From positions 1,093,687 to 1,157,686 of the forward strand of contig NZ_CP035425.1 in assembly GCF_006740685.1 (NCBI RefSeq): a DNA stretch of 64,000 nt. The letters run 5' to 3'. Source of the stretch: Candidatus Nitrosopumilus sp. SW (GTDB lineage: Archaea > Thermoproteota > Nitrososphaeria > Nitrososphaerales > Nitrosopumilaceae). The position numbers and the translations under genes are program-made. The notes beneath the pieces were generated by a model. That model worked only from the letters and a program-made list of their open reading frames with translations, was not told the origin of the DNA and did not search any database. Positions 1 to 64,000 of the stretch are shown piece by piece (within the stretch, counting starts at the first letter, position 1; each line of letters starts with the position of its first letter).

Positions 1-1
1 T

Positions 2-637
2 GAGATTAATCATGGTTATGACTTTAGATGTAATGAACAAAAGATAGAGTCAACCAAGAAATTTTTGAGCAAGCTATGGAATGTTTCAAGATTCTTGTCT
101 AGCTTCCCGATAGTCAAAGAAGCAAAACCTACAACAGTTGACAAATGGATTTTATCTGAACTAAATAATTTAGTTAAAGATTGCAAGAAAGGATATGACC
201 AATACAATTTCTTTGTTCCAGCAATTGCAATTAGAGAATTTACTTGGAATCTATTTGCTGCTCATTACATTGAAATGGTCAAAAAACGAGCCTACGGAGA
301 AGGATTTTCTGAAGAAGAAAGAGATGCTGCAATCTACACTCTACACAAAGTATTATCTACAGTTCTAAAATTATTAGCGCCAATTACACCATTTATCACA
401 GAGCATCTATGGCAGACACTATACTCTGATACCAGTATTCACACAGAAAGACAAGCAGAATCTGAAGAGACTGAAGATTATTCTAAAATCACTGAAGAAG
501 TTGTACAGTTTAATTCCAAAGTATGGAATGAGAAAAAGGCAAAGGAATTATCATTAAAGGATTCTATTGCAATAGAAATTCCTGAAAGTCTATCAGAATT
601 TAAGAAAGATTTACAGTCAATGCATAATCTTGAATGA
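2..637 (+). CDS. valS: Valyl-tRNA synthetase, C-terminal part (partial)
   Basis: Class I synthetase that charges tRNA-Val with valine. The reading frame is open from the left edge, so the HIGH and KMSKS parts lie outside the window. What remains is the end of the catalytic region (KLWNVSRF), then the helical anticodon-binding domain with WILSELN, the EFTWNLFAAHYIE segment and the LAPITPFITEHLWQ motif typical of ValRS/IleRS. The C-terminus is short, with no long coiled-coil tRNA-binding arm, which is usual for archaeal ValRS. A TTG at 65 is internal and not the start. ValRS is preferred over IleRS or LeuRS from the overall look of the anticodon-binding region. Confidence 0.88.
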   Translation, partial: EINHGYDFRCNEQKIESTKKFLSKLWNVSRFLSSFPIVKEAKPTTVDKWILSELNNLVKDCKKGYDQYNFFVPAIAIREFTWNLFAAHYIEMVKKRAYGEGFSEEERDAAIYTLHKVLSTVLKLLAPITPFITEHLWQTLYSDTSIHTERQAESEETEDYSKITEEVVQFNSKVWNEKKAKELSLKDSIAIEIPESLSEFKKDLQSMHNLE

Positions 638-764
638 GTCCTAGATTCATGTTATGATAGAATGGGAACCGTGGTAGAGTGGATGCTACTACTAGTACTA
701 GAATGAGTACGGTGATGAAATTATAGATAGAAGAATTTGCTGTTAATTGTAAAACAAAATAGAA

Positions 765-1136
765 TCATCTAGTATCTGTTTTACCTTTTTGATTTTCATC
801 AGGAGTAACTGGCTTACGTGGAGCTTCAATAATTGTATCTTTTTGAAGTCTAAATATTGTACCCTTAGGAAAAATAAGAAAACCTTCTTTAGATTTTTTA
901 AATTTTTTTACAGAAACAATGACATGTGTTTTTTGTGGTAATCTTATTTTTGTTCCCGGTTTAATTTTATAATTTATTTTAATTATTGGAGTAAGAGTCT
1001 TAACTTGAATTTGTTTCGGAATAGGAAATGTTTTTGGAATAATTATCTTACCTTCATCAGTCATCATTATTTTTATAAAAATGGGAGAAATAGTTTTGAA
1101 TTTTATTCCTTTAACAAGTTTAATTTTATTTGTCAA
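765..1136 (-). CDS. Small basic hypothetical protein
   Basis: 123 residues, Lys/Ile-rich and predicted mostly beta, with repeated short strands (for example VKGIKFKTISPIF and FPKGTIFRLQKD) and a hydrophilic basic C-terminal tail. No signal peptide, membrane segment or catalytic motif is visible. Its start overlaps the stop of the upstream membrane-protein gene by 4 bp, so the two are probably co-transcribed and translationally coupled. I do not recognise a family. Confidence 0.55.
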   Translation of the reverse strand: MTNKIKLVKGIKFKTISPIFIKIMMTDEGKIIIPKTFPIPKQIQVKTLTPIIKINYKIKPGTKIRLPQKTHVIVSVKKFKKSKEGFLIFPKGTIFRLQKDTIIEAPRKPVTPDENQKGKTDTR

Positions 1137-1540
1137 ACTCTTACACCTTTTACAAATTCTGCATAGTATTTCAAACGAAATTCTTGGATATACGTATAAT
1201 CTTCTTTGAATTCTCTGTATTCTGGGTTGTCAAGAAGTTTCTGTAATTCATTAAAACTAAAACGAAAATACAGTGCAATTTTAGGCTCAATAATTCCATT
1301 TAATGCAAGGTATGCTATTTTTTCATGTATATTTCCATAATTTTCTAGAAATGCTTTTTCATTGATTGTTTTTCTGCTTCTTTCAATAATCACAATTTCC
1401 TTTTCTAATTCATTTAATAATTCTAAATGCTGTTTCTTTGATTGTCTTTTATTAGATAATGCACTAACAATAAGACCTCCCCCTGCAGCTCCTGCACTTA
1501 TTGCAGAAATTATTCCAGCAATTACTATATCATCAACCAA
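1133..1540 (-). CDS. Membrane-anchored helical hypothetical protein
   Basis: 135 residues. A Gly/Ala-rich hydrophobic segment at residues 5-27 (IAGIISAISAGAAGGG) is a probable membrane anchor, followed by a basic stretch (NKRQSKKQ) and an amphipathic helical cytoplasmic domain. First gene of a two-gene minus-strand unit with the basic protein downstream (4-bp overlap). No family recognised and no catalytic residues visible. Confidence 0.6.
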   Translation of the reverse strand: MVDDIVIAGIISAISAGAAGGGLIVSALSNKRQSKKQHLELLNELEKEIVIIERSRKTINEKAFLENYGNIHEKIAYLALNGIIEPKIALYFRFSFNELQKLLDNPEYREFKEDYTYIQEFRLKYYAEFVKGVRV

Positions 1541-1642
1541 TCTACTAATGTATTGTCGTATGCCTTTATGAGTTTGTATATTAAAAATTAATTTTTGAGA
1601 ATAAAGTATGAATTTATTTAGATCTAATCTGTTTGATGATCA

Positions 1643-2446
1643 TTGTTTTTTAAAGGAAAAGCTTTTGAAGAAATTAAAAAACCCATGCTAGTAGTTTTCC
1701 TAGTGATAGGCGGATTGATGATCGCAACTCCATGGATAATTCCTTATGATACTACAGCCATATCATTTGTAAATTCTGCATTATTTGCCATATTGTTAAC
1801 ATCTTCATCGTGGTTTATTGCTAAAGGAATTGCAGGAAAAAATTCTGAAGAAAATAAAGAAATCAAAGGAAAATTGGATTTAGTACTAAGTAAATTAGAA
1901 TCAGAAAAACCTGAAGTTGTTGATGTTCAACTCCCAAAAACTGGCACATCTGATATACCAAATATTATGAAAGAATGGGAAATTGTAATTAAAACTCAAA
2001 TGCATTTTAATGATTTATTGATAAAAGTCAGAACTGCAACTCTTTCTGTAGTTCTTGCAATTTTTGGTGCAGCAGGGTATTCTTTAGCTTCAAATGAAAT
2101 TAATCCTCTAAAAATTGAGGCAATAGGTTGGACTTTCCATCCGTCTATATTGATAATTTGTTCAGGAATTATTATCCTACTGACAATGTTCCGGATTGAT
2201 TATGGATATTATTTCCAAATGCTAAAAGGAGCTGTATCCAAAGGTTATGAATTTGATGATGAATTTGAAAAATTAGAAAAAGAATTTGGAAGAAAATATT
2301 TTGGAATGTCAAGAATGATAAGTAAAGCAATTGGTAAACCTGAGAAATCAAGAAATTTTGTTAAAGGATTTTACATTATTCCAATTATATCTGGTATTGT
2401 ATTCTTACTTGCAGTTCTTATAGGATATCAACCACCGAGTGTATAA
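1643..2446 (+). CDS. Multi-pass membrane protein of unknown function
   Basis: 267 residues with about five hydrophobic segments: two near the N-terminus (about 15-35 and 40-62), a soluble helical stretch with KLESEKPE, a pair at about 130-185, and one at the C-terminus (IIPIISGIVFLLAVLIG). A charged domain (FDDEFEKLEKEFGRKYFG) sits before the last segment. The start is a TTG at 1643; an ATG at 1685 is an alternative that would shorten the N-terminus. The stop is followed after 1 bp by the HAD phosphatase gene, suggesting an operon. Family not recognised. Confidence 0.65.
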   Translation: MFFKGKAFEEIKKPMLVVFLVIGGLMIATPWIIPYDTTAISFVNSALFAILLTSSSWFIAKGIAGKNSEENKEIKGKLDLVLSKLESEKPEVVDVQLPKTGTSDIPNIMKEWEIVIKTQMHFNDLLIKVRTATLSVVLAIFGAAGYSLASNEINPLKIEAIGWTFHPSILIICSGIIILLTMFRIDYGYYFQMLKGAVSKGYEFDDEFEKLEKEFGRKYFGMSRMISKAIGKPEKSRNFVKGFYIIPIISGIVFLLAVLIGYQPPSV

Positions 2447-2447
2447 C

Positions 2448-2984
2448 ATGAGAATAGGAATAGACATTGATGGAGTAATATCAGATTTTGTTACATCTTT
2501 CAGAAAATTAGTAAAAGAAGAATATGGAGTTGATTTTGGATATGAGGATATCCAGCAACATGACCTATGGAAAGTTTTAGGACTTCCAAAGGATGAAACA
2601 TTACAACTAGTCATTAAAACATTTGAGTATGACTTGGGTGTTCAACCCGGTGCAATTGAAGGATTAAAGGCATTGGCTAAAAAACATGAAATAATATTAG
2701 TTACTGCACGCCCTGTTCAAGCAAAACAGAAAACTCTTGAATGGTTAGAAAAGAATGATGTTTCATACCAAAAAATCATCTTTACTAATGAAGGGAATAA
2801 ACACTGTGTAGAAGAAGAAAATCTTGAAGTAATTATTGATGATCACCTTGAAGAAATTTCTAATTGGATTGGAAAAACACAAAAAATTCTAGTGTTTAAT
2901 CATCCTTGGAATAAATCATTAAACATCAAAAATCATTTCAGGCGAGTTTATTCTTGGGAAAATATTCTTGAAGAATTAAATTAA
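2448..2984 (+). CDS. HAD-superfamily phosphatase, 5'(3')-deoxyribonucleotidase-like
   Basis: About 178 residues beginning at ATG 2448, directly after the upstream stop; a GTG nine bases earlier would overlap it. HAD motif I is IDIDGVISD near the N-terminus (two Asp, nucleophile and acid/base), motif II is the Thr of LVTARP, and the late acidic motif is IIDDHLEE. This arrangement, with a helical cap between motifs I and II, matches the NT5C family, which hydrolyses deoxynucleoside monophosphates. The motifs support a HAD phosphatase; the exact substrate is inferred. Confidence 0.75.
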   Translation: MRIGIDIDGVISDFVTSFRKLVKEEYGVDFGYEDIQQHDLWKVLGLPKDETLQLVIKTFEYDLGVQPGAIEGLKALAKKHEIILVTARPVQAKQKTLEWLEKNDVSYQKIIFTNEGNKHCVEEENLEVIIDDHLEEISNWIGKTQKILVFNHPWNKSLNIKNHFRRVYSWENILEELN

Positions 2985-3125
2985 TTCATATCTTAGGTGA
3001 TCTTTTTTATAACTTTTGTCAGTTTTTATGCGCGAAGGGGGCATTCTATTTTTGTTGATAATCAATAATCTCATTTGTATTTGTGATTTTCTCTCTCACA
3101 CGTCTTTGAATTTTGGTTCAAAACT

Positions 3126-3728
3126 CTAAACTCCAATTTTCTTTCTATCTTCTTTAATAATTTTAGAAATTCTTTGATGAGCTTTTTCAGATAAAGATAT
3201 GGTGTCCAATAAAGCCATATATCTTTCATTTTTTTTGTTCTTTTTTAGCCAATTATTTAGATATTCAATTCCAAATTTTTGAATTCGTATAACTGAATTT
3301 TCCATTTTTAATCGTGTATTGAGAATTTTAGAATCAATATCAAAAATCATTCTTTCAATTGCATGTTTCTGTTGAAAATTTTCAGCCTTGTCTAAACTTT
3401 CACGTAGTCTTGAACGCTGAACATTAAATCGTTGGATAATCACAAGAATGGAGTTTTCAATATCTAGAACTTCATCATTATGTGAGATTTTGTTATACCA
3501 GAAAATAATGTCGTCATTAATTGTATTTCTATTAACCTTCATTAATTCTGCAATCTTTCTAGCTGAATATCCGTACTCAAAATGTAATCTATGAACTTCG
3601 TTTTGTCGCTTTATCTTTTCATCTTTAGAATATGGACCACTTCTTTTACTGGAAGTGTTTTTCAATGATTTTCCAGACTCGATAAAATCTGAACTTACAT
3701 CAAGCGGATCTTTTGATACTTGTGCCAT
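3126..3728 (-). CDS. Helix-turn-helix DNA-binding protein with long helical tail
   Basis: 200 residues. The N-terminal 30 residues are polar and probably disordered. An HTH resembling sigma-70 region 4 or resolvase type lies at about 40-75 (HFEYGYSARKIAELMKVNRNTINDDI). The rest is charged alpha-helix, likely coiled coil, possibly for oligomerisation. Exact family unknown. The upstream intergenic DNA contains a perfect 10-bp tandem repeat (3822-3841) that could be its operator or an autoregulatory site. Confidence 0.65.
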   Translation of the reverse strand: MAQVSKDPLDVSSDFIESGKSLKNTSSKRSGPYSKDEKIKRQNEVHRLHFEYGYSARKIAELMKVNRNTINDDIIFWYNKISHNDEVLDIENSILVIIQRFNVQRSRLRESLDKAENFQQKHAIERMIFDIDSKILNTRLKMENSVIRIQKFGIEYLNNWLKKNKKNERYMALLDTISLSEKAHQRISKIIKEDRKKIGV

Positions 3729-3821
3729 GGTTCTATTACGTGCCTATTTCTCTTCAATTGGATCCTGAGCCAAATGTTGACCCCAAGTCAACACCAAATC
3801 AATACTGTCAGATCAAAAAAA

Positions 3822-3845
3822 TGGCATAGTTTGGCATAGTTATGC
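3822..3845. repeat. Tandem 10-bp repeat plus inverted half-site
   Basis: TGGCATAGTT occurs twice without a gap at 3822-3831 and 3832-3841 and is followed by ATGCC, which is complementary to the GGCAT core. It lies between the end of the PTPS-like gene and the start of the minus-strand HTH gene. It may be a protein-binding site; this is inferred from symmetry and position only. Confidence 0.4.
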
Positions 3846-3846
3846 C

Positions 3847-4665
3847 CTAGTCTCTAGAAATATTTGAAATAATGTGAGAGCCTTTGTTATACCCTTCATA
3901 GATGTAAACACCAACTGCTTCAACATTTGATGGCATTTTAGGTGCTAGTAATTTGATTAGTTCACTTGAAAGATTCTCTACAGTAGCTTCGCCTTCTAAA
4001 AGATAAGTTGTATTTTTTGGAACTTGCAACTCAAATCTTCCTTTAGGACCCTCAAATGATATGACATAGTGAGAGTCATCTTCAGTTTTTAGATATTTTC
4101 TGTTAATGAAAAACTTGTGATCAAATGCAGTTAATACTTCTTTAACGATTTTTTTTGCTTCTCCAAAATCTACCAGTAAATTGTTTTTCATCTGTCCAAC
4201 CAACTCTACCATTACAGATGATGTGTGTCCGTGTAAAATGGAGCATTTCTCAACTAGTGGCAAGATATGTGCATAGTCAAATGCAAATGATGCATCATCT
4301 AAAAAGATAGAACCAGTTTGTGGTGTTTTATCATAAAATACAATATCTTGCAATTCCTTTAGTTGTGCAGCATACTTTCCGTGTCCAATTGCCATAATTT
4401 TTTGGTCTGGAAAGTCTTCTTTGATTTGTTTGTATTTTGCAATGTCATCTTCATTATCAATAACTTCGATTAGTCCCTTGTCAGTTTTAAAATCAACCAT
4501 TACTTCAGTTCCATTTTTCAATGTGACTTTGTGATTGTATTGATATTCATCTTCCAAAAAGTCTAGCATCTGTGCCACTGTAAGCTCTGTTCGAGTTCTC
4601 ATCAAATTTCCTTTCTTGTCAATATACTTGAAATCTGAATCCAATACTGCGGGACTTGTTGCCAT
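3847..4665 (-). CDS. 6-pyruvoyltetrahydropterin synthase/QueD-like protein with extra N-terminal domain
   Basis: 272 residues. The C-terminal half (about 125-272) carries the PTPS/QueD zinc site: His133 (FDYAHIL) and the C-x3-HGH motif at 141-147 with the catalytic Cys. A Glu in VYIYEG near 257 fits the pterin-binding Glu. QueD makes 6-carboxytetrahydropterin (7-deazaguanine path) while PTPS makes pyruvoyl-tetrahydropterin; the Cys motif does not decide which. Family members are usually 120-150 residues, so the N-terminal 120 residues are an added domain, with strands around MVDFK and LIEVID that vaguely recall PD-(D/E)xK nuclease folds. A TATA box sits at 4691. Pterin dehydratase lies 1.8 kb downstream. 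Confidence 0.8.
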   Translation of the reverse strand: MATSPAVLDSDFKYIDKKGNLMRTRTELTVAQMLDFLEDEYQYNHKVTLKNGTEVMVDFKTDKGLIEVIDNEDDIAKYKQIKEDFPDQKIMAIGHGKYAAQLKELQDIVFYDKTPQTGSIFLDDASFAFDYAHILPLVEKCSILHGHTSSVMVELVGQMKNNLLVDFGEAKKIVKEVLTAFDHKFFINRKYLKTEDDSHYVISFEGPKGRFELQVPKNTTYLLEGEATVENLSSELIKLLAPKMPSNVEAVGVYIYEGYNKGSHIISNISRD

Positions 4666-4690
4666 GTGAACTCATCTGCCCCAGAGTCAT

Positions 4691-4698
4691 TATATAAA
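4691..4698 (-). promoter_or_regulatory. TATA box of the PTPS/QueD-like gene
   Basis: TTTATATA on the minus strand, centred about 29 bp before the ATG at 4665. This is the spacing expected for an almost leaderless archaeal transcript. Confidence 0.55.
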
Positions 4699-4804
4699 TT
4701 CTGAAAATTTTTGTGCCTAAAACAGGAATTTTAAGCACAAAATCCATTCTAATTTTTGATTTTATCATATATCCTAATATTCTAAAATATTCTGATATCT
4801 TGTA

Positions 4805-5641
4805 TTGGTTAGTCAGGGAATTCTAATAGGAATTGCAGTTGGAGTATTTTTTGCAGGTATAGGAATAGGATATGCTGCTTTACAACCAACAACAACACCA
4901 ATGATGAATTCTCAACAAATGATGAATGATCCTCAACAAATGAACCAGTGGATGACTACAATGATGAATGATCCACAAGCAATGCAACAAATGCATGACA
5001 TGATGATGTCTGATCCTCAACACATGAACCAGATGATGGGTCCAATGATGACTACAATGATGAATGATCCAGAATTGCAGCAACAAATGATGAATCACAT
5101 GATGAATAATCAGGCAATGATGGACTATATGATGACTAATCAAGACATGATGAACATGATGATGGGAAGTAACATGATGATGGGAGGTCACATGATGGGT
5201 TCTGGAATGATGAGCCAAGGAATGATGAGTTCTCAATCTTTGCAAACAATTCCTACAGATGCAGAACCTCAAACTAGAACATTTCAAATCAGTATGGAAG
5301 AAGTAGAGTTTTACGCTGAAGTTGAAAATGAACAAGGAGAAGAAGAGATTGCATTTGTTGAATTACATGTATGGGAACCAAACATCATAATTGTTAATCA
5401 AGGCGATACTGTAGTTCTTGAAATTACTAATCCAAGAAAACATGCACACACATTGTCAGTTCCTGCATTTAATGTAAATTCAGACATGCTTGAACCCAGA
5501 GTCGGAGCAGATACTGTAACCTTTGTTGCAGATACTCCAGGAGTTTTCACATTCTATTGTGGACTGCCTTACAATCCCGACAAACTGTACTGTGATCCTG
5601 ATCATAATATGATGACAGGCACTTTGATTGTGTTAGAATAG
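4805..5641 (+). CDS. Membrane-anchored Met-rich copper protein with CuA-like cupredoxin domain
   Basis: 278 residues, TTG start. Residues 5-25 form a hydrophobic anchor. Residues 33-141 hold 42 methionines, mostly in MM pairs spaced by Asn, Asp, Gln and His, a typical Cu(I)-binding composition. The C-terminal domain (about 155-278) is a cupredoxin: His215 in HTLSVP, then Cys252, Cys263, His267 and Met270. The order C-x3-H-x2-M and the HxxxVP context match the CuA site of cytochrome oxidase subunit II or N2O reductase, but the first Cys is 11 residues before the second instead of 4. Likely faces the outside and binds or transfers copper or electrons. A nitrosocyanin-like or type 1 centre is the alternative. 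Confidence 0.8.
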   Translation: MVSQGILIGIAVGVFFAGIGIGYAALQPTTTPMMNSQQMMNDPQQMNQWMTTMMNDPQAMQQMHDMMMSDPQHMNQMMGPMMTTMMNDPELQQQMMNHMMNNQAMMDYMMTNQDMMNMMMGSNMMMGGHMMGSGMMSQGMMSSQSLQTIPTDAEPQTRTFQISMEEVEFYAEVENEQGEEEIAFVELHVWEPNIIIVNQGDTVVLEITNPRKHAHTLSVPAFNVNSDMLEPRVGADTVTFVADTPGVFTFYCGLPYNPDKLYCDPDHNMMTGTLIVLE

Positions 5642-5714
5642 TCTCAATTTTAGCCATAATTCGTACTTTCAAACTATTATTTTGTGATTGAATATCATTT
5701 TTAGAAAATCATAT

Positions 5715-6311
5715 TCATTTTACGGTAACTGAAGCATTTGCCCATGGATGAATCATGCAGAAATAATCATACTCTCCAGACTCTACAAATTTGTATGAAA
5801 AAGTTTCACCAGACATTATTAGCGCACTATCAAACTTTCCATCAGGACCTTCAATGATATTTCCACTAGTTACAGTATGTGCTGAAGAATCATCATTTCT
5901 CCAAATAATTTCTGCGCCTTTGAAAATTATCAATGATGAAGGCTCGTAACATTTGTCAGCCTCTTCACATCCTGGAACAGATGTTCCTGCTGGAATGCTT
6001 ACCAATCTTGAAGGTAGTTTTGAAGTAGTAAACTCTTTGGCTGTTTCACTTAGATCTTTTGTTTCTTTTATGACATCCTTTGCTTTTTCAGTTACATCTT
6101 CAACAGCTTTAGAACCTGATTCAGATAGTTCTTTGATTTTTTCAACTGCGGGCTCTATGTCTTTTTTTAGTTCTTTTGCTTGTTCTATGGCAGGAGTAAC
6201 TGCTGTGGGTATGTCTGAAGGTGAGCCTGTCCCGCCAGTCATTGTAAACCCTACTGCAGCAGCAACAATTGCCACTGCAACTACCATACCCATTTTATCC
6301 ATAGAACTCAT
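5715..6311 (-). CDS. Amicyanin/plastocyanin-like membrane-anchored protein lacking the axial Met
   Basis: 198 residues. An N-terminal hydrophobic anchor (10-28), a charged helical stalk rich in Lys/Glu (about 40-95) and a C-terminal blue-copper domain. Copper ligands visible: His145 (SSAHTVTSG), Cys185 and His188 in FCMIHPW. The position three after His188, Met in the two relatives at 7993 and 30082, is Ala191 here, so the axial ligand is missing. Two Cys (115 and 121, GCEEADKC) shared by all three may form a disulfide. Probably a periplasmic-side electron carrier or copper binder. The open frame starts at 6311; an ATG at 6302 would fit the TATA-like TTTATTA near 6330 no worse. Confidence 0.82.
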   Translation of the reverse strand: MSSMDKMGMVVAVAIVAAAVGFTMTGGTGSPSDIPTAVTPAIEQAKELKKDIEPAVEKIKELSESGSKAVEDVTEKAKDVIKETKDLSETAKEFTTSKLPSRLVSIPAGTSVPGCEEADKCYEPSSLIIFKGAEIIWRNDDSSAHTVTSGNIIEGPDGKFDSALIMSGETFSYKFVESGEYDYFCMIHPWANASVTVK

Positions 6312-6422
6312 GAGCTAAAAACCTACCCTCACGCTAATAAAGAGAAATTACAATTTTCATTAATGGTTATCACATCACTAAATTTTGAATTCTTTTAGTC
6401 ATAATTCATACAAACTCATAGT

Positions 6423-6707
6423 CTAATGTCTTAGTAGAGAGTTTAGGATTCGGGCCAGATTGATATCATTTCTTGTGATGCCGCCTGCATCATGGGTTGT
6501 CAGTTCTATTACGAGTTTGTTGTATACGTTAAACCACTCTGGATGATGATTCATCTTTTCAATCTCCATTGCTGCCATAGTCATAAACCCAAATGCTTGG
6601 TTAAAGCTATCAAACTGGATTTCTCTATGCAGTTTGTCATTAACAACACTCCATCCTGGCAAATTTTTCAGCTCTTCGGCAATCTCTTCTTGTGATAGTC
6701 TCATCAT
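6423..6707 (-). CDS. Pterin-4a-carbinolamine dehydratase
   Basis: 94 residues, the full length of the family. It shows the signature [18 protein letters not shown] followed by [10 protein letters not shown]; the two adjacent His and the later His are the catalytic residues of DCoH/PhhB. The enzyme dehydrates 4a-hydroxytetrahydropterin; in organisms without aromatic amino acid hydroxylases it has been linked to molybdopterin metabolism. A PTPS-like gene is nearby on the same strand, suggesting a pterin theme. The start may be the first or second Met of MMRLSQ. Confidence 0.9.
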
Positions 6708-6781
6708 TTTTCAGTATTATTCCATTCAATTAATAGTTAAAGAGTTTGATTCATTACCCTTTGTAGAATTCAGTGATATAC

Positions 6782-7537
6782 ATGGATGCAAAGTATCAAG
6801 AGTTATTTGAAAAAATCAAAACTGCAATAACTCAAACCGTTCCAGATAAAAAAATTGGAATTGCATATTCAGGTGGAGTTGACAGTACGCTAGTATCAAA
6901 AATCTGCAAAGACATGAACTATGACATTACGTTACTTACAATTGGATTCTCTGAATCTCATGATATTTTGTTTGCAAAGGAAGTCAATGAACAACTAGAC
7001 TATACTCACCATGTACTGGAAATTGATCCTAAAGACTTTCCATCAATACCATCTAGTATTCATGAGAAAATCAAGACTGACAATCTCTCATGGAATGAAA
7101 ACTGTATTGCGTTTTACTATGTATCAAAACTTGCAAAGAGTTTGGGAATTGATACAGTAATCACTGCAAACGGAATTGACGAGTTGTTTTGTGGGTACAA
7201 TGCCTATAGAGAAGCATATTCTGGCGGTGAATCCAAGATCAACGAAGTGATGGATTCAAAATTAGACAATGAATTGAAAATGATGAAGGCAGTCAACATG
7301 ATTGCATCTGAATTTGGAGTAAAAATCCTGCAACCATTACTATCATCAGATTTCATTGAATATGCAAAGACTGTTCCAATCTCAGAAAAAATTACAGATT
7401 CTGAAGATTTGTACAGAAAACATATCATACGAAATCTAGCAAAACAAGTCGGTGTCCCTGAGGTTTCTTGTAACAAAAGAAAAAAAGCACTACAGTATGG
7501 CTCTAAAATTCACAAAACTCTGCTAAAGACTAGATAA
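6782..7537 (+). CDS. Asparagine-synthase-like ATP pyrophosphatase
   Basis: 251 residues from ATG 6782 (a GTG nine bases upstream is possible). The PP-loop SGGVDSTLVSK near residue 27 binds ATP. Further motifs resemble the synthetase domain of asparagine synthetase B: LTIGFSES, WNENCIAFYYV and TANGIDELFCGYNAYREA. No N-terminal glutaminase (class II amidotransferase) domain is present, so it would use free ammonia or act on another substrate. Adenylation of a carboxylate before amide formation is the expected chemistry; the substrate is unknown. Confidence 0.75.
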   Translation: MDAKYQELFEKIKTAITQTVPDKKIGIAYSGGVDSTLVSKICKDMNYDITLLTIGFSESHDILFAKEVNEQLDYTHHVLEIDPKDFPSIPSSIHEKIKTDNLSWNENCIAFYYVSKLAKSLGIDTVITANGIDELFCGYNAYREAYSGGESKINEVMDSKLDNELKMMKAVNMIASEFGVKILQPLLSSDFIEYAKTVPISEKITDSEDLYRKHIIRNLAKQVGVPEVSCNKRKKALQYGSKIHKTLLKTR

Positions 7538-7656
7538 ACTAAATCATTTTACAAAAATGGTTCAACTCAAATCCCTCTGAACTACCATTACTGCCTATAA
7601 GATATTGTAATATGCTGCTTGTCTTAATCATTTGATCTTATTTTCAAAAATTCAAC

Positions 7657-7950
7657 TTATCGTATAACTTCACAATTCCCATCTTTTTTCTTCCAGCTTT
7701 TTCCTCCTAATAATTTGCATTTTGTTTTTGTAACGTTTTTTGATATTACTTGCCTGCAACCTTTTTGCAGATAACACGTTCCAAGTTGAGTTTTTGTAGT
7801 TCTCTTTGTATTGTGTTTCTTTGTTGTTTTTCTGGTTTTTTTGATAGTTGTTGGTATCACTTTTTTCTTTAGAGTTTTTCTTTTACGTACTAGAGGTTTT
7901 TTTAATTTTGGAATTTTGGGTTTTCTTATACGGGGTTTTCTTAATGACAT
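7657..7950 (-). CDS. Lys/Arg-rich small protein with Cys-containing C-terminus
   Basis: 97 residues. The first 55 are almost entirely basic with Pro and Thr (RKPRIRKPKIPK type), followed by a compact C-terminal segment with four cysteines (GTCYLQKGC, TKCKLL, GNCEV) that could form disulfides or bind metal. No hydrophobic signal. The composition suggests nucleic-acid binding. Family not recognised. Confidence 0.5.
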   Translation of the reverse strand: MSLRKPRIRKPKIPKLKKPLVRKRKTLKKKVIPTTIKKTRKTTKKHNTKRTTKTQLGTCYLQKGCRQVISKNVTKTKCKLLGGKSWKKKDGNCEVIR

Positions 7951-7992
7951 CGTTTCTCAAAAGCTATTCAAAAATAAAAAATTGTTGGAAGC

Positions 7993-8631
7993 CTACTCTA
8001 CAGTAATGATGCCTTGCATCCATGGGTGTACAATACAAAAGTAGTCGTATTCAAATGCAAGATCTAACTTGATTGAATAGGTCTCATTTGGCATCATTAA
8101 TCCACTATCAAACAACCCATCAGGACCATCATGTGGATTACCTGAAGTAATTGTATGTGCTACGGTATCGTGGTTTGTCCAGATTATCTCTGTACCTTCA
8201 GCTGTTGTTATGTCAGCTGGAATAAAACAAGTGTTGGATTCTTCACAACCTGGTACTCCTGTATCTGAAGGTATGCTGACTAGTTCAAGCAGTTTTCCAT
8301 CAGTTTGTTTGACAACTGGTGGAACATCCGGAATTATGTCTTCTACTACATCTGCAGTATTTTCAACTAATTCATCAACAGTGTCTGCTTCGACTACTGC
8401 CTCCCCTAATTCTGAGGTAATAATCGATGCTTTGTCAACTACATTTGATGCTCTTTCTTCAGTAATCTCTGGAATATTTTGTAGCTCGTTTGTTGTACGT
8501 TCAATGATGGCTTGCCCTTGTGGTTGAATTGAACCCTCTTGTGACATGCCAAGAGATCCTGCAAATGCTATTGCAATTGCAGTGATTGCTACAGACAATG
8601 CGATTCCAAATTTGTCGTTTGAATCTTTCAT
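7993..8631 (-). CDS. Amicyanin/plastocyanin-like membrane-anchored copper protein
   Basis: 212 residues: N-terminal anchor (about 8-28), acidic helical stalk (40-110), then a cupredoxin domain. Type 1 copper ligands are complete: His159 (VAHTITSG), Cys199, His202 and Met205 in FCIVHPWM, the short amicyanin-type loop C-x2-H-x2-M. The conserved GCEESNTC pair (Cys129/Cys135) is present. Expected to be an electron carrier on the outer face of the membrane, in line with the reliance of ammonia-oxidising archaea on copper carriers instead of c-type cytochromes. Same architecture as the gene at 5715, which lacks the Met ligand. Confidence 0.87.
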   Translation of the reverse strand: MKDSNDKFGIALSVAITAIAIAFAGSLGMSQEGSIQPQGQAIIERTTNELQNIPEITEERASNVVDKASIITSELGEAVVEADTVDELVENTADVVEDIIPDVPPVVKQTDGKLLELVSIPSDTGVPGCEESNTCFIPADITTAEGTEIIWTNHDTVAHTITSGNPHDGPDGLFDSGLMMPNETYSIKLDLAFEYDYFCIVHPWMQGIITVE

Positions 8632-8706
8632 ATTTTTTCTATGTCAAAATACTATATCATATCGTCTAAACAATGATTATGAAATTAAGCTGGATTTTTG
8701 ATGGTA

Positions 8707-9510
8707 TTATCGTGTTGGATGTGTTCTACTAATCTTATGTCCTTTCTTCCAGTTGTGCTCAAAATAGTCCACACACCAATCTTGGAATAATACTGTCTTC
8801 CCATAAAACATGTGTCTCAGATCTGGTTCTCCATCTGAAGTTGGAAATATTATGCCTGCCTCTTTCTCATTTAGAATCAAAATTATTCCTATTGATTTGA
8901 TTTCCTTGCGTTCAATCATTTTTTTCTTTATTAATTCATAGTATCCTATTTTCTCAAGTTTTGATGTTCTTCCTTCATGCTCATCTAGGTCTTCACTCAA
9001 AATGTGTCTATATTTTACACCTTCTTTGATTCTTTTTACTAAAACTTCTTCCATTCCTACTGGTGCTTCATTGATAATGTCACAAACATACTCTTTTGAG
9101 TTTTTGTAAATTTTCTTCCATGTGTCAAGTACGTTTGTAACTCCTTTGATGTGCTCACAATTCTCAAGTACTCCTAATCTTCTGCTAAACTTGATAGGTA
9201 AAACACTTACATCATGAGACGAAAAATATTTCTGATTTTTTGTAATGAAAAACATCAAAGGCATCTGGCTTAACATTAATTTTCCAATAGTTGTTATTCT
9301 AAAATGCTCATCTGATCCTTTTTTTACAAATCCTGTATTTGATAATCTTTCTAGATTTCGGTGTATTTCTTGTGATGTGACTCCAATTTTTTTTGCAAGC
9401 TCTGAAACACGAAATGGCTTATTATTGAGATTTGATAAAATCTTTAAACGTTGTTCACTAGCTAATTCCAAAAAATTTGAAGCAACTACCTCGTATTTGT
9501 CCTGTGTCAT
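8707..9510 (-). CDS. ArsR-type winged-helix regulator with FilR1-like domain
   Basis: 267 residues. N-terminal winged helix (about 8-75: SEQRLKILSNLNNKPFRVSE, LAKKIGVTSQEIHRNLERL, then a wing) followed by a C-terminal domain of the kind found in archaeal FilR1/DUF1724 regulators, containing the RHILSEDLDEHEG segment and a late strand pair (IIFPTSDGEPDLRHMFYG). Probably a DNA-binding repressor or activator sensing an unknown ligand. Divergent from nothing close; the copper protein gene lies downstream on the same strand. Confidence 0.75.
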   Translation of the reverse strand: MTQDKYEVVASNFLELASEQRLKILSNLNNKPFRVSELAKKIGVTSQEIHRNLERLSNTGFVKKGSDEHFRITTIGKLMLSQMPLMFFITKNQKYFSSHDVSVLPIKFSRRLGVLENCEHIKGVTNVLDTWKKIYKNSKEYVCDIINEAPVGMEEVLVKRIKEGVKYRHILSEDLDEHEGRTSKLEKIGYYELIKKKMIERKEIKSIGIILILNEKEAGIIFPTSDGEPDLRHMFYGKTVLFQDWCVDYFEHNWKKGHKISRTHPTR

Positions 9511-9618
9511 ATTTTTTCATTTTTTTTACAAGTTAAATTCTTTTCAAATTATCTCTCTGTTTGTAAGATATGTGATATAATCTAAGCTTGAAAATCAAAA
9601 TTTCCCTTTTTTTGAAAG

Positions 9619-10050
9619 TTATTTTACAATTAATACTGAACAAGGAGGATTTTTCATGAGATTTTCAACAGTGCTGTTGTAATATTTTTTCTCATACATT
9701 GTTGAGAGTTTGCTTTTAGAAATAACAATGAGATCTATGCTATTTGATTTTGCATATTTCGTGATGGCTTCAGATGGTAAATCACTTTTAATTATATTTG
9801 ATTTGATACTGATATTGTTCTTTTTTGCATCTTTTGTTAGTTGTTCTATATGTGACATTATCTCTTTTTTTACTCTCTCAAATTTTTTCTTGTCTGATGT
9901 TGACTGGAAAAAACCCAATGTAGATTTTTTTTCTACACAAGTAATGACTGATATTGTTGATTTGTTATCTTTTGCAATCTTTAATCCTGTCTTGAACCCC
10001 TTCTTACTACTTGCTGTTCCGTCATATGGAATGAGTATTTTTGAAAACAT
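9619..10050 (-). CDS. Universal stress protein (UspA) family
   Basis: 143 residues, one Usp domain: ILIPYDGTASSKKGFKTGLKIA at the start and PCSVLIVK at the end are diagnostic. The ATP-binding Usps carry G-x2-G-x9-G-(S/T) late in the domain; here the matching segment reads SKSKLSTMYEKKYYNST without glycines, so it probably does not bind ATP in the usual way. The upstream DNA is shared with the divergent antiporter gene. Confidence 0.85.
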   Translation of the reverse strand: MFSKILIPYDGTASSKKGFKTGLKIAKDNKSTISVITCVEKKSTLGFFQSTSDKKKFERVKKEIMSHIEQLTKDAKKNNISIKSNIIKSDLPSEAITKYAKSNSIDLIVISKSKLSTMYEKKYYNSTVENLMKNPPCSVLIVK

Positions 10051-10195
10051 CAGTGTATTTTACCAAAATACTGTTTAAAAATAATGCGTACTAGTAAAAT
10101 CATGGAAAACTTAGCCTCATTTTTATGATATTTCGTTTTAACATATTTTTGAGCTATGTATATTTAGAAATCTATCTCAATACTACTGAATTATT

Positions 10196-11401
10196 TTGGC
10201 TGAAGAATTTGTTTTCAATGTCCTTATACTGCTAGTTTCTGCAGTAATTTTAGGAGAGGTTTTCAAGAGATTAAAACTTCCTGCAATGGTTGGTCATTTA
10301 CTTGCAGGAGTTATTGTTGGACCAACTTTACTAAACCTTGTTCATACTGATGAATCGTTTTTGGTGTTCATCGATCTAGCTGTTTTCTTTTTGATGTTCT
10401 TGGCAGGACTAGAATTACATCCTGAAGAGATTAAAAAAGCCGGAAAAAAGGCTATGATTCTATCACTACTTGCATTCTCTATTCCATTTCTTGGCACGTT
10501 TGGAATCATGCATGTGCTTGATCAACCACTTGTTACGTCGTTATTTGTGTCGCTGACATTAGCAATTACTGCAGTTCCCGTTAGTGCAGTAGTGTTAATG
10601 GAATTTGGATTGCTAAAAAGCAAGCTTGGAACCACTGTAATGACTGCAGGTATTATCAATGATATTTTGTCTTTGGTGATTCTGGCAATTATCCTCCAAA
10701 TGTCAGTTGAACCTACTACCTCTGATGTTGATGTGATGGAAGTTCTAATATCTACTGGAAAGATCGTTGCTTTTATTGGTGGAATTTTCCTTGTTGACTT
10801 TTTACTAAGCAAATTCAGCCGTCATATTCCAACTACGTTTATTCCAATTTTTTCTAAACTAAAAACTCGAGAATCTGGATTTGCAATTTTGTTAATTGTA
10901 ACATTTACAATTTCAGTTATAGCAGAATTATCTGGACTACATTTCATCATTGGAACTTTCTTTGCAGGCCTGATTATCTATAGAAAACTGATTGGAAAAG
11001 AACACTTTGAAACAATTAACGATGTTTATGGGAAAATCACATTTGGATTCTTCTCGCCAGTATTCTTTGCTTTTATAGGTGCTGAACTTCACGCCCAATC
11101 CCTATCTGATGTCTTGCCTCTATTTCTGCTACTATTGGGAATTGCTATTGCTGGAAAAATTGGTGGTGGATTCTTGGGCGCAAAACTTGCAGGATTCTCC
11201 ACATCCAAGAGTAAGACAATAGGGTATTTGATGAATAGCAGAGGTATGGTTGAGCTTGTAATTGCTGTAATAGGATTAGAAGCAGGAATTATTGATCATA
11301 CATTATTCTCCGTTATCGTTGCAATTGGTTTTATTACTACTGTGTTAGCTCCTATCATGTCTAGATTCTCTTTAAAACATTCAAAGGAAGCAACCATATG
11401 A
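10196..11401 (+). CDS. Kef/CPA2-type cation:proton antiporter
   Basis: 401 residues, TTG start, about 12 transmembrane helices and no C-terminal TrkA-N domain. N-terminal LGEVFKRLKLPAMVGHLLAGVIVGPT and FLMFLAGLELHPEEI are hallmarks of the Na+/H+ exchanger family PF00999. Internal TAVPVSAVVLMEFG and GIINDILSLVIL correspond to the ion-binding helices (the Asp of NDILS). Likely exchanges Na+ or K+ for H+ across the cytoplasmic membrane for pH or salt homeostasis. Substrate not decided by the sequence. Confidence 0.88.
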   Translation: MAEEFVFNVLILLVSAVILGEVFKRLKLPAMVGHLLAGVIVGPTLLNLVHTDESFLVFIDLAVFFLMFLAGLELHPEEIKKAGKKAMILSLLAFSIPFLGTFGIMHVLDQPLVTSLFVSLTLAITAVPVSAVVLMEFGLLKSKLGTTVMTAGIINDILSLVILAIILQMSVEPTTSDVDVMEVLISTGKIVAFIGGIFLVDFLLSKFSRHIPTTFIPIFSKLKTRESGFAILLIVTFTISVIAELSGLHFIIGTFFAGLIIYRKLIGKEHFETINDVYGKITFGFFSPVFFAFIGAELHAQSLSDVLPLFLLLLGIAIAGKIGGGFLGAKLAGFSTSKSKTIGYLMNSRGMVELVIAVIGLEAGIIDHTLFSVIVAIGFITTVLAPIMSRFSLKHSKEATI

Positions 11402-11432
11402 CACAAAAACAATTCAAAGATTATAAGCAATT

Positions 11433-11756
11433 ATGTCTCACAATATTGTGAGTAGATTGAAAAATAAAATTCCTGCAAAAACATCTAATTCAAAAAAGGA
11501 TATCACTAAAAAAATTAAAAATTTAAAAGAAAAATATCGAAAACAACTTCAAATTGTTAAAGATGAAATCAAAAAAGCTGAACAACAAAGAATATCTTTT
11601 GAAGGATTGGATACAATTTCTCCATCTTCAATAACATCTATTCAGATGCGTAGAGAACGTTCGATATTAAAAGCAAAACAAGCAATTACCATTAGTTTGA
11701 ATCTTCAAAAAGAAATCAAAAAACTTGAGTTGCAATATTCAAAAACTATACAATAA
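11433..11756 (+). CDS. Basic coiled-coil hypothetical protein
   Basis: 107 residues, Lys-rich and predicted nearly all helical, with two coiled-coil-like blocks (about 20-50 and 75-105) separated by a Ser/Pro turn (TISPSSITSI). No signal or membrane segment. Forms a group with the next Ala/Lys-rich gene, both downstream of the antiporter. Possibly nucleic-acid binding; no family recognised. Confidence 0.55.
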   Translation: MSHNIVSRLKNKIPAKTSNSKKDITKKIKNLKEKYRKQLQIVKDEIKKAEQQRISFEGLDTISPSSITSIQMRRERSILKAKQAITISLNLQKEIKKLELQYSKTIQ

Positions 11757-11824
11757 AAAATTATTTTGTTTAATTAATTTTTTTAAATCAAAATTAAAAA
11801 ATACTCTAATTCAAAAATTCTGAT

Positions 11825-12322
11825 ATGGATCTTAAATCCCAAATAAAACACGCTAAAAGGGCAATTCATAATGCACAAGAAGTTAGAACTGCTTCTGAGA
11901 AACTGTTGGCAAAAAAATCAAAAAACCCAATACAACACTCTCAACTCAAAGAATTAACTAAGATTATGCATGACATTGAACTTGCAACTGAAAAAACCAT
12001 GAAAGGTGCAAAACTTGCTGAATCTCGTGCTCAATCTAGACTTTTGGCAGTAAAAAAAGCAACATCAAAAGCTGTTTCGTACACTAAAAAAGCAAAATAT
12101 GCTGCACTTGCTTCAAAAAAAGCAGCAAATTCTGCTTTGATAACCTCTAGAAAGATGAAAACATCACAATTAACAAAAAAATATCAAAAAACTTATCGTA
12201 TTCAAATCAATGCATCTATTCGTGCTGCTAAAACTGCAAAAGATGCTATGGAAAAAGCAGTAAAATCTTCAGAAATTGCCAGGATTGCAGCACGTATGCC
12301 TCTTGAGGAACTTCGTATTTAG
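11825..12322 (+). CDS. Ala/Lys-rich helical protein
   Basis: 165 residues composed of amphipathic repeats rich in Ala, Lys and Ser (for example KAKYAALASKKAANSALITS), predicted as continuous helix with no hydrophobic anchor. The composition recalls linker-histone tails or apolipoprotein-like helices. An AT-only stretch (11757-11824) separates it from the upstream gene. Function unknown; a chromatin-related role is a guess from composition. Confidence 0.55.
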   Translation: MDLKSQIKHAKRAIHNAQEVRTASEKLLAKKSKNPIQHSQLKELTKIMHDIELATEKTMKGAKLAESRAQSRLLAVKKATSKAVSYTKKAKYAALASKKAANSALITSRKMKTSQLTKKYQKTYRIQINASIRAAKTAKDAMEKAVKSSEIARIAARMPLEELRI

Positions 12323-12329
12323 ATCATCA

Positions 12330-14024
12330 TTACTTTGATTTATTTTCAAGTGATTCTACATATGGTTGATAATCATCATCTAATAGAATTGGATTACGTG
12401 AATAGTCTACGCTAACGCCTATAATTGTTGGAATGCTTTTTTCTTTTTTTGCTGCTTTAACATATTTTTGAAATTCTTTTACTGTTTTTGCATAGAACCC
12501 TTTAGCTCCAAAACTTTCTGCAAGCTTTACAATATCTGGATTCCCAAACTCTGTTGCCACACTTTGACCAAACTCATGATTTTGTTTTAGTTTAATCAAA
12601 TTTAATCCGTCATCTATCCATACTATTACTATTATTGGAATCTTTAGTCTTACTGCAGTTTCTATTTCTTGAACATTCATTAGAAAACCCCCATCTCCAG
12701 ACATTGCAACAATTGTTTTTTCTGGAAATGCTAATTTTGCACCTATTGCACCAGGTAATGCAAATCCCATAGATGCAAATCCATTAGGTATGATACATGT
12801 ATTTGGCTCGTATGTATTGTATACTTTTGCTATCCATAATTTGTGTGTCCCCACATCTGAAATTACAATATCTGAACGTTCTAACTCTTTTCTTACATCC
12901 AAGATGATTTTTTCTGGTTTCATTGGATATGCTGAATCATTTTCAAACGTATTGATTCTTTCAGTAACTTCATTTCGAATTTTTTGAAACTCTTCTGGCA
13001 TTTTCTTTCTAGGGTATGAAACTAGTTCCTTGTTAACACCGCATTGTTGATTCATTTCCTCTAAAATCTGATCAACTGCATACTGTACATCTGAAACAAT
13101 TTCTACATCTGGTCTATAGTATGTATACACCTCTGCAGGCGTAAAATCGATATGAACTATTTTTTTGTCTAGTTTTTCATTCCACATTTTTGGACTATAT
13201 TCAACAAGATCATATCCCACTGAAATCACAACGTCTGCGTCAAGTACTGCTTGTAATGCATGGTCTGCATCTTTTATCCCTAATGTGTGCAGATGAGTAT
13301 TCCAATCATCTGGAATTACTCCCTTTCCCATGAATGTGTTAATTGAACAGATTTTGGTTTTTTCAGCAAATTTTCTAACATGACTGCTTGCTTTTTCTCT
13401 AATACATCCATTTCCAACTATCATTATGGGTTTTTTTGCATCAAGGATGATCTTCGCAGCTTTTTTTATGAGAGTTTCATTGGCTTTTGGCCTGTATAGT
13501 TTTTTGTAGCCAATTGGAGGAATGTCTGATTCCTGCTTTGCTACATCTTGTGGCAATTCAATATGTGTTGCACCAGGTTTTTCTGTTAGAGCAATTTTAA
13601 ATGCTCTTCTAACAATTTCTGGAATATTTTGTGCGTTTCTAATTGACCAACTCCATTTTGTTATTGGTTCGAACATACTTACAACATTCAAATTTTGGTG
13701 GGATTCTTTGTGTAAGAGATATGAATCCGTTTGACCTGTAATTGCTAGTACTCTGGATCTATCCATATTTGCATTGGCTACTCCTGTTGCAAGATTAGTT
13801 GCACCTGGACCCAAAGTTGCAAGACATACTCCAACTTTCCCTGACAATCTTCCATACACGTCTGCCATAAATGCGGCTCCTTGTTCATGTCTTGTAAGAA
13901 TAAACTTAATTTTTGAATTATCAATAGACATCATAATATCTGAATTCTCTTCACCTGGAATTCCAAAAATATATTCTACATTCTCTTTCTCTAAACATTT
14001 AACAAAAAGATCAGAAGCTTTCAT
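12330..14024 (-). CDS. Acetolactate synthase, AlsS-like (thiamine diphosphate enzyme)
   Basis: 564 residues, full length. The catalytic Glu47 lies in RHEQGAAF, with TLGPGATNLATG after it. The thiamine diphosphate/Mg motif GDGGFLMN runs to WIDDG. Several stretches match the catabolic AlsS type (HQNLNVVSMFEPITK, YDLVEYSPKMWN, FGNPDIVKLAESFGAKG), with the Asp of the dimer half-site. It condenses two pyruvate to 2-acetolactate. No regulatory ilvN-type gene is adjacent, which also fits AlsS. Another ThDP decarboxylase activity cannot be excluded. Confidence 0.8.
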   Translation of the reverse strand: MKASDLFVKCLEKENVEYIFGIPGEENSDIMMSIDNSKIKFILTRHEQGAAFMADVYGRLSGKVGVCLATLGPGATNLATGVANANMDRSRVLAITGQTDSYLLHKESHQNLNVVSMFEPITKWSWSIRNAQNIPEIVRRAFKIALTEKPGATHIELPQDVAKQESDIPPIGYKKLYRPKANETLIKKAAKIILDAKKPIMIVGNGCIREKASSHVRKFAEKTKICSINTFMGKGVIPDDWNTHLHTLGIKDADHALQAVLDADVVISVGYDLVEYSPKMWNEKLDKKIVHIDFTPAEVYTYYRPDVEIVSDVQYAVDQILEEMNQQCGVNKELVSYPRKKMPEEFQKIRNEVTERINTFENDSAYPMKPEKIILDVRKELERSDIVISDVGTHKLWIAKVYNTYEPNTCIIPNGFASMGFALPGAIGAKLAFPEKTIVAMSGDGGFLMNVQEIETAVRLKIPIIVIVWIDDGLNLIKLKQNHEFGQSVATEFGNPDIVKLAESFGAKGFYAKTVKEFQKYVKAAKKEKSIPTIIGVSVDYSRNPILLDDDYQPYVESLENKSK

Positions 14025-14123
14025 AAGATTAGTTTACAATATTAACATAAAAGTAATTTGTAAATTTATTTTCTTATTGGTTAAAATTTAGAATGGAACA
14101 TAATTCAATATACTATGTTGATT

Positions 14124-14312
14124 TTAAACAACTTTTTTTAAACCAACATAGATTCCAAGTATTAGTACTCCTATAGCTCCTCCTAGAAAACCGATACCTA
14201 TAATCCAGTTCTCTCCAAATGGTTTTGAAAATGTCAAAATTAACACTGCAATTAAAAACAACACTCCAATTACTATGTACAAAATAGATTTTGACGTTAG
14301 AACTGACATCAT
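14124..14312 (-). CDS. Small two-helix membrane protein
   Basis: 62 residues with two hydrophobic segments (YIVIGVLFLIAVLILTF and IIGIGFLGGAIGVLILGIYVGL) joined by a short polar loop, ending in a basic tail. The competing frame at 14113-14355 gives a sequence of unlikely composition and is rejected. No family recognised. Confidence 0.6.
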   Translation of the reverse strand: MMSVLTSKSILYIVIGVLFLIAVLILTFSKPFGENWIIGIGFLGGAIGVLILGIYVGLKKVV

Positions 14313-14443
14313 AATTGTGTGTCAAATTAAAGTATAATATGTTGTTGTGATCCAATATGGCGTGATATTTTTTACATATCTTTAGCTTATTTTCCTACTC
14401 TTAGCTTAAGAAAATCTAAGTATGTTTATGACTAAAATAATTC

Positions 14444-14839
14444 ATGGAACAAAAATCTACGTGGTCTGATTTGAAAAGTGAATACTACCACAATTTAAGA
14501 ATGCTTGATGCATCTATACAGGCAGCAAATAACGCAACACTTGAAATGAATCGAATTTACTTGGATGTAATCAAAAAATCCCGAAATTCCACGCCTGAAA
14601 TAATGAAAAAGTTTTCAGATACTTGGATTGATTCCATCCCGAAAACCAGTCTTGAAAACATGCCATCCTTGAAGAATAATTATGAAAAAATTAAATCAAA
14701 TCCTACCCTTGAAAATTTTGAAACCTTTGGAGCAGAACTTCAGAAAAATATTAAACAAAAATCTATTTCTGAAATGGCATCCTATTGTCAAATAATGACG
14801 TCATTTTATGATTCCTGGAAAGATATGTGGCCAAACTGA
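14444..14839 (+). CDS. Helical hypothetical protein, possibly phasin-like
   Basis: 131 residues, mostly amphipathic helix, with an N-terminal block (YYHNLRMLDASIQAANNATLEM) and a Trp-rich end (SFYDSWKDMWPN). The helical layout slightly resembles phasins or PhaE-type polyhydroxyalkanoate proteins; that is a weak comparison only. No transmembrane segment. Stand-alone gene. Confidence 0.5.
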   Translation: MEQKSTWSDLKSEYYHNLRMLDASIQAANNATLEMNRIYLDVIKKSRNSTPEIMKKFSDTWIDSIPKTSLENMPSLKNNYEKIKSNPTLENFETFGAELQKNIKQKSISEMASYCQIMTSFYDSWKDMWPN

Positions 14840-14885
14840 CAAAAATATTGGTGTGTGCTAATGGGTATGGAAAGTTGTAGAAATG

Positions 14886-14920
14886 ACATCACAGTTAATC
14901 ATTTAGCCGTATTGTGATGT
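14886..14920. other. Perfect 8-bp inverted repeat in gene-free 14840-15116
   Basis: ACATCACA at 14886-14893 and TGTGATGT at 14913-14920 are exact complements separated by 19 bases. The rest of the 277-bp gap is AT-rich with nothing else I can name. It could be a stem-loop 3' of the upstream gene or a dimeric protein site. Confidence 0.35.
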
Positions 14921-15116
14921 AGAAATTAATTATGATGTACTGTTCTAACATTGTTTCTTGAAAATATTATTTCAAGCTTAAATTATTCATAGAGTTTCAA
15001 AAATAATTTTAAATTATAGTTGATCTGATCGTAACTTTTCTAACTAAAAAAAATTAACAAAAGCTCAGTTTGAATATTTACTTGGGATTTAAACAGTAAT
15101 AATTCTTAATTTTTTT

Positions 15117-15449
15117 ATGGCAAAAGCAAAAAGCAGAGTCAAAAAAGTTGCTAAAAAAGCTAAACGCACTGTAAAACGTACAGCAAGAAAAGCAGCAAAG
15201 ACTACAAGACGAAAGGCCAAGAAGACTGCAACTAAAGCTAAACGTACTGCTAAACGTACTGCAAAAAAAGCAGTAAGTAAAGCAAAACGTAGAGCACAAC
15301 AAGTTGCAAACAGAAGAAAGAAAGATCTTCAAAAAGCCGAAAACAAAGTCAAAAGTATGAAAAAGGCTTTACGAACTGCAGAAAAATCTGCAAGAAAAAG
15401 AAAGTCTGATTATACAAAGGCACTCAAAAAAGCAACCCAAACAAAGTAG
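15117..15449 (+). CDS. Histone H1-like Lys/Arg-rich protein
   Basis: 110 residues, overwhelmingly Lys, Arg and Ala. The first 60 residues are repeats of the AKRTAKRTAKKA kind like the tail of linker histone H1 or bacterial Hc1; the C-terminal half (about 65-105) is a Lys-rich helix. No globular core. Likely binds DNA and helps compact it alongside the histone at 33668. Role inferred from composition only. Confidence 0.6.
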   Translation: MAKAKSRVKKVAKKAKRTVKRTARKAAKTTRRKAKKTATKAKRTAKRTAKKAVSKAKRRAQQVANRRKKDLQKAENKVKSMKKALRTAEKSARKRKSDYTKALKKATQTK

Positions 15450-15492
15450 ACTCAAAACTACTCTTTTTCTTTATTTTATATCGAACTTAACT

Positions 15493-15978
15493 TCATGATT
15501 GTTTTTTATTCTGAATTTTCGAGGTTTTGGGATAAATTTGAATCATCTCTTCACTAAATTTATGGTTTGGAATAATTACTCGTACCCCCTCTTCAGTAAC
15601 TGCCGTAGTTTTAGTTAGATGTAATCCTGTGATTTTGCATCTAACATAATCAAACTCTATTGTATCGCCCACGTTGATTTGAGGATTCAAAAATATGCTT
15701 ATTCCTGCAATCGCATTTTTTAGTTGATTTTGTAGGGCAATTCCGATTACCACTGCAGCAGCACCGATAGAAGTAATCATCTCTAAGGCAATATCAAACA
15801 ACCCAAAAAATGTGCCTAGATAGAATAATTCTCCAAAAGTGATGAAGAGAAGAATCATGCCTAATAGTTTATCAGAACCTTGCAGATCTTGCAGTTTTTT
15901 ATTGATTATTTGTCGTGTAACAAGATACAAAATTGCAGTTATTGCTAAAGACAATACTGCAAAAAACAGTTCAGTCAA
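15493..15978 (-). CDS. Small MscS-type mechanosensitive channel-like protein
   Basis: 161 residues, three transmembrane segments. The pore helix has the MscS pattern (SIGAAAVVIGIALQNQLKNAIAGISIFLNPQINVGDTIEF) followed by part of the beta domain ending with VIIPNHKFSEE. The alpha-beta cytoplasmic vestibule of canonical MscS (286 residues) is missing, so this is a reduced version. Likely a membrane tension or ion channel. A short gene follows 3 bp upstream on the same strand. Confidence 0.75.
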   Translation of the reverse strand: MTELFFAVLSLAITAILYLVTRQIINKKLQDLQGSDKLLGMILLFITFGELFYLGTFFGLFDIALEMITSIGAAAVVIGIALQNQLKNAIAGISIFLNPQINVGDTIEFDYVRCKITGLHLTKTTAVTEEGVRVIIPNHKFSEEMIQIYPKTSKIQNKKQS

Positions 15979-15981
15979 AAT

Positions 15982-16230
15982 CTATTGAAGAATATCCTTT
16001 TCATAAAATTCTGCAATACTGTCCTTGACTATAATTTTTGAATTTTTTTTAAACTCAAATGATTCAGAAAAATTTGCCTTAATTATATTCAAATCAACTG
16101 ATGCGCCATCTTCAAGTGCAACATAATTGCGTGGTATAGAATTATCTGCTCTTTTCCACTTTCCATGTAACTTGCAAACATCAAAGAGTTTATGCAGTTT
16201 AGAATTGTCATGAATTTGATTATTTATCAT
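15982..16230 (-). CDS. Small hypothetical protein
   Basis: 82 residues, soluble, with a short pattern CKLHGKWKRADNSIPRNYVALEDG and a beta-rich C-terminus (KIIVKDSIAEFYEKDIL). It stops 3 bp before the MscS-like gene, so the pair is probably one transcript. No family recognised. Confidence 0.5.
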   Translation of the reverse strand: MINNQIHDNSKLHKLFDVCKLHGKWKRADNSIPRNYVALEDGASVDLNIIKANFSESFEFKKNSKIIVKDSIAEFYEKDILQ

Positions 16231-16425
16231 TATGTAAACTCCTTTTCAATTCTTTTATGGATATGTTTGAAAATTTATGTGAGTATCTATCTATAATTTT
16301 TTTAACTACCAGTCCTTTCATGTTGGCAAAATGTTATCACACCACATGTTATAAAACCATCGATTAAAACTTGTGTAAATTATTAATGCAATAATTTTTA
16401 AATGAATTATGTAAGACTGATTATA

Positions 16426-16486
16426 CGATTTTGGTGTAGAGAGTGATGATATTACCTACGACACACACACTCTTTACATCAAATCG
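16426..16486. ncRNA. Candidate structured small RNA: long hairpin
   Basis: Bases 16426-16445 pair with 16468-16486: 19 base pairs with one bulged T and two G:U pairs, leaving a 22-base loop (16446-16467). A TTTTTAAAT stretch about 25-30 bp upstream of the + strand stem could be its TATA box. It lies in the otherwise gene-free 16231-16634 region before TFB. Such a long stem with compensating wobble pairs is unusual in AT-rich DNA. Strand undecided; the + strand is favoured by the TATA-like box. Confidence 0.45.
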
Positions 16487-16542
16487 AGTTTGTTTAAAAA
16501 ATACAATGATTGTTGCATGAATGCAAGATTAAACGTAAAATT

Positions 16543-16589
16543 TTTTCAGCTCATCAATTGATTTTCAGCTCATCAATTGATTTTCAGCT
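16543..16589. repeat. 19-bp tandem repeat upstream of TFB
   Basis: A 19-bp unit (TTTTCAGCTCATCAATTGA) occurs at 16543-16561 and 16562-16580 and again in part at 16581-16589. It ends about 16 bp before the TATA-like box at 16605 and may bind a regulator. Confidence 0.6.
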
Positions 16590-16604
16590 AGTGATTTTAT
16601 GAAT

Positions 16605-16614
16605 AATTATATGA
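16605..16614 (+). promoter_or_regulatory. TATA box of the TFB gene
   Basis: AATTATATGA centred about 26 bp before ATG 16635. It decides that start, because the earlier in-frame ATG at 16599 lies upstream of the box. Confidence 0.5.
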
Positions 16615-16634
16615 TAACATTCAAAATTATCTAT

Positions 16635-17564
16635 ATGAATCAGATGTTAGAATATTGTTTTGAAAATAAACACACATCACCCATAACTGATGTTGTTACA
16701 GGCGAAATTTGTTGTAGTGATTGCGGTGCAGTGATTATAGAAAAAACAATTGATCGTTCAAATGGTTTGATGACTCCTACCAAGGAAGATTATATGAACA
16801 AAACACAAAACGGCCCTCCAACAAAAATATCAACTTCAAATATGTCTCAATCAACAACGATCTCAAGAAAAAATCATGATTCTACGGGAAATAGGCTACA
16901 TAATGACACTAGGAGACATTTTTCAAGATTAAGAATATGGGATTCACGCAGCAAAATTGACAGAAATGAAAGGAATCTTGTAAAGGCATTCACAATTTTA
17001 GATGCATATGCTAGTCAGCTGGGTATTCCAGAAAATGCAAAAGAACATGCTGCATATATCTATAGAAAGGCAGTAGAAAATAACCTCATTATGGGAAGTT
17101 CGATTCCCTCAATGGTGGCAGGATCTGTTTATGTTGCCTGCAAGCAGCTTGGAATTCCAAGAAGTGCAGATGATACGACCAGAATTTGTAATATCAGTAA
17201 AAGAAAATTATCAAAAGCGTATAAACGTCTTGTAAAAAACCTAGAACTAAAAATTGATCCTTCAGAAACAGACTACATATCACAAGTTGCAAATTCATTA
17301 TCAGTTAGTGAAAAAACAAAAAGACTTGCAATCAAAATAATTGATGATGTCAAAAAGGAAAAAGTTCATGTGGGAAAGAAACCGCTTGGAATTACTGCAG
17401 CCGCAGTATATCTTTCTGCAATTAATTATAGTGAACATGTATCAATGGCAAAAATTTCAAAGGTGACCAATATCAGTACAGTAACAATTAGAAAAATTAC
17501 TAAACTGATAAAGCCGTTTGCTGCAAAATATATTGAGAGCATAGATGTAGGGGTGATGAAATAA
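16635..17564 (+). CDS. tfb: Transcription initiation factor B (TFB)
   Basis: About 309 residues from ATG 16635. Recruits RNA polymerase to TBP-bound promoters. N-terminal zinc ribbon: Cys8, His13, Cys27 and Cys30 (CCSDCGAVI after VTGEI); the first knuckle is C-x4-H rather than the usual C-x2-C. A linker with RIWDSRSKIDRNERN leads into two cyclin folds (NLVKAFTILDAYASQLGIP, AGSVYVACKQLGIPRSADD, and the second repeat with AAAVYLSAINYSEHVSMAKIS). Thaumarchaea often have several TFBs, so this is probably one of a family. A short coiled-coil gene follows after 4 bp. Confidence 0.93.
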   Translation: MNQMLEYCFENKHTSPITDVVTGEICCSDCGAVIIEKTIDRSNGLMTPTKEDYMNKTQNGPPTKISTSNMSQSTTISRKNHDSTGNRLHNDTRRHFSRLRIWDSRSKIDRNERNLVKAFTILDAYASQLGIPENAKEHAAYIYRKAVENNLIMGSSIPSMVAGSVYVACKQLGIPRSADDTTRICNISKRKLSKAYKRLVKNLELKIDPSETDYISQVANSLSVSEKTKRLAIKIIDDVKKEKVHVGKKPLGITAAAVYLSAINYSEHVSMAKISKVTNISTVTIRKITKLIKPFAAKYIESIDVGVMK

Positions 17565-17568
17565 ACAC

Positions 17569-17760
17569 ATGTCACAAAAACAAAGCGAATTAACAAAAAT
17601 AAAGGAGTATGAAATCTTGCAAGATGAATACAAACATCTGCTTTTAGAATATGAAAACATTAAAGCAGACAATCCTCACAGCCAACAACTAAAAAACAAA
17701 ATCAAAGAATTAATTCAGAAACAAAAAGAGATTCAAAAAACACTGTTAGAATTAAAATAG
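17569..17760 (+). CDS. Small coiled-coil protein
   Basis: 63 residues, almost all Lys, Glu, Leu and Ile, a single amphipathic helix (EYEILQDEYKHLLLEYENIK). Starts 4 bp after the TFB stop, so likely co-transcribed. Function unknown. Confidence 0.55.
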   Translation: MSQKQSELTKIKEYEILQDEYKHLLLEYENIKADNPHSQQLKNKIKELIQKQKEIQKTLLELK

Positions 17761-17834
17761 ATATAGTCTAAGAATTTATTGCATATTTTTTCTACCTATT
17801 TTCCATTTTGCTACTCTTTTTATTTCATAGTTTT

Positions 17835-18146
17835 CTAAATCTCTGATGATTCTACATGTTGAATGTTTGTTGTTCCTGCAGATGTGACATTGCATTCAAT
17901 GACAGTGTCATTTTCATTAATACAATTTTTCAAATGGATTGGGATGTATTCTGAGTCTTTAGAGTCAGGATTTTTTATAATTGTCCATCCGTACATTGAT
18001 TCTGACTTATTATACTCAGCATGTTTGATCCATGCACCAAACCTATCTTGTCTGAACACATTGGAATTTAAATTGGCATCTTTCCTTCCTTTTTCCCAAA
18101 TTTTTTGGATTAGTTTTTTATCAAAATTCATATCGTCTTCTAACAT
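17835..18146 (-). CDS. HNH-nuclease-like small protein, apparently without catalytic His
   Basis: 103 residues. The sequence IWEKGRKD...RQDRFGAWIKHAEY...SMYGWTI resembles bacterial HNH-related proteins in which the segment reads CGAWI...YGWEIDHI. Here the DHI is replaced by an IIKNPD stretch, and only the following IPIHLKNCINEND resembles the family end (PLHWKNN...KGD). If related, it would be a non-catalytic or decayed member. Family call is tentative. Confidence 0.45.
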   Translation of the reverse strand: MLEDDMNFDKKLIQKIWEKGRKDANLNSNVFRQDRFGAWIKHAEYNKSESMYGWTIIKNPDSKDSEYIPIHLKNCINENDTVIECNVTSAGTTNIQHVESSEI

Positions 18147-18252
18147 GATTATAATTACAATAGGATATTGTAAAAAATTATCTAAGCTTTAAAGTCTAAT
18201 TTAAGCTAATTTGCTTATGAGAATTAATTAGATTTCTCCTCAAATAATACCT

Positions 18253-18345
18253 ATGCAGAAAAATAACAACACCACTGAAATTCATGAAAGCATTGCATAC
18301 AAAATTTCTAGAAACATTAACTGTTCAACATTGAGGTTACAATGA
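18253..18345 (+). CDS. Possible 30-residue small ORF
   Basis: ATG 18253 reads 30 codons (MQKNNNTTEIHESIAY...) to a TGA overlapping the next small ORF as ATGA at 18342-18345. No homology known. The ATGA overlap is the only argument for coding. Confidence 0.25.
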   Translation: MQKNNNTTEIHESIAYKISRNINCSTLRLQ

Positions 18346-18461
18346 CTTGCTTTCTACCAGAATGTCATGTAGATGATCCTTGTAGGAATTGTAGAAAAAT
18401 GTTTGGAAAACCTACAAAATACTATGATGACATGAACATTAATTCAAGAAAATCAAACTAA
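18342..18461 (+). CDS. 39-residue Cys-containing small protein
   Basis: ATG 18342 to TAA 18459-18461. The N-terminal half carries four cysteines (MTCFLPECHVDDPCRNC) and a His, which would suit a zinc or Fe-S site; the rest is polar and basic. Its start overlaps the stop of the preceding ORF as ATGA. The remainder of the 18147-18513 gap is AT-rich with nothing else visible. Confidence 0.45.
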   Translation: MTCFLPECHVDDPCRNCRKMFGKPTKYYDDMNINSRKSN

Positions 18462-18513
18462 ATTTTGAGTTGACTCTCTGAAAAAATAAATAAAAAGAAC
18501 ACAAATTACTATC

Positions 18514-18846
18514 ATGTCAGTAATTCCTGAAGTAATTAATGAAAGAAAGTTGTGGGTAATTCTCTCTTCTAGGAAAACAACTGCTAAAGTAAATGAACTT
18601 GAAATTGTCAAACCTCTTGTAGAGAAATTAAATGAAGAGTGGTTTGAGAAAGGTGATTTTATCTGGGCTGGACGATTTGATGATGGCAAGACAAGCATGG
18701 CCATCTTTGATGCCACAGAAGAAAAGGCCAAGAATTATTTTGAGAATTACTCCAAAATTTGTGCAAATTCCTTAGATGTTAAGCTGTACAATTGGGATGC
18801 AATGCCTTTGTTTACTATTCTTGAAAGGATACAGGGAAAGATTTAG
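18514..18846 (+). CDS. Conserved-looking small alpha/beta protein
   Basis: 110 residues, alternating strand and helix: KLWVILSSRK, a helix with VKPLVEKLNEEWFEKG, then DFIWAGRFDDGKTSMAIFDATEEKAKNYFENY, resembling a ferredoxin-like (YCII/Dabb-type) fold. No signal peptide. Function unknown; converges with purB 40 bp away. Confidence 0.65.
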   Translation: MSVIPEVINERKLWVILSSRKTTAKVNELEIVKPLVEKLNEEWFEKGDFIWAGRFDDGKTSMAIFDATEEKAKNYFENYSKICANSLDVKLYNWDAMPLFTILERIQGKI

Positions 18847-18886
18847 GAACAGTTTTTGTCATTTTTCTGCCCAAATGGGACTTGAT

Positions 18887-20257
18887 CTAAATGAATTTCT
18901 TTACTGTCTTGTGAACTGACTTGTTGACATTGCTGATAATTGCAGGTGATGCACCAAGATGTTTTTCAGGTGAGAATATTGCATCAATCTCTTTTTCAGT
19001 TAACTTTGATGTGAATGCTTTATCATTTTTGATTGCATCTTTGTAGAACATTCCCTTGTCATTTGCCAAAAATGCAACTCGTTGCACGTCTCTGTATGCA
19101 ACAAATCTAGGAACTCCTTTCTTGATTAGTGCCTCTAGCACAAATTCAGCAAAGATTTGTCCCTTTGTGATGTATAGATTATCAACAATTCTCTTTTCAT
19201 TTACCAATAGATTTGAAACAATTCTAGTCATTGTCTCAAGCATCTCATCAACTAGAATGGATACTGTAGGAATTACAAATCTCTCATTAGCAGAGTTTGA
19301 TAAATCACGCTCATGCCATAATGGGATGTTCTCAAATGATATTGCAACTTGACTTCGAACTAGTTTAGATAATGATGATACACGCTCACTCTTGATTGGG
19401 TTTCTCTTTACAGGAACTGCACTGCTTCCCATCTGTCCTTTCTTGAACTGCTCTGCAACCTCTCCAATTTCTGTTCTCTGCAGATTTCTAATCTCTATTG
19501 CAATCTTTTCCAATGTTGCACCAATCAAAGCTAATTCAAAGACGTATTCGGCATATCTTTCTCTTGGAACAACTTGTGTTGTAACTTCAGCTGGGTACAG
19601 TTTCAATCTCTTTGCAGCTCTTCTTTGAACTTCAAGTGACTTTGCACCCATCAGTGAACCTGTTCCAACAACACCTAATGTTTTACAAATCAAAATTCTC
19701 TTCTTAATCTCTTCAATTCTCTCAACATGCTTTGCCATCTCGGCTGCCCAATTTGCAAATTTTAATCCAAATGAAATGATGCTGGCATGTTGTCCGTGTG
19801 TTCTGCCTACTGCTGGAATCTTAGAATGCTTTAGAGCTTTTTTGGCCAAGATTGATGCCATCTTTGCAACCTTTGGTTCAATGATTTGCAATGCATCGCG
19901 CATCTGCATAGAGTTGCTTGTATCAACCAAATCATTGCTTGTCAATCCATAGTGAATCCATGGTCTTGCATTCTTGCTACATTTCTCACTAAGTGATTCA
20001 ACTAGTGCTGCAGTGTCGTGATCACTTTTTGCCTCTAGCTGTTTGATTCTCTTTGCAGTAATTTTTCCAGAAGTTGCTGCTCTGTGAATTTCCTTACCAA
20101 TACTTTTTGAAATCATTCCGATTTCACTTTGAGAAATTGCAGCTGCACCTTCAATCTCCAACTGATAGTTGATTTTTTTCTGCTCACTAAAAATTTCCAT
20201 CATTTCTTTAGTGCCATAACGACCACTATCAATAGGTAGAATTGCCAATATCTCCAC
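18887..20257 (-). CDS. purB: Adenylosuccinate lyase
   Basis: 456 residues, GTG start. Catalyses removal of fumarate from SAICAR and adenylosuccinate in purine synthesis. The family signature SSAVPVKRNPIKSERV is present near residue 290, with TSNDLVDTSNS and VGRTHGQHASI as the other two conserved regions of the fumarase/aspartase superfamily. PurA is in the same window at 39459, so both steps of AMP synthesis are encoded here but not in one operon. Confidence 0.95.
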   Translation of the reverse strand: MEILAILPIDSGRYGTKEMMEIFSEQKKINYQLEIEGAAAISQSEIGMISKSIGKEIHRAATSGKITAKRIKQLEAKSDHDTAALVESLSEKCSKNARPWIHYGLTSNDLVDTSNSMQMRDALQIIEPKVAKMASILAKKALKHSKIPAVGRTHGQHASIISFGLKFANWAAEMAKHVERIEEIKKRILICKTLGVVGTGSLMGAKSLEVQRRAAKRLKLYPAEVTTQVVPRERYAEYVFELALIGATLEKIAIEIRNLQRTEIGEVAEQFKKGQMGSSAVPVKRNPIKSERVSSLSKLVRSQVAISFENIPLWHERDLSNSANERFVIPTVSILVDEMLETMTRIVSNLLVNEKRIVDNLYITKGQIFAEFVLEALIKKGVPRFVAYRDVQRVAFLANDKGMFYKDAIKNDKAFTSKLTEKEIDAIFSPEKHLGASPAIISNVNKSVHKTVKKFI

Positions 20258-20353
20258 TGAGATTTATTGGAAAATAAATCTACTTATGTAAAATGTAGGC
20301 TGGGTTCATGAACTGAACCTTTGAGATTAAATTAAAACGGTTTTTGATAAAAT

Positions 20354-20554
20354 CTAACGTCTAGTTTCCTTTTTTATAGCTGCAATCTTCTTTGAGGATC
20401 TTGCTTCTTTTGTTTTAGCAGTTGCCTTGCTGACTTTGCCTTCTTTTTTTATGCTCTTTCCACTTCTTCTTGCAGCCCTTGATACACTAGCTCTTAGTTT
20501 TTGTTCTTTTAGCTGTTTTTCTTTTTCTTCTTCAGAAAGTTTTCCTCTGACCAT
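20354..20554 (-). CDS. Small highly basic protein
   Basis: 66 residues, Lys/Arg/Ala/Ser-rich, e.g. RAARRSGKSIKKEGKVSKATAK, no hydrophobic segment. The N-terminus is Glu-rich (LSEEEKEKQLKEQKL). Probable nucleic-acid binding by composition. Downstream gene is purB on the same strand. Confidence 0.5.
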   Translation of the reverse strand: MVRGKLSEEEKEKQLKEQKLRASVSRAARRSGKSIKKEGKVSKATAKTKEARSSKKIAAIKKETRR

Positions 20555-20620
20555 ACTCTAGAAGTAATTCTATCCTAGATAAATTAGATCATCAATTTCA
20601 TATTTGATTTTGTTTATTTT

Positions 20621-20743
20621 TTATCTATTTTTTCCAAAAGCGCCTTGGTGATCAGTTAAGCAACAAGCACATTGTTTTGTATAACATTCATCTACCTTTT
20701 CGTGACCGCATGAACCGCAATGGCAGAAAGGATCATTTCCCAT
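20621..20743 (-). CDS. 40-residue Cys-rich putative metal-binding protein
   Basis: ATG at 20743 to TAA at 20621. It encodes 40 residues with seven cysteines (7, 9, 12, 20, 25, 27, 28) and several His: MGNDPFCHCGSCGHEK, then DECYTKQCACC. The dense C-x-C, C-x2-C and CC spacing suggests binding of Zn, Cu or an Fe-S cluster, like metallothionein or a small ferredoxin. Divergent from rtcB. Confidence 0.6.
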   Translation of the reverse strand: MGNDPFCHCGSCGHEKVDECYTKQCACCLTDHQGAFGKNR

Positions 20744-20855
20744 AAGCAATCTTTGTTGTGATTGAACTTAAGACTATCCATGATTTCCAAAAATAAAATC
20801 ACCCTCAATTCTTCTGATGATTTAAATTGGATTGGACGAGAACTTTACCGATACA

Positions 20856-22304
20856 ATGTCTTCTATAACTCCAAGAAAAATTGTAGAGAATCAATACCAA
20901 ATTGATGCAGATTCTAGTTTGGGAATGAGGGTTCCAGTCAAAATTTACGCCAATGAAGCATTACTGGAAAAAATGCTTACTGATAGGACTATCATGCAAG
21001 CAAGAAACGTCTCCTCTATTCCTGGAATTGTAGGACACAGTGTTGTTTTGCCTGACGGACATGAAGGATATGGTTTTCCTGTAGGTGGTGTTGCTGCCAT
21101 GGATGCTGAAGAAGGAATGATCAGTCCAGGTGGTGTTGGTTATGACATTAATTGTGGAGTGAGACTGTTGCGCTCAAATCTAACTGAAGACTTGGTTCGC
21201 TCTAAGCTAAAAGATATTGTAACTGATCTTTTCAGTTCAATTCCTTCTGGTGTGGGCTCTAAGGGTGCAGTAAAACTAAGTCACTCTGAACTTGATGAAG
21301 TGTTAGTTAACGGAGTAAACTGGGCAATTGATCATGGATATGGTTCAACAAATGATTCAGATGTCTGTGAAGAAAACGGACAGATAAAAAATGCAGACCC
21401 TAACAAAGTTTCAGATAAAGCAAGAAAGAGAGGTGCACCTCAGCTTGGTAGTTTAGGTTCTGGAAATCATTTTCTTGAAATTCAAAAAGTTGCAGAGATT
21501 CATGATGAGCAAGCAGCTGAGAAGATGGGAATTAAAGAAGGAACAATTACTGTTTTAGTTCATTGTGGTTCAAGAGGATTTGGCCATCAAGTTTGTAGTG
21601 ATTACTTGAGAGTTGCAGAACAAGCAATGAGCAAATACAACATTACATTACCTGATAGAGAACTTGCATGTGTTCCAAATACTTCTGAGGAAGGAGAGTC
21701 TTACAGAAAAGCAATGTTTGCAGCTCTTAACTTTGCTTGGAGTAACAGACAGATGATTACTCATTGGACTAGAAAATCTTTTGAACGCGTCTTTAATCAG
21801 TCAGAATCTGATCTTGATATGAAACTAGTTTATGATGTTGCACATAATATTGCCAAAGTAGAAAAACACAAAGTAAATGGCGAGGAGAGAAAACTTGTTG
21901 TTCACAGAAAAGGTGCAACTAGGGCATTTCCTGCAAACAGGGAAGAAATCCCTTCAAAGTATCGTCATCTAGGCCAACCTGTCTTGGTTCCTGGCTCTAT
22001 GGGTACTGCAAGCTGGATTCTACTTGGACAGCCAAATTCTATGGATCTAAGCTTTGGTTCAACTGCCCATGGCGCAGGAAGAACAATGTCTCGCTCCAAG
22101 GCCAGAAAAAACTATACTGAAAATGATGTTAAAAAATCCCTAAATGACAAGGGAATTTTTATCAAAGCACTGACCAGAGATGGAGTTGTGGAGGAGACAC
22201 CTCAGGCCTACAAAGACGTTGATTCTGTAGTTAATGTTTCTCATAATCTAGGAATTGCCACCAAAGTGGCAAAATTAGTGCCTATAGGTGTGATAAAGGG
22301 TTGA
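20856..22304 (+). CDS. rtcB: tRNA-splicing ligase RtcB
   Basis: 482 residues from ATG 20856. Joins the 2',3'-cyclic phosphate and 5'-OH ends of tRNA exons with GTP and Mn2+. Mn ligands and guanylation motifs visible: GVGYDINCGVRLL (Cys), GSLGSGNHFLEIQ, HCGSRGFGHQVC, and the nucleophilic His in AHGAGR. No intein. An upstream TTG at 20832 falls only a few bases after a TTTAAATT box at 20821, so ATG 20856 fits leaderless spacing better. Overlaps the PDCD5 gene by 4 bp, giving an RNA/DNA-related operon. Confidence 0.95.
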   Translation: MSSITPRKIVENQYQIDADSSLGMRVPVKIYANEALLEKMLTDRTIMQARNVSSIPGIVGHSVVLPDGHEGYGFPVGGVAAMDAEEGMISPGGVGYDINCGVRLLRSNLTEDLVRSKLKDIVTDLFSSIPSGVGSKGAVKLSHSELDEVLVNGVNWAIDHGYGSTNDSDVCEENGQIKNADPNKVSDKARKRGAPQLGSLGSGNHFLEIQKVAEIHDEQAAEKMGIKEGTITVLVHCGSRGFGHQVCSDYLRVAEQAMSKYNITLPDRELACVPNTSEEGESYRKAMFAALNFAWSNRQMITHWTRKSFERVFNQSESDLDMKLVYDVAHNIAKVEKHKVNGEERKLVVHRKGATRAFPANREEIPSKYRHLGQPVLVPGSMGTASWILLGQPNSMDLSFGSTAHGAGRTMSRSKARKNYTENDVKKSLNDKGIFIKALTRDGVVEETPQAYKDVDSVVNVSHNLGIATKVAKLVPIGVIKG

Positions 22305-22711
22305 GCGAAGAAGATTCAGAACTAGAGAGACTAAAAGCAAAACGACTAGCAGAGATGCAAAAAAATCTTGTATCAAGACAAGATTCTACTCCAAAACAAA
22401 CTGAACAAAAACCTCCTGAAAATCCAAGGGACATACTAGTCAAAGTTTTGGGATTTAGGGGACTAGAGGTTTTACAAAATGCAGAATCACAATTTCCAAA
22501 CGAAACAAAAATCATTATAGAAAAGTTATCTGAATTGATAAAGTCCGGTGAGATTAACGAAACAATTGACGGCGGAAAATTACTGACACTGTTTAGATCA
22601 GTTGGACTAAACATCAGGATGGAGACAAAAATCAACATCGAACAAGACGGCAAGTTTGTTTCACTAACTGATAAACTCAGCAAGCAATCTTCAAAGGATG
22701 AAGAATCATGA
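22301..22711 (+). CDS. PDCD5/TFAR19-like DNA-binding protein
   Basis: 136 residues, TTG start overlapping rtcB by 4 bp. N-terminal helix ERLKAKRLAEMQKN is typical of the archaeal PDCD5 family (PF01984), followed by a Pro/Gln-rich linker and the compact three-helix bundle (RDILVKVLGFRGLEVLQNAE, IIEKLSELIKSGEI) and a late TKINIEQDGK. Binds double-stranded DNA in relatives. The linker of about 20 residues is longer than in Euryarchaeota. Confidence 0.8.
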   Translation: MSEEDSELERLKAKRLAEMQKNLVSRQDSTPKQTEQKPPENPRDILVKVLGFRGLEVLQNAESQFPNETKIIIEKLSELIKSGEINETIDGGKLLTLFRSVGLNIRMETKINIEQDGKFVSLTDKLSKQSSKDEES

Positions 22712-23019
22712 GTATCACTTTAGAAATTTCTACAACAAATTATTCAGACGATTCGTTTAACATCAAAAGATCTTTGTCTCACATGGAATCACTTACTGGT
22801 GCATACAATGGATACATGTTCAGCGAACCAACAGAAAATTTTGGTTGGACTTTTTTTAAAATTGCATTCAAATCTGAACTACAACAAGGCATTGAAGAAA
22901 AGTTTGCTGATATGATATCAAAATACAGATCTAGTACTGCAGAAGAAAAGTTTGCTGACTTTATGCATGATTATTTTGCTTCTAAAAATTGTCAGGTAAA
23001 AATTAAAGTCGTTGGCTAG
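22708..23019 (+). CDS. Hypothetical protein in rtcB-PDCD5 operon
   Basis: 103 residues, alpha/beta, overlapping the PDCD5-like gene by 4 bp (ATGA). Contains a strand-rich N-terminus and a helical segment [28 protein letters not shown]. No signal or motif identified. Converges with uS11, overlapping its end by 4 bp. Confidence 0.6.
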
Positions 23020-23534
23020 ACTCTTCTTCCTCTCTTTCCACCCTTCTTTCTAGTGGTGTCATGAGGAATAGGTGTAACATCATCAATTCTTCCAATCTTA
23101 AATCCGCCTCTTGCTAGTGCTCTGATTGCAGCTTGTGCACCTGGACCTGGAACTCTAGAACCAACTCCTCCGACTGCACGAACTCTGATATGAAATCCTG
23201 TGAATCCTTTATTGTGTGCAGATTCTACTACTGCATTTGCAGCTTTCATTGCAGCAAATGGTGATGATTCGTATCTGTCTGCATTGACATGAATTCCACC
23301 AGAACTGATAGAAACAGTTTCAGCACCAGTTAGATCGGTCATGTGAATGATTGTGTTATTGTAACTACTGTAAATGTGAGCAATACCCCATTTTTCTGGG
23401 CCTTCCTCTTTCTTTGCCTGTGGTTGAGATTTTTGTTCTACTGCTTCGGATTCAACTTCCTCGACAGGTGCCTCAGTCTCTTCAACTGGTGCTTCTTCGA
23501 CTACTTCCTCAACTTTGGCTTCAGTTTCTGACAA
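23016..23534 (-). CDS. rps11: 30S ribosomal protein uS11
   Basis: 172 residues, TTG start at 23534 (fixed by the TATA box at 23557). The conserved core begins at about residue 48 ([22 protein letters not shown]) with [17 protein letters not shown] and ends with DVTPIPHD...[10 protein letters not shown]. The first about 46 residues are an added Glu/Val/Pro-rich acidic arm not found in the usual 130-residue archaeal uS11. Part of the small-subunit platform. Alone on its strand, not in a rps13-rps4-rps11 operon. Confidence 0.95.
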
Positions 23535-23556
23535 TGACTACTCACACCTAAAGGGG

Positions 23557-23564
23557 TTTAAAAA
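23557..23564 (-). promoter_or_regulatory. TATA box of the uS11 gene
   Basis: TTTTTAAA on the minus strand, about 26 bp before the TTG start at 23534, fitting a leaderless transcript. Confidence 0.6.
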
Positions 23565-23651
23565 ACATTGATTTTGGAATTTTGCTTTGATTTTACTACT
23601 TGGCCCAAAAACGACCATTCTTCTTATACTGAAAAAACTCTAAGATTCATT

Positions 23652-23972
23652 ATGGCCTCCATCTTGTTTCTGGCAATCGGTGTTGCAATAGCTGCTGCTT
23701 TGTTTGGTTCAATGGCAATCCAATCCCTGACCCCGATCAACGAAGTCATTTTGTCCCCCCAAGAGAAAAAATGCCAACAAATTGCAAATGAGGGATACAA
23801 GATGCATGCACTTTACCCCGAAGCACATCCTGATGACTTGCCAGAAGATGACAAAAAACGATTGCTATACCTTGATGATTTGTGGATGACTGAATGTGTT
23901 GCAGTTTTACCTGCCGAATCTGTTTTTAGTATTGTAAATAATGTCGAAAGAGACACATCACATGGTGAATAA
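23652..23972 (+). CDS. Single-pass membrane/exported hypothetical protein
   Basis: 107 residues from ATG 23652; the open frame extends upstream, but a TTCTTATACT box about 28 bp before this ATG supports it. An N-terminal hydrophobic helix (SILFLAIGVAIAAALFGSMAI) precedes a soluble domain with two Cys (KKCQQIANEG, WMTECVAV). The domain is acidic and Pro/Asp-rich. No family recognised. Confidence 0.55.
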   Translation: MASILFLAIGVAIAAALFGSMAIQSLTPINEVILSPQEKKCQQIANEGYKMHALYPEAHPDDLPEDDKKRLLYLDDLWMTECVAVLPAESVFSIVNNVERDTSHGE

Positions 23973-23973
23973 T

Positions 23974-24924
23974 TTATCTAAAGTGTTTCCAACCAGAGTC
24001 TTTTAGAACAATCTCTTTGTTGTTTCTCTGTAGCACCACTCCCTTACCAGTAGTTACGTGACCAATCTCAATGATTGGTGTCTTGAGAAGTTTTGCATTT
24101 TTTAAAATGGCTTGCTTGTGTTTTGGATTAACAGTAAAAACAAACTCGTATTCTTCTCCTCCATGAAAAACCAAACCATCTAAATTCAATTTTTGTGACT
24201 TTGCATGAGTTTCCAAATCCTTTTTGTGTGGTGAACTGGTGATGACAAATTTCTTTTTTGACTGCTTTGCCATCTCGTTTAGTGTGGTGGATAGACCGTC
24301 ACTAGAATCCATTGTTGCTGTAAAGTATTTTTTATTTTTCAATCCAAAATTTACTCTGGGCTTTGGATTCAACACTGACTGGATGGATTTTTTAACAAAA
24401 TCTCTACTTCCTTTCTTCTTGTCTAGCAATATGCCTAGACCTGCTGCAGTATAACCAAATGGTCCTGTTGCAAAAATCAAATCATTATTCTTTGAACCGC
24501 CTCTGGGTACTATTCTCTTAGAACTTCCAAACAGGCACACATTAAACACAACTTCTCTTCCTGCGTTTGTATCGCCTCCTAGAATGGAAATTCCAAACTC
24601 TTTGCAGGCTTTTCTGAATCCTGCAGCAGCATCTTCTATTTTTGAGCGTGAGATACTTGAAGGAAAGTTTACTGAAATTATCCCATATTCCGGCTTGATT
24701 CCCTTTGCAGCAAAGTCGCTGACACATGCTACTACACTTTTTCTTGCAGCATCTGATAATTTCATCTTGGGGGGAATATCTGTACTTTCTACTAGTGTGT
24801 CTGTTTTTGCTATGATGTTTGATTTGTTTAACTTGAAAATCTCTACGTCTTCAGATACAAAATTCTTGTTTCCAAGCTTCTTTTGAAAAATTTTGATGAT
24901 TTCTGATTCATCTAACTTGCTCAT
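23974..24924 (-). CDS. thiL: Thiamine-monophosphate kinase
   Basis: 316 residues, the family length. Phosphorylates thiamine monophosphate to the diphosphate coenzyme. AIRS-type fold: AKTDTLVESTDIP, CVSDFAAKGIKPEYGI, ISILGGDTNAG and MDSSDGLSTTLNEMA match the ThiL consensus for ATP/Mg binding. Its start overlaps the end of glmM by 17 bp, so the pair is co-transcribed. ThDP produced here would serve the AlsS-like enzyme at 12330. Confidence 0.92.
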   Translation of the reverse strand: MSKLDESEIIKIFQKKLGNKNFVSEDVEIFKLNKSNIIAKTDTLVESTDIPPKMKLSDAARKSVVACVSDFAAKGIKPEYGIISVNFPSSISRSKIEDAAAGFRKACKEFGISILGGDTNAGREVVFNVCLFGSSKRIVPRGGSKNNDLIFATGPFGYTAAGLGILLDKKKGSRDFVKKSIQSVLNPKPRVNFGLKNKKYFTATMDSSDGLSTTLNEMAKQSKKKFVITSSPHKKDLETHAKSQKLNLDGLVFHGGEEYEFVFTVNPKHKQAILKNAKLLKTPIIEIGHVTTGKGVVLQRNNKEIVLKDSGWKHFR

Positions 24925-26206
24925 AATTTTGATTCACCAACTCTATTGTGTCTTTAACAATCTTCTTGCATTTCTCCTCATCATTTGATTCAGCTGATAC
25001 TCTGATGATGTCTTCAGTGTTTGATTTTCTTATCAATACCCAACTGTTCTCATCAATGATTCCTTTGACTCCGTCTAGTGTATTGACTTCAGAATAATCA
25101 CTTGCAAACGTTGAATGTACTTTGTCTATTACTTTGTCATGGAACTGTGCATCAATTGCAGTCTTGTCTCTAATTTGGAAATAACTTTCCATAAAATTCA
25201 AAACTTCGTTAAACTTTGCAGTTCCAAGCATTGATGAAATCAAACCGCTTGTTAGAATTCCTTCTCTGCAATAATTAAACTCCGGTAAAATAAAACCGCC
25301 ACTACTTCCTTCTCCACCAGCTTGTGCATTGTCTTTTATCATCTGTTCAATTACATTTGCTTCTCCAACTTTGGTTCGCTCAACTGTTCCGCCGTTTTCT
25401 TTGATGAACTTTTCAACTGAAACACTTGTGTCGATACTTAACACGAACTTCTTGTATCCTAACTCCAAAGACTTTGCAACTCCCAATCCCAATGTTACAT
25501 CAGGTGTCTGCTTCTTTCCGTTTCTAACTACAACCAATCTATCGCCATCCAAATCAAATGCAAACCCGATCTCTTTTTTTGATGATGCCAAAACAAGGTC
25601 ATCCAAATTATCTGAAGTAGGATCTGGACCTCTGGTGCACCCTTGCAGGTTCTCATTTAACACCTGGACATTACAACCGATTAATTCTAACAATTCAGGC
25701 GCAAATCCTTTTGCAGCCCCGCCTCCAATATCTACTACAACCTCAGGCTGGTTCTCCAAATCTCCTATGATCTTTCTTGCATCTTCAATGTATGATGATA
25801 AAATGTCTTGTTCGCTGCCAATTTTCTGGCTTTTGATCTCTTGTTTTTGGATTATCTGCGGAAGTTCCTTTTCATTTATTCCTCTTCCCTCAATGATGAA
25901 TTTCATTCCATTCCACTCTATTGGATTGTGAGAAGATGAAACAACAATTCCTGCACCATACTTTCTTGCTTCTCTAAAAACTACTGGAGTAGGAACAGTC
26001 TCTAAATTAAAAACATCAATTCCGTTTTTCATCAATGCTGCACTGGCAGTATCTTTTATCATGGAACCTGATGGTCTGGTGTCTTTTCCAATAACACATT
26101 TCTCAGACTTTACCAGTGATGAAAAGTTGTTACAAAATTCTAGTACGTCTTTTAGATTGAGGTCTTCTCCAAATATTCCTCTAATTCCTGAAATTGTTTT
26201 TTTCAA
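24908..26206 (-). CDS. glmM: Phosphoglucosamine/phosphomannomutase family
   Basis: 432 residues. Four-domain alpha-D-phosphohexomutase: the catalytic phosphoserine lies in VSSSHNP, the Mg-binding loop in DLDGDRLVV, the sugar-binding loop in GEGSSGGFI and the phosphate loop in RKSNTEDIIRVSAES. Archaeal members act on glucosamine-1-phosphate or mannose-phosphate; the sequence alone does not fix which. The symbol is provisional. Co-directional with thiL (overlap 17 bp). Confidence 0.85.
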   Translation of the reverse strand: MKKTISGIRGIFGEDLNLKDVLEFCNNFSSLVKSEKCVIGKDTRPSGSMIKDTASAALMKNGIDVFNLETVPTPVVFREARKYGAGIVVSSSHNPIEWNGMKFIIEGRGINEKELPQIIQKQEIKSQKIGSEQDILSSYIEDARKIIGDLENQPEVVVDIGGGAAKGFAPELLELIGCNVQVLNENLQGCTRGPDPTSDNLDDLVLASSKKEIGFAFDLDGDRLVVVRNGKKQTPDVTLGLGVAKSLELGYKKFVLSIDTSVSVEKFIKENGGTVERTKVGEANVIEQMIKDNAQAGGEGSSGGFILPEFNYCREGILTSGLISSMLGTAKFNEVLNFMESYFQIRDKTAIDAQFHDKVIDKVHSTFASDYSEVNTLDGVKGIIDENSWVLIRKSNTEDIIRVSAESNDEEKCKKIVKDTIELVNQNYEQVR

Positions 26207-26259
26207 TCAATCCAACTCAGAAAGGCTTTTTATTAACTCTGATGGCTTTACCCAAACGT

Positions 26260-26333
26260 GCCTTGGTAGCTCAGCCTGGTAGAGCGAACGCCTCGTAAGC
26301 GTTAGGTCGCGGGTTCAGATCCCGTCCGAGGCT
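26260..26333 (+). tRNA. tRNA-Thr (CGU)
   Basis: 74 bases. Acceptor stem GCCTTGG pairs with CCGAGGC (26326-26332); the anticodon stem AACGC/GCGTT encloses loop CTCGTAA with anticodon CGT at 26294-26296. The T-arm has GGGTTCAGATCCC. Discriminator T. No intron. All stems fold well. Confidence 0.95.
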
Positions 26334-26370
26334 TTGTTAATTTTTCAAAAATGTTTGTAAATTGAGAATC

Positions 26371-26448
26371 TTATTCATCAAGGGTTTCGATATCTACTTC
26401 TAGTTCTTTTCCTAAACCTTCCCACCATTGTTTAGTTTGTTCTGTCAT
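26371..26448 (-). CDS. Possible 25-residue small ORF
   Basis: ATG 26448, preceded by a GAGGGGAA purine stretch, reads MTEQTKQWWEGLGKELEVD to TAA at 26371. Polar and acidic, coding potential uncertain. It is the only ORF in the gap 26334-26535 between the tRNA and the small membrane protein. Confidence 0.3.
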   Translation of the reverse strand: MTEQTKQWWEGLGKELEVDIETLDE

Positions 26449-26535
26449 GTTCCCCTCATTAGTAACCTGAAATTCTCCTTTATAGATCTGTCGGTTGATC
26501 AAATGTTGATCAATTACTAGTGTTTTCTAAAATTT

Positions 26536-26721
26536 TTATTCAGTTTCTTCATCACGTTTTCTCTTGAATTTTCTATACATGATTATAGTTAGAGCAGCTC
26601 CTGCACATCCCCAAAACAATGGCGATAAACCAGGTTCAATTGTAGGTTGAAAAGCTCCAACAAAACTTGCAAACATTATAGCTATCAAAACCAATCCGCC
26701 TAATTCTAGCATTTTTGCCAT
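26536..26721 (-). CDS. Small two-helix membrane protein
   Basis: 61 residues, two hydrophobic segments (LVLIAIMFASFVGAF and FWGCAGAALTIIMY) and a basic tail (RKFKRKRDEETE). Divergent from a gene of similar size and layout at 26783 with a comparable loop (IEPGLSPLFW against RFIAPLFY), so the two may be related. Function unknown. Confidence 0.6.
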   Translation of the reverse strand: MAKMLELGGLVLIAIMFASFVGAFQPTIEPGLSPLFWGCAGAALTIIMYRKFKRKRDEETE

Positions 26722-26782
26722 GTTTTCTCTGAGTCTGTGGTGATTTCAAAAAGATATATGGTTTTGTAAATTACATCGAATA

Positions 26783-26989
26783 ATGGACAAGTATCTCACA
26801 GTAATTTTGATTTTTATGATTGTAACTATAGCAATTGCATTTTTCAATCCGTCTACAGGTGAGATGAGATTCATTGCACCGTTATTTTATGGCGGAATAG
26901 CAGGAATAATTATTATTGTCGTTTACAGCTCCTATAAGGAGAAAAAAGAACGACAAAAAGCTAATGCAAAAAGAAGATCTAGAAAATAG
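26783..26989 (+). CDS. Small two-helix membrane protein
   Basis: 68 residues with two hydrophobic segments (TVILIFMIVTIAIAFF and GGIAGIIIIVVYSSY) and a strongly basic C-terminus, probably cytoplasmic. Layout matches the divergent gene at 26536. Function unknown. Confidence 0.6.
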   Translation: MDKYLTVILIFMIVTIAIAFFNPSTGEMRFIAPLFYGGIAGIIIIVVYSSYKEKKERQKANAKRRSRK

Positions 26990-26992
26990 GTC

Positions 26993-27274
26993 TTAGAGTT
27001 CTAAACCAAATGATTCAGCAATACTTGAAAAGTTTGCATAAGATTCCAAATATTGTCTTCCTTTTGGTGTAATTACAAAGGTGTTCTTTCCATCAAATTC
27101 AATTTTGTTGATTAGGCCTGCGCCAGTCAAGTTATCTAAGAATTTGGATAGTCTAGAATGTGATAAATTTGCCTTTGTTAGAAGTGATGTTGTCTTGATG
27201 CCTTCCTGTCCAGACTGTTCAGTAACAGTCAACAAATCAGCTACAATTTGCATACTAGTTCTATAGGAAACCAT
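26993..27274 (-). CDS. Winged-helix transcriptional regulator (small, one domain)
   Basis: 93 residues, one winged-helix domain of the archaeal HTH_45-like type: LLTKANLSHSRLSKFLDNLTGAGLI (recognition helix), a wing with KNTFVITPKG and an acidic end helix (YANFSSIAESFGLEL). A close paralogue is at 37248 with the same layout and ending. Likely a dimeric DNA-binding regulator. Confidence 0.8.
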   Translation of the reverse strand: MVSYRTSMQIVADLLTVTEQSGQEGIKTTSLLTKANLSHSRLSKFLDNLTGAGLINKIEFDGKNTFVITPKGRQYLESYANFSSIAESFGLEL

Positions 27275-27356
27275 ACGTAGTCTATTCTAAAACTCAGATA
27301 TAAGGGTATTACCATCTTTCAGTTCAGATAAATAATCTCTAGCCTAGTTATCACCA

Positions 27357-27935
27357 ATGTCTGCAATTCCATGGTTTGATGACTTTGAAGGTGTTGCTTA
27401 CAGGTATTATGATCTTCGCATGAATGTTGTCCCCTTGGTCTCTGACAGAAAAGAGTCTGCATCTATTTGGCATGACACCATTCGTTACTGGGTAGATCCA
27501 TCAATTAAGATCAGATTTGTCGAGATCGGTGATCAATACTGGTTTATCATGGGCGCTGACTCCCAAAAACCTGACACGAACATGTCCTTCTTCAAAGTTT
27601 TACACAAGTCTGAAAATTATGATCGATTCAAGAAAGGTCACGGTGGAGAAGCATATTTGAGATTAGGAACATATGCACAAAAGTCTCTTAATGAAGTAAA
27701 AAAAGATGCATTGTGCAATTGCGGTCATGAAGCAGTAGATCATGATGAAAATGATGAGGATGTATGTCTGTATAACAAATGTGATTGCAAAAAGTTCTCT
27801 ACTTTTCAGGTAAACTTGTTGAAAAGAAAGAAAACAATTACTGATATTAAATTCCTTGAAGAAAAAGATGTAAAAGATGATCCACTTGTCTGGAATTGTT
27901 TTAATGCAAATAAATTCTCAAAAGAGAAAAACTAG
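27357..27935 (+). CDS. Hypothetical protein with Cys/His cluster
   Basis: 192 residues. N-terminal alpha/beta part (IPWFDDFEGVAYRYYDLRM, KIRFVEIGDQYWFIMGAD), then a probable zinc site with CNCGHEAVDHD and CLYNKCDCKK (four to five Cys plus His). Converges with the zinc protein at 27932, overlapping by 4 bp. Family not recognised. Confidence 0.6.
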   Translation: MSAIPWFDDFEGVAYRYYDLRMNVVPLVSDRKESASIWHDTIRYWVDPSIKIRFVEIGDQYWFIMGADSQKPDTNMSFFKVLHKSENYDRFKKGHGGEAYLRLGTYAQKSLNEVKKDALCNCGHEAVDHDENDEDVCLYNKCDCKKFSTFQVNLLKRKKTITDIKFLEEKDVKDDPLVWNCFNANKFSKEKN

Positions 27936-28135
27936 TCCAAGTGTTTGTTTACTCTAACGTGATCTCCAGGATAATAATCGTGAAGTTTTTTTGAATAACA
28001 ATCTCCGCAAAGTGTGCCTTCAATTCCCCACTCTTTCATTGCTTTGAATTGAAGTTTAACTTCTTGACTGCATATTGCACATTTTTCTTTTAATCCCAAA
28101 GTGTTTCTGCTCTCTTTAATCAATATAAAAAACAT
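27932..28135 (-). CDS. Small zinc-ribbon protein
   Basis: 67 residues with two C-x2-C pairs (CAICSQEV and CGDCYSKK) about 24 apart, a four-Cys zinc ribbon or knuckle. The N-terminal 13 residues are hydrophobic and a later TTG could be the true start. No partner domain. Possibly binds nucleic acid or another protein. Confidence 0.55.
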   Translation of the reverse strand: MFFILIKESRNTLGLKEKCAICSQEVKLQFKAMKEWGIEGTLCGDCYSKKLHDYYPGDHVRVNKHLD

Positions 28136-28190
28136 TCTCGAGTGCTAGATGAAAATTATGTTAAATACCACTTGTTTTTATGAAATTTAG

Positions 28191-28250
28191 GTAGCAGTCT
28201 GACCAATGTAAACCTCCTGCAAGATTTTTACTTGGTTGGACTCTGCCTAC
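28191..28250. other. Intergenic imperfect hairpin, possible RNA element
   Basis: Bases 28191-28206 and 28232-28250 form about 16 pairs (GTAG/CTAC, CAG/CTG, then TCTGACCAA with TTGGTTGGA including two G:U) with small bulges, and an inner GTAAA/TTTAC pair lies below the loop. It starts 5 bp after the stop of the AIPR gene (minus strand), so could be its 3' end structure, or a small RNA on either strand. Confidence 0.4.
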
Positions 28251-28255
28251 TAGAA

Positions 28256-30007
28256 TTACAATAAACTGTTTGTTAGTTTCTTTAGTGCCAAGATTTCGTC
28301 TTCTTCTTGCCTGATTTTTTTATCAATTACTCTGAGCATTGTGTCATTCCAGACGTGTTGAGAAAAGAAATTGTGCTTTGTGTTTGCCATCTCTATCTCG
28401 TCATCAACCACTGTGTCTTCGAGAAATTTTGTCACAATTACATCTGCAAGTTTCAAAATTCTAGAATTTAGTTTGAAACTGCGGAAAATTGGCTCGATTT
28501 TCCTAATGTCTCCCTTGAAATCTCCCTTTGATTCCAAAATTTTCTTGTGTAAAATTCTAAAGTATACTGCAACATAGAACAATGTCGCATATCTTTTTGT
28601 CTTGTGACCTCCCTTCTTTCCATACTTTAGTGACTTTTTTGCATATTCTTTTACCAGATATGGATACAACAAGATTCTGTAATCGTCTTTTAGATTGTCA
28701 TTGAAGATATCGTCATACTTGCTGCCTCTTGGAAGAAACTGAGCTGGTGAACTGTATGCTTCAGTTGGTCTTTGTTCAATTCCTGCAACTAGAGATTGAA
28801 TTGCATCTTTTGCAACAATTACTTTTTTGTGATTGTCTGGAAGATAATTGTTGTATGTAGAATCTCCTGCATACTCGCATTGTTTTGATTTTGATTTTGT
28901 ATCAAAAGAACCTGCTTGAATTTCATAAAAGTAACCGCAGTTTTTTAATTGTGATTTGATTGATTTGTGAAAATCCATCAAAGAGACTAGATCTTTTCCT
29001 CTGACAGAGTTTTGTGAGTTTCTATATTTTGTAATGTTGTTTTGTTCTTGCTCATCATCTGCTTTGATTATTGTAACTGTCATGGAGCCGTCCATGTTTT
29101 TTGTTCTCTTTGAATGATCAAGTATGGAATTTGATGTTTGAGCACCGTTTACTATTTGTGGTGCATGAAGCTCAATCATGTTCTCCCCTAGTTCTGAAAA
29201 ATCACTTACCACAATTGTTATTCCGTTATTGTAAAAGAAGAATTTGTTTGGATTACTTTGCAATGTCTCTCGTAATCCCTTGTTAACTGTAGTCTTGAAC
29301 TGCATCCACTGTCTGATGTTTGATTCAAACACATAGTCTCTGTTCCTGCTTACAAATTCTGTTAGTTCACGCAGTTTAAGAATTCCTAGTATGGTGTTCT
29401 CATGTCTAAGCATCTTTTCTAGTCTTATTGATGATTTTTTTCCTGCTGCTGGTTTCTTTATCCTGTCCCATAATCTTTGAATGATTTTTTCCTCATCAAT
29501 TACTTCTACTAGATCATCATGATAGTCTACTTTTTGGTCAGTTACATAGCAGCATTTTACTTTGAGATTCTTTTCCTTTATCTTTGTGACAAGTTGAGCC
29601 AGCTCTGGTCTCATCTTTGTGACGTCTTTTGTAAGCAGTCTTTTTGCATCTTCTTTGAATTTTGCAATTGCTTCAAGTGAATGTGATGTACCATATTTTG
29701 ATTGAAATAATCTAACTGTATTATCTGAAAAGTCTACTGGCAAGTATGCATCAATGCCTAGATCGTTTGCACCATCTACAATTGCATCTGCTGCATCGTC
29801 TTCTGTGGCCTCAAAGACTCGTGTTAATATCCATTGAAGAAAATTGTTTCCTTTCTCAACGTCGCTTTTAGAGTTCTCAGCATACTCGTGTATGCTTTCT
29901 CTGATATTTTCTTCAAATCCTTCTAGAGGTGGACTGGAATTTTTTTGAACTAATAGTGTATGTGATCCAGGTATGTATTCTAGTAACCCGTTTCCATTTT
30001 GTGACAT
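28256..30007 (-). CDS. AIPR-family abortive-infection protein with Mrr-like nuclease motif
   Basis: 583 residues. The central part has the AIPR (PF10592) hallmarks FFFYNNGITIVV and APQIVNGAQTSNSIL. The N-terminal domain has a candidate PD-(D/E)xK nuclease core: GANDLGIDAY (Asp86) followed by VRLFQSKYG (Gln102, Lys104), the D...QxK form found in Mrr enzymes. AIPR proteins act in bacterial abortive phage resistance; the role in an archaeon is inferred. Not next to a restriction or CRISPR gene; a zinc protein and a copper protein flank it. A TATA-like AAATATAT lies about 22 bp upstream. Confidence 0.8.
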   Translation of the reverse strand: MSQNGNGLLEYIPGSHTLLVQKNSSPPLEGFEENIRESIHEYAENSKSDVEKGNNFLQWILTRVFEATEDDAADAIVDGANDLGIDAYLPVDFSDNTVRLFQSKYGTSHSLEAIAKFKEDAKRLLTKDVTKMRPELAQLVTKIKEKNLKVKCCYVTDQKVDYHDDLVEVIDEEKIIQRLWDRIKKPAAGKKSSIRLEKMLRHENTILGILKLRELTEFVSRNRDYVFESNIRQWMQFKTTVNKGLRETLQSNPNKFFFYNNGITIVVSDFSELGENMIELHAPQIVNGAQTSNSILDHSKRTKNMDGSMTVTIIKADDEQEQNNITKYRNSQNSVRGKDLVSLMDFHKSIKSQLKNCGYFYEIQAGSFDTKSKSKQCEYAGDSTYNNYLPDNHKKVIVAKDAIQSLVAGIEQRPTEAYSSPAQFLPRGSKYDDIFNDNLKDDYRILLYPYLVKEYAKKSLKYGKKGGHKTKRYATLFYVAVYFRILHKKILESKGDFKGDIRKIEPIFRSFKLNSRILKLADVIVTKFLEDTVVDDEIEMANTKHNFFSQHVWNDTMLRVIDKKIRQEEDEILALKKLTNSLL

Positions 30008-30081
30008 TTACTTTTCTAATATGCTATATATTTAGAGACTTGGGTAACTATGTAATAACTCGGTTTTGGATGTGAAAAGAT

Positions 30082-30537
30082 TTGAATAAAAAAATAATTG
30101 CAACTAGCATAATTGGAATCGCAATCATAGTGTCTCTAGCTGTTGCATTTTCAACTGGAGTAGAGCCACAACCAGAGCCTGATTCTGAATCTAATACAAC
30201 AACTTATTCAATGCAAGGAGTTTTGAAATCTGACGTAATGACTGGCGGCGATGTCATAATGCCAACCAAAGTATCTCGACCTGGATGTGAGGAGACTGAT
30301 AGATGCTACATCCCATCTGAAATCAGAATTGCTGTTGGCGAATCTGTAACCTGGGTAAATGAGGATTCAGCATTTCATAGTGTCACATCTGGATTCTATG
30401 ATGAACCAATAGATCTTTTTGATAGCGGATATCTGGATCCTTTTGAATCATACACACTAACTTTTGATGAAACAGGAACTTTTGATTATTTTTGTACTTT
30501 ACATCCTTGGATGGAAGGACAAGTTATTGTGGAGTAA
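30082..30537 (+). CDS. Amicyanin/plastocyanin-like membrane-anchored copper protein
   Basis: 151 residues, TTG start, shorter than the relatives at 5715 and 7993 because the stalk is reduced. N-terminal anchor (4-24), then a cupredoxin with His99 (AFHSVTSG), Cys138, His141 and Met144 in FCTLHPWM, plus the GCEETDRC pair (69/75). Type 1 copper expected, facing outside. Its stop abuts the tRNA-Cys gene on the other strand. Confidence 0.87.
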   Translation: MNKKIIATSIIGIAIIVSLAVAFSTGVEPQPEPDSESNTTTYSMQGVLKSDVMTGGDVIMPTKVSRPGCEETDRCYIPSEIRIAVGESVTWVNEDSAFHSVTSGFYDEPIDLFDSGYLDPFESYTLTFDETGTFDYFCTLHPWMEGQVIVE

Positions 30538-30609
30538 AGGTACCCGAGGGAGTCGAACCCCCTTGTATAGGCTTTGCAGGCCCACGCATAACCGTTCTGC
30601 CAGAGTACC
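30538..30609 (-). tRNA. tRNA-Cys (GCA)
   Basis: 72 bases on the minus strand. Acceptor GGTACTC pairs with GGGTACC (one G:U), anticodon stem TGGGC/GCCTA with loop CTGCAAA, anticodon GCA, T-arm GGGGG-TTCGACT-CCCTC. Discriminator T, as expected for tRNA-Cys. Confidence 0.93.
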
Positions 30610-30660
30610 GTTTTGAAAAACACAAAATGAACAATTAAACTCTTGTGATGATATCTTGCT

Positions 30661-31635
30661 CTATCTTAGATTTGTCTCGAAAAATTCTATAGTTTTTTGC
30701 CATGCATCCATTGATGCCTCAGGTGCATAACGTTCTCCTGAAGGATTTGCAAATGCGTGGTCTACTCCTGGATAGATGTGAATATCGTTAGTGATTCCCA
30801 CTTCATTTAATGCAGATTCGAATTCATTTACTTGCTTGGGTGGAATTCCTTGATCAAGTTCTGCAAAGATTCCAAGTATTGGCCAATCAATTGAGGACAA
30901 TGTTTGAGGTTCTGTAACTAGTCTTCCATAGTAAATTACTGTTGCATCCATGTCTTCATTGTTTAGTGCAAGATTAAGTGACTGTTGTCCTCCAAAACAC
31001 CATCCAATAGAACCAATTTTTTCTGGAGAGTATTGCTCTTGGATGTATTGTGTTGCAACATTCATGTTTTCAATTCCGTTTTGCTTATCAAATGAACCTA
31101 CCAATTGACGAGCTTCGTCTGATGTTGTAGCTACTTTTCCATCATACAAGTCAACTGCAAATACAACATATCCATGTGATGCAAGTTTTTCTGCCATGTC
31201 TTTGACGTTATCATTTAGTCCCCACCACTCGTGAATCATTATTACTGCAGGATATTGCCCATCAGCTGCTGGCTTTGCCAAATAACCCTTTGAGTTTTGA
31301 AAATACTCTACACTAATTGTATCTACTGAGAATTCTCCCAATTCAAAAATCTCCGAGTTGTTATTCTCATTTGTATAGTCTGGTAGGATGTGGACTGCCC
31401 ATCCTCGCTGAATTAATTTTTCAACTGATGATGGCTTGATGCATGCTGGCTGACCATTTGATAATTTCAACACTAATTCAAGGCCTTCTGTACATGTAAC
31501 CTTGGAAGGTTCAGTACCTTCTTGAATCTGCTTTAATGGTGGAGGAAAATATGCAATTGCATCTGCATTGTTGTAAATTTGTGATGAGAAAAACAACAAT
31601 GAGACTGCAATTATTCCAAAAAGAAAACTCTTCAC
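30661..31635 (-). CDS. Exported dienelactone-hydrolase-family protein
   Basis: 324 residues. A signal peptide (SFLFGIIAVSLLFFSSQI, cleavage near NADA) is followed by a 75-residue domain with two Cys, then an alpha/beta hydrolase of the dienelactone-hydrolase family: nucleophile Cys in IGWCFGGQQS, Asp in FAELDQG and His in GVDHAFANP. Substrate unknown. Likely outside the cytoplasm. DLH members hydrolyse ester or lactone bonds. Confidence 0.85.
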   Translation of the reverse strand: MKSFLFGIIAVSLLFFSSQIYNNADAIAYFPPPLKQIQEGTEPSKVTCTEGLELVLKLSNGQPACIKPSSVEKLIQRGWAVHILPDYTNENNNSEIFELGEFSVDTISVEYFQNSKGYLAKPAADGQYPAVIMIHEWWGLNDNVKDMAEKLASHGYVVFAVDLYDGKVATTSDEARQLVGSFDKQNGIENMNVATQYIQEQYSPEKIGSIGWCFGGQQSLNLALNNEDMDATVIYYGRLVTEPQTLSSIDWPILGIFAELDQGIPPKQVNEFESALNEVGITNDIHIYPGVDHAFANPSGERYAPEASMDAWQKTIEFFETNLR

Positions 31636-31739
31636 AATTTCTTGTATGTGATTCTAAGATTTAACCTATTTTGCAAAAAAGATTCAAACTCCCACTTGTA
31701 ACTTCTTTTGAAGGATACATATCCAATTTTGTACGTCAA

Positions 31740-31997
31740 ATGTGGTCTTTGTTTTTATTATCTATTTTTACTAGAATCTATAGATTGAAGATTATTATAA
31801 AAAATGGTGAATCAGTTGACGTTTTTTCTGATGCCAGTGACGTCTCTGTTCTTCCAAAAAGCAAACTAGTTAGAACCTTTAATGAAGATGGTTCTTTGAA
31901 TGAAGAATTCAAACTCGTTGACAAAAAAATTGAGTTGAATGATGATCTTGATAACGATAAAACTGAAATTATCGTAACCTTGGATGTTAGAAAATAA
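31740..31997 (+). CDS. Small hypothetical protein
   Basis: 85 residues from ATG 31740, with an N-terminal hydrophobic-basic helix (SLFLLSIFTRIYRLKIIIK) and a beta-rich acidic C-terminus (NDDLDNDKTEIIVTLDV). The open frame extends to a TTG at 31671. No family recognised. Confidence 0.4.
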   Translation: MWSLFLLSIFTRIYRLKIIIKNGESVDVFSDASDVSVLPKSKLVRTFNEDGSLNEEFKLVDKKIELNDDLDNDKTEIIVTLDVRK

Positions 31998-32131
31998 TAA
32001 TTCAACATGAATGATGTTAGTTAAAATAGCAACACATCCACTTCTTTCATTTTTAGTTCTAAAACTGGCTCAAACCTCTAAAAACTAGAATCTAAAAATA
32101 TGGTTCAAAATTATTTAGATTAGAAGAAAAG

Positions 32132-33133
32132 ATGACATCAATTGATAAAGCAGCAATTTTTTGGTCTATAGGAATTGTTGCAATAGGCGTAGCATTTGCA
32201 TCTTATGGACTTTATTCTCCAACACCCTATACTGTTGATTACCAGGACGTTTCGCCAAAAATTTTACATGATTCTGTATTTTTTACTCTACAAGGACAGG
32301 ATTCTGTAGGAAACATTGATGGAGATATTTTTGATGCAGGGCCAAAGATGACTTATGTTTCTACATCTAAAGATGGTAAGTTGATTTTAGCTACTAGCAG
32401 TGCAAGTGATAGTGTTTTTGCATATGACTCTAAAGGAAACAAATTATCTGAAATTACTGTTGGAAAAACACCAAAAGGTGTAAAGATTCATCCTACTCTA
32501 GACATTGCTTTTGTTGCAAATGAAAATTCTGGCACCGTTGGTGTTATTGATCTAAAAACATGGAAACTAACCAAAGAAATTCCTGTTGGCAAAATACCTC
32601 ACAATATTGTTTTTCATCCTAATGGAATTACTGCCTATGTTACAATTCAGGGAGGTGATGAGATTGCAATAATTGATGTTTCATCATTAACTAAAACAAA
32701 CTCAATTCCTGTAGGTACATTACCTCATAATCTAGACATTACTTCTGATGGAAAACATCTGTTTGTGACAAATATTGGAACAAATGATGTTGCAGTAATT
32801 GATTTGATTGATAACACAATCATCAAAAGAATTTCTGTTAGTACTGGACATCATGGTATTGACATTCCTCCTTTTGGGAACAAAATTTTTGTTTCTGGAA
32901 TAGGTGATGATAAGATAAATGTGATTGATGCCACTTCTCTAGAATTAATTAAACAAATTCAGGTGGGAAAAGGACCCCATGGATTAAGATCTGATCAAAA
33001 TTCTAACAATTTGTATGTTGGAGTAACGCAGACAAATGAAATTGTAGTTATTGATACTGATAGTTTGACTATAGAAGAGAGAATATCTCCTGGTAAAACT
33101 CCATTTTGGATTGCAATTCCTGGAAACCCATAA
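32132..33133 (+). CDS. Membrane-anchored YVTN/NHL-type beta-propeller protein
   Basis: 333 residues. N-terminal anchor (about 10-28: FWSIGIVAIGVAFASY), then seven YVTN-type blades with repeated motifs such as VFAYDSKGN, KGVKIHPTLDIAFVANENSGTV, IAIIDVSSL, HLFVTNIGTNDV and GPHGL. Such propellers mediate protein interaction or binding at the cell surface. Related extracellular propeller proteins are common in thaumarchaea. No catalytic site visible. Confidence 0.8.
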   Translation: MTSIDKAAIFWSIGIVAIGVAFASYGLYSPTPYTVDYQDVSPKILHDSVFFTLQGQDSVGNIDGDIFDAGPKMTYVSTSKDGKLILATSSASDSVFAYDSKGNKLSEITVGKTPKGVKIHPTLDIAFVANENSGTVGVIDLKTWKLTKEIPVGKIPHNIVFHPNGITAYVTIQGGDEIAIIDVSSLTKTNSIPVGTLPHNLDITSDGKHLFVTNIGTNDVAVIDLIDNTIIKRISVSTGHHGIDIPPFGNKIFVSGIGDDKINVIDATSLELIKQIQVGKGPHGLRSDQNSNNLYVGVTQTNEIVVIDTDSLTIEERISPGKTPFWIAIPGNP

Positions 33134-33267
33134 CCTAACTGCCAAAACTAGTTTCTCGATGATTTTTTCACATCTGCATCCGTTTTTCACCTTGAAAAAT
33201 ATCTGTCTCTAAAGATTCTGATCTTTTCTTCTTTATTGTTAAATATGATAATTTGGCAATTTTTTTT

Positions 33268-33552
33268 GTGACTAGAACACACAACAAAAAATCTGTTGCC
33301 CTGACCGCCATAATGGCACTAGTTGTCTTGATGGCATTGGGAATCACTGATGTATTTGGTGATCATGAAGCAGATACCCTAGTTCACGAGTTTGGAGAGC
33401 TTCTAGAAGGTGTTGAAGCAGAGATTCTAAAAATTCCAAATGATATAGGATCTTCTATAAACACATCTGATACGATGCAAACTGAAAAAATCTTATCCCA
33501 AGTTGCATATCTTGAAGCCTTTGACGAAGTAATTCGCTCACAAATTCTCTAA
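33268..33552 (+). CDS. Exported hypothetical protein
   Basis: 94 residues from GTG 33268, which lies about 26 bp after a TTAAATAT box (33239); an upstream TTG (33253) is an alternative. Signal peptide (ALTAIMALVVLMALGITDVFG) then an acidic helical domain. Function unknown. Confidence 0.5.
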   Translation: MTRTHNKKSVALTAIMALVVLMALGITDVFGDHEADTLVHEFGELLEGVEAEILKIPNDIGSSINTSDTMQTEKILSQVAYLEAFDEVIRSQIL

Positions 33553-33667
33553 AGTACTCGGTAGAATTTCCCTAGTGGAAACTAAATTTTGAGTACTTGA
33601 TTTTACATTAATTTTTTTAATAACAAGTACTCTATCCCACATTTTTTCTGTTTGATTGATTCTTGGA

Positions 33668-33889
33668 CTAGAATTTGTTAAATGGTTTTGAAGCCAATTT
33701 CACGTCTTCACCTTTGACAGTTTTTCTACCTGCGTGAGAAGCCATATCTACTGCACTTTTAGCAATACCATTTGCCACTTCTTCAATAACTCTTCTTAAT
33801 TCGTCTGCAGACTCATCGCTGACTCTTTCAGCACCTGCTTTTTTTAGAATTCTATACATTGCAGATAGACCCAATTCTGATGATTTCAT
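33668..33889 (-). CDS. Archaeal histone (HMf family)
   Basis: 73 residues, a single histone fold: GLSAMYRILKKAGAERVSDESADELRRVIEEVANGIAKSAVDMA, then the third helix (HAGRKTVKGEDVKLASK), without tails. The loop pairs AGAERVS and GRKTVKGED match DNA-contacting loops. Forms dimers that wrap DNA. The Lys-rich proteins at 7657, 11433, 11825, 15117 and 20354 may be further nucleoid proteins. Confidence 0.92.
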   Translation of the reverse strand: MKSSELGLSAMYRILKKAGAERVSDESADELRRVIEEVANGIAKSAVDMASHAGRKTVKGEDVKLASKPFNKF

Positions 33890-33986
33890 GAATTTTGTTT
33901 TAATTTTTTGTGAAAAAAGATAATGAGTGAAAAAATATCACTAAGGAATCGATTTATACAGACTATTTTAAGAATTGATCAAGAAA

Positions 33987-34742
33987 ATGACTTGGTACTT
34001 TGATTCTCACATTCATTTATCTGATCCTCAGTATGCTCCTGACATGGATTTTATTTTACAAGAAATGGATTTTTTGAAAATTAAAGCATGTTGTGTATCT
34101 ATGGATGTAAAAAATTCTCTAGAAACTTTGGAGCTTGCACAAAAAAGTGATCTTGTATTACCGTTTATTGGAATTCATCCAGAATGCGCAAATGATGAAT
34201 TAGAAAAAGTTGTTACTCTGATTGAAAATAATCATGATACTCTTGCAGGTATTGGGGAGATAGGATTAGATCCTACCTATACTAATAATGATGAAGATAC
34301 TAAAAGACAAACCCATGTCTTTGAAACTTTACTGTCTTGTGCTGAAAAATATAACAAGCCAGTATCAATTCACTCGCGAAAAAGTTTGGATGATGTTTTT
34401 CAAGTCATGACTTCGTATGATACAAAATATGCATTACTTCACTGGTTTGATGGAAGCAAGAAACAACTTTCAAAGGCCATGGATATGGGATTCTTTGTTT
34501 CCTTTGGACCTGTGATGATTTATGCTAATGACAAGCAGATTCTATTATCAAAATGCGATGAATCAAAAATTCTAGTTGAGACTGATGGTCCTGTCAGGTT
34601 TTCTAGATGCTTTGAAATGAAATCTGCAGATATTGGCTTTATTCCAAGTGTGATCTTTTCTGCCTCCAAAGTTCTAGGAAAGTCCTTTGATGAGACTGCA
34701 GAACTGCTAGAAAAAAATTCAAACTCGTATCTTGGAATATAG
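33987..34742 (+). CDS. TatD-family metal-dependent hydrolase
   Basis: 252 residues from ATG 33987 (MTWYFDSHIHLSD). The metal-binding motifs are complete: DSHIHL, GIHPE, GEIGLD, PVSIHSR, LHWFDG and VETDGP. TatD proteins are Mg/Zn-dependent exonucleases or hydrolases; substrate here unknown. The promoter of the next gene (eS17) sits on its stop codon. Confidence 0.9.
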   Translation: MTWYFDSHIHLSDPQYAPDMDFILQEMDFLKIKACCVSMDVKNSLETLELAQKSDLVLPFIGIHPECANDELEKVVTLIENNHDTLAGIGEIGLDPTYTNNDEDTKRQTHVFETLLSCAEKYNKPVSIHSRKSLDDVFQVMTSYDTKYALLHWFDGSKKQLSKAMDMGFFVSFGPVMIYANDKQILLSKCDESKILVETDGPVRFSRCFEMKSADIGFIPSVIFSASKVLGKSFDETAELLEKNSNSYLGI

Positions 34743-34750
34743 ATATAAAA
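34743..34750 (+). promoter_or_regulatory. TATA box of the eS17 gene
   Basis: ATATAAAA, right after the TatD stop, centred about 26 bp before the GTG start at 34773. Confidence 0.6.
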
Positions 34751-34772
34751 TACCCTAATCTTTAGACGAGGC

Positions 34773-35174
34773 GTGGATAGAATAAAGCGCCTTTCATACG
34801 AAGTCTTAGATACTCACAAGTCTAAATTCGGTGAAGATTTTGCTGATAACAAAAAAGCTCTAGATCAAGTTTCAATCGTCCGCTCAAAGGGACTAAAAAA
34901 CGAAGTCGCAGGTTACATTACAAAATTTATCAAAAAAGAGATTAGAGAACAAAAAGCAAAAGAGGCACAAATTGCATCTTCTAAGGCCCAAGAACAAGAA
35001 GTTCAAATGGAACCTGAACCAGTAGAGGCAACTGAAACCGCAGAAGCACCTGCTGCAGAGGAAACTGAAAATACCGAAGCTCCAGCAGTTGAAGCAACTG
35101 AAACAACAGAAGCACCTGCTGCTGAAACAACAGAAGCACCTGCTGCTGAAACTACAGAAGAAAAATCTGAATAA
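34773..35174 (+). CDS. rps17e: 30S ribosomal protein eS17 with long acidic tail
   Basis: 133 residues, GTG start. The first about 70 residues are eS17: IKRLSYEVLDTHKSKFGEDFADNKKALDQV and NEVAGYITKFIKKEI. The C-terminal about 60 residues are low-complexity and acidic (ETAEAPAAEETENTEAP and repeats of TTEAPAAE). Archaeal eS17 is normally 60-70 residues, so the tail is unusual. A similar acidic arm is on uS11 at 23016. Confidence 0.92.
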   Translation: MDRIKRLSYEVLDTHKSKFGEDFADNKKALDQVSIVRSKGLKNEVAGYITKFIKKEIREQKAKEAQIASSKAQEQEVQMEPEPVEATETAEAPAAEETENTEAPAVEATETTEAPAAETTEAPAAETTEEKSE

Positions 35175-35213
35175 TACATTAAGTATTAATTTCAAACTTT
35201 AACAAAACATCCT

Positions 35214-35987
35214 ATGATTACTGTAAAACTTGTTGGCGGTGCCAAGAAATCTTTTGCAACAGAAAAATTGGAAATTGAAAAATCAGATATCTCTATTCAA
35301 GAATTAATTGATTTACTATTAGAACTAAAGTCTGATGATTCTCCAAAATTAGACACTGAAAATATTCTAGTTGCAGTAAATGGTGTTGATTCTTCTGCAA
35401 TGGATGGTAAATCAACTGTAATCAAAGAAAATGATGTAGTAAGTATCATTCCTGTGATTCATGGCGGCGCTTCCAAAAGACTGCTCTACAAAGTATCCTC
35501 AAAACAAATACAGGTAATCCAAATTAAAGGCCAAAAAACAATTGATGTGAAATTTTTAGATTCCTTTAGAGAAAAATATCCAAAAATCATACTCCAGGCA
35601 GTATCAAGTGAATTTGTTTTGAATAGTTCGCATCTAAAAAAAATCTTGTCTCTTTCACTAGAGTCACAAAAAAATGATATCCTACTCTCAAACAAACTTG
35701 AAACTGATATCTTGATGCGTTTTGCATTAACAAAACAAATCTCTGCTGCAATTGCATCTGCTGGAATGAAACCAAAAACTGATTTTATACTAATTACAAT
35801 TGGAAACAAAACCAATCTTGATGCATTATACAAGGAACTATCTTCACTATCTGTTCCACTGTTTTCAAAAAATAATGAATCATTTTTGAAAAAATCTTTT
35901 AAAATTTCAAAAAAACAGATTGATTCTGTTTACTCCAAGACTCCCTTAGAAGACCTTCTAGTGGAAAAAGCAGCAGTTTTACTCTGA
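35214..35987 (+). CDS. MoaD/ubiquitin-like domain fused to KEOPS Cgi121-like domain
   Basis: 257 residues. Residues 1-85 form a beta-grasp (MoaD/ThiS-like) domain: MITVKLVGGAKKSF, ILVAVNGVDSSAM, KENDVVSIIPVIHGG, ending in the paired glycine 84-85 typical of the C-terminus of sulfur carriers and SAMPs. Instead of stopping, the chain continues with a Cgi121-like domain (KEOPS subunit): residues 155-195 contain NDILLSNKLETDILMRFAL and KQISAAIASAGMKPKTDFILI. KEOPS makes t6A37 on tRNA. Followed (convergent, 9 bp overlap) by THUMP and Sua5 genes, consistent with a tRNA-modification role. Confidence 0.78.
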   Translation: MITVKLVGGAKKSFATEKLEIEKSDISIQELIDLLLELKSDDSPKLDTENILVAVNGVDSSAMDGKSTVIKENDVVSIIPVIHGGASKRLLYKVSSKQIQVIQIKGQKTIDVKFLDSFREKYPKIILQAVSSEFVLNSSHLKKILSLSLESQKNDILLSNKLETDILMRFALTKQISAAIASAGMKPKTDFILITIGNKTNLDALYKELSSLSVPLFSKNNESFLKKSFKISKKQIDSVYSKTPLEDLLVEKAAVLL

Positions 35988-36500
35988 AATACTGCGTTTG
36001 GTCTTCTCAGTACTCAAAATATCTGACTTTTTTAGCACCGAAACTCCAGTTTTATTTCCCAGAATCTCAATTAATACAACTTTGTCTGGAAATTCAAGTG
36101 AAACCTGATTCTTTATCTTGCTTGCAACTTTAGTGATGATTTCCTGACTAGATACATCTGAATTTCTTTTCTCAATTGAAATTCTATACTTTTCATCTTT
36201 AGAAATTCCTCCTGATAATTCTTCTACAACTTTTTCAATCTCTTCAATTTTTGTCTCAACGATTCTTTGAATCGGAATTATTCTCAAACAATATCTCACA
36301 CTCCAGGGCTCATCAAGTAACATCTCCTTGATTTTTCTAACAACTTCGACTGGATCTAGCTTTGTTTCAGCAGTAAGAATACCTGACATGCTTGTGATCG
36401 TAACTTTGGGATCAGAATCACCAAACTCTTCTAGAAATTCCCTCAACTCCCCTTCTGTTTCAGGCTCAAGATGTCTTGCACATGTTACTATTAGATTCAT
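35979..36500 (-). CDS. THUMP-domain protein, Tan1-like
   Basis: 173 residues. N-terminal LIVTCARHLEPETEGELREFLEEFGD is the THUMP/Tan1 start; C-terminal SLEFPDKVVLIEILGNKTGVSVL is the conserved RNA-binding strand-loop. No methyltransferase or sulfurtransferase domain is attached. Tan1 (THUMPD1) partners an acetyltransferase in tRNA ac4C formation. Overlaps the Sua5/TsaC gene by 4 bp, so the two are co-transcribed. Confidence 0.83.
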   Translation of the reverse strand: MNLIVTCARHLEPETEGELREFLEEFGDSDPKVTITSMSGILTAETKLDPVEVVRKIKEMLLDEPWSVRYCLRIIPIQRIVETKIEEIEKVVEELSGGISKDEKYRISIEKRNSDVSSQEIITKVASKIKNQVSLEFPDKVVLIEILGNKTGVSVLKKSDILSTEKTKRSISE

Positions 36501-37150
36501 GTCTCCAAAATCTCCTCTTTGCTCAAAGAACCCTCTCTGATAATCTTGATTTTTTCATTTTCTATTTCAATAATTGTTGATTCACCTTTGCTTGTAATTG
36601 TTCCCCCATCAACAAAGACGTCATAGTTTTCTACATTTTTGATGCATTCCTGAGGATCAAAAAATGATGGTTGTCCTGAAACATTTGCACTGGTTCCAAC
36701 TAGATACTTGCATTTTTCCAATAACTGTAAAGTACATTTGTGATTTGGAACTCTTAGTGCAATTTTGTCAGTTAGATTTAGTGATTCTTTTAATTTTGCG
36801 TCTTTTAATTTTAAAATAATTGTTAGTTGTCCTGGCCAAAACTTTTCTGCAAGTTTTTTTGAAATCTCGTCAAATTCTGCAATTTGATTAGCTATCTCTT
36901 TGGAATAAACCAAAACTGGAAATGGTTTTGAAAAATCCCTTGACTTTATCTCATAGACTTTTTTTGCAGATTCTTTATTGTACGGATTGCATCCTATACC
37001 GTATACTGTGTCTGTTGGAAATACAACTATTCCTCCATTCTCTATTATTTGAGATGCTTTTTGTATTCCCTCACTATCACAGTTTACTTTCAACACTTTA
37101 TCCTCTTTTTTTTGTTTAATTACCATTTTCTTTTGAAAAGTTTTTAACAT
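36497..37150 (-). CDS. Threonylcarbamoyl-AMP synthase (Sua5/YrdC)
   Basis: 217 residues from ATG 37150 (a TTG at 37171 and an ATG at 37126 are alternatives). The YrdC core is intact: GGIVVFPTDTVYGIGC, FPVLVYSKE, WPGQLTIILK, ALRVPNH and LVGTSANVSGQ. It uses threonine, bicarbonate and ATP to make threonylcarbamoyl-AMP for t6A37, the same pathway as Cgi121/KEOPS next door. No C-terminal Sua5 extension, so it is the short TsaC form. Confidence 0.92.
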   Translation of the reverse strand: MLKTFQKKMVIKQKKEDKVLKVNCDSEGIQKASQIIENGGIVVFPTDTVYGIGCNPYNKESAKKVYEIKSRDFSKPFPVLVYSKEIANQIAEFDEISKKLAEKFWPGQLTIILKLKDAKLKESLNLTDKIALRVPNHKCTLQLLEKCKYLVGTSANVSGQPSFFDPQECIKNVENYDVFVDGGTITSKGESTIIEIENEKIKIIREGSLSKEEILET

Positions 37151-37170
37151 CAAATTTTTTCTATGATACA

Positions 37171-37251
37171 ATGTCCAGTGAAGACTATCCTGACACTGAT
37201 TTTGAAGATGACTTTGATGATGATTTAGATGAGTTAGACGAAGAAGATTAA
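37171..37251 (+). CDS. Possible 26-residue acidic ORF
   Basis: ATG 37171 reads 26 residues, mainly Asp and Glu (MSSEDYPDTDFEDDFDDD), to TAA at 37249-37251. Divergent from Sua5 and overlapping the end of the HTH gene by 4 bp. Composition is striking but no homologue can be named. Confidence 0.35.
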   Translation: MSSEDYPDTDFEDDFDDDLDELDEED

Positions 37252-37535
37252 ATGCTTAATCCAAAGTTGTCTGCAAAGTTTGTAAACTTGTAATATGCTT
37301 GAAGGAACTCTCTTCCTGTTTGGCTGATTTTGTATTTGTTAGAACCTTGACTGTCAACTTGTTCTAAAAGACCCTGAGAAACTAGTGTCTTTAAAATTCT
37401 TGAAATTCTAGAATGAGAAATGTTTGCTTTTCTAATCAGATAGGTTACTGTTGCACCGTCTTCATCTTGAAGATCATCTCTAGTAGTAGAAAGTATATCG
37501 CCAATGATTTTCATATGTGTTCTATACTCTGCCAT
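37248..37535 (-). CDS. Winged-helix transcriptional regulator, paralogue of the 26993 gene
   Basis: 95 residues, one winged helix: LIRKANISHSRISRILKTLVSQGLL, a wing with SNKYKISQTG and the end helix YKFTNFADNFGLSI. The whole layout matches the gene at 26993, including the terminal FGL-(E/S) motif and the MKIIGDIL start. DNA-binding dimer expected. Confidence 0.8.
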   Translation of the reverse strand: MAEYRTHMKIIGDILSTTRDDLQDEDGATVTYLIRKANISHSRISRILKTLVSQGLLEQVDSQGSNKYKISQTGREFLQAYYKFTNFADNFGLSI

Positions 37536-37646
37536 TTCCTATGGTATAATTTTGTTAATTTCTATGAGAGGACGTTGATATTTTCCAATATACCAAAAAG
37601 ATAAAAGAATTTGACAAATGCGGCATTTTGAGCCTAGATAGAAAAA

Positions 37647-38288
37647 TTACTCTAATCCTTCATCAAATTTTATCTTGGTTAGCGGAACCTTGCTGACTGG
37701 AATGAATAATGCAATCAGACCTCCGATTTTGATTATCATTGACACTGGATATAGAATTGATTCGGGGAATACAAAAGAATACCATCCCAAGAATTCTCCG
37801 AGTGCCAATAATGCCAGCCCGATTGAAACTGAGATTGCTCCCTTGTTTCTATTATCCAAGTATGACAGCATTGTTTCAATTGCACCATAAGCAAGCAAGA
37901 TGAATGAGACTGATCTAAAAAGATGTTCCAATTGAACAGATGAAACTAGAAAGAATGGTAGGATTCCAACTGATCTAAAGTAACTTGATTTTGGAAAAAA
38001 TGATTTGATGCTGTGTGAGAATGCAATGAAAAAATATCCCACTGTCTGAATTGCAATTCCCAAAGTCTGTACCCATCTTTCTATATGCCCTGCTTTGATG
38101 ACAAAGTCTTCTGCCATGTATCCTGACCAAATCACAAAAAATCCAATACTAATTGAGAAAAATGCAATTGTTAATCTAAATAGTGTAGGACTGCCTGTAT
38201 TTCGGAATCCAATTAATGACATTATTCCAATTCCAAGTCCTACCAAAAATCCTACAAGATTAAGTATATTTTCTAATAAAAATTCCAA
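37647..38288 (-). CDS. Seven-helix membrane protein of unknown function
   Basis: 213 residues with seven hydrophobic segments, starting with ILNLVGFLVGLGIGIMSLIGF and ending with IIKIGGLIALFIPV. No retinal-binding Lys pattern can be placed with confidence. The layout resembles archaeal 7TM sensor proteins that lack a kinase. Function unknown. Confidence 0.6.
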   Translation of the reverse strand: MEFLLENILNLVGFLVGLGIGIMSLIGFRNTGSPTLFRLTIAFFSISIGFFVIWSGYMAEDFVIKAGHIERWVQTLGIAIQTVGYFFIAFSHSIKSFFPKSSYFRSVGILPFFLVSSVQLEHLFRSVSFILLAYGAIETMLSYLDNRNKGAISVSIGLALLALGEFLGWYSFVFPESILYPVSMIIKIGGLIALFIPVSKVPLTKIKFDEGLE

Positions 38289-38348
38289 TGATGTTTAGAA
38301 ACTCATTAAACTAATTATTTTAATCTGATGAATGATTTCACTATCTTG

Positions 38349-38558
38349 TTAATCCCATTCATCTAATGAACCTGCAGTTTGTCCTTCTGTACTACCTGCA
38401 TAGTCGCCAAGTATGTCTGAATATGTTGCTTCATTGTGTGCTACAAATTTGATATACTCTCCATAACTCATGTCTAAATCACAAGATCCACATTTTACAA
38501 AAGAAAAGTCTGGTGCCAATTCTGCATCTTCTTTGCATTTAGGACACTTTATCTTCAT
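38349..38558 (-). CDS. Zinc-ribbon small protein
   Basis: 69 residues. N-terminal zinc ribbon CPKCKEDAELAPDFSFVKC-GSC with two C-x2-C pairs, followed by an acidic Gly/Ser tail (DYAGSTEGQTAG). Divergent from the YggX-like gene. Possibly an RNA polymerase-related or translation-related zinc protein; no family assigned. Confidence 0.65.
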   Translation of the reverse strand: MKIKCPKCKEDAELAPDFSFVKCGSCDLDMSYGEYIKFVAHNEATYSDILGDYAGSTEGQTAGSLDEWD

Positions 38559-38635
38559 GAAAAGTTTGGTCTTTGTTAATTATTATTACTTTACATTCAA
38601 TAAAAGATAAAAGGAGTTTCAAATTGCTATTTTCT

Positions 38636-38920
38636 ATGAGTCGTACTTGTACAAAATGCAAGAATGCCATTCCTGATACTGAACAATTAGGTCCAGTTGC
38701 TGAGAAATATCCTACATGCAACAAGTGTTGGGCTGAATGGAAAGAATACCAAATCATGGTAATGAATGAAATGAAACTTGACATGTCAATGGCTGATCAC
38801 AGGAAATTATTGAAAAAACATGAGAAAATCTTTGTAGGTGTAATGTCTCCTGAAGGAGAAGTTATTGATTACACCAATGAGGATAACAGAAAGCCTGACG
38901 AGCCACCAGCAGGTGCTTAG
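38636..38920 (+). CDS. YggX/Fe(II)-trafficking-like protein with Cys pairs
   Basis: 94 residues from ATG 38636. The core CWAEWKEYQIMVMNEMKLDM...RKLLKKHEKIFVGVM resembles bacterial YggX (AWQEWLKHQTMLINE...EKFLFG), which protects Fe-S proteins against oxidation. The N-terminus adds C-x2-C (CTKCKNA) and a second pair (CNKCW), a zinc-ribbon arrangement absent from YggX. Iron handling is inferred. The frame remains open upstream, but the earlier in-frame starts lack homology. Confidence 0.6.
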   Translation: MSRTCTKCKNAIPDTEQLGPVAEKYPTCNKCWAEWKEYQIMVMNEMKLDMSMADHRKLLKKHEKIFVGVMSPEGEVIDYTNEDNRKPDEPPAGA

Positions 38921-39378
38921 AACTTCAAATGCTTTTTTGCATTTTCTGGAATAACTAGCATTACTCTTCTCTTTTTGTCTTCATCAAGATTGTTGATGAT
39001 TTTCTTTACTGCATTTGCCAGCGTTTCTTTTTCATTCTCATCTAGTGTAAGATAAATTTCTAAAATTCCATCTAAATTGAATGTGATTAGTTTTTGTGGA
39101 TTTTGTGCAATCTCTGTAATGTAAGCTGAGAACAGTCCTTCTCTTTGCTCATCAGATAGTGTGGCCAGAATTTTTAGCCATGTTTTGAACAGTTTTGCAA
39201 AGTTTGGAAATGGGATTGTAGGTCCTGCCTCTAATGCATTGTTAATTACTTCGTCTTGATCTGGCTTTGCTAATGAAAAAAATTCCATCATACGTTTTTT
39301 TAAAATTGGATTTCTCAAAAAGTCTGGAAGATTTGCTAAATTGACAATGATGTTTCCTGCAAAATTCTCTCCAACCAT
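38917..39378 (-). CDS. Helical hypothetical protein
   Basis: 153 residues from ATG 39378; the open frame reaches a GTG at 39423, but an ATTTTATAAC box about 28 bp before the ATG favours the shorter form. Predicted all-alpha with LVNLPDFL-like and FNLDGILEIYLTLDENEKETL segments. No membrane segment or catalytic motif. Overlaps the YggX-like gene by 4 bp at the 3' end. Confidence 0.6.
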   Translation of the reverse strand: MVGENFAGNIIVNLANLPDFLRNPILKKRMMEFFSLAKPDQDEVINNALEAGPTIPFPNFAKLFKTWLKILATLSDEQREGLFSAYITEIAQNPQKLITFNLDGILEIYLTLDENEKETLANAVKKIINNLDEDKKRRVMLVIPENAKKHLKF

Positions 39379-39401
39379 CGATCTAGAAAATCCAATCTCA
39401 G

Positions 39402-39409
39402 TTATAAAA
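39402..39409 (-). promoter_or_regulatory. TATA box of the 38917 gene
   Basis: TTTTATAA on the minus strand, 28 bp from ATG 39378. It selects that start over the upstream GTG. Confidence 0.45.
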
Positions 39410-39428
39410 TGATGCAACAGCACTTTAG

Positions 39429-39438
39429 CTTAAATAAA
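39429..39438 (+). promoter_or_regulatory. TATA box of purA
   Basis: CTTAAATAAA, centred about 26 bp before ATG 39459, predicting a leaderless purA transcript. Confidence 0.6.
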
Positions 39439-39458
39439 CCAAGTTCAAGTTCAACATC

Positions 39459-40460
39459 ATGACATCTACTGTTGTAGTTGGTGGATTTTTTGGAGATGAA
39501 GGAAAAGGAAAGATCATCTCATATTTGGCAATTAAGGATAATCCAAAAATTATAGTTCGCGGTGGTGCAGGACCAAATGCCGGTCACACCATCAAAGATG
39601 GCGACAAAGTTTACAAAGTTAGAATGCTTCCAAGTGGTTTTCTAAACAAGGATGCCAAGGTCATGATTGGTCCAGGTGTTGTAATTAATCCTGAAGTATT
39701 GCAAAAAGAGATTGATGACTTTGGTGTCTCAGGACGCTCATTTGTTGACAAACACTGTGGAGTTATTGAAGAGACACATCTTGCCCGTGATTCCAAAGGT
39801 GAACTCAAAGAAAAGATTGGAAGTACTGGTTCAGGAACAGGCCCTGCTAATGCTGATAGGGCAATGAGAGTTTTGAGATTGGCAAAAGACTTTGATTCAT
39901 TATCTTCACTAATCACAGATGTTCCTGCAGAGATTAACGCTGCTTTGGATAAAAATGAAAATGTTCTAGTTGAAGGAACTCAAGGCACGTTTCTTTCACT
40001 ATGGCATGGTACCTATCCTTTTGTAACCTCAAAAGATGTAACTGCATCTGGAATCTGTGCTGATATTGGGCTAGGTCCAACAAGGGTAGATGAAGTAATA
40101 GTTGTCTTCAAGTCTTATGTTACTCGTGTAGGCACAGGTCCACTTGACAAAGAACTTTCTTTAGAAGAAGCAGAAAAGAAAGGTTGGTCTGAGTTTGGAA
40201 CTGTTACTGGACGTCAACGACGTGCAGCTGACTTTGATTTTGATTTAGCTAGGCGTGCAATCATGCTCAATGGTGCAACACAAATCTCAATTACAAAACT
40301 AGATGTGTTGTTTACAGACTGTGCAGGAAAAACTTCGTACGATGAATTGTCTGAAGATGCAAAAGCATTCATAAAAAATATTGAAGACAAATTAAACACG
40401 CCTGTTACAATTATTGGAACAGGCCCAACTGTCAATGATGTAATTGACAGAAGAAACTAG
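39459..40460 (+). CDS. purA: Adenylosuccinate synthetase
   Basis: 333 residues, the compact archaeal form (bacterial enzymes are about 430). Joins IMP and aspartate with GTP. The P-loop GGFFGDEGKGK, the GPNAGHTI segment, SGTGPANADRAMRV, GTQGTFLSLWHGTYPFVTSKD and TGRQRRAADFD are all present. PurB, the next step, is at 18887. Confidence 0.96.
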   Translation: MTSTVVVGGFFGDEGKGKIISYLAIKDNPKIIVRGGAGPNAGHTIKDGDKVYKVRMLPSGFLNKDAKVMIGPGVVINPEVLQKEIDDFGVSGRSFVDKHCGVIEETHLARDSKGELKEKIGSTGSGTGPANADRAMRVLRLAKDFDSLSSLITDVPAEINAALDKNENVLVEGTQGTFLSLWHGTYPFVTSKDVTASGICADIGLGPTRVDEVIVVFKSYVTRVGTGPLDKELSLEEAEKKGWSEFGTVTGRQRRAADFDFDLARRAIMLNGATQISITKLDVLFTDCAGKTSYDELSEDAKAFIKNIEDKLNTPVTIIGTGPTVNDVIDRRN

Positions 40461-40509
40461 GCTCCAATTTTTTGGATAAGTTTAATTTGTTAATCGATCG
40501 TTAACTTTC

Positions 40510-41196
40510 GTGGAACAACCATCTCTTTCTCCTGTTGACAAACAACCTCGTTACATCCAAGTTCATTCCACTTTAGAATTTACCAGGCTCGTTTGTGCAC
40601 TGGAGCGTGCACCACGCGTATCATTTTTGCATGATCATGATGGCAGAAAAATTTTATCTGTTCAAATGGATGTTCTAAAAGAAAAACCAATCGTATACTT
40701 TACACCATTAGATCATAACGGACACTATCTTCGTTATGGACTCAAAGGAGGAAAAGAAGAATCAGATATTGTAGATACTACTTCTGATTCAAGTAAGCTA
40801 TATTCTCCAATTGTTCGAATAAAATCTCTACCAAAAACTCTGAAACCTGGAAACGGAACTCTAGATAGATACCAACCAATTGAACTAGAAGACATGTCTA
40901 GTCTTGCAAAACTCACGTGGGGTTTTGAAGATATTCCATTTCCATTATTCTTATTCCCACACAATGACAAATGGCTTTTAGGTGTCTTTATGAACTTCCA
41001 TGAAGAAGGTACGTCATACTTTTGTCATGTATTGCTTGACAAAGATCCAGAAAAACCATTCCTAAAGTTCTCGACAAGCAATGTTATTGAACCAGTTTTT
41101 GTTGATGATCCTTCAGAACACGGTTATTCGTATATCAAAATAATAAAATTAAAAGACACTCATCCATTAGTTGATTATGCACACCTTCAAAACTAG
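40510..41196 (+). CDS. Conserved-looking hypothetical protein
   Basis: 228 residues, GTG start, beta-rich with no signal peptide: ALERAPRVSFLHDHDGRKILSVQMD, VYFTPLDHNGHYLRYG, FPLFLFPHNDKWLLGVF, TSYFCHVLLDKD. The C-terminus overlaps pyrF by 20 bp. Function unknown. Confidence 0.65.
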   Translation: MEQPSLSPVDKQPRYIQVHSTLEFTRLVCALERAPRVSFLHDHDGRKILSVQMDVLKEKPIVYFTPLDHNGHYLRYGLKGGKEESDIVDTTSDSSKLYSPIVRIKSLPKTLKPGNGTLDRYQPIELEDMSSLAKLTWGFEDIPFPLFLFPHNDKWLLGVFMNFHEEGTSYFCHVLLDKDPEKPFLKFSTSNVIEPVFVDDPSEHGYSYIKIIKLKDTHPLVDYAHLQN

Positions 41197-41917
41197 ACTT
41201 TCGCAGATCGCAAAAACAAACGGCAAAGTAATTCTTGCCAATGATTATGATCCCTCTGTAAAAAATTTAGAATCTAAAACCATCTCAAACATCAAAAAAT
41301 TACATCCATATCTTTGTGCAGTGAAATTGAACTTTCACTTGTTACTGCCATTAAGTGAAAAACAAGTTCTCAAAATAAACAAGACAGCTCACAAATATGG
41401 TTTGCAAACAATTGCAGATATCAAACTAAATGATATTGGAAACACAAATCGAGTAACAACTGAAAATCTATGGAAAATGGGATTTGATGCAGTCATAGCA
41501 AATCCAATAATGGGATTGGATAGCTTGAAAAATCTAGTAAAATCTGCCCACAAAAACGGAAAAGGAGTCATTACTTTGTGTCATATGAGCGCACCTGAAG
41601 CTAGACTGTCTTATGATATGGAAGTAAAAATGCGAAAAAAACAGCAACTATACCAACTGTTCTTAGACTGGGCTCTTGAATCCAAAGTAGATGGAATTGT
41701 AGTTGGCGCTACTTTTCCAAAAATAATTCAGTATTGCTCAAAAAAGGCTGGAAAAAAACTTGATATCTTTTCTCCCGGTGTTGGAACCCAAGGTGGAGAT
41801 GCAAGCGAGGTTATCTCTTCGGGAACAAGTTATCTAATTGTTGGAAGAACAATTCTAAATGCAAAAAAACCAATTGATATTGCAAAAGAATTACAATTAG
41901 ACAGTCTTGCCAAGTAA
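41177..41917 (+). CDS. pyrF: Orotidine 5'-phosphate decarboxylase
   Basis: 246 residues from ATG 41177. Decarboxylates OMP to UMP. The catalytic D-x-K-x2-D is in IADIKLNDIGNT; VILANDYD, VIANPIMGLDSL and FSPGVGTQGGD fit the phosphate- and substrate-binding loops of the archaeal subgroup. Tail overlaps the Nudix gene by 21 bp (convergent). Confidence 0.92.
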   Translation: MHTFKTRLSQIAKTNGKVILANDYDPSVKNLESKTISNIKKLHPYLCAVKLNFHLLLPLSEKQVLKINKTAHKYGLQTIADIKLNDIGNTNRVTTENLWKMGFDAVIANPIMGLDSLKNLVKSAHKNGKGVITLCHMSAPEARLSYDMEVKMRKKQQLYQLFLDWALESKVDGIVVGATFPKIIQYCSKKAGKKLDIFSPGVGTQGGDASEVISSGTSYLIVGRTILNAKKPIDIAKELQLDSLAK

Positions 41918-42316
41918 CATCTGAGCTTTTGTTAGTACTGTCTTTGCATTATCAAAAGTAGTCTTTTCCATTGCAGTGTTGTAATCCATCCATGTGTAAT
42001 CAAGGTGCTCATGTGAAATGTTTACTTCTTTAGTTTTAGTTTCAGCCAAAAAGAAAACAACTTTTTTGTGAACCAATTCCTTTTGATATTGAAAATTGTA
42101 TTCTATCCATTCTTCAAAATTATCTAAAAATGTTATATCTGTTATTCCTGTCTCTTCTTTAGTTTCTCTAACTGCAGTTTCATGTGTGGATTCACCTTTC
42201 TCCATCTTTCCTTTGACAAAATCCCAGTGCCCTGAGGGATAATGCAAAAGTAAAAACAGATTCTTAGAATCCTCTCTTCTAAACAATACAATACCTGCTG
42301 ATGTCTCTTCTATCAT
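41897..42316 (-). CDS. Nudix hydrolase (Ap4A-type)
   Basis: 139 residues. Nudix box G-x5-E-x7-REUxEExGU is complete: GKMEKGESTHETAVRETKEETGI. The N-terminal TSAGIVLFRRED and the H-x-D-Y-x-W-M segment (HLDYTWMDYNTA) are typical of Ap4A hydrolases of the NUDT2 type. Likely cleaves diadenosine tetraphosphate or a similar nucleotide. Overlaps uppS by 4 bp, so co-transcribed. Confidence 0.85.
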   Translation of the reverse strand: MIEETSAGIVLFRREDSKNLFLLLHYPSGHWDFVKGKMEKGESTHETAVRETKEETGITDITFLDNFEEWIEYNFQYQKELVHKKVVFFLAETKTKEVNISHEHLDYTWMDYNTAMEKTTFDNAKTVLTKAQMLLGKTV

Positions 42317-43086
42317 TTTCCTAATCTTCTTTTTCTTTCCTGAAATGTTCTAATGGCTCTCATCAAATCTATTTTCCTAAACTCTGGCCAAAAGATATCC
42401 ATAAAAACTAATTCACTGTATGCGCTTTGCCACATCAAAAACCCGCTCAATCTCTTCTCACCTGAGGTACGCAAAATCATGTCTGGTGATGATTGTGGCA
42501 GATGTGATGTGTAAAGATTTGACTCTATCTCTTTTTTTGTAATTTTATCAACATCTAGTTTACCGTCTTTGATTTTCTCACCAATCTTCTTTACTGCATC
42601 AACTAGTTCGTATTGTCCTCCATATGCCAATGCGATGTTTAGGAAATGATTATCATAATCTTTAGTAGCATCGTCTAATTTTTTTAGAATCTCTTTGATT
42701 GAATCTGGTAACAACTCTATTCTTCCTATTCCCTTTACTCTCATTTTGCATCTGTGAATTCGCGGATCGTTGTATAATTTCTCTAATCTCATGCGAATCA
42801 ACTCGTAGAGATGATCTAACTCTTCATCGTTTCTATCCAAGTTCTCAGCAGATAATGCATACAATGTTACAATTTTGATATTAAATTCCTCACACCAATC
42901 AAGAAGGTTCTCTACTGCATCAGCTCCTTTCCAGTGTCCATCTTTTGGAATTGTTAGATGTCTTCTGGCCCATCTTCTGTTCCCATCTAAAATTAATGCA
43001 ACATGGTTTGGAATGTCCCCACTCTGAATTTCATTTTCTAGTCTTTTTCCATAAATTTTGTAAAGACCTGATAACTGAAAAATCAC
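42313..43086 (-). CDS. uppS: cis-Polyprenyl (undecaprenyl-type) diphosphate synthase
   Basis: 257 residues, GTG start. Adds isopentenyl units in cis to make the lipid carrier for glycosylation. HVALILDGNRRWARRH holds the catalytic Asp, NIALAYGGQYELVDAV the second conserved region and LRTSGEKRLSGFLMWQ the third. In archaea the product is a dolichol-type carrier. Confidence 0.93.
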   Translation of the reverse strand: MIFQLSGLYKIYGKRLENEIQSGDIPNHVALILDGNRRWARRHLTIPKDGHWKGADAVENLLDWCEEFNIKIVTLYALSAENLDRNDEELDHLYELIRMRLEKLYNDPRIHRCKMRVKGIGRIELLPDSIKEILKKLDDATKDYDNHFLNIALAYGGQYELVDAVKKIGEKIKDGKLDVDKITKKEIESNLYTSHLPQSSPDMILRTSGEKRLSGFLMWQSAYSELVFMDIFWPEFRKIDLMRAIRTFQERKRRLGK

Positions 43087-43180
43087 ATCTTTAATCTTGC
43101 TAATGTCAGTTCACCTTTTGATGACTGATACATGATTAAAGATATCAGTGTTATTGAAAAATTCAGGCTAGAAATGACTC

Positions 43181-44326
43181 TTAATCAGAGACCATCTCTT
43201 GGTCTTTGTGTTTTCTGTACTTTTTGAAGAGAATTGTGGCTGAAACCAGGGTTGCTGCCAGTCCTCCTAAAAGTGGTGGAATCAGAGTAAATGAGCTCAC
43301 ATCAGAAATCATAATGTTGGTAAACTGGTAAATTGTTGGATACAAAGCAACCAGAACGATTATTCTTAGAATGTCGCTGATTTGTCTTGGTACTCCTCCA
43401 ATCCAATTGCTAAGCAATGTTCCTGCAAATATTGCGCCAAGTCCTGTCCATAATATTGGTAGCACTCCTGCAACAAATTGACCAATGATTACTTGGTTGG
43501 TAATCTTTCCAACAAGTCCCGTGTCTGCTTCAATTAGTTGTGAATCAATTGATGCAATTCCAGCTGGAACTGATGAAAGTATCAGCAATACTCCTGCAAC
43601 CATTGTAAACATTCTGATAAAGCCCATCGGTGTTGGCTTTGACCAACTTGACCAAACTCTATCAATATCAAATGCTCTAATCAAAAATGCACCACCTAAA
43701 ATGCTAACAAGCACTGCAAAAATTTCTGTAGTTATTCCAAATACAGATGCAATTCCACCAATTAACAATAGTATTCCTGGAACTCCCAAGAAAAATTTAG
43801 AATATCTTGAATCATATGCAATCATTTTGAGATATTTTCCAAAGACTGCATAAGAATACTCTACACTTCTACTTACTTTCATTACAACACGTTGAACTGA
43901 AACTACTGGTAGAACATTTTGAATAACTGGAATGACACTTTCATCATCTTCACCATCTGAAACAATAACTGCGCCGTTTGCAGAAAATTTTTCTAAAACT
44001 TTTCTTGTTTCACTAAGAATTTTTTCATCTGCTTGAACTCCTCTATCTTTGACTCCTGCAACTGTGACTACTTCTACTTGATATCCCTTACTTACCAAAT
44101 CCTCGTATGTTTTGATTGCAGAAAATATAGAATTAGAGTCTGCATCTTCAGGATCTTCTAGCGCTAGTCTCTGTGCTGCTTCAATACATGCATCTCGTCC
44201 AACTACAGGTGTAACTATTCCTGCCTTTTCTCCTACATCATTGTCTCTGTCTACACAAATTACGAGTAATTTGTTGGCAGTAGATGCATTGACATCTTTT
44301 TGAATCTTATCTACGCTCTGAGACAT
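43181..44326 (-). CDS. DUF373 membrane protein
   Basis: 381 residues. N-terminal cytosolic domain (LLVICVDRDNDVGEKAGIVTPVVGRD, IVSDGEDDESVIPVIQ), then about six transmembrane segments. This DUF373 layout, with the DRDND motif, is widespread in archaea and of unknown function. TATA-like GTTAAAAA lies about 28 bp before the ATG. Confidence 0.88.
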   Translation of the reverse strand: MSQSVDKIQKDVNASTANKLLVICVDRDNDVGEKAGIVTPVVGRDACIEAAQRLALEDPEDADSNSIFSAIKTYEDLVSKGYQVEVVTVAGVKDRGVQADEKILSETRKVLEKFSANGAVIVSDGEDDESVIPVIQNVLPVVSVQRVVMKVSRSVEYSYAVFGKYLKMIAYDSRYSKFFLGVPGILLLIGGIASVFGITTEIFAVLVSILGGAFLIRAFDIDRVWSSWSKPTPMGFIRMFTMVAGVLLILSSVPAGIASIDSQLIEADTGLVGKITNQVIIGQFVAGVLPILWTGLGAIFAGTLLSNWIGGVPRQISDILRIIVLVALYPTIYQFTNIMISDVSSFTLIPPLLGGLAATLVSATILFKKYRKHKDQEMVSD

Positions 44327-44396
44327 TCATTTTGTATCGTAGAATTGCTTTTTAACGATTTCCAACAAATGTGATTATTAAAATTCGGTTTTGAGG

Positions 44397-44897
44397 CTAG
44401 CCAGGTCTAGAGTTATCAGAAATTTTGACTAGTTCTGCTGACTCTGCTTTTAGTGATTCAATTTTCTCCATTACCTCTGAAATCTCATCTTCTGAACTTT
44501 CATTTTGTATTAGATTTGCTAAAACTTTGGTCTCTCCAATGTATGAATTGAATTTCTTCATCGCATCCATGTAACTGATGTAGCTGTTTTGCCATTCTTC
44601 AGGTGGCTTTGATGTAACAAACTCGCTAATTTGAGATGTTACTTGCGATGATGTGACATCAGCTGCTGCAATGTATTCTTCAGGTGTCATTTCACCATTT
44701 ACGAGTTTTTGATAATCAATCTCAGTTGATTCTTGCAAAATCTCATGGATGCCTTTTGCACCATCTAGATAGTTTTCATAATCCGTAACAATGAATGTGG
44801 TTTCATTTTGTTGGGGTACAGTCCATACAAAAAAACTGGCTCCAGTAATTGCAGCTAAAATGATTATGGTTATTGCAATCCCTTTTTTTGAAGCCAT
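44397..44897 (-). CDS. Membrane-anchored helical hypothetical protein
   Basis: 166 residues. N-terminal helix (GIAITIIILAAITGASFFVW) then an acidic, all-helical extracytoplasmic domain with ISEVMEKIESLKAESAELVK. No catalytic motif. TATA-like AATTATAA upstream near 44920. Confidence 0.55.
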   Translation of the reverse strand: MASKKGIAITIIILAAITGASFFVWTVPQQNETTFIVTDYENYLDGAKGIHEILQESTEIDYQKLVNGEMTPEEYIAAADVTSSQVTSQISEFVTSKPPEEWQNSYISYMDAMKKFNSYIGETKVLANLIQNESSEDEISEVMEKIESLKAESAELVKISDNSRPG

Positions 44898-45091
44898 TTT
44901 TCTTCTCTATTTCGTGCTAGTTTATAATTGATAATCTTTGAAGAAATTTTCAATTATTAAACAAATGTAAGAAAAATTAGTTTTTGGCAGAATCTTGACC
45001 ATAATTTTGTAAAAATTACTTGGATTCGTTAAAATTTTTGAATCTGGGCTTTTTTTGAGGCACAAAAAAATTTACCTACATCTAGCCTGTA

Positions 45092-45107
45092 GTGAAATAA
45101 TTTTCAC
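45092..45107. promoter_or_regulatory. 16-bp palindrome upstream of DUF5679 gene
   Basis: GTGAAA-TAAT-TTTCAC, a perfect 6-bp inverted repeat with 4-bp spacer, ends about 10 bp before the predicted TATA box at 45117. It could be an operator for a dimeric regulator. The rest of the 250-bp gap 44898-45147 is AT-rich with no gene. Confidence 0.4.
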
Positions 45108-45116
45108 AGCCTCTTC

Positions 45117-45124
45117 CTAAATAC
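45117..45124 (+). promoter_or_regulatory. TATA box of the DUF5679 gene
   Basis: CTAAATAC centred 27 bp before ATG 45148. Confidence 0.5.
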
Positions 45125-45147
45125 CAGCGTGCTTGACAATTTTTAGA

Positions 45148-45294
45148 ATGGTTACAGCATATTGCGTAAAATGCCGCGAAAAAAGGGACATCAAAGATCC
45201 CAAAGAAACTAAACTAAAGAATGGACGTCCTGCCGTAAAAGGTACATGTCCTGAATGTGGAACTAATGTTTTCCGTATAGGAAAAATGGACTAA
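45148..45294 (+). CDS. DUF5679-like zinc-ribbon protein (48 residues)
   Basis: ATG 45148 to TAA 45292-45294. Two C-x2-C pairs, CVKC at residues 6-9 and CPEC at 34-37, with a basic middle (KETKLKNGRPAVKG) and a conserved-looking end (TNVFRIGKMD). This matches the DUF5679 zinc ribbon. Likely binds RNA or DNA; location just upstream of aIF2beta. Confidence 0.75.
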   Translation: MVTAYCVKCREKRDIKDPKETKLKNGRPAVKGTCPECGTNVFRIGKMD

Positions 45295-45362
45295 TTTAGA
45301 AACAATCCACACGACTCTTCTTTTTCAAAACCCATATAGGGTCTAGTCTACACTATTTTTTA

Positions 45363-45785
45363 GTGACCAAAGCAGAATACGAAAGTCTACTCAAAAGGAT
45401 ACAAGACAAGCTAGGGGATACTGAAAAGGAATCCACTGCTAGATTTGAGCTTCCTGTGGTCGATGTGATGTGGGAAGGCCAGAAGACTTTCTTGCGTAAT
45501 TTCTCTGAATTTCCAAAGGTACTCAGACGAGACCCTGACAAAGTATTGCAGTACCTCTCAAAGGAGTTTGCAGTTCCTGCTGAAAGAATTGGTGATAAGG
45601 CCATGTTTATTGGAAGACGTGATCCTGATGACTTTACCAGACTGTTTCAAATTTATGTTAAAGATTATCTTGAATGCCCTACTTGCAAAAGTCCAGATAC
45701 AAAAATACTAAAAGAAAACCGTATCTCATTTTTGATTTGTGAAGCATGTGGTGCAAAATCCACTCTAAAAGGTAAATACGCATAA
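45363..45785 (+). CDS. Translation initiation factor aIF2 beta
   Basis: 140 residues, GTG start. Part of the aIF2 heterotrimer that delivers Met-tRNAi. N-terminal helix, then the alpha/beta core (TFLRNFSEFPKVLRRDPDKVLQYLSKEF) and the C-terminal zinc ribbon with CPTC and CEAC. First gene of the run aIF2beta-DUF424-rio1-KH-top6B-top6A; its stop overlaps the next ATG by 1 bp. Confidence 0.94.
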   Translation: MTKAEYESLLKRIQDKLGDTEKESTARFELPVVDVMWEGQKTFLRNFSEFPKVLRRDPDKVLQYLSKEFAVPAERIGDKAMFIGRRDPDDFTRLFQIYVKDYLECPTCKSPDTKILKENRISFLICEACGAKSTLKGKYA

Positions 45786-46081
45786 TGCCATTTGCAGTAA
45801 GACAGACTGATTATCAAAAAAATCCAATGCTAAACATCTGTGATGCAGAACTATTGGGTAAAACAATTGTTGAAGGTGAGCTAAACATGCACATCAGTGA
45901 AAGCTATTACGGAGAAAGATTTGTAGACAAAGAAGAAGCTGAAATTCTACTAAAAAATTCTGCAATTATTAACATGGTTGGTGATGAAACTATTTCACTG
46001 TCTATTGGATTAGGTGTTGGTTCTGAAAATGGCATCAAAAAAATTTCTGGTGTTCCATTTCTTATTGTTTTTAAAATGTGA
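45785..46081 (+). CDS. DUF424 protein
   Basis: 98 residues, immediately coupled to aIF2beta. MLNICDAELLGKTIVEGELNMHISESYYG and NMVGDETISLSIGLGV fit the archaeal DUF424 family, which is usually next to translation genes. Function unknown. Confidence 0.82.
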   Translation: MPFAVRQTDYQKNPMLNICDAELLGKTIVEGELNMHISESYYGERFVDKEEAEILLKNSAIINMVGDETISLSIGLGVGSENGIKKISGVPFLIVFKM

Positions 46082-46162
46082 ATTGTTGTTTGATGGAATT
46101 ACACAAAACATGTTCATTTCAAAAAAGAAATTCATTTTATCTAGTAGAGGTATTACAAACTA

Positions 46163-46942
46163 ATGACTGACATCCTAAGTAAAAAACTAGAATCAAAACT
46201 AGATAAAAAATTAATTTCAAAGGCCAAACGAAAAACTTTGGATGATGGTTTTAAAAAAGGCAAAGTGGTAAACGAAGTTTTAGACAAACCAACTGTAATG
46301 ACTCTATACAAAATGATTACAGACCATGTCATTGCATATGTCAATGGTGCTGTAAGTGCTGGAAAAGAATCTGTATTGTTTTGGGGAGTCGATGAGAATG
46401 ATTCTGATGTTGCCTTGAAAATTTATCTTGTAAGTACTTCAAATTTTAAAAAACGAGAACCATACATACTTGGCGACCCTAGGTTCTCAAATCTAAAAAA
46501 GGGAACAAAGAATCTTGTCTATCTCTGGGCAAAAAAGGAATACCGCAATCTTACTCAGTGTTTTGAGGCTGGAATTCCTGTACCAAAACCTCTCTATGTA
46601 ACAAATAATGTGTTGGCAATGGAGTTTGTGGGCGAAAACGGCGCTCCATCAAAACTCCTATTGGATTCACAAGTAGATGAAAACGACTACAAACAAGCAA
46701 TTCAAATTATTCAAGATATGTATCAAAAAGCAAAATTGGTTCATGGTGATTTTTCAGAGTATAATGTATTCAAGACAGAAAAAGGACTGATAGTTTTTGA
46801 TTTGGGTTCTGCAGTTGATTTGAGACACCCTAATACTCAAGAATTTCTTAAGAGAGACATTAATAACATTACAAGGTTTTTTAAAAAAAGAGGGGTTTCT
46901 GTTGAAGATCCAGATGAACTATTTGAGGATATTGTAAAATGA
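46163..46942 (+). CDS. rio1: Rio1-type serine protein kinase
   Basis: 259 residues. Atypical kinase for small-subunit maturation. ATP/catalytic motifs: STSNFKKREPYILGDPRF (flexible loop), LVHGDFSEYNVF (catalytic Asp) and VFDLGSAVDLRHPNT (metal Asp). Overlaps the KH gene by 4 bp, as in many archaea where Rio1 and Dim2 are adjacent. Confidence 0.93.
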   Translation: MTDILSKKLESKLDKKLISKAKRKTLDDGFKKGKVVNEVLDKPTVMTLYKMITDHVIAYVNGAVSAGKESVLFWGVDENDSDVALKIYLVSTSNFKKREPYILGDPRFSNLKKGTKNLVYLWAKKEYRNLTQCFEAGIPVPKPLYVTNNVLAMEFVGENGAPSKLLLDSQVDENDYKQAIQIIQDMYQKAKLVHGDFSEYNVFKTEKGLIVFDLGSAVDLRHPNTQEFLKRDINNITRFFKKRGVSVEDPDELFEDIVK

Positions 46943-47511
46943 GTTTTGAAAAATTACTCCGTATACCAAATGACAGAATTGCAGTACTGATTGGTAAATC
47001 AGGAAATGTCAAATCTAAAATTGAAACACAATGTCATGTCACTTTGGATATTGATGGGGATACTGGTGAGGTTCTCATAAAATCATCTGGTGATGTTGAA
47101 AAGATTCAACCATTCAAAGCAATGGAAATTGTCACCGCAATTGGTAGAGGGTTTTCTCCTGAAAACGCTATGACTTTGTTAAAGGGTGAAAATACATTAC
47201 ACGTTATAGATCTTAGAGAGTTTGCTGGAAAATCTAACGCAAATGTTGAAAGGATAAAAGGGAGAATTATTGGAGAAGGTGGTAGAGCAAGAAGAAATAT
47301 GGAAAACCTTAGCAGTACTCATATCTCAGTTTATGGAAAAACAGTTTCAATTATTGGCGATGCAAGTAAATTACGATTAGCAGTTGATGCAATATCTTCT
47401 ATTTCAAGTGGAAGCATGCATGGTGCAGTTTATGATAAACTAGAAGCTGCAAACAGAAAAGAAAAGCAAGAAAAAATGAAATTATGGGAAGATCAAGATG
47501 TCTTCTATTAA
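46939..47511 (+). CDS. KH-domain rRNA-processing protein, Dim2/Pno1-like
   Basis: 190 residues with two KH domains: KLLRIPNDRIAVLIGKSGNVKSKIE and IKGRIIGEGGRARRNMEN, each with a GxxG loop (GKSG, GEGG). In eukaryotes Dim2/Pno1 works with Nob1 and Rio1 in small-subunit maturation. Overlaps top6B by 14 bp. Confidence 0.9.
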   Translation: MSFEKLLRIPNDRIAVLIGKSGNVKSKIETQCHVTLDIDGDTGEVLIKSSGDVEKIQPFKAMEIVTAIGRGFSPENAMTLLKGENTLHVIDLREFAGKSNANVERIKGRIIGEGGRARRNMENLSSTHISVYGKTVSIIGDASKLRLAVDAISSISSGSMHGAVYDKLEAANRKEKQEKMKLWEDQDVFY

Positions 47512-49381
47512 AGAAAAATTTAATCAAATTTCTCCTAGTGAGTTCTTTTATAGTAATCGTGACTTGGCTGGATTCAGTAATCCTACCCGTTCACTATACA
47601 CTGCTGTCAGAGAATTTGTTGAAAATGCCCTTGATGCATGTGATCAAAAGGGAATCCTGCCTGATGTACACCTGACAATCAAGGCTGTAGACCCTGATAA
47701 ACCAGACCCAAAACCATACATTCTGACTGTAAAGGACAATGGACCTGGAGTTGATGCAAAACACATTCCACTTGCATTTGGAACTGTTCTTTATGGTTCC
47801 AAATTTGGATTAAAACAAGCAAGAGGAATGTTTGGTCTTGGCGCAACAATGGCAATCCTCTATGGCCAAATTACTACCAACAAACCTGTAATTGTAAAAA
47901 GTTCTACTGATGCAAAAATCCAAAATCAATTTGAAATTCTACTTGATATTCAAAAGAACAAACCTGTAATTGTAAAACACACTGAAAAAGAAGTTGCAAA
48001 AAAGGGACTGTCAGTTAGTATCTGCTTAGAAGGTGATTACTCTAAAGCAGGAAACAAAATCAGAGATTATGTCTATGAAACATCATTAATCACTCCTTAT
48101 GCAACAATTACTTTTGATGATCCTAAAGGACAAAAGTTCCATCACCCCCGATTTGTAAAAGATATTCCACCACCTCCAACAATTATCAGACCACATCCAC
48201 ATGGAATTGATGTTGAAAGAATCAGAAGAATGATTGTTGAATCTCAATTTGAAATTCCAACTATTGATGACATAATGATTGAAAAGGTAAGAAAAGATTT
48301 GGGATTATCAAAACAAAACCTTAGCTTTACTGCAATTATGGCAAAAGCAAAAAAGAAATGGAAAAATCTCTCTCGTCAAGTGCGCGTAGTGATAGCTTTG
48401 TTGTCATTTCTTAAAATGGATTTTGAAAAATTAAGTAAAATTAGAATTGAAGACCTTGATGTTCCAAACAAAAAATTACATTATTGGGACTTTGGAGACT
48501 CTCAATCAAAAACAGTTGAAATGGATCCTGAAAGTCCGTATTACAAACAACTAACCAACACTGTTCAAGGTGAACCACTGACAACTTTTCTTACCAAAAG
48601 ATTTCAGCGAATTGGTCCAACTACTGCAGTAAAATTTGCAGAATTTGCAGGATTCAAGCCTGAAAAACGCATGGGCACTTTTACCAATCAAGAACTGGTA
48701 AACTTGAGTGACTCCCTTCAGAAATTCGATGATTTCATGGCTCCTGACTCTAGTTGTTTGGCACCATTAGGTGAAGGCCCATTAGAAAAAGGAATCAAGA
48801 AATTTTTCAATCCTGATTTTGTAGCAGTAGTTCAACGTCCTGCATCAGCATATTCGGGATTTCCATTTATCGTTGAGATGGGTATTGCATATGGTGGTGA
48901 CATCAAGACTGGCGGTCCTCATGTGTACAGATATGCAAATAGAATACCGCTACTTTATGATGAGGGCAGTGATGTGGTTCTCAAGGTTGTAAATGATACT
49001 GATTGGGGGCGATACAAAGTAAAAGGCGATCCTCCATTTATCATAGTGTCTCATATTTGCTCAACTAGAATTCCTTACAAGACTGCAGGAAAAGAAAATG
49101 TTGCAGACAGACAAGAGATTGAACGTGAACTGCGATTGGGATTGCAATTCTTGTCAAGAAAATTGGCAGCATTCATGTCAAAGAGAGGACAAGCCGAAAT
49201 GGCAAAGAAACGAGCCAATCTTTATGCAAAGTATATCCCAATGATCGCAGAATTTTGTACTGAACTAGCTGGAAAGAAGAAAGAACCTAATTACAAGAAA
49301 CTTTTAGACGATTTAGAACCTGTTGACGTTAAAACTGAAATAAATACTGTAGAGGAGGAACAACCAATTGAAAGCAAGTGA
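47498..49381 (+). CDS. top6B: DNA topoisomerase VI subunit B
   Basis: 627 residues. GHKL ATPase: REFVENALDACD (N box), VKDNGPGVD (G1), QARGMFGLGATMAIL (G2), then the H2TH-like insert and the transducer domain with a Lys in the TTGGK-type switch region. Works with subunit A to relax and decatenate DNA. Overlaps top6A by 14 bp. Confidence 0.95.
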   Translation: MSSIKEKFNQISPSEFFYSNRDLAGFSNPTRSLYTAVREFVENALDACDQKGILPDVHLTIKAVDPDKPDPKPYILTVKDNGPGVDAKHIPLAFGTVLYGSKFGLKQARGMFGLGATMAILYGQITTNKPVIVKSSTDAKIQNQFEILLDIQKNKPVIVKHTEKEVAKKGLSVSICLEGDYSKAGNKIRDYVYETSLITPYATITFDDPKGQKFHHPRFVKDIPPPPTIIRPHPHGIDVERIRRMIVESQFEIPTIDDIMIEKVRKDLGLSKQNLSFTAIMAKAKKKWKNLSRQVRVVIALLSFLKMDFEKLSKIRIEDLDVPNKKLHYWDFGDSQSKTVEMDPESPYYKQLTNTVQGEPLTTFLTKRFQRIGPTTAVKFAEFAGFKPEKRMGTFTNQELVNLSDSLQKFDDFMAPDSSCLAPLGEGPLEKGIKKFFNPDFVAVVQRPASAYSGFPFIVEMGIAYGGDIKTGGPHVYRYANRIPLLYDEGSDVVLKVVNDTDWGRYKVKGDPPFIIVSHICSTRIPYKTAGKENVADRQEIERELRLGLQFLSRKLAAFMSKRGQAEMAKKRANLYAKYIPMIAEFCTELAGKKKEPNYKKLLDDLEPVDVKTEINTVEEEQPIESK

Positions 49382-50480
49382 GAAAAAAGCAAGAGACATT
49401 AGTAAAAAAGCTAAAGAAAAACAAAAGAATATTCTAGAGTCTCTAAAAAGTCATGGTGCAAAAATCTATGAGGACTTAGAAAATGGCCAATTCCCAAAGT
49501 TTTCAATTCCAAGTAGATCTGTAAGTAATATCGTTTATGACAAAAAACTGCGACAATATATTTTAGGAAATTCCACTGCCCTAAGAAGTGCAAAGAATTC
49601 AGCACAACTACGTTCATTCACACAACTCATGTGGCTTGCATTCTTTGCAAATCGTCTAACTCAAGAGAAAAAATCCTCTACATTAAGAGATGTGTACTAT
49701 TCATCACAGGCATTTGCCATAGAGTTTGATGACCAGTCTGAATCAGATAATATTATTGTGGATTTAGAGGCCGTAACCTCAAGACCCAGAGAAGATTTCC
49801 ATATTTTTCCTGAAGAGAGAAGCTCTATCTTTGGTGACTTGAATATTGAATATACAATTCCTGGTTATGAGGGCAAATCAATGAATCTATCCAATCACCC
49901 CGATGGTTACTCTATTGGACCTAGCTTGACTACTGCTGAGCTAGTTGATACTAGCGCTGAAATTGTAATTGCAATTGAGAAAGGTGGTCTCTTTACAAGA
50001 TTTGTTGAAGAGCAAGTTGATAAAAAATTCAAATCCATTATCATTAACACTGGAGGACAAGCCCCACGTTCTACTAGAACTCTACTAAAACGTCTTCATG
50101 ATGAAATGGGATTACCTGTAATCATTTTGACTGACGGTGATGTGTATGGAGAACATATTGCTATGGTAATCAAATCTGGCTCTGCAAACGCTGCACACCT
50201 AAGAGAGTTAACTGTACCTGATGCAAAATGGGTAGGAGTGTGGGCTACTGATATTGAAAAATACAAACTACCTACAATCCCAATGACAGAGTCTGACATT
50301 AAGAGATGCTATGATTTGCAAAAAGACCCAAGATATGAATCAGGAATATGGAAAAAAGAACTTGAAGTATTTTTGAGATTAAAGAGAAAGGCAGAACTAG
50401 AGGCCTTTGCAAAGTATGGCCTTACTAATATTACTGACAAGTATCTGCCACAAAAGTTAGAACTAGCAAAAAGTCTGTAG
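49368..50480 (+). CDS. top6A: DNA topoisomerase VI subunit A (Spo11-like)
   Basis: 370 residues, TTG start. Catalytic Tyr in LRDVYYSSQAF and Toprim residues: Glu of AIEKGGLF and the D-x-D of ILTDGDVYGEH. Forms the A2B2 enzyme with top6B and is related to Spo11. The first 50 residues are Lys-rich. Converges with the Hsp20-like gene whose end starts 1 bp later. Confidence 0.95.
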   Translation: MKASEKKARDISKKAKEKQKNILESLKSHGAKIYEDLENGQFPKFSIPSRSVSNIVYDKKLRQYILGNSTALRSAKNSAQLRSFTQLMWLAFFANRLTQEKKSSTLRDVYYSSQAFAIEFDDQSESDNIIVDLEAVTSRPREDFHIFPEERSSIFGDLNIEYTIPGYEGKSMNLSNHPDGYSIGPSLTTAELVDTSAEIVIAIEKGGLFTRFVEEQVDKKFKSIIINTGGQAPRSTRTLLKRLHDEMGLPVIILTDGDVYGEHIAMVIKSGSANAAHLRELTVPDAKWVGVWATDIEKYKLPTIPMTESDIKRCYDLQKDPRYESGIWKKELEVFLRLKRKAELEAFAKYGLTNITDKYLPQKLELAKSL

Positions 50481-50993
50481 TTATTTTATTCTCAGTGTCA
50501 ATACACCGTTACGATATTTGAAATCAAATATTTGCATTTCATTTGCGCCTTCGATTGGAACTTCTTTTGAAAATCCAGCAGTACCTCTAATGTACAACAT
50601 CCCATCTACTAGTCTTACTGCTATTTTATCCTCCGGTCCTGGGACTTCGGCAACAAAGACAAATTCTCCTTCACCTTTGATTAAATCATATACCCAATTC
50701 TTTTGTTCTTGTTCTCTTGATTGTGTGTATAGTGGTTGTTGATCTTTTGTCATCTTTTTTAAGACTCTGACCCAATAAAACATCGTAAGTGCAGCAGCTC
50801 CAATTAAGAAAAAGCTAACAAATCCTGAATCTGCTCTCTGAGTCATTATGTAGATTATCCCTAAAAATAAGATCACAATAATTGGAATTACAAAATTTAA
50901 TGATTGTTCATTTGAATATGCACCCTTGTAACTTGCCAAACAGTCAAAATTTGGGTTTGCCAAATATAAAGTATCTTTGGTTTTTATTACCAT
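50481..50993 (-). CDS. Membrane-tethered Hsp20-like protein
   Basis: 170 residues. Two transmembrane helices (about 32-50 and 60-77) precede a C-terminal domain with the Hsp20/alpha-crystallin strand pattern: GEFVFVAEVPGPEDKIAVRLVDGMLYIRG, a KEVPIEGAN turn and FDFKYRNGVLTLRIK. The pattern matches the ELPG...NGVLTI consensus of small heat-shock proteins. A chaperone held at the membrane is unusual. It has no IxI tail. Confidence 0.65.
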   Translation of the reverse strand: MVIKTKDTLYLANPNFDCLASYKGAYSNEQSLNFVIPIIVILFLGIIYIMTQRADSGFVSFFLIGAAALTMFYWVRVLKKMTKDQQPLYTQSREQEQKNWVYDLIKGEGEFVFVAEVPGPEDKIAVRLVDGMLYIRGTAGFSKEVPIEGANEMQIFDFKYRNGVLTLRIK

Positions 50994-51011
50994 TTTCTAA
51001 AATTTGAGCTA

Positions 51012-51233
51012 TTGTCTGATGAAAAAAAATCTCCAAAACTAACAAAGCGAGAAATTATACTTCGAGGAAGTATTATGGCAGTAATTACTACTATTCCGTC
51101 ACTTGTTGCATTTGTATTGGTTTGGTTTTTCCTCGATGATGTGATAACTGGAGCAATTGCCGGAGCAATAGTTCATTTTGTTGCAATGGGTTTTTCTTTA
51201 AAGATATCAAAAAAACTTCTAGTCAAAAAATGA
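51012..51233 (+). CDS. Small two-helix membrane protein
   Basis: 73 residues, TTG start. Two hydrophobic segments (SIMAVITTIPSLVAFVLVWFF and ITGAIAGAIVHFVAMGF) between basic ends. Divergent from the Hsp20-like gene (18 bp apart). Function unknown. Confidence 0.55.
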   Translation: MSDEKKSPKLTKREIILRGSIMAVITTIPSLVAFVLVWFFLDDVITGAIAGAIVHFVAMGFSLKISKKLLVKK

Positions 51234-51272
51234 CATATAGCATGTTTTGCTGTAAGAAATAGTTGAAAATTA

Positions 51273-51623
51273 ATGGACTCTAAAATTGAAAGTGATCTAA
51301 TATCTGAGATTCACCTAAATCCTATTCAAGCCCGAGTATACTTGCTTGTTACTTGTTATGGAAAAATGACGCCTCAAATAATCTCAGAAAAATTAAAGAT
51401 CTCTTTTGATGATGCACAAACTGCTGCAAAAGATCTAATGAATTTGGGTGCCTTCATAGATATCTCTGAAACTGAATTTGAGGCAATGCATCCTAGATTT
51501 ACTGTAGTTAACATGTATAGACGAATGTGCCAGCGAGAAAATATTGAATTTAAACGAAATAAAATTGTTGATAGCATAGGTGTAGTTTTAGAAAAACCCT
51601 ATGATGATGCAAGAACTAAATAA
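51273..51623 (+). CDS. TrmB-like helix-turn-helix protein
   Basis: 116 residues. N-terminal TrmB-type winged helix: LNPIQARVYLLVTCYGKMTPQIISEKLKISFDDAQTAAKDLMNLGAF, then a short C-terminal helix. Lacks the sugar-binding or phospholipase-D domain of full TrmB. Starts a co-directional set with the next two genes, about 20 bp apart. Confidence 0.7.
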   Translation: MDSKIESDLISEIHLNPIQARVYLLVTCYGKMTPQIISEKLKISFDDAQTAAKDLMNLGAFIDISETEFEAMHPRFTVVNMYRRMCQRENIEFKRNKIVDSIGVVLEKPYDDARTK

Positions 51624-51644
51624 CACTTTGATTTTTGAACAGCA

Positions 51645-52043
51645 TTGACTATTGATACTGAAACTTGCAAACATCAGCCAGTTTACTTTGGTGTAGTTAA
51701 CATCAATATTGATGAGAGGACAATTGGCTCAGTTGACGTATGGCGATGTGGTGTTTGCAAGAAACGGTTCTGTGAAGAAAAACAACTTGGAATTGAAGAA
51801 TTGGCTGATCTTGTTGGAATGCCAAAAATTGACCCTGATGCAAAATGGGGAGTTACAGTTTGTAAATTACAGCAAGGAAAATACAAGTGGAAATTGGTAA
51901 AATTAAAAGAAAATGGAGAAATCAAGCACGAATGCCTTGATGAGAAGATAATTCCTTTAGCAGTAAAAGATTACAAAGTTGAAGATGACAAACACTGGAG
52001 CTTTTTGATTGATGACAATATCAACAAAGCAGTGGAAATTTAA
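51645..52043 (+). CDS. Hypothetical protein with Cys pair
   Basis: 132 residues, TTG start. Cys/His cluster CKHQP...WRCGVCKKRFC could bind zinc; remaining sequence is a beta-rich basic domain (GKYKWKLVKLKENGEIKHE). Followed 8 bp later by another small gene. Family not recognised. Confidence 0.6.
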   Translation: MTIDTETCKHQPVYFGVVNINIDERTIGSVDVWRCGVCKKRFCEEKQLGIEELADLVGMPKIDPDAKWGVTVCKLQQGKYKWKLVKLKENGEIKHECLDEKIIPLAVKDYKVEDDKHWSFLIDDNINKAVEI

Positions 52044-52051
52044 TTTTTAAA

Positions 52052-52336
52052 ATGGAACTCAAAGTTCACATAAATGACATTCATGGCAGTCAGATGGCTG
52101 CAAAGATTAACGGCAAATTTACCCTCGACAACAATGACTTTCGTTTTACTGCAATAGCATTTGGAAGAATTGGTGGACAAAATGTTGGGGCAAAAATTTC
52201 TAAGGATACTGAAAGAGAATTAAAAAAACTAGGCTATGATGTTGATGAAGTAATAATGTCTCTTCAAAGAAATCTACTCCAAGGTGACATGTCATTGCCA
52301 GAAGGACTCAAAAAAGAGTCATTTGTTGATGACTAG
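52052..52336 (+). CDS. Hypothetical protein
   Basis: 94 residues. Basic N-terminal beta segments ([25 protein letters not shown]) and a C-terminal helix ([15 protein letters not shown]). No signal or motif. Converges with mtnP by 4 bp. Function unknown. Confidence 0.6.
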
Positions 52337-53124
52337 AACTCTGCTTCTTCTAATGCTTTAGCACAAGTACAACTTCTAGTTTTAGGAATTTTTTCAATTA
52401 ATTCTGTTAGTATTTTCTTTGTACCTTCAACATTTTTTGAAAGTGTTTCTAAAACTTCTTTTGCAGTAACTGGTTTTTCTGCCCAAACATCATAATCAGT
52501 TACAGTTGAGATTGATGCATAACAAATTTGTGCCTCTCTTGCTAGTTGACATTCAGGAACTAGTGTCATGCCAATGATATCTGCACCCGTTGTTCTGTAG
52601 AATTTTGATTCTGCTTTTGTAGAGAATCTTGGACCTTCAATGCAGACATAAGTACAATCTTTGTGTATGTGCATATTTTGATTGTCTGTGACTTCAACAA
52701 TTGATGATTGTAATTCTGGACAGAATGGGTCTGCTACTGAAATGTGAATTACTTTGCCGTCTTCAGAAAATGAACCGTCTCTTGATTTTGTAAAGTCTAG
52801 AAACTGTGAAGGCAATACAAAATGTCCTGGCTCTAATGCTTCTTTTAGGCTGCCTACTGCTGATGGTGCAATAATTCTTGTAACTCCAAGTTCCTTGAAT
52901 GCCCAAATGTTTGCTTTAAAATTAATCATGTGTGGGGGAATGGTGTGTTTTTTCCCATGTCTGGGGAGAAAAGCAATTTTTCTTCCTTTGAATGTTCCAA
53001 CTGTGATCGTATCTGATGGTTTTCCATATGGCGTATCGATATCTACTTCTTTTGCATCTTCAAGTAATCCTGAATCATAAATTCCAGTACCGCCAAAAAT
53101 TCCAATCTCTACGTCTTTTTCCAT
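52333..53124 (-). CDS. mtnP: S-methyl-5'-thioadenosine phosphorylase
   Basis: 263 residues. Purine nucleoside phosphorylase family 2: [64 protein letters not shown] and [27 protein letters not shown]. It splits MTA to adenine and MTR-1-phosphate. Its start overlaps apt by 1 bp; adenine made here is taken up by the phosphoribosyltransferase, a salvage pair. Confidence 0.92.
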
Positions 53125-53636
53125 TAGTATTTCACCAGTGATTTACAATCATAATTGCTAATTCCTTTCATTCCGTTAAGGTCTGTTAGTTCTATGATAA
53201 ATGCAAAACCAACAATTTTTCCTCCTACTTTTTCAATTAGTTTTGCAGATGCTTTGGCAGTTCCTCCTGTAGCTAACAAGTCATCACAAATGAGCACTCT
53301 TTGTCCTTCCTCAAGGATGTCCTTTTGAATCTCTATGGTGTCTTTACCATATTCTATTGTGTATGAGATTTTTGTGGTCTTTCCAGGTAATTTTCCTGCC
53401 TTTCTAATCATCATCATGCCTTTGTTATATCTTGTTGCAAGTATACATGCTAGAATGAATCCTCTAGATTCTATTCCTGCAAAAATGTCGATATTTTTTG
53501 GATGAAAATACTTTGAGAATTCATCTGCAATTGATTCCATTGCTGATGGATCTTTTAAAATTGGGCTAAAGTCTCTAAATAAAATCCCTTTTTTAGGAAA
53601 ATTTGGATATTCTGCTATTTTGTCTCTTAGGTTCAT
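53124..53636 (-). CDS. apt: Adenine phosphoribosyltransferase
   Basis: 170 residues. PRPP-binding motif [16 protein letters not shown], catalytic and purine-binding segments [23 protein letters not shown]. It makes AMP from adenine and PRPP. Directly upstream of mtnP in one transcript. Confidence 0.93.
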
Positions 53637-53675
53637 GCTTGTTGCTAAATTTAGGTGAAATAAAATTGTTTGAGA

Positions 53676-55835
53676 TTAATTTATCTCAAAAGTGGTTTCA
53701 CCTGATGTAAATGCATCAGATACTTTGATTGTATATGTTCCAGGTTCTGTATCTTTAGGAATTATCCATGGTTGGTTTATTTCCCCTTGAGATGATGCTT
53801 GGAATGATAATGACTCTATGACTTGACCATCTTCTGTCACAATATCAAGTGTAACCGTTTGACTAACTCCTACTACTTTGATTTGAAGTGTTTTTCCGTA
53901 TCCTGGAATTTCTGCTCCTTCTTCAACAGTTATTTGAATTCCTTCTGTTACTGTGGCTATTACTTCTATTTCTATTATGTCAAAGTTTGCTCCACTCTTT
54001 GCACTAATTGTCCACATTCCACCTTTTCCATCTGATGGAATTCTAAATGAACTCTCGGAAACTTTTCCATTTTTGTCTGAAAATGTCTCTCTTTCTTTTA
54101 TTATGTTTCCATCAGGGTCTGTCAAAGTTATGGTTAGTAAGACATTCTTTGCAGTGTCTCCTAAAATAAGAATAGAATCACCTGGTCTGTAATCTAATTT
54201 TGTAGTGTTAATTTGAATTTCTCCTGAACCTGTTTGTAATCCTACGGTGAAAACTTCTGAATTTTGTGCACTTCCTTTACTAACTACTGCTGAATACACA
54301 CCTGATGCATATCCTGACAAATCAAGTTGATATTCTGCGGTTCCATCTCCTCCTAAAGTAATTGAAATGGATTCACCTTTTGGTTTATCTGATGGATCTA
54401 TGATTAACAAACTAACAATCTCAGAAGGTTTTCCTGTAAACGAAATTATTGCAGTATCTCCAGCACTGTAATTAAGTTCATCAAATTCTAAGTTGACTGG
54501 AATTGTAGGCAGTTGGCCTAATCCCGCAAATATGAACTCTGTATCTTTTTCTTGCGTTGCAATTAATGTGTAAGTTCCTTTAGGTGATGATTGTTCGGTG
54601 GTATATTCAAATTTTACAAATCCTGATTCATCTAACTGCATGATATCTGAAAATAGTTCTTTTCCTAAAGGATCTTCTAAAATAAGTTCGATTGATTTGT
54701 TAGGTAAAGCAGTTCCATTGAATTTCATTACTTCTCCTGGTTCAAATTTTAATTTTGATGGTGTGATGATTATTTTCTTATCTGATTCCACAGTCCATGA
54801 TTTTAGGATATTTTCTCGTCCATCTGTAATTGTTGCACTATATTTTCCAAATGGTGTGTCTAATGGAATGATTATTGGCTCTGCTAATCTCCAGTTTCCT
54901 TTGGCATCAACTTCAGCTGTTCTTGAATTAATTATATCTCCATCTGGATTTTTTATTTCTGCAGTAACTGCGCTGTTAGGTTTTCCGGTACCTGAAATCT
55001 CCAAAAAGTCTCCTCTATAAATCACATTTGATATTCCTTTGATTGTGAGTTTGATGTTATCTGTTTCTGGAATTCTATTGTCCACTTCTCCAATTCTTAG
55101 ACTGATCTTTTTTTCTTCTCCTTCACTATCTTTGACTTTAAAATCTACTCTATCTGCATTTTGGTTTTGAGGAATTTTCATTGTTGTCATGAAATGACCG
55201 TTCTCATCTGTTACAAAACTACCAATTTTTGAATTATCTATGTAAAAGTCAAATTCATGTGATGCACCAAAATTATCTCCTGTTACTCTAATCGATGAAC
55301 CTGCATTGGGTTTTTCTGGAATAATTCTAAAGACTGATTCAGAAAGAATTCCTGCCCCTTCAGGTTTCTTTGTTGGTGTGATTTCTGTATTTTCTACTAC
55401 TTTGGGTAATTCTTTTGGTAGTACTTTACCCATACCTTGTTGCTCACTTCTTGTATCTATCGCTTTCCAGTTTATTCCTGGATTCTTGTTATCTGTTTTA
55501 ACACCAAATTTTACCGATTCACCTTTTTTGATTGGTTCTGAAGTTGTAAAAATAATGACTCCTTGTGGGGTTTTTTCACCTACCCACCCTTTTTCAGTTT
55601 TAAAAGATTTGAAATTAAAGTCTGCACCAAGCCAAATTCTAAAAGTATTGATTTCTTTATCTAGTTCATTTGTAAATTCTATGATTGTTGTTTCTTCCAG
55701 ACCTATACTGTTGGCACTAATTTCTTCACCGTATACATTATTTGGAATTGCAATTAATGTAATTGAAAATAGTAATGCAATTGAAAGGAAAATTCCTCTC
55801 ATAGAGGATTTATTCATTATATTCAAACTAGTCAT
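53676..55835 (-). CDS. Large exported protein with Ig-like repeats
   Basis: 719 residues. A hydrophobic signal segment (GIFLSIALLFSITLIAIPNNVYG) near residues 13-36; initiation at an internal ATG (55802) would remove the short leading stretch. The rest is a string of beta-sandwich modules with repeated motifs such as DNRIPETDNIKLTIKG, GNWRLAEPIIIP, KFNGTALPNKSIELILEDPLG and GDTAIISFTGKPSEIV, plus ISISSGG-like turns. Probably a cell-surface or adhesion protein. No catalytic site; ends in a short polar tail without visible anchor. Confidence 0.65.
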   Translation of the reverse strand: MTSLNIMNKSSMRGIFLSIALLFSITLIAIPNNVYGEEISANSIGLEETTIIEFTNELDKEINTFRIWLGADFNFKSFKTEKGWVGEKTPQGVIIFTTSEPIKKGESVKFGVKTDNKNPGINWKAIDTRSEQQGMGKVLPKELPKVVENTEITPTKKPEGAGILSESVFRIIPEKPNAGSSIRVTGDNFGASHEFDFYIDNSKIGSFVTDENGHFMTTMKIPQNQNADRVDFKVKDSEGEEKKISLRIGEVDNRIPETDNIKLTIKGISNVIYRGDFLEISGTGKPNSAVTAEIKNPDGDIINSRTAEVDAKGNWRLAEPIIIPLDTPFGKYSATITDGRENILKSWTVESDKKIIITPSKLKFEPGEVMKFNGTALPNKSIELILEDPLGKELFSDIMQLDESGFVKFEYTTEQSSPKGTYTLIATQEKDTEFIFAGLGQLPTIPVNLEFDELNYSAGDTAIISFTGKPSEIVSLLIIDPSDKPKGESISITLGGDGTAEYQLDLSGYASGVYSAVVSKGSAQNSEVFTVGLQTGSGEIQINTTKLDYRPGDSILILGDTAKNVLLTITLTDPDGNIIKERETFSDKNGKVSESSFRIPSDGKGGMWTISAKSGANFDIIEIEVIATVTEGIQITVEEGAEIPGYGKTLQIKVVGVSQTVTLDIVTEDGQVIESLSFQASSQGEINQPWIIPKDTEPGTYTIKVSDAFTSGETTFEIN

Positions 55836-55908
55836 CTCTCACTTAAACCTTAAAGTTTTTTTCCTCTTTTTCTATTTTTAAATTCAGGCTTTTTCATGAG
55901 CAAACTTC

Positions 55909-58002
55909 TTAAGCTTTGGCCTTTTGAAATTTGTCTAAATCTGATTTTGTATTGACATTTTGATATTGTCTGATTCGTTCTGCAATTAACCTGTATAATG
56001 ATCTGAATTGGTCTTTTGTTTTATCTGATAGAAAACTAGTCTCCTCTAATGCAATTTTTTCACAAATGTATCTGGTAATATCCTCGTTGTTGAATTTACC
56101 CCAATCATCATCACTATGTTCTTGCCATATTTTTCTTAATTTTTCTAAATTACCTTTACCTTCTTTTGCTAGTACATCTTCAGGCGTAAGATTTGAGAAT
56201 CCCTCTTGTCTCAATTTGATTTCATAAGTTTGATTTACCGGATGTAGGTAATCTTCAAGAACAATATAATCTTCAATTGATTCTAGTTTTTTACCTTCTA
56301 ATTCAAAGAAAATTGTTTGAACTGGTGAAAATTCATTTGAAACTAGTTGTGCAGAAATTTGTTTGGATTCTTCAGTGTTATCTAATAGAATAAAAGTCCT
56401 GTATCCATGATTTCTGTAAAAAATTGCTAAAGGCAAAACTGAATTTTTGTTATATGCTGCAATGACATTAAGTGGATTCATTGAGATATTTGGATCTTGT
56501 AAGAATTTGTCAAATGCATTTAGATACATTGAATCAGACATTGTTTCTACGATGATTACTGGTCTAGAGTTTGTTCCTATCTCTCTATCTACAATGGATT
56601 CTACTTGACCTCTTGATAATCCATACAAAATTGGCGTTAGTGTTTTATCATCTGCATTCCAATAATCATAAAATATTCTACTAAGATGCTTTCGTTTATC
56701 CAATTCCACAACAAGCAAATTGCCTGGAGTGTAATCAAAGATCATAAAAGGCGAATGTGTTGCATACAAAACTTGGTTTGAGCCTGCCAAGTTTTTTAAC
56801 AAATCTGAAATTCCCATCTGTTGAGTTGGATGAAGATTTCTTGCTGGCTCATCTAAAAGTAAAATTGCTTCTTTTAATTCAGCTCTTTGTGTTTCTGCTG
56901 CAAAGTTTACAATAAAAGAAAATGTCCATTTGAAACCCTCTGCTCTTCTATTTAACAATCCTGTATTAGTTACTGTTCCATCTTTGTGCACATCTGAAAT
57001 TACAACACTCATAATGTTTCCTGGATTGTATCTCAAGTCTACATGAATTGGATCCCCTTTCCATGCTGGATTTAATTTTCTAGTTAATCGATTACTTGCT
57101 GCATTTAGTAGTTTGATACATTTTGATGGGCTTTCTTTAACTTCTTCTAATTCATTCATGTCAAGTTCTGCTAGGTAGAAGAGATTCCTAACTGTCTCAG
57201 CCTTGTCAAATTCTTCTACATATTCAATAGAATCTGCTCTTTCTCCTTTCTCCTCTCTGAGATATTCGTTGAGATTTATGTTCCCATAGATTTTTTTATA
57301 ATCTGAAAAATAAACAAATCTTGGATGAAGTTCTGATTCTATGAAATTTTGTAGGGCTGTTTTTTCGCTTTTCCCACTAAGTAAATTTGAAAATTGATTT
57401 TCTGGGCTCTCGTAGATTTTTTCCCACTCTTCAATTACTTTGGGCTCTTGAATTGCAATGACGTGAAATTGGTTACTAAACTCTGCCATTCCTCTATCAA
57501 ATGATTCTTGATTATTTGGAACCTCTCCTTCAAAGAATGATGTGTCAATTTGAATTCTTAGATGATTTGGAATTGTATCTAAAAACTCGATAATCTGCTT
57601 TGAGAAGTTTTCCCATGAATTCAGTCCTTTATTTTCTTCCTCTCCAAGCTCAATATCGTCAAACTCATACTGGACTTTGGGATTTCTGTTTGATCTAAAT
57701 AATCTGATTTTTTTCATTTCTGGAAGACTGGGGAATTTTTCTTTTAACATTTTAATCTCATGCTGATTTAATTCAAATTCTCCTTCTGCCAATCTAATTT
57801 CATCTTTGAGCTCTTCACTCATTTCATCACAAAGATCTAATTCTGAAACCTCTTCGTCCCTATTCAAAAGAGTTAGTGCTTGAAGAATGGTTGTTTTACC
57901 GCTTTCATTTCTTCCAACAAATGCTGCTAAATCCCCTACTGTAATCTCTCCAGAATCATGAATGCAACGATATGCTCTAACTCTGAATTTTCTAAGTCGC
58001 AT
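55909..58002 (-). CDS. OLD-family ATPase/nuclease
   Basis: 697 residues. N-terminal ABC-type ATPase: Walker A GRNESGKTT (30-38), Walker B LLLDEPARNLHP and the H-loop ATHSPFMIF. The C-terminal part has Toprim-like residues: Glu and Ser-Asp in VIIVETMSDSMY and Asp of FILLDNTEES. The arrangement matches OLD (overcoming lysogenisation defect) nucleases with ATP-driven DNA cleavage. No UvrD-like GajB neighbour, so a stand-alone class 1 OLD. Possible phage-defence role. Confidence 0.78.
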   Translation of the reverse strand: MRLRKFRVRAYRCIHDSGEITVGDLAAFVGRNESGKTTILQALTLLNRDEEVSELDLCDEMSEELKDEIRLAEGEFELNQHEIKMLKEKFPSLPEMKKIRLFRSNRNPKVQYEFDDIELGEEENKGLNSWENFSKQIIEFLDTIPNHLRIQIDTSFFEGEVPNNQESFDRGMAEFSNQFHVIAIQEPKVIEEWEKIYESPENQFSNLLSGKSEKTALQNFIESELHPRFVYFSDYKKIYGNINLNEYLREEKGERADSIEYVEEFDKAETVRNLFYLAELDMNELEEVKESPSKCIKLLNAASNRLTRKLNPAWKGDPIHVDLRYNPGNIMSVVISDVHKDGTVTNTGLLNRRAEGFKWTFSFIVNFAAETQRAELKEAILLLDEPARNLHPTQQMGISDLLKNLAGSNQVLYATHSPFMIFDYTPGNLLVVELDKRKHLSRIFYDYWNADDKTLTPILYGLSRGQVESIVDREIGTNSRPVIIVETMSDSMYLNAFDKFLQDPNISMNPLNVIAAYNKNSVLPLAIFYRNHGYRTFILLDNTEESKQISAQLVSNEFSPVQTIFFELEGKKLESIEDYIVLEDYLHPVNQTYEIKLRQEGFSNLTPEDVLAKEGKGNLEKLRKIWQEHSDDDWGKFNNEDITRYICEKIALEETSFLSDKTKDQFRSLYRLIAERIRQYQNVNTKSDLDKFQKAKA

Positions 58003-58089
58003 CTAGCGATATTTAGTCGGCTACGATTTAACTCATTCGTCAAATTGATCTGAAGTCAATAGTTTTGCTAAATAGATATAGGGGAAACC

Positions 58090-58560
58090 ATGATTTTAAA
58101 CCAAATGGCATCAAAGAGAATTTTTGTCGTATTTATCTTACCAGTAATTTTCTCAATTGCTTTTGGTTCTGCCGTTATGGGTGATATTCTTCAAGAACCT
58201 GACCGCAAACTCAACATGATCCCTTCAATGTCTTTTTCAGGAAATTCACATAGCCCTGAGATTGAGATAATTGGACTCTCAAAATCATATTCTATTTCTG
58301 AACCTGTAGAGATATCTGTCAAAGTCTCTGATTCACATTTTGATTGTGGAGACTTGTATGTGACAATTTATTCTGGAAAAGATGTAATAACCCAAGGTGG
58401 ATTTTTTGAGCAGTGCTTTGGTGAACGAAACGAACTAATTCCAATAGGAGAAAAATTCTCTAAACTAGTTGATATCCCTGGTTCATATGAAATTGTAGCA
58501 GAAATGGTTTCCAAAGATCTAACAAATATCTCAATTAGTGAAGAATTTACTGTTAAATAG
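58090..58560 (+). CDS. Exported hypothetical protein
   Basis: 156 residues, or 151 from ATG 58105, which lies about 30 bp from a TAGATATA box (58071). Signal peptide (IFVVFILPVIFSIAFGSAVMG) then a beta-rich domain with one Cys pair (HFDCGDLYV, FEQCFGERN) that could be a disulfide. Looks like a cell-surface Ig-like domain. Function unknown. Confidence 0.6.
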   Translation: MILNQMASKRIFVVFILPVIFSIAFGSAVMGDILQEPDRKLNMIPSMSFSGNSHSPEIEIIGLSKSYSISEPVEISVKVSDSHFDCGDLYVTIYSGKDVITQGGFFEQCFGERNELIPIGEKFSKLVDIPGSYEIVAEMVSKDLTNISISEEFTVK

Positions 58561-58611
58561 GAATGGCTTTATGAAAAATATGAAAATAAATTTAAAAAAT
58601 AAGGTGATTTG

Positions 58612-59403
58612 ATGGCAAAGAAAAAAGATGAATTAGCAGATGAAGCACAAAAAATCAAGGCCGAACTTGATGCATTAAAAAAGAAAAAAGAAGTATTAGA
58701 TTCCTCTCCTAAAAAGACTAAAGCAAAACCAGCAAAGAAAACAACAAAGAAAGCAGAAGCAAAACCGGCAAAGAAAACAACAAAGAAAGCAGAAGCAAAA
58801 CCGGCAAAGAAAACAACAAAGAAAGCAGAAGCAAAACCGGCAAAGAAAACAACAAAGAAAGCAGAAGCAAAACCGGCAAAGAAAACAACAAAGAAAGCAG
58901 AAGCAAAACCTGCCAAGGAAAAAAAATTAACTAAAAAAGAACTTGAGGAGGCAAAAAAAGAGGCTGAAAAAACACTTGAAGAAGAATTAGAAGAAGAACT
59001 ATCTGATGAAGAAATTGAAAATTTCCAAATTGAAAAAGTCGATATGGAAAGGTTAACCAACAAAGTTTGTGATATTTTAGCTGAACGTGAATCCGAAGGA
59101 ATGTTTCAAAGTGAATTATGGAAAAAACTTAAACTCACAAGTCGTGATGGTTCTCGTTTAGCATTAAAGCTTGAAAGAATTGGTTTCATTACACGAGAGA
59201 AAATTCTTGAAAAGAATCGTTGGACTTACAAATTAATTTTAAAGAAAACCCCTATCAGCACACAATCTATTGAAAATTCACCGTGTTTAGTTTGTCCTGT
59301 TGAACAGAAGTGTTCACTTGAAGGTGAAATAAGTCCTAGAAATTGTCAGTTCATTGAAGATTGGGTAATTGCTGAAATGAAAAAACCTGCGAAGGCCAAA
59401 TGA
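58612..59403 (+). CDS. RPC34/hRPC39-like RNA polymerase-associated protein
   Basis: 263 residues from ATG 58612. N-terminal Lys-rich coil, five perfect AKPAKKTTKKAE repeats, then an acidic stretch, a winged helix (ERLTNKVCDILAERESEGMFQSELWKKLKL...GFITREKI) and a C-terminal CLVCPVEQKC...GEISPRNCQFIEDWV. That last motif matches the end of human RPC6/hRPC39 (a [4Fe-4S] site, C-x2-C-x5-C...C). RPC34-like proteins are documented in Crenarchaeota and Thaumarchaeota. Overlaps rlmE by 4 bp. The repeat tail is an addition. Confidence 0.85.
   Translation: MAKKKDELADEAQKIKAELDALKKKKEVLDSSPKKTKAKPAKKTTKKAEAKPAKKTTKKAEAKPAKKTTKKAEAKPAKKTTKKAEAKPAKKTTKKAEAKPAKEKKLTKKELEEAKKEAEKTLEEELEEELSDEEIENFQIEKVDMERLTNKVCDILAERESEGMFQSELWKKLKLTSRDGSRLALKLERIGFITREKILEKNRWTYKLILKKTPISTQSIENSPCLVCPVEQKCSLEGEISPRNCQFIEDWVIAEMKKPAKAK
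58723..58902 (+). repeat. 36-bp tandem repeat, five copies, coding for AKPAKKTTKKAE
   Basis: Five 36-bp units in frame inside the RPC34-like gene. DNA copies are nearly identical except single substitutions (e.g. CCA/CCG in the Pro codon), followed by a partial unit from 58903. Indicates recent repeat expansion. Confidence 0.9.
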
Positions 59404-59993
59404 AATTATTAGATGCACGCAAAGATCACTATCGAAAATTAGCTCATGAACAAGGTTTTCGAAGTAGAGCTGCATACAAACTCAAAGAACTAAACCAATC
59501 TTATCGTATTATTGGTCCTGGTTTTTATGTTCTTGATCTTGGTTGTGCACCTGGTGGATGGACCCAAATGGCTGTAAAACTGGCAGGAAATCAAGGTAAA
59601 GTTATGGGTATTGATCTGTCTTATGTGGAAGAAATACCTGGTGCTCATATTCTAAGAGGAGACATTGAAGATGAAAATGTGGTTGATGAAGTAATGTCTT
59701 ACTTTGAGCGTAAGGTTAATGCTGTAATCTGTGATCTTTCCCCAAAAGTTAGTGGAAATTGGTCAGTTGATCACGCAAAACAGATTTCTCTTAATTATGA
59801 TTGTACTAAAATCATGGATAAAGTATTGGCACACAAAGGCAATGCTGTCTTCAAAGTCTTTGATGGTGAATATTCTATGGAATTTAGAGATTATATCAAG
59901 AAAAAATTTGCCAGAATCAATCTAACAAAACCTAAGGCAAGCAGAAAACAAAGTAGTGAGTTATACTATGTGTGCTTGGGATTTATTGGATAG
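59400..59993 (+). CDS. rlmE: RlmE/FtsJ-type 2'-O-ribose methyltransferase
   Basis: 197 residues. SAM motif VLDLGCAPGGWTQMA, second-site Lys-Asp-Lys-Glu tetrad: Lys in RAAYKLKEL, Asp in ICDLSPKVSG, Lys in AVFKVFDG, Glu in SSELYYVCLG. Methylates 2'-OH on rRNA (or tRNA, as Trm7). Overlaps the RPC34-like gene by 4 bp. Confidence 0.94.
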   Translation: MKLLDARKDHYRKLAHEQGFRSRAAYKLKELNQSYRIIGPGFYVLDLGCAPGGWTQMAVKLAGNQGKVMGIDLSYVEEIPGAHILRGDIEDENVVDEVMSYFERKVNAVICDLSPKVSGNWSVDHAKQISLNYDCTKIMDKVLAHKGNAVFKVFDGEYSMEFRDYIKKKFARINLTKPKASRKQSSELYYVCLGFIG

Positions 59994-61131
59994 ATTCAAA
60001 AACTTCTATTACCTCGTTGATTTTTGCATCAGTTCGAAATCCTGTTGGATTAAATGATGTCACACTAGCAACAAAATTGTTTTTTTGTAATTTCTCTATG
60101 ACTTCTTCTAGTTTTGGTGGGGATGATTTCATTTTTTTTGCAATCTCATCTAGTGTATAATATGTTGCAGGCATTTCTGATTCTAGAAGACATTTGTTTA
60201 GTATTTTTTCACAAACTTTGTCAACTTGTAAATTTAGAATCTGACTTAACATATTTTTAATAAATTCTTTATCAAAAATTTTTCCAATCCATAATGGGCC
60301 TGCGATACTAATTTTTGATTTACACAATTGACACTCTTGTTTTTGCTCTAATGAAACTTCTCGATGTCCACAATTTTTACAGTGTAAAATGTATCCAATA
60401 TTTTCTTCTTGATCAGGTCTGTTTCTAACTATCACGTATGTTCTATAGTAATGCATGTCACTTTCAACAAACATTGGTTCAACTTCAACTCCTAATCTTG
60501 CTGCAACCATTCTAAGACATCCTAACACCAATCTAATTGCCATCTCATTCCCATATTCTGCCCTGGTTGGAATTCCACCATATTTTCTCTTACATGCACT
60601 TTGAAAAAGCCCATTTAGTACCTGTAAATCTGTGGCTGCAGTAGATAACATCCCTCCATGCATGGTTGCCCTAATTCCACAATCAAAAAATGCTGCTGGA
60701 GAACCAAATGGATCAATATCTACAATTGAACCTCGTTCTCCTTTTTTTGAATAATTGCTAAAAAATCTACACACTTCTTTTTCTACAAACTCTACATTTT
60801 TGATTTCGTTAAGTTTAGCTGAATATTCTGCCATCTTTAATGCAGTTGGATTCAGATCATTAATGACTAAATTATCGATTTCTAATTCATTTGCAACTCG
60901 TAACCCTCTAGCACCAATACCTGATAATCCCTCCAAGAAAATTTTTGGACCTTGAAAATTTTCTAAAAATGCTGCATATGCAATAATTGAAAAATCTCTG
61001 TTTAGTTTTGCTTTTGGATTAAAAAATGCTGGTTCTTTTGGTGGAACTTTTTCTGTAATTGATCCTTTTGGAACTAACAATTTTGTTTTCCCTTCGATAA
61101 TTTCTTGAAGAGATTCATTTGGTATTTCCAA
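59983..61131 (-). CDS. trm1: tRNA (guanine(26)-N2)-dimethyltransferase Trm1
   Basis: 382 residues. SAM-binding FLEGLSGIGARGLRVANEL, catalytic motif DIDPFGSPAAFFD, CGIRATMHGGMLSTAATD, and a C-terminal zinc site (CKNCGHRE, CQLCKSKI). Methylates G26 of tRNA. Tail-to-tail overlap of 11 bp with rlmE. Confidence 0.94.
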   Translation of the reverse strand: MEIPNESLQEIIEGKTKLLVPKGSITEKVPPKEPAFFNPKAKLNRDFSIIAYAAFLENFQGPKIFLEGLSGIGARGLRVANELEIDNLVINDLNPTALKMAEYSAKLNEIKNVEFVEKEVCRFFSNYSKKGERGSIVDIDPFGSPAAFFDCGIRATMHGGMLSTAATDLQVLNGLFQSACKRKYGGIPTRAEYGNEMAIRLVLGCLRMVAARLGVEVEPMFVESDMHYYRTYVIVRNRPDQEENIGYILHCKNCGHREVSLEQKQECQLCKSKISIAGPLWIGKIFDKEFIKNMLSQILNLQVDKVCEKILNKCLLESEMPATYYTLDEIAKKMKSSPPKLEEVIEKLQKNNFVASVTSFNPTGFRTDAKINEVIEVFESIQ

Positions 61132-61191
61132 TATCTTTCTACTTTTTCAAACTCTATAACGGTTTAATACTTGTGCTTTAAGACAAAATTC

Positions 61192-61809
61192 GTGCAAATT
61201 TGTGGAATAGATGATGCTGGACGTGGTTCCATGCTTGGTCCACTAGTTATCTCTGGAATCTCTATTGATAAAAGAAAAATTAGAAAACTCTCTTCATTGG
61301 GAGTTAAAGATTCAAAGAAACTTTCTCCAAAAAACCGAGAATTACTTTACAAAAAAATCCTTGAATTAGTTGATGATTATCATGTTGCAAAAATTCCTCC
61401 AAGATCTATTGATGCAAGTGTAAAGAATCATGGCTTGAATGAACTAGAAGCAAAATACATGGCAAAAGTTGTCTCAAAATTAGATCCTGACACATCATAT
61501 GTTGATTCATGTGACGTGAACCCTAAACGATTTGGAAAAGAGATATCGAAATTATCTAACAATCATAAAATCAAATCCTATCATCATGCAGACAGTAGAT
61601 TTGTTGTTGTATCTGCAGCCTCAATCATTGCCAAGGTTACACGTGATAGAGCCATTGAGAAATTAAGAAAAAACCATGATTTGGGTAGTGGGTATCCATC
61701 TGATTCAAAAACTGTGAAATTTGTGACTAAATACTACAAATCCCACCATTCACTGCCTACATTTGTGCGAAAAAGCTGGAAACCGGTACAGAAAATATTG
61801 AATGACTAA
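61192..61809 (+). CDS. rnhB: Ribonuclease HII
   Basis: 205 residues from GTG 61192. Cleaves RNA in RNA-DNA hybrids and single ribonucleotides. Active-site acidic residues: GIDDAGRGSMLGPLV (usually DEAGRG; here DD), YVDSCDVNP and HHADSRFVVVSAASIIAKVTRD. A GGTTTAATAC box about 29 bp upstream supports this start over the ATG-less extension. Converges with fibrillarin (4 bp overlap). Confidence 0.92.
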   Translation: MQICGIDDAGRGSMLGPLVISGISIDKRKIRKLSSLGVKDSKKLSPKNRELLYKKILELVDDYHVAKIPPRSIDASVKNHGLNELEAKYMAKVVSKLDPDTSYVDSCDVNPKRFGKEISKLSNNHKIKSYHHADSRFVVVSAASIIAKVTRDRAIEKLRKNHDLGSGYPSDSKTVKFVTKYYKSHHSLPTFVRKSWKPVQKILND

Positions 61810-62522
61810 CCTCTAAACTTTGCAATAACTATTGCATGATCCTTGTCATATGGGTGCAAATCAATTGATTGTAATACCTCGAATCTTGATTGCAGCTTTT
61901 GTGTTTCTTCCTCTACAATCTTCTTCGGCGATTTTGTTACATCAATACTACGTGTCTTAATTACTAAAAAGAAATATCCTCCTTTTTTTAGAAACATTTC
62001 ACAGTTGTCTATTGCAATTTCTGTTTGATCAGGTTGTGCAATATCTACATAGACCACATCCACTTTTCCAAATACTGAAAAATACTCTTTTGGTCTTCGT
62101 GCATCTTGTAGGATTGGCATAATGTTTTTTCTATATGCTGCAACCCTGTCTAAAAAATCCCTTGCAACTCTACTCGCATGCTCTACGGCAAACACAATTC
62201 CACTAGGACCCACAATGTCTGAAATGTGACTTACAGTTGTTCCAGTTGATGCCCCTAGATACAACACTTTAGTTTTATTTTCAAAAGGAAAATATTCTAA
62301 CTCATTCATTATTGCAGCTGCTAATTTACTTCTAAACGGATCCCATAATCTGTATTCTATTCCCTTTTTGATGATTAGTTTTTCTTTATACACTTGATTC
62401 CCTGGAACTAAATTTTCAGTAGCTAATTTTTGCTGGCCTTCAGATTTTATCCAGAAAAATGATGGATTATCTTCTTCCAAACTGTTTTCTCTTTTTATTT
62501 TTATTTGAACTTGGTCTGTCAT
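61806..62522 (-). CDS. flpA: Fibrillarin-like rRNA/tRNA 2'-O-methyltransferase
   Basis: 238 residues from ATG 62522 (MTDQVQIKIKRENS). The methyltransferase subunit of box C/D RNPs. Core motifs: VLYLGASTGTTVSHISD (SAM), VFAVEHASRVARDF, VDVVYVDIAQPDQ and KKGGYFFLVIKTRSID. The reading frame remains open upstream through the 21-bp repeats, in which each unit supplies another in-frame ATG (see findings). Start and repeats overlap nop5 by 56 bp. Confidence 0.92.
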   Translation of the reverse strand: MTDQVQIKIKRENSLEEDNPSFFWIKSEGQQKLATENLVPGNQVYKEKLIIKKGIEYRLWDPFRSKLAAAIMNELEYFPFENKTKVLYLGASTGTTVSHISDIVGPSGIVFAVEHASRVARDFLDRVAAYRKNIMPILQDARRPKEYFSVFGKVDVVYVDIAQPDQTEIAIDNCEMFLKKGGYFFLVIKTRSIDVTKSPKKIVEEETQKLQSRFEVLQSIDLHPYDKDHAIVIAKFRG

Positions 62523-63921
62523 CTCTACGTCCGCCTCTGTCATCTCTACGTCCGCCTCTGTCATCTCTACGTCCGCCTCTGTCATCTCTACGTCCGCCTC
62601 TGTCATCTCTACGTCCGCCTCTGTCATCTCTACGTCCGCCTCTGTCATCTCTACGTCCGCCTCTGTCATCTCTACGTCCGCCTCTGTCATCTCTACGTCC
62701 GCCTCTGTCATCTCTACGTCCGCCTCTGTCATCTCTACGTCCGCCTCTGTCTCTAAAATTACCTCCATCTCGTCTAAATGATTCTGGTCTTCTGATGTCT
62801 TTTTCAGTTGGATTTTCGTATTTCTTACCAATTTCGTCTACTCTGACATTGAGCTTTTCAAGTAATGTGTTGTTTAGTCCCTCGCCGTAGACATCGACTC
62901 TGGCAGCAATTACTGCTTTTGCAGCAATTGCACGTGCAATCTTTCCTCTTTGCCATCTAGGTGCAGCATGGACCATTGCATGTTGGAATAGTAATCCGTG
63001 TTTTGGTGGTTGAGAACCTGTTTTCAATGATCTAAACAATGCTTTTTCTGCACCAAGAACTTGAATTGTACTTGCTGGAAGTGAAGCTAATCTCTTAAGA
63101 CTACCTGCTCTTCCTAAAATTCTAGCACCTACTGCAGTTCCAAGTATTGCAGAAAGATTTGGTGCAATTGTTTCCATTTCAGATTCAACATGCTCTTCAA
63201 GTTTTTTACGTAAATCATGAAAATCTAGAATTTGTTTTGCAATTGATTGGACAATTGCAAGATTCACATCGGAGATATCTCCCCCTCTACTTTTTGTAGA
63301 AATCAATGATAACATCTCAACTTTTGATTCTGGAAATCCTGCGTCTTCAAAAACTTGTTTTGTCAATGACTCTCGTTTTCCAGCCATAACAATTTGAGCA
63401 TATCCGTTAATGCTATCAATAACATTGTCTAATTCTGGAAAATGCAATCCATACCATTCTCTTAATCTTGAACTCAGTGCATTTGCAATTTTATCAATCT
63501 CATCTAGCGAATTAATTGCTTGAATAATGTGAAGATCTGGACTTTCTGAAACTTCGGTAACTTTTGAAGATGATAATCCTAATGCAAAATCTCTTAATTT
63601 TCCTAATGCGTCTTGAGGATTTGATGCAAAACCTGAATCAACAATGATTTGTGGTTTTGATGCTTGAATTCTTTCTAATTCTGAATCCTCCATTATTTGA
63701 GAATCTATGTTATTTTTTTTCAAAATTGCAAGTAATGACTCATCACTTACTGAAACACCTCTTTGAATTGAAATTAGATAATTGATAAGCTCATTTAGTT
63801 TTGATTCCTTGTTTTTTACTAACAAGTATTCTTTAACAGGATTTGAAAATGAAAATGCTTTTTCTAGTTTTTCATCATCAAAAACTGAGATTCCCAATTC
63901 TGTTAAAATTACAGAATACAT
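62467..63921 (-). CDS. nop5: Nop5 (Nop56/58-like) box C/D RNP core protein with RGG tail
   Basis: 484 residues. Coiled-coil and Nop domain: NLSAILGTAVGARILGRAGSL, LASLPASTIQVLGAEKALFRSL, KHGLLFQHAMVHAAPRWQRGKIARAIAAKAVIAAR. It bridges L7Ae, guide RNA and fibrillarin. Unlike most archaeal Nop5, which stop soon after, it carries 11 tandem RGGRRDD repeats and a KKRKQFGRR end, similar to the GAR domain of eukaryotic fibrillarin/nucleolin. TATA-like TTTTTAAA 27 bp upstream. Confidence 0.93.
   Translation of the reverse strand: MYSVILTELGISVFDDEKLEKAFSFSNPVKEYLLVKNKESKLNELINYLISIQRGVSVSDESLLAILKKNNIDSQIMEDSELERIQASKPQIIVDSGFASNPQDALGKLRDFALGLSSSKVTEVSESPDLHIIQAINSLDEIDKIANALSSRLREWYGLHFPELDNVIDSINGYAQIVMAGKRESLTKQVFEDAGFPESKVEMLSLISTKSRGGDISDVNLAIVQSIAKQILDFHDLRKKLEEHVESEMETIAPNLSAILGTAVGARILGRAGSLKRLASLPASTIQVLGAEKALFRSLKTGSQPPKHGLLFQHAMVHAAPRWQRGKIARAIAAKAVIAARVDVYGEGLNNTLLEKLNVRVDEIGKKYENPTEKDIRRPESFRRDGGNFRDRGGRRDDRGGRRDDRGGRRDDRGGRRDDRGGRRDDRGGRRDDRGGRRDDRGGRRDDRGGRRDDRGGRRDDRGGRRDDRPSSNKNKKRKQFGRR
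62515..62745. repeat. 21-bp tandem repeat, 11 copies, dual-frame
   Basis: Unit TCTGTCATCTCTACGTCCGCC repeated 11 times with no visible substitution, plus a partial copy. On the minus strand one frame encodes RGGRRDD (nop5) and another MTEADVE (fibrillarin frame). It spans the nop5-fibrillarin junction. Confidence 0.92.
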
Positions 63922-63943
63922 GTCTAGTTCAATCTAAATCACC

Positions 63944-63951
63944 TTTAAAAA
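63944..63951 (-). promoter_or_regulatory. TATA box of nop5
   Basis: TTTTTAAA on the minus strand, about 27 bp before ATG 63921. The remaining 63952-64000 holds no gene. Confidence 0.55.
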
Positions 63952-64000
63952 AGGTACTAGAATCACAAATCAACTGTTATATTCGAAACTACCTTCATTA

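Follow-up and report, generated by a model that had tools for sequence, protein, structure and literature searches.

A 278-amino-acid protein encoded in the stretch of Candidatus Nitrosopumilus sp. SW DNA that was analysed (64,000 nucleotides; the window) is genuine and conserved, and represents a natural variation on the CuA/cupredoxin theme, in which two cysteines are separated by ten residues (C-x10-C). Judging from the sequences of this protein and its relatives, the methionine-rich part preceding the cupredoxin domain is a separate, shuffled module. The whole may constitute an anchored electron-transfer protein that combines a CuA-derived centre with a Cu(I)-buffering arm, a tentative reading that falls somewhat short of an even chance. 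The gene is composed as follows:

4805 to 5641, forward strand: whole gene (278 amino acids; start codon TTG, stop codon TAG)
4805 to 4900, forward strand: N-terminal hydrophobic membrane anchor or signal, residues 1-32 (MVSQGILIGIAVGVFFAGIGIGYAAL), assigned from the sequence
4901 to 5227, forward strand: methionine-rich module, residues 33-141, containing 42 methionines
5264 to 5638, forward strand: cupredoxin domain, residues 154-278 (PF13473; AlphaFold2)

The coordinates and strand given in a preliminary description of this DNA were borne out, as was its count of 42 methionines in 109 residues (residues 33-141; 46 methionines in the whole protein), a frequency with a binomial P of about 3e-38 at a background of 2.5% methionine. 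In an alignment of orthologs, the TTG start codon of the 4805-5641 reading frame paired with the ATG (MVSQG...) of the relatives. The dN/dS ratios versus four relatives ranged from 0.04 to 0.16 in both halves of the gene, indicating purifying selection. As synonymous change far exceeded non-synonymous change in both halves, the methionine-rich region is maintained as protein. A chance or artefactual origin of the reading frame was ruled out by these ratios and by the orthologs. A histidine-rich open reading frame in antisense (4880 to 5335, reverse strand) is not a gene, as it merely arises from ATG codons, which read CAT on the opposite strand.

The cupredoxin domain contained His188, His213, His215, Cys252, Cys263, His267, Met269 and Met270, and hence the five residues singled out in the preliminary description (His215, Cys252, Cys263, His267 and Met270). 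Its main positions are:

5366 to 5368, forward strand: His188, invariant, in the strand ahead of the first ligand segment; may be an additional ligand
5447 to 5449, forward strand: His215, invariant, counterpart of the upstream histidine ligand of CuA and type 1 sites (H-x36-C)
5558 to 5560, forward strand: Cys252, invariant, at the end of strand 7, in the position of the first CuA cysteine and of the type 1 cysteine
5567 to 5587, forward strand: insert of about seven residues (255-261, PYNPDKL) relative to canonical CuA, located by MAFFT and in the models
5591 to 5593, forward strand: Cys263, invariant, with a C-x3-H spacing like the second CuA cysteine
5603 to 5605, forward strand: His267, invariant
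5609 to 5614, forward strand: Met269-Met270, the latter in the CuA axial position

The ligand spacing was H-x36-C-x10-C-x3-H-x2-M, with a loop of 19 residues from Cys252 to Met270; the widened gap between the cysteines and the exact second half of the motif, both reported before, correspond to x10 followed by C-x3-H-x2-M. All ligand residues of the canonical CuA motif, Hx34Cx3Cx3Hx2M (PMC6189053), were there, but their spacing differed. When canonical CuA and type 1 domains were aligned together by MAFFT, a single gap of seven residues appeared between the two cysteines of CuA, the remaining loop being in register. Position 270 was occupied by Met, Gln (L012) or Ile (L111), and Met269 was replaced by Tyr in the distant homologs (G435 and G364), so that each of the adjacent methionines is replaceable in some relative; this pair, like the invariance of His188, had been overlooked. 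The domain departed from type 1 blue copper sites, which have a single cysteine and a short C-x2-8-H loop, in its invariant second cysteine and its C-x14-H spacing. The C-x10-C spacing matched none of the described copper sites found, and the open-access literature held nothing relevant on C-x10-C CuA sites or on methionine-rich proteins of ammonia-oxidising archaea (AOA). At L058:886-1821 (forward strand), another CuA-like domain carried its insert after the second cysteine (C-x3-C-x9-H-x2-M).

Profile searches assigned the domain to PF13473 (Cupredoxin_1), with 28.7 bits for the domain alone versus a cut-off of 27 (25.6 bits for the whole protein). The scores for COX2 (PF00116; 16.3 bits versus a cut-off of 22), CoxB (TIGR02866; 21.8 versus 147.7), NosZ (TIGR04246; 34.7 versus 625) and nitrosocyanin (TIGR03096; about 24-26 bits, 23.7-25.5, versus 142.85) were below their cut-offs. 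The curated profiles that aligned end to end through the loop were mainly those of NosZ and CoxB CuA domains; the match through the loop was to these two, and the domain body resembled NirK domain 1 and nitrosocyanin. Structure prediction of the cupredoxin domain, as advised in the preliminary description, yielded a confident fold with a less confident loop. Indeed, AlphaFold2 models (11 orthologs) displayed an eight-stranded cupredoxin with a mean pLDDT of 87.9, confidence within the domain being lowest in the loop (pLDDT 66-77), with a helical turn at 258-260 in the first model and a beta bridge at 257-262 in the second. In these models, the extra residues would form a turn or a small hairpin. 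Such a compact detour might keep the cysteines near each other; this is weak evidence because of the low loop pLDDT. The closest solved fold was nitrosocyanin (Z 11.9, rmsd 5.4, Foldseek rank 1), besides the N-terminal cupredoxin of Hyphomicrobium NirK (Z 11.7, rmsd 2.0) and the CuA domain of NosZ (Z 10.9, 2.3 A over 93 residues); ba3 CuA was also among the structural matches (Foldseek, VIA). As the Z values of nitrosocyanin, NirK and NosZ are close, they do not discriminate a dinuclear from a mononuclear site.

Residues 154-278 most likely hold a CuA-derived copper centre, with Cys252, Cys263, His215 and His267 as putative ligands and a weak axial residue at position 270; the seven-residue hairpin between the cysteines should leave both facing the same site. 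A first argument for such a centre is the presence of the same x10 cysteine pair in all complete members, from Nitrosopumilus and Nitrosarchaeum to G435 and G364, a type 1 site requiring one cysteine only. A second one is the C-x3-H-x2-[MQI] register, as in CuA. Thirdly, the axial Met is variable, and sister proteins likewise have an axial Gln in their C-x3-C-x3-H domains. Lastly, the NosZ and CoxB profiles match through the loop, with a single seven-residue insert. Of the two alternatives considered in the preliminary description, these sequence features support the CuA-like site with its lengthened loop. The red or type 1 copper site stays in contention because nitrosocyanin and NirK domain 1, the best matches of the domain body, are both mononuclear. 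Besides this likeness, the CuA-derived centre is opposed by a body-only tree (79 columns, low support), which neither joined the family to the CuA domains nor held the family itself together, and by the fact that many conserved cysteine pairs are disulfides. Even in PmoD, which is able to form CuA, the crystallised protein had a disulfide within the molecule (PMC6189053).

The likeness of the body would be accommodated by a mononuclear site of the type 1 or red copper kind whose ligand loop is very long. One copper would be bound by Cys252, His215, His267 and Met270, and perhaps His188, with Cys263 in a second-sphere or structural role; the protein would still carry electrons, or else provide a site for a small molecule (NO). 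This arrangement is possible, albeit rather improbable. It agrees with nitrosocyanin as the first-ranked structural match, with the resemblance to domain 1 of NirK and multicopper oxidases, and with Cys252 lying exactly at the type 1 cysteine position, but it leaves the invariant Cys263 and the C-x3-H register unexplained. Furthermore, the 14-residue gap between Cys and His exceeds the known type 1 loops, which to our knowledge comprise 2-8 residues and never as many as 14. It is favoured by chimeric proteins in which a CuA scaffold accepts type 1 loops as long as 15 residues as working sites, with a reorganisation energy that rises with loop length (PMC7480511). A precedent for unusual mononuclear sites in the genus is Nmar_1307 of N. 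maritimus (cited in PMC6790972).

A search for the loop insert in other thaumarchaeal proteins, another suggestion of the preliminary description, retrieved the x10 cupredoxin from 16 genomes of Nitrosopumilaceae, which belong to Nitrosopumilus, Nitrosarchaeum and a third genus (three copies being truncated or split), and from two genomes outside this lineage but within the same phylum (G435 and G364). The x10 spacing was kept in every complete relative found, and His188, His215, Cys252, Cys263, Asp266 and His267 were invariant across the entire set. As the gene was present in only about 16 of the 250 family genomes, it is not essential to AOA respiration. The ortholog in G076 (L044:4972-5672) was broken into two frames, reflecting an assembly error or a decaying gene. 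In G435 and G364, the x10 cupredoxin had the N-terminal anchor only, without the methionine-rich part, and was encoded in the same gene order in both:

L133:8982-13493 and L134:6067-10307: operon of the x10 cupredoxin, a DsrO-like 4Fe-4S protein, an NrfD-family membrane protein and a C-x3-C-x2-H protein

In G435, the DsrO-like protein scored 188.7 bits with the NCBIfam DsrO profile (cut-off 200) and the NrfD-family protein 118 bits with PF03916; the fourth operon protein is cupredoxin-like and cysteine-rich, with the C-x3-C-x2-H motif and an Ig-like tail. Fe-S/NrfD pairs (CISM family) exchange electrons with quinones, so that the simplest role for the x10 domain is that of an electron carrier. 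The operon looks like an undescribed quinone:copper-protein module and supports the electron-transfer reading.

The methionine-rich module was built from the unit (N/S)DPQxMxQMxxMMx, with a period of 14 residues, and was predicted as a chain of short helices of low confidence (pLDDT about 32-67). It occurred in 33 of the 95 genomes of the genus that were searched, including in proteins without the x10 domain, and the N-terminal anchor recurs in other methionine-rich proteins of the genus. Anchor and module occurred alone (L090, L092, L097), with helical-looking tails (L085, L087, L088, L093, L094, L104) or with a plastocyanin-type domain (L089). Longer exported methionine-rich proteins with a plastocyanin-type domain at the end were found too (L098, L099), as were exported proteins of about 437-468 amino acids with 128-137 methionines (about 30%, up to 31%) in several Nitrosopumilus genomes, including G006 (L095, L096, L100, L101). 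The N-terminus of L095 corresponds to the 'WING-49' segment named in NCBIfam. In G071 and G109, methionine-rich segments preceded a CuA domain of canonical spacing (C-x3-C-x3-H-x2-Q) and an EB_dh domain (ethylbenzene-dehydrogenase-type haem domain):

L061:754-2493, forward strand: methionine-rich part, canonical-spacing CuA with axial Gln, and EB_dh
L059:787-2457, reverse strand: methionine-rich part, canonical-spacing CuA with axial Gln, and EB_dh

The fusion of the module to canonical CuA with EB_dh and to plastocyanin elsewhere supports the copper reading. A Cu(I) role, for which the preliminary description proposed a sponge, is thus indirectly supported, mainly because the module joins three copper domain types.

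The location of the gene differed between species, and no conserved neighbourhood pointing to copper supply was found in Nitrosopumilus, the neighbours differing outside the closest relatives. In Nitrosarchaeum, the gene adjoined cation-efflux genes; in G051, the ortholog was without the methionine-rich module and adjoined genes for a CuA-EB_dh protein, a DsbD/CcdA-like protein and a thioredoxin. Next to the gene, the window encodes a pair of anchored proteins of plastocyanin type with the motif C-x2-HPW (5715-6311 and 7993-8631, both on the reverse strand). Both were missing from the matching interval of L036 and L040, which are close relatives; there, the next gene is pterin-4a-carbinolamine-dehydratase-like (named here from sequence). 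The possibility that the protein is an oxidase subunit was discarded, as CoxB is encoded elsewhere in this genome with an ordinary CuA site (C-R-E-Y-C-G-L-I-H-Y-N-M). Copper supply to the oxidase as a specific role was not supported, given the variable gene location, the CuA site of CoxB itself and the distant homologs in a quinone/Fe-S operon; service of the 278-amino-acid protein to the respiratory chain, as envisaged in the preliminary description, is possible.

It is unlikely that the protein is a copper chaperone or store without a redox-carrier role, the cysteine pair cycling between dithiol and disulfide and, together with the methionine-rich module, binding and handing on Cu(I). The module itself, the cation-efflux genes nearby in some genomes and the module-less G051 ortholog near DsbD/CcdA-like and thioredoxin genes would fit such a role, but the distant homologs occur without the module among Fe-S and NrfD genes, and the histidine ligands of the cupredoxin are all invariant, like those of electron carriers. 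Still less probable is a module that does not bind copper, but acts as an oxidant sink (methionine sulfoxide cycling), as methionine-rich periplasmic scavengers do in bacteria, or as an STI1-like hydrophobic-binding chaperone, given short methionine-rich helices starting with N-D or N-P that resemble STI1 repeats. Catalase is missing from most marine AOA (PMC6593220), in line with an oxidant sink, but MsrA and MsrB were detected in the genome only as frames of 159 and 140 amino acids, lengths that suggest cytosolic proteins (molybdenum MsrP was outside the search), the phmmer match of the low-confidence helices to STI1 repeats (2llv, E 0.09) is below significance, no Pfam family covers the module, with nothing significant for STI1 or another identity, and the fusion to three copper domain types is left unexplained.

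In the preferred reading, the protein would be a membrane-anchored, extracytoplasmic copper electron-transfer protein, and the methionine-rich module (residues 33-141) would serve outside the membrane as a local Cu(I) buffer or donor; for the 278-amino-acid protein, we infer copper binding, dinuclearity, electron transfer and Cu(I) buffering. A more elaborate version is doubtful, namely a phylum-wide dinuclear CuA-type centre with a ten-residue spacer between the cysteines, possibly with His188 as an additional ligand, that receives electrons from an NrfD-type quinone/Fe-S complex in distant relatives and is metallated by a methionine-rich Cu(I) reservoir in marine ammonia oxidisers. In AOA, electrons are transported by copper proteins instead of c-type cytochromes. 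If true, the newly spaced, conserved CuA-like loop would indicate that CuA geometry tolerates a large natural insertion, and would provide a test in nature of loop-length effects, which until now have been approached through engineering alone. The module is a candidate means of holding Cu(I) at the cell surface in copper-dependent archaea.

Compared with the CuA sites of NosZ and of subunit II of ba3 and aa3 oxidases, the protein shares the cupredoxin fold, the upstream histidine, the two cysteines, the C-x3-H-x2-M register and the GT(L/I)(I/V)V ending. However, those sites have x3 between the cysteines and x34 before them, whereas x10 and x36 occur here, in a separate membrane-anchored protein that scores far below the NosZ and CoxB cut-offs. 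Nitrosocyanin, the red copper protein of Nitrosomonas, has the closest solved fold and a similar body sequence, but it has one cysteine, a Glu at the position of His215 and a short C-x2-H-x4-H loop. In the exported proteins CueO and PcoA, a methionine-rich Cu(I)-binding region is joined to cupredoxin domains; in contrast, the module described here is N-terminal, consists of 14-residue repeats and is shuffled among C-terminal domains, and the protein is not a multicopper oxidase. PmoD/AmoD, which occurs in methane- and ammonia-oxidising bacteria and is reportedly lacking in archaeal ammonia oxidisers, is likewise a membrane-anchored cupredoxin with two invariant cysteines and a non-canonical CuA site, but it has a Cx7MxHxnC motif at a dimer interface, no loop ligands and a C-terminal anchor (PMC6189053). 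Compared with that description, the present sequence contained neither the Cx7MxHxnC motif nor the C-terminal transmembrane helix. Finally, the CuA-EB_dh proteins of related archaea (L061, L059, L136 and L031) resemble it in the methionine-rich segments before the CuA domain (in L061 and L059), but differ by their normal CuA spacing and additional haem-binding-type domain.

Follow-up and report, generated by a model that had tools for sequence, protein, structure and literature searches.

A hairpin with its own predicted promoter as a candidate small RNA gene in Nitrosopumilus-like archaea

The hairpin at positions 16426-16486 (+ strand) of the window, by which we mean the whole 64-kb stretch of DNA analysed, probably forms the body of a non-coding RNA gene that is small, single-copy and transcribed on its own, and that occurs in a few species of the Nitrosopumilus-like genus. 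From sequence comparison we put the probability of this reading at roughly 55%, and the best reading of its distribution is that the gene would be young and lineage-restricted. The fixed neighbour of the hairpin is a divergent methyltransferase-like gene, not the TFB paralogue that follows it in the window, and an easy misreading is thereby corrected, as proximity to TFB is no evidence for TFB control. Small RNAs of ammonia-oxidising archaea, which matter for the nitrogen cycle, seem almost undescribed in the PMC literature searched, and the coordinates in the window, together with a probably cultured relative, allow a direct transcript test of the hairpin.

The hairpin, its predicted promoter box and its 3′ tail

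The features of the locus, with identities to a close relative (G063), are as follows:

16220-16321, − strand: N-terminal stub (33 aa) of the methyltransferase-like gene, its start resembling P0002 and homologues
16322-16369, − strand: leftward promoter of the methyltransferase-like gene or stub; 43/48 identical in G063
16380-16402, + strand: predicted rightward promoter box TTATTAATGCAATAATTTTTAAA, with the TATA-type core at 16395-16402; 23/23 identical in G063
16426-16486, + strand: hairpin, taken as the body of a candidate small RNA; fold z −5.75; covariance-model homologues in G063, G066 and G013
16487-16505, + strand: 3′ tail with short T tracts, candidate weak terminator; 15/19 identical in G063
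16543-16589, + strand: TTTTCAGCTCATCAATTGA in 2.5 copies, direct repeats of 19 bp located before the TATA-like box of TFB
16635-17564, + strand: TFB paralogue, 309 aa; Pfam TFIIB, 102.1 bits

The stem comprises 19 pairs with one bulge (T16430), its arms (16426-16445 and 16468-16486) enclosing a 22-nt loop (16446-16467) within which the minimum-energy fold places two extra pairs, while two pairs of the stem are G:U (16434:16479 and 16439:16474). RNA folding yields −21.8 kcal/mol on the + strand (z: −5.2; equalled by 0/200 shuffles) and −17.4 kcal/mol on the − strand (z: −3.4), and a rerun with 500 shuffles gives z-scores of −5.75 (0/500) and −3.35 (2/500), respectively. The structure described in the first-pass annotation is therefore real and far more stable than shuffles, and its gene-free surroundings are likewise borne out, with no ORF of at least 60 aa between 16322 and 16634. 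Scanning the whole window in segments of 61 nt places the hairpin just ninth among clusters ordered by stability, those above it lying mostly within ORFs and one non-coding cluster being a tRNA. Such stability is not rare across 64 kb and proves little alone, so that the case rests on conservation. Two non-ORF 61-nt stretches out-fold the hairpin, at 28189-28249 (+ strand; −27.3 kcal/mol) and 35073-35133 (− strand; −26.1 kcal/mol), and neither has an Rfam match.

The TATA-like box reported upstream of the hairpin is present, TTTTTAAA occupying 16395-16402, 24 nt before the hairpin. By itself this motif, of which the + strand of the window has 13 copies, is weak evidence. The archaeal TATA-to-start distance places the predicted transcription start at about 16425-16428, the foot of the hairpin. 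Among six aligned genomes, the box reads TTTTTAAA in four and TTATAAA in two, at a matching distance from the hairpin. Hairpin and predicted promoter thus appear to be kept together, by which the unit would count as an independent small RNA gene.

The 3′ tail is possibly a weak terminator, a role suggested by its short T tracts; its TTTRAAAAATA block is common to four genomes, and no strong T-run terminator is present after the hairpin. That the hairpin itself terminates a very short rightward transcript might be read from the short T tracts found 3′ of the stem in the aligned genomes, but no gene lies between box and hairpin, and in the window genome (G000) each tract after the stem consists of three T. 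Termination in archaea relies mainly on runs of at least five T, with no hairpin needed, and we regard this explanation as highly improbable.

Conservation among relatives

The hairpin persists in the close relative G063, at about C1 1228983-1229042 on the + strand, with changes that preserve pairing, and the 23-nt TATA-type box there is identical. Identity between the two genomes is complete over the box (23/23) and amounts to 14/20 in the 5′ arm, 16/22 in the loop, 16/19 in the 3′ arm and 15/19 in the tail, while merely 10/35 positions are identical in the 35 nt past the tail. Sixteen of the 19 pairs are kept, and four varied pairs still pair, one of them via a double change. A covariance model built from the window and G063 hairpins (R1) and run over 95 genus genomes retrieved G066 (38.5 bits; E: 1.9e-4) and G013 (36.6 bits; E: 7e-4), where the elements lie directly after a TTTTTAAA box, at the syntenic place, adjoining the divergent methyltransferase-like gene. 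A second model built from four sequences (R2) found four genomes (G000, G063, G066 and G013; 81-105 bits) among 250 family genomes, the next-best match (30 bits) proving on inspection of its sequence to be a different locus. The identical four genomes were returned from 400 order genomes (E up to 0.01), with the restriction that searches spanning more than 40 genomes used stricter filters, under which weak members can be lost. Weak model matches in other genera, such as L170, represent a different locus and were rejected.

In two further genomes, G085 and G069, the divergent gene is again accompanied by a related-looking stem-loop in the corresponding position. It is preceded by a TTATAAAC...TTTGTAAGAG promoter and has a GCTCT(T/C)TG 3′ arm in common, while the loop differs. 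Neither R1 nor R2 recovered these two genomes, and their homology therefore relies on position and partial sequence.

No other copy of the hairpin occurs in its own genome, where only the hairpin itself is matched at E up to 0.01 and the remaining listed matches span 15-18 nt (E: 0.27 or more). A repetitive mobile element of the MITE type was rejected on account of this single copy. The DNA-similarity matches inspected elsewhere were short, restricted to one arm or flank, in several cases evidently coding, and without box or hairpin; the exception is a weak G066 match (L126), which is a true homologue. A pattern scan of genome contigs returned eight bacterial records, which were taken as chance, and that of viral sequences 38 stretches.

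The covariance check proposed in the first-pass annotation gives a mixed answer: pairing-preserving and double changes do exist in the alignments, but the whole-structure counts are not clearly above within-column shuffles. With two sequences 92.1% of the cells are paired and the covariation score is reached by 279/500 shuffles. The corresponding values are 86.5%, with three double-change pairs, and 44/500 for four sequences, in an alignment fitted to the structure, and 69.4% and 203-364/500 by measure (covariation score: 203) for six. Slid structures pair less (30-57% with two sequences, 36-53% with four and 35-53% with six), and RNAalifold on the six sequences retains an 8-pair core in which two pairs show double change. 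A chance or neutral remnant, that is an AT-rich spacer with a good fold in two close species and subject to drift in the others, would agree with this statistically weak covariation, with the ninth rank in raw stability and with the lack of the hairpin in most genomes that have the divergent gene. It does not readily account for a box and stem kept in G063 against the poorly conserved 35 nt adjacent to them, nor for model matches at the syntenic place in two further genomes, and we consider it unlikely.

The z-score is lower on the + strand, which reads away from the divergent gene, than on the − strand in all six genomes (+/−; G000: −5.75/−3.35; G063: −4.99/−3.09; G066: −1.58/−0.13; G013: −1.52/−0.63; G085: −0.99/+1.49; G069: −2.42/−0.64), although the folds of G066, G013 and G085 are not strongly better than shuffles and the raw energy in G013 is slightly more stable on the − strand. 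The hairpin boundaries in G066, G013, G085 and G069 were picked after folding, which flatters their z-scores, and as the species are moreover related, the strand bias is support, not proof. The earlier argument from wobble pairs to RNA is weak alone, and the strand comparison over relatives is a better one, if modest. Were the hairpin instead a DNA-level inverted repeat, serving as a regulator site between divergent promoters and without any function as RNA, its position adjoining two such promoters would be expected, as would the ability of both strands to form the stem, seen in G000 and G063. An operator would, however, be poorly served by half-sites 22 bp apart and by G:T juxtapositions, the rightward box is followed by the hairpin and not covered by it, and the + strand is favoured by z-score in 6/6 genomes. 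We hold such a site to be improbable.

Neighbouring genes

In G066 and G013 the gene beside the hairpin is intact and encodes a protein of 287 aa with a methyltransferase-like motif, recognised by eye, for which no Pfam, NCBIfam or PDB match was found. Just its first codons remain in the window and in G063, where the promoter has been retained. This leftward promoter was seen upstream of most of the P0002 homologues read; upstream regions were read for 35/41 methyltransferase-like matches, and 17, G000 and G063 included, were aligned. The hairpin element is present at only the few loci described above among the 35 read. A second, partial methyltransferase-like copy with a box occurs elsewhere in the window genome (L165; G000:C1:1376000-1379000), beside a hairpin (z: −2.85) unrelated in sequence to that at 16426-16486. 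In G063 (L113, left part), the stub is followed by the same-strand start of another TFB paralogue, and the hairpin there lies between two TFB genes.

The TFB paralogue starts 148 nt downstream of the hairpin on the same strand, with similar spacing in G063 and no strong terminator between them, an arrangement in which the hairpin could serve as a 5′ leader of TFB, an attenuator or stability element reached by read-through from the TTTTTAAA promoter. Four genomes (G066, G013, G085 and G069) have, however, the hairpin but not this TFB, and three (G064, G067 and G095) have this TFB but not the hairpin, so that the conserved linkage by which a cis-regulatory leader would be recognised is dissociated both ways. 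Orthologues of this TFB (65-81% identity) are present in 4/94 other genus genomes; as a route to relatives of the hairpin they yielded just G063, the other three being without it. Furthermore, TFB carries its own TATA-like box (TTATAT; 16607-16612), the position of which suggests that the predicted TFB mRNA is leaderless, as well as conserved repeats. The pattern [AC]AGCT-N14-[AC]AGCT is found at −69/−70 in 5/5 TFB orthologues and in 0/30 other TFB upstream regions (30 other loci were scanned, after two further ones had been left out because of their length; some of the loci fetched were unlisted). The TTTTCAGCTCATCAATTGA repeats are likely a regulator site of TFB outside the hairpin unit, and with a promoter region and conserved repeats of its own, control of TFB is better sought there. 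Between the loop and the start of TFB no complementarity is evident (−3.8 kcal/mol, which places TFB 63rd among the 65 gene starts compared). We judge the leader explanation to be slightly less probable still than the inverted repeat or the remnant, and the role in TFB regulation suggested in the first-pass annotation is not upheld, given the linkage broken in both directions, the lack of loop pairing and the TATA box and repeats of TFB itself.

The downstream context in other genomes favours a stand-alone RNA, as the nearest features downstream of the hairpin in G013 are a tRNA-Met call and an opposite-strand ORF, and no convincing co-directional gene follows it within the G069 locus. A short coiled-coil-like protein (weak HALZ match) is encoded after TFB at 17569-17760, and a similar ORF is located downstream of the hairpin in G066, which is without this TFB. 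N. maritimus has eight TFBs according to PMC12448741, a paper backed by transcriptomes.

Proposed action and comparison with known RNAs

The conserved order of box, spacer and hairpin and the + strand bias of the six genomes agree with the initial proposal of a small structured RNA that has its own promoter; what has fallen away is the role in TFB control attached to it. RNA polymerase would start some 24 nt downstream of the TTTTTAAA box, so that the RNA would begin at the stem foot, fold into a stem-loop whose exposed loop, approximately AUUACCUACGACA, is conserved in part, and terminate in the short T tracts that directly follow the stem. It would most likely act in trans, through loop pairing with an mRNA or through protein binding. 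The RNA gene may have arisen beside the divergent methyltransferase-like gene and survived the decay of that gene in the window and G063, its nearness to TFB in these two genomes being the product only of local rearrangement. A more tentative extension, which we consider rather doubtful, is that of a newborn lineage-specific sRNA gene, its partner gene dead in two species, with RNA and promoter under selection and the loop AUUACCUACGACA serving a regulon as a seed for pairing in trans or as a protein-binding site.

Antisense sites for the loop are not enriched over a backwards control in four genomes, those in G000 numbering 22 vs 61 for the backwards control pattern. In loop duplexes with the 65 gene starts of the window, the best partner was ORF 18514 (−17.1), which was rejected as a target since nothing equivalent is seen in the homologues from G066, G013 and G063. 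At gathering scores, Rfam (release 15) identifies two tRNAs only in the window and nothing over the hairpin, and up to E 5 there is no match over the hairpin, four weak matches sitting at 16505-16644. Searches of the PMC literature, a scope outside which subscription papers and preprints lie, returned no description of the candidate RNA and no described small RNA for ammonia-oxidising archaea.

Tan1 of marine Euryarchaeota is, as the hairpin would be, a marine archaeal non-coding RNA, and differs in lineage, in its size of 229 nt, in its complex fold and in being seen as an abundant transcript (PMC5069720); no thaumarchaeal non-coding RNA is reported in the excerpted text of that paper. The box C-like GUGAUGA at 16443-16449 of the hairpin recalls archaeal C/D box guide RNAs. 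Unlike in these, the stretch is not kept in G063 and lies within a long stem and loop, and up to where the stem ends there is no CUGA box D; inspection thus showed no conserved C and D boxes, and a C/D box guide RNA was rejected.

Intergenic sRNAs are known as a class from the transcriptomes of other archaea. That class rests on transcriptomes, whereas the hairpin unit described here is known from its sequence and is without a family name. Like the members of the class, it is short and intergenic, has a predicted TATA-type promoter of its own, would form a stable stem-loop with an exposed loop and is of narrow taxonomic range.
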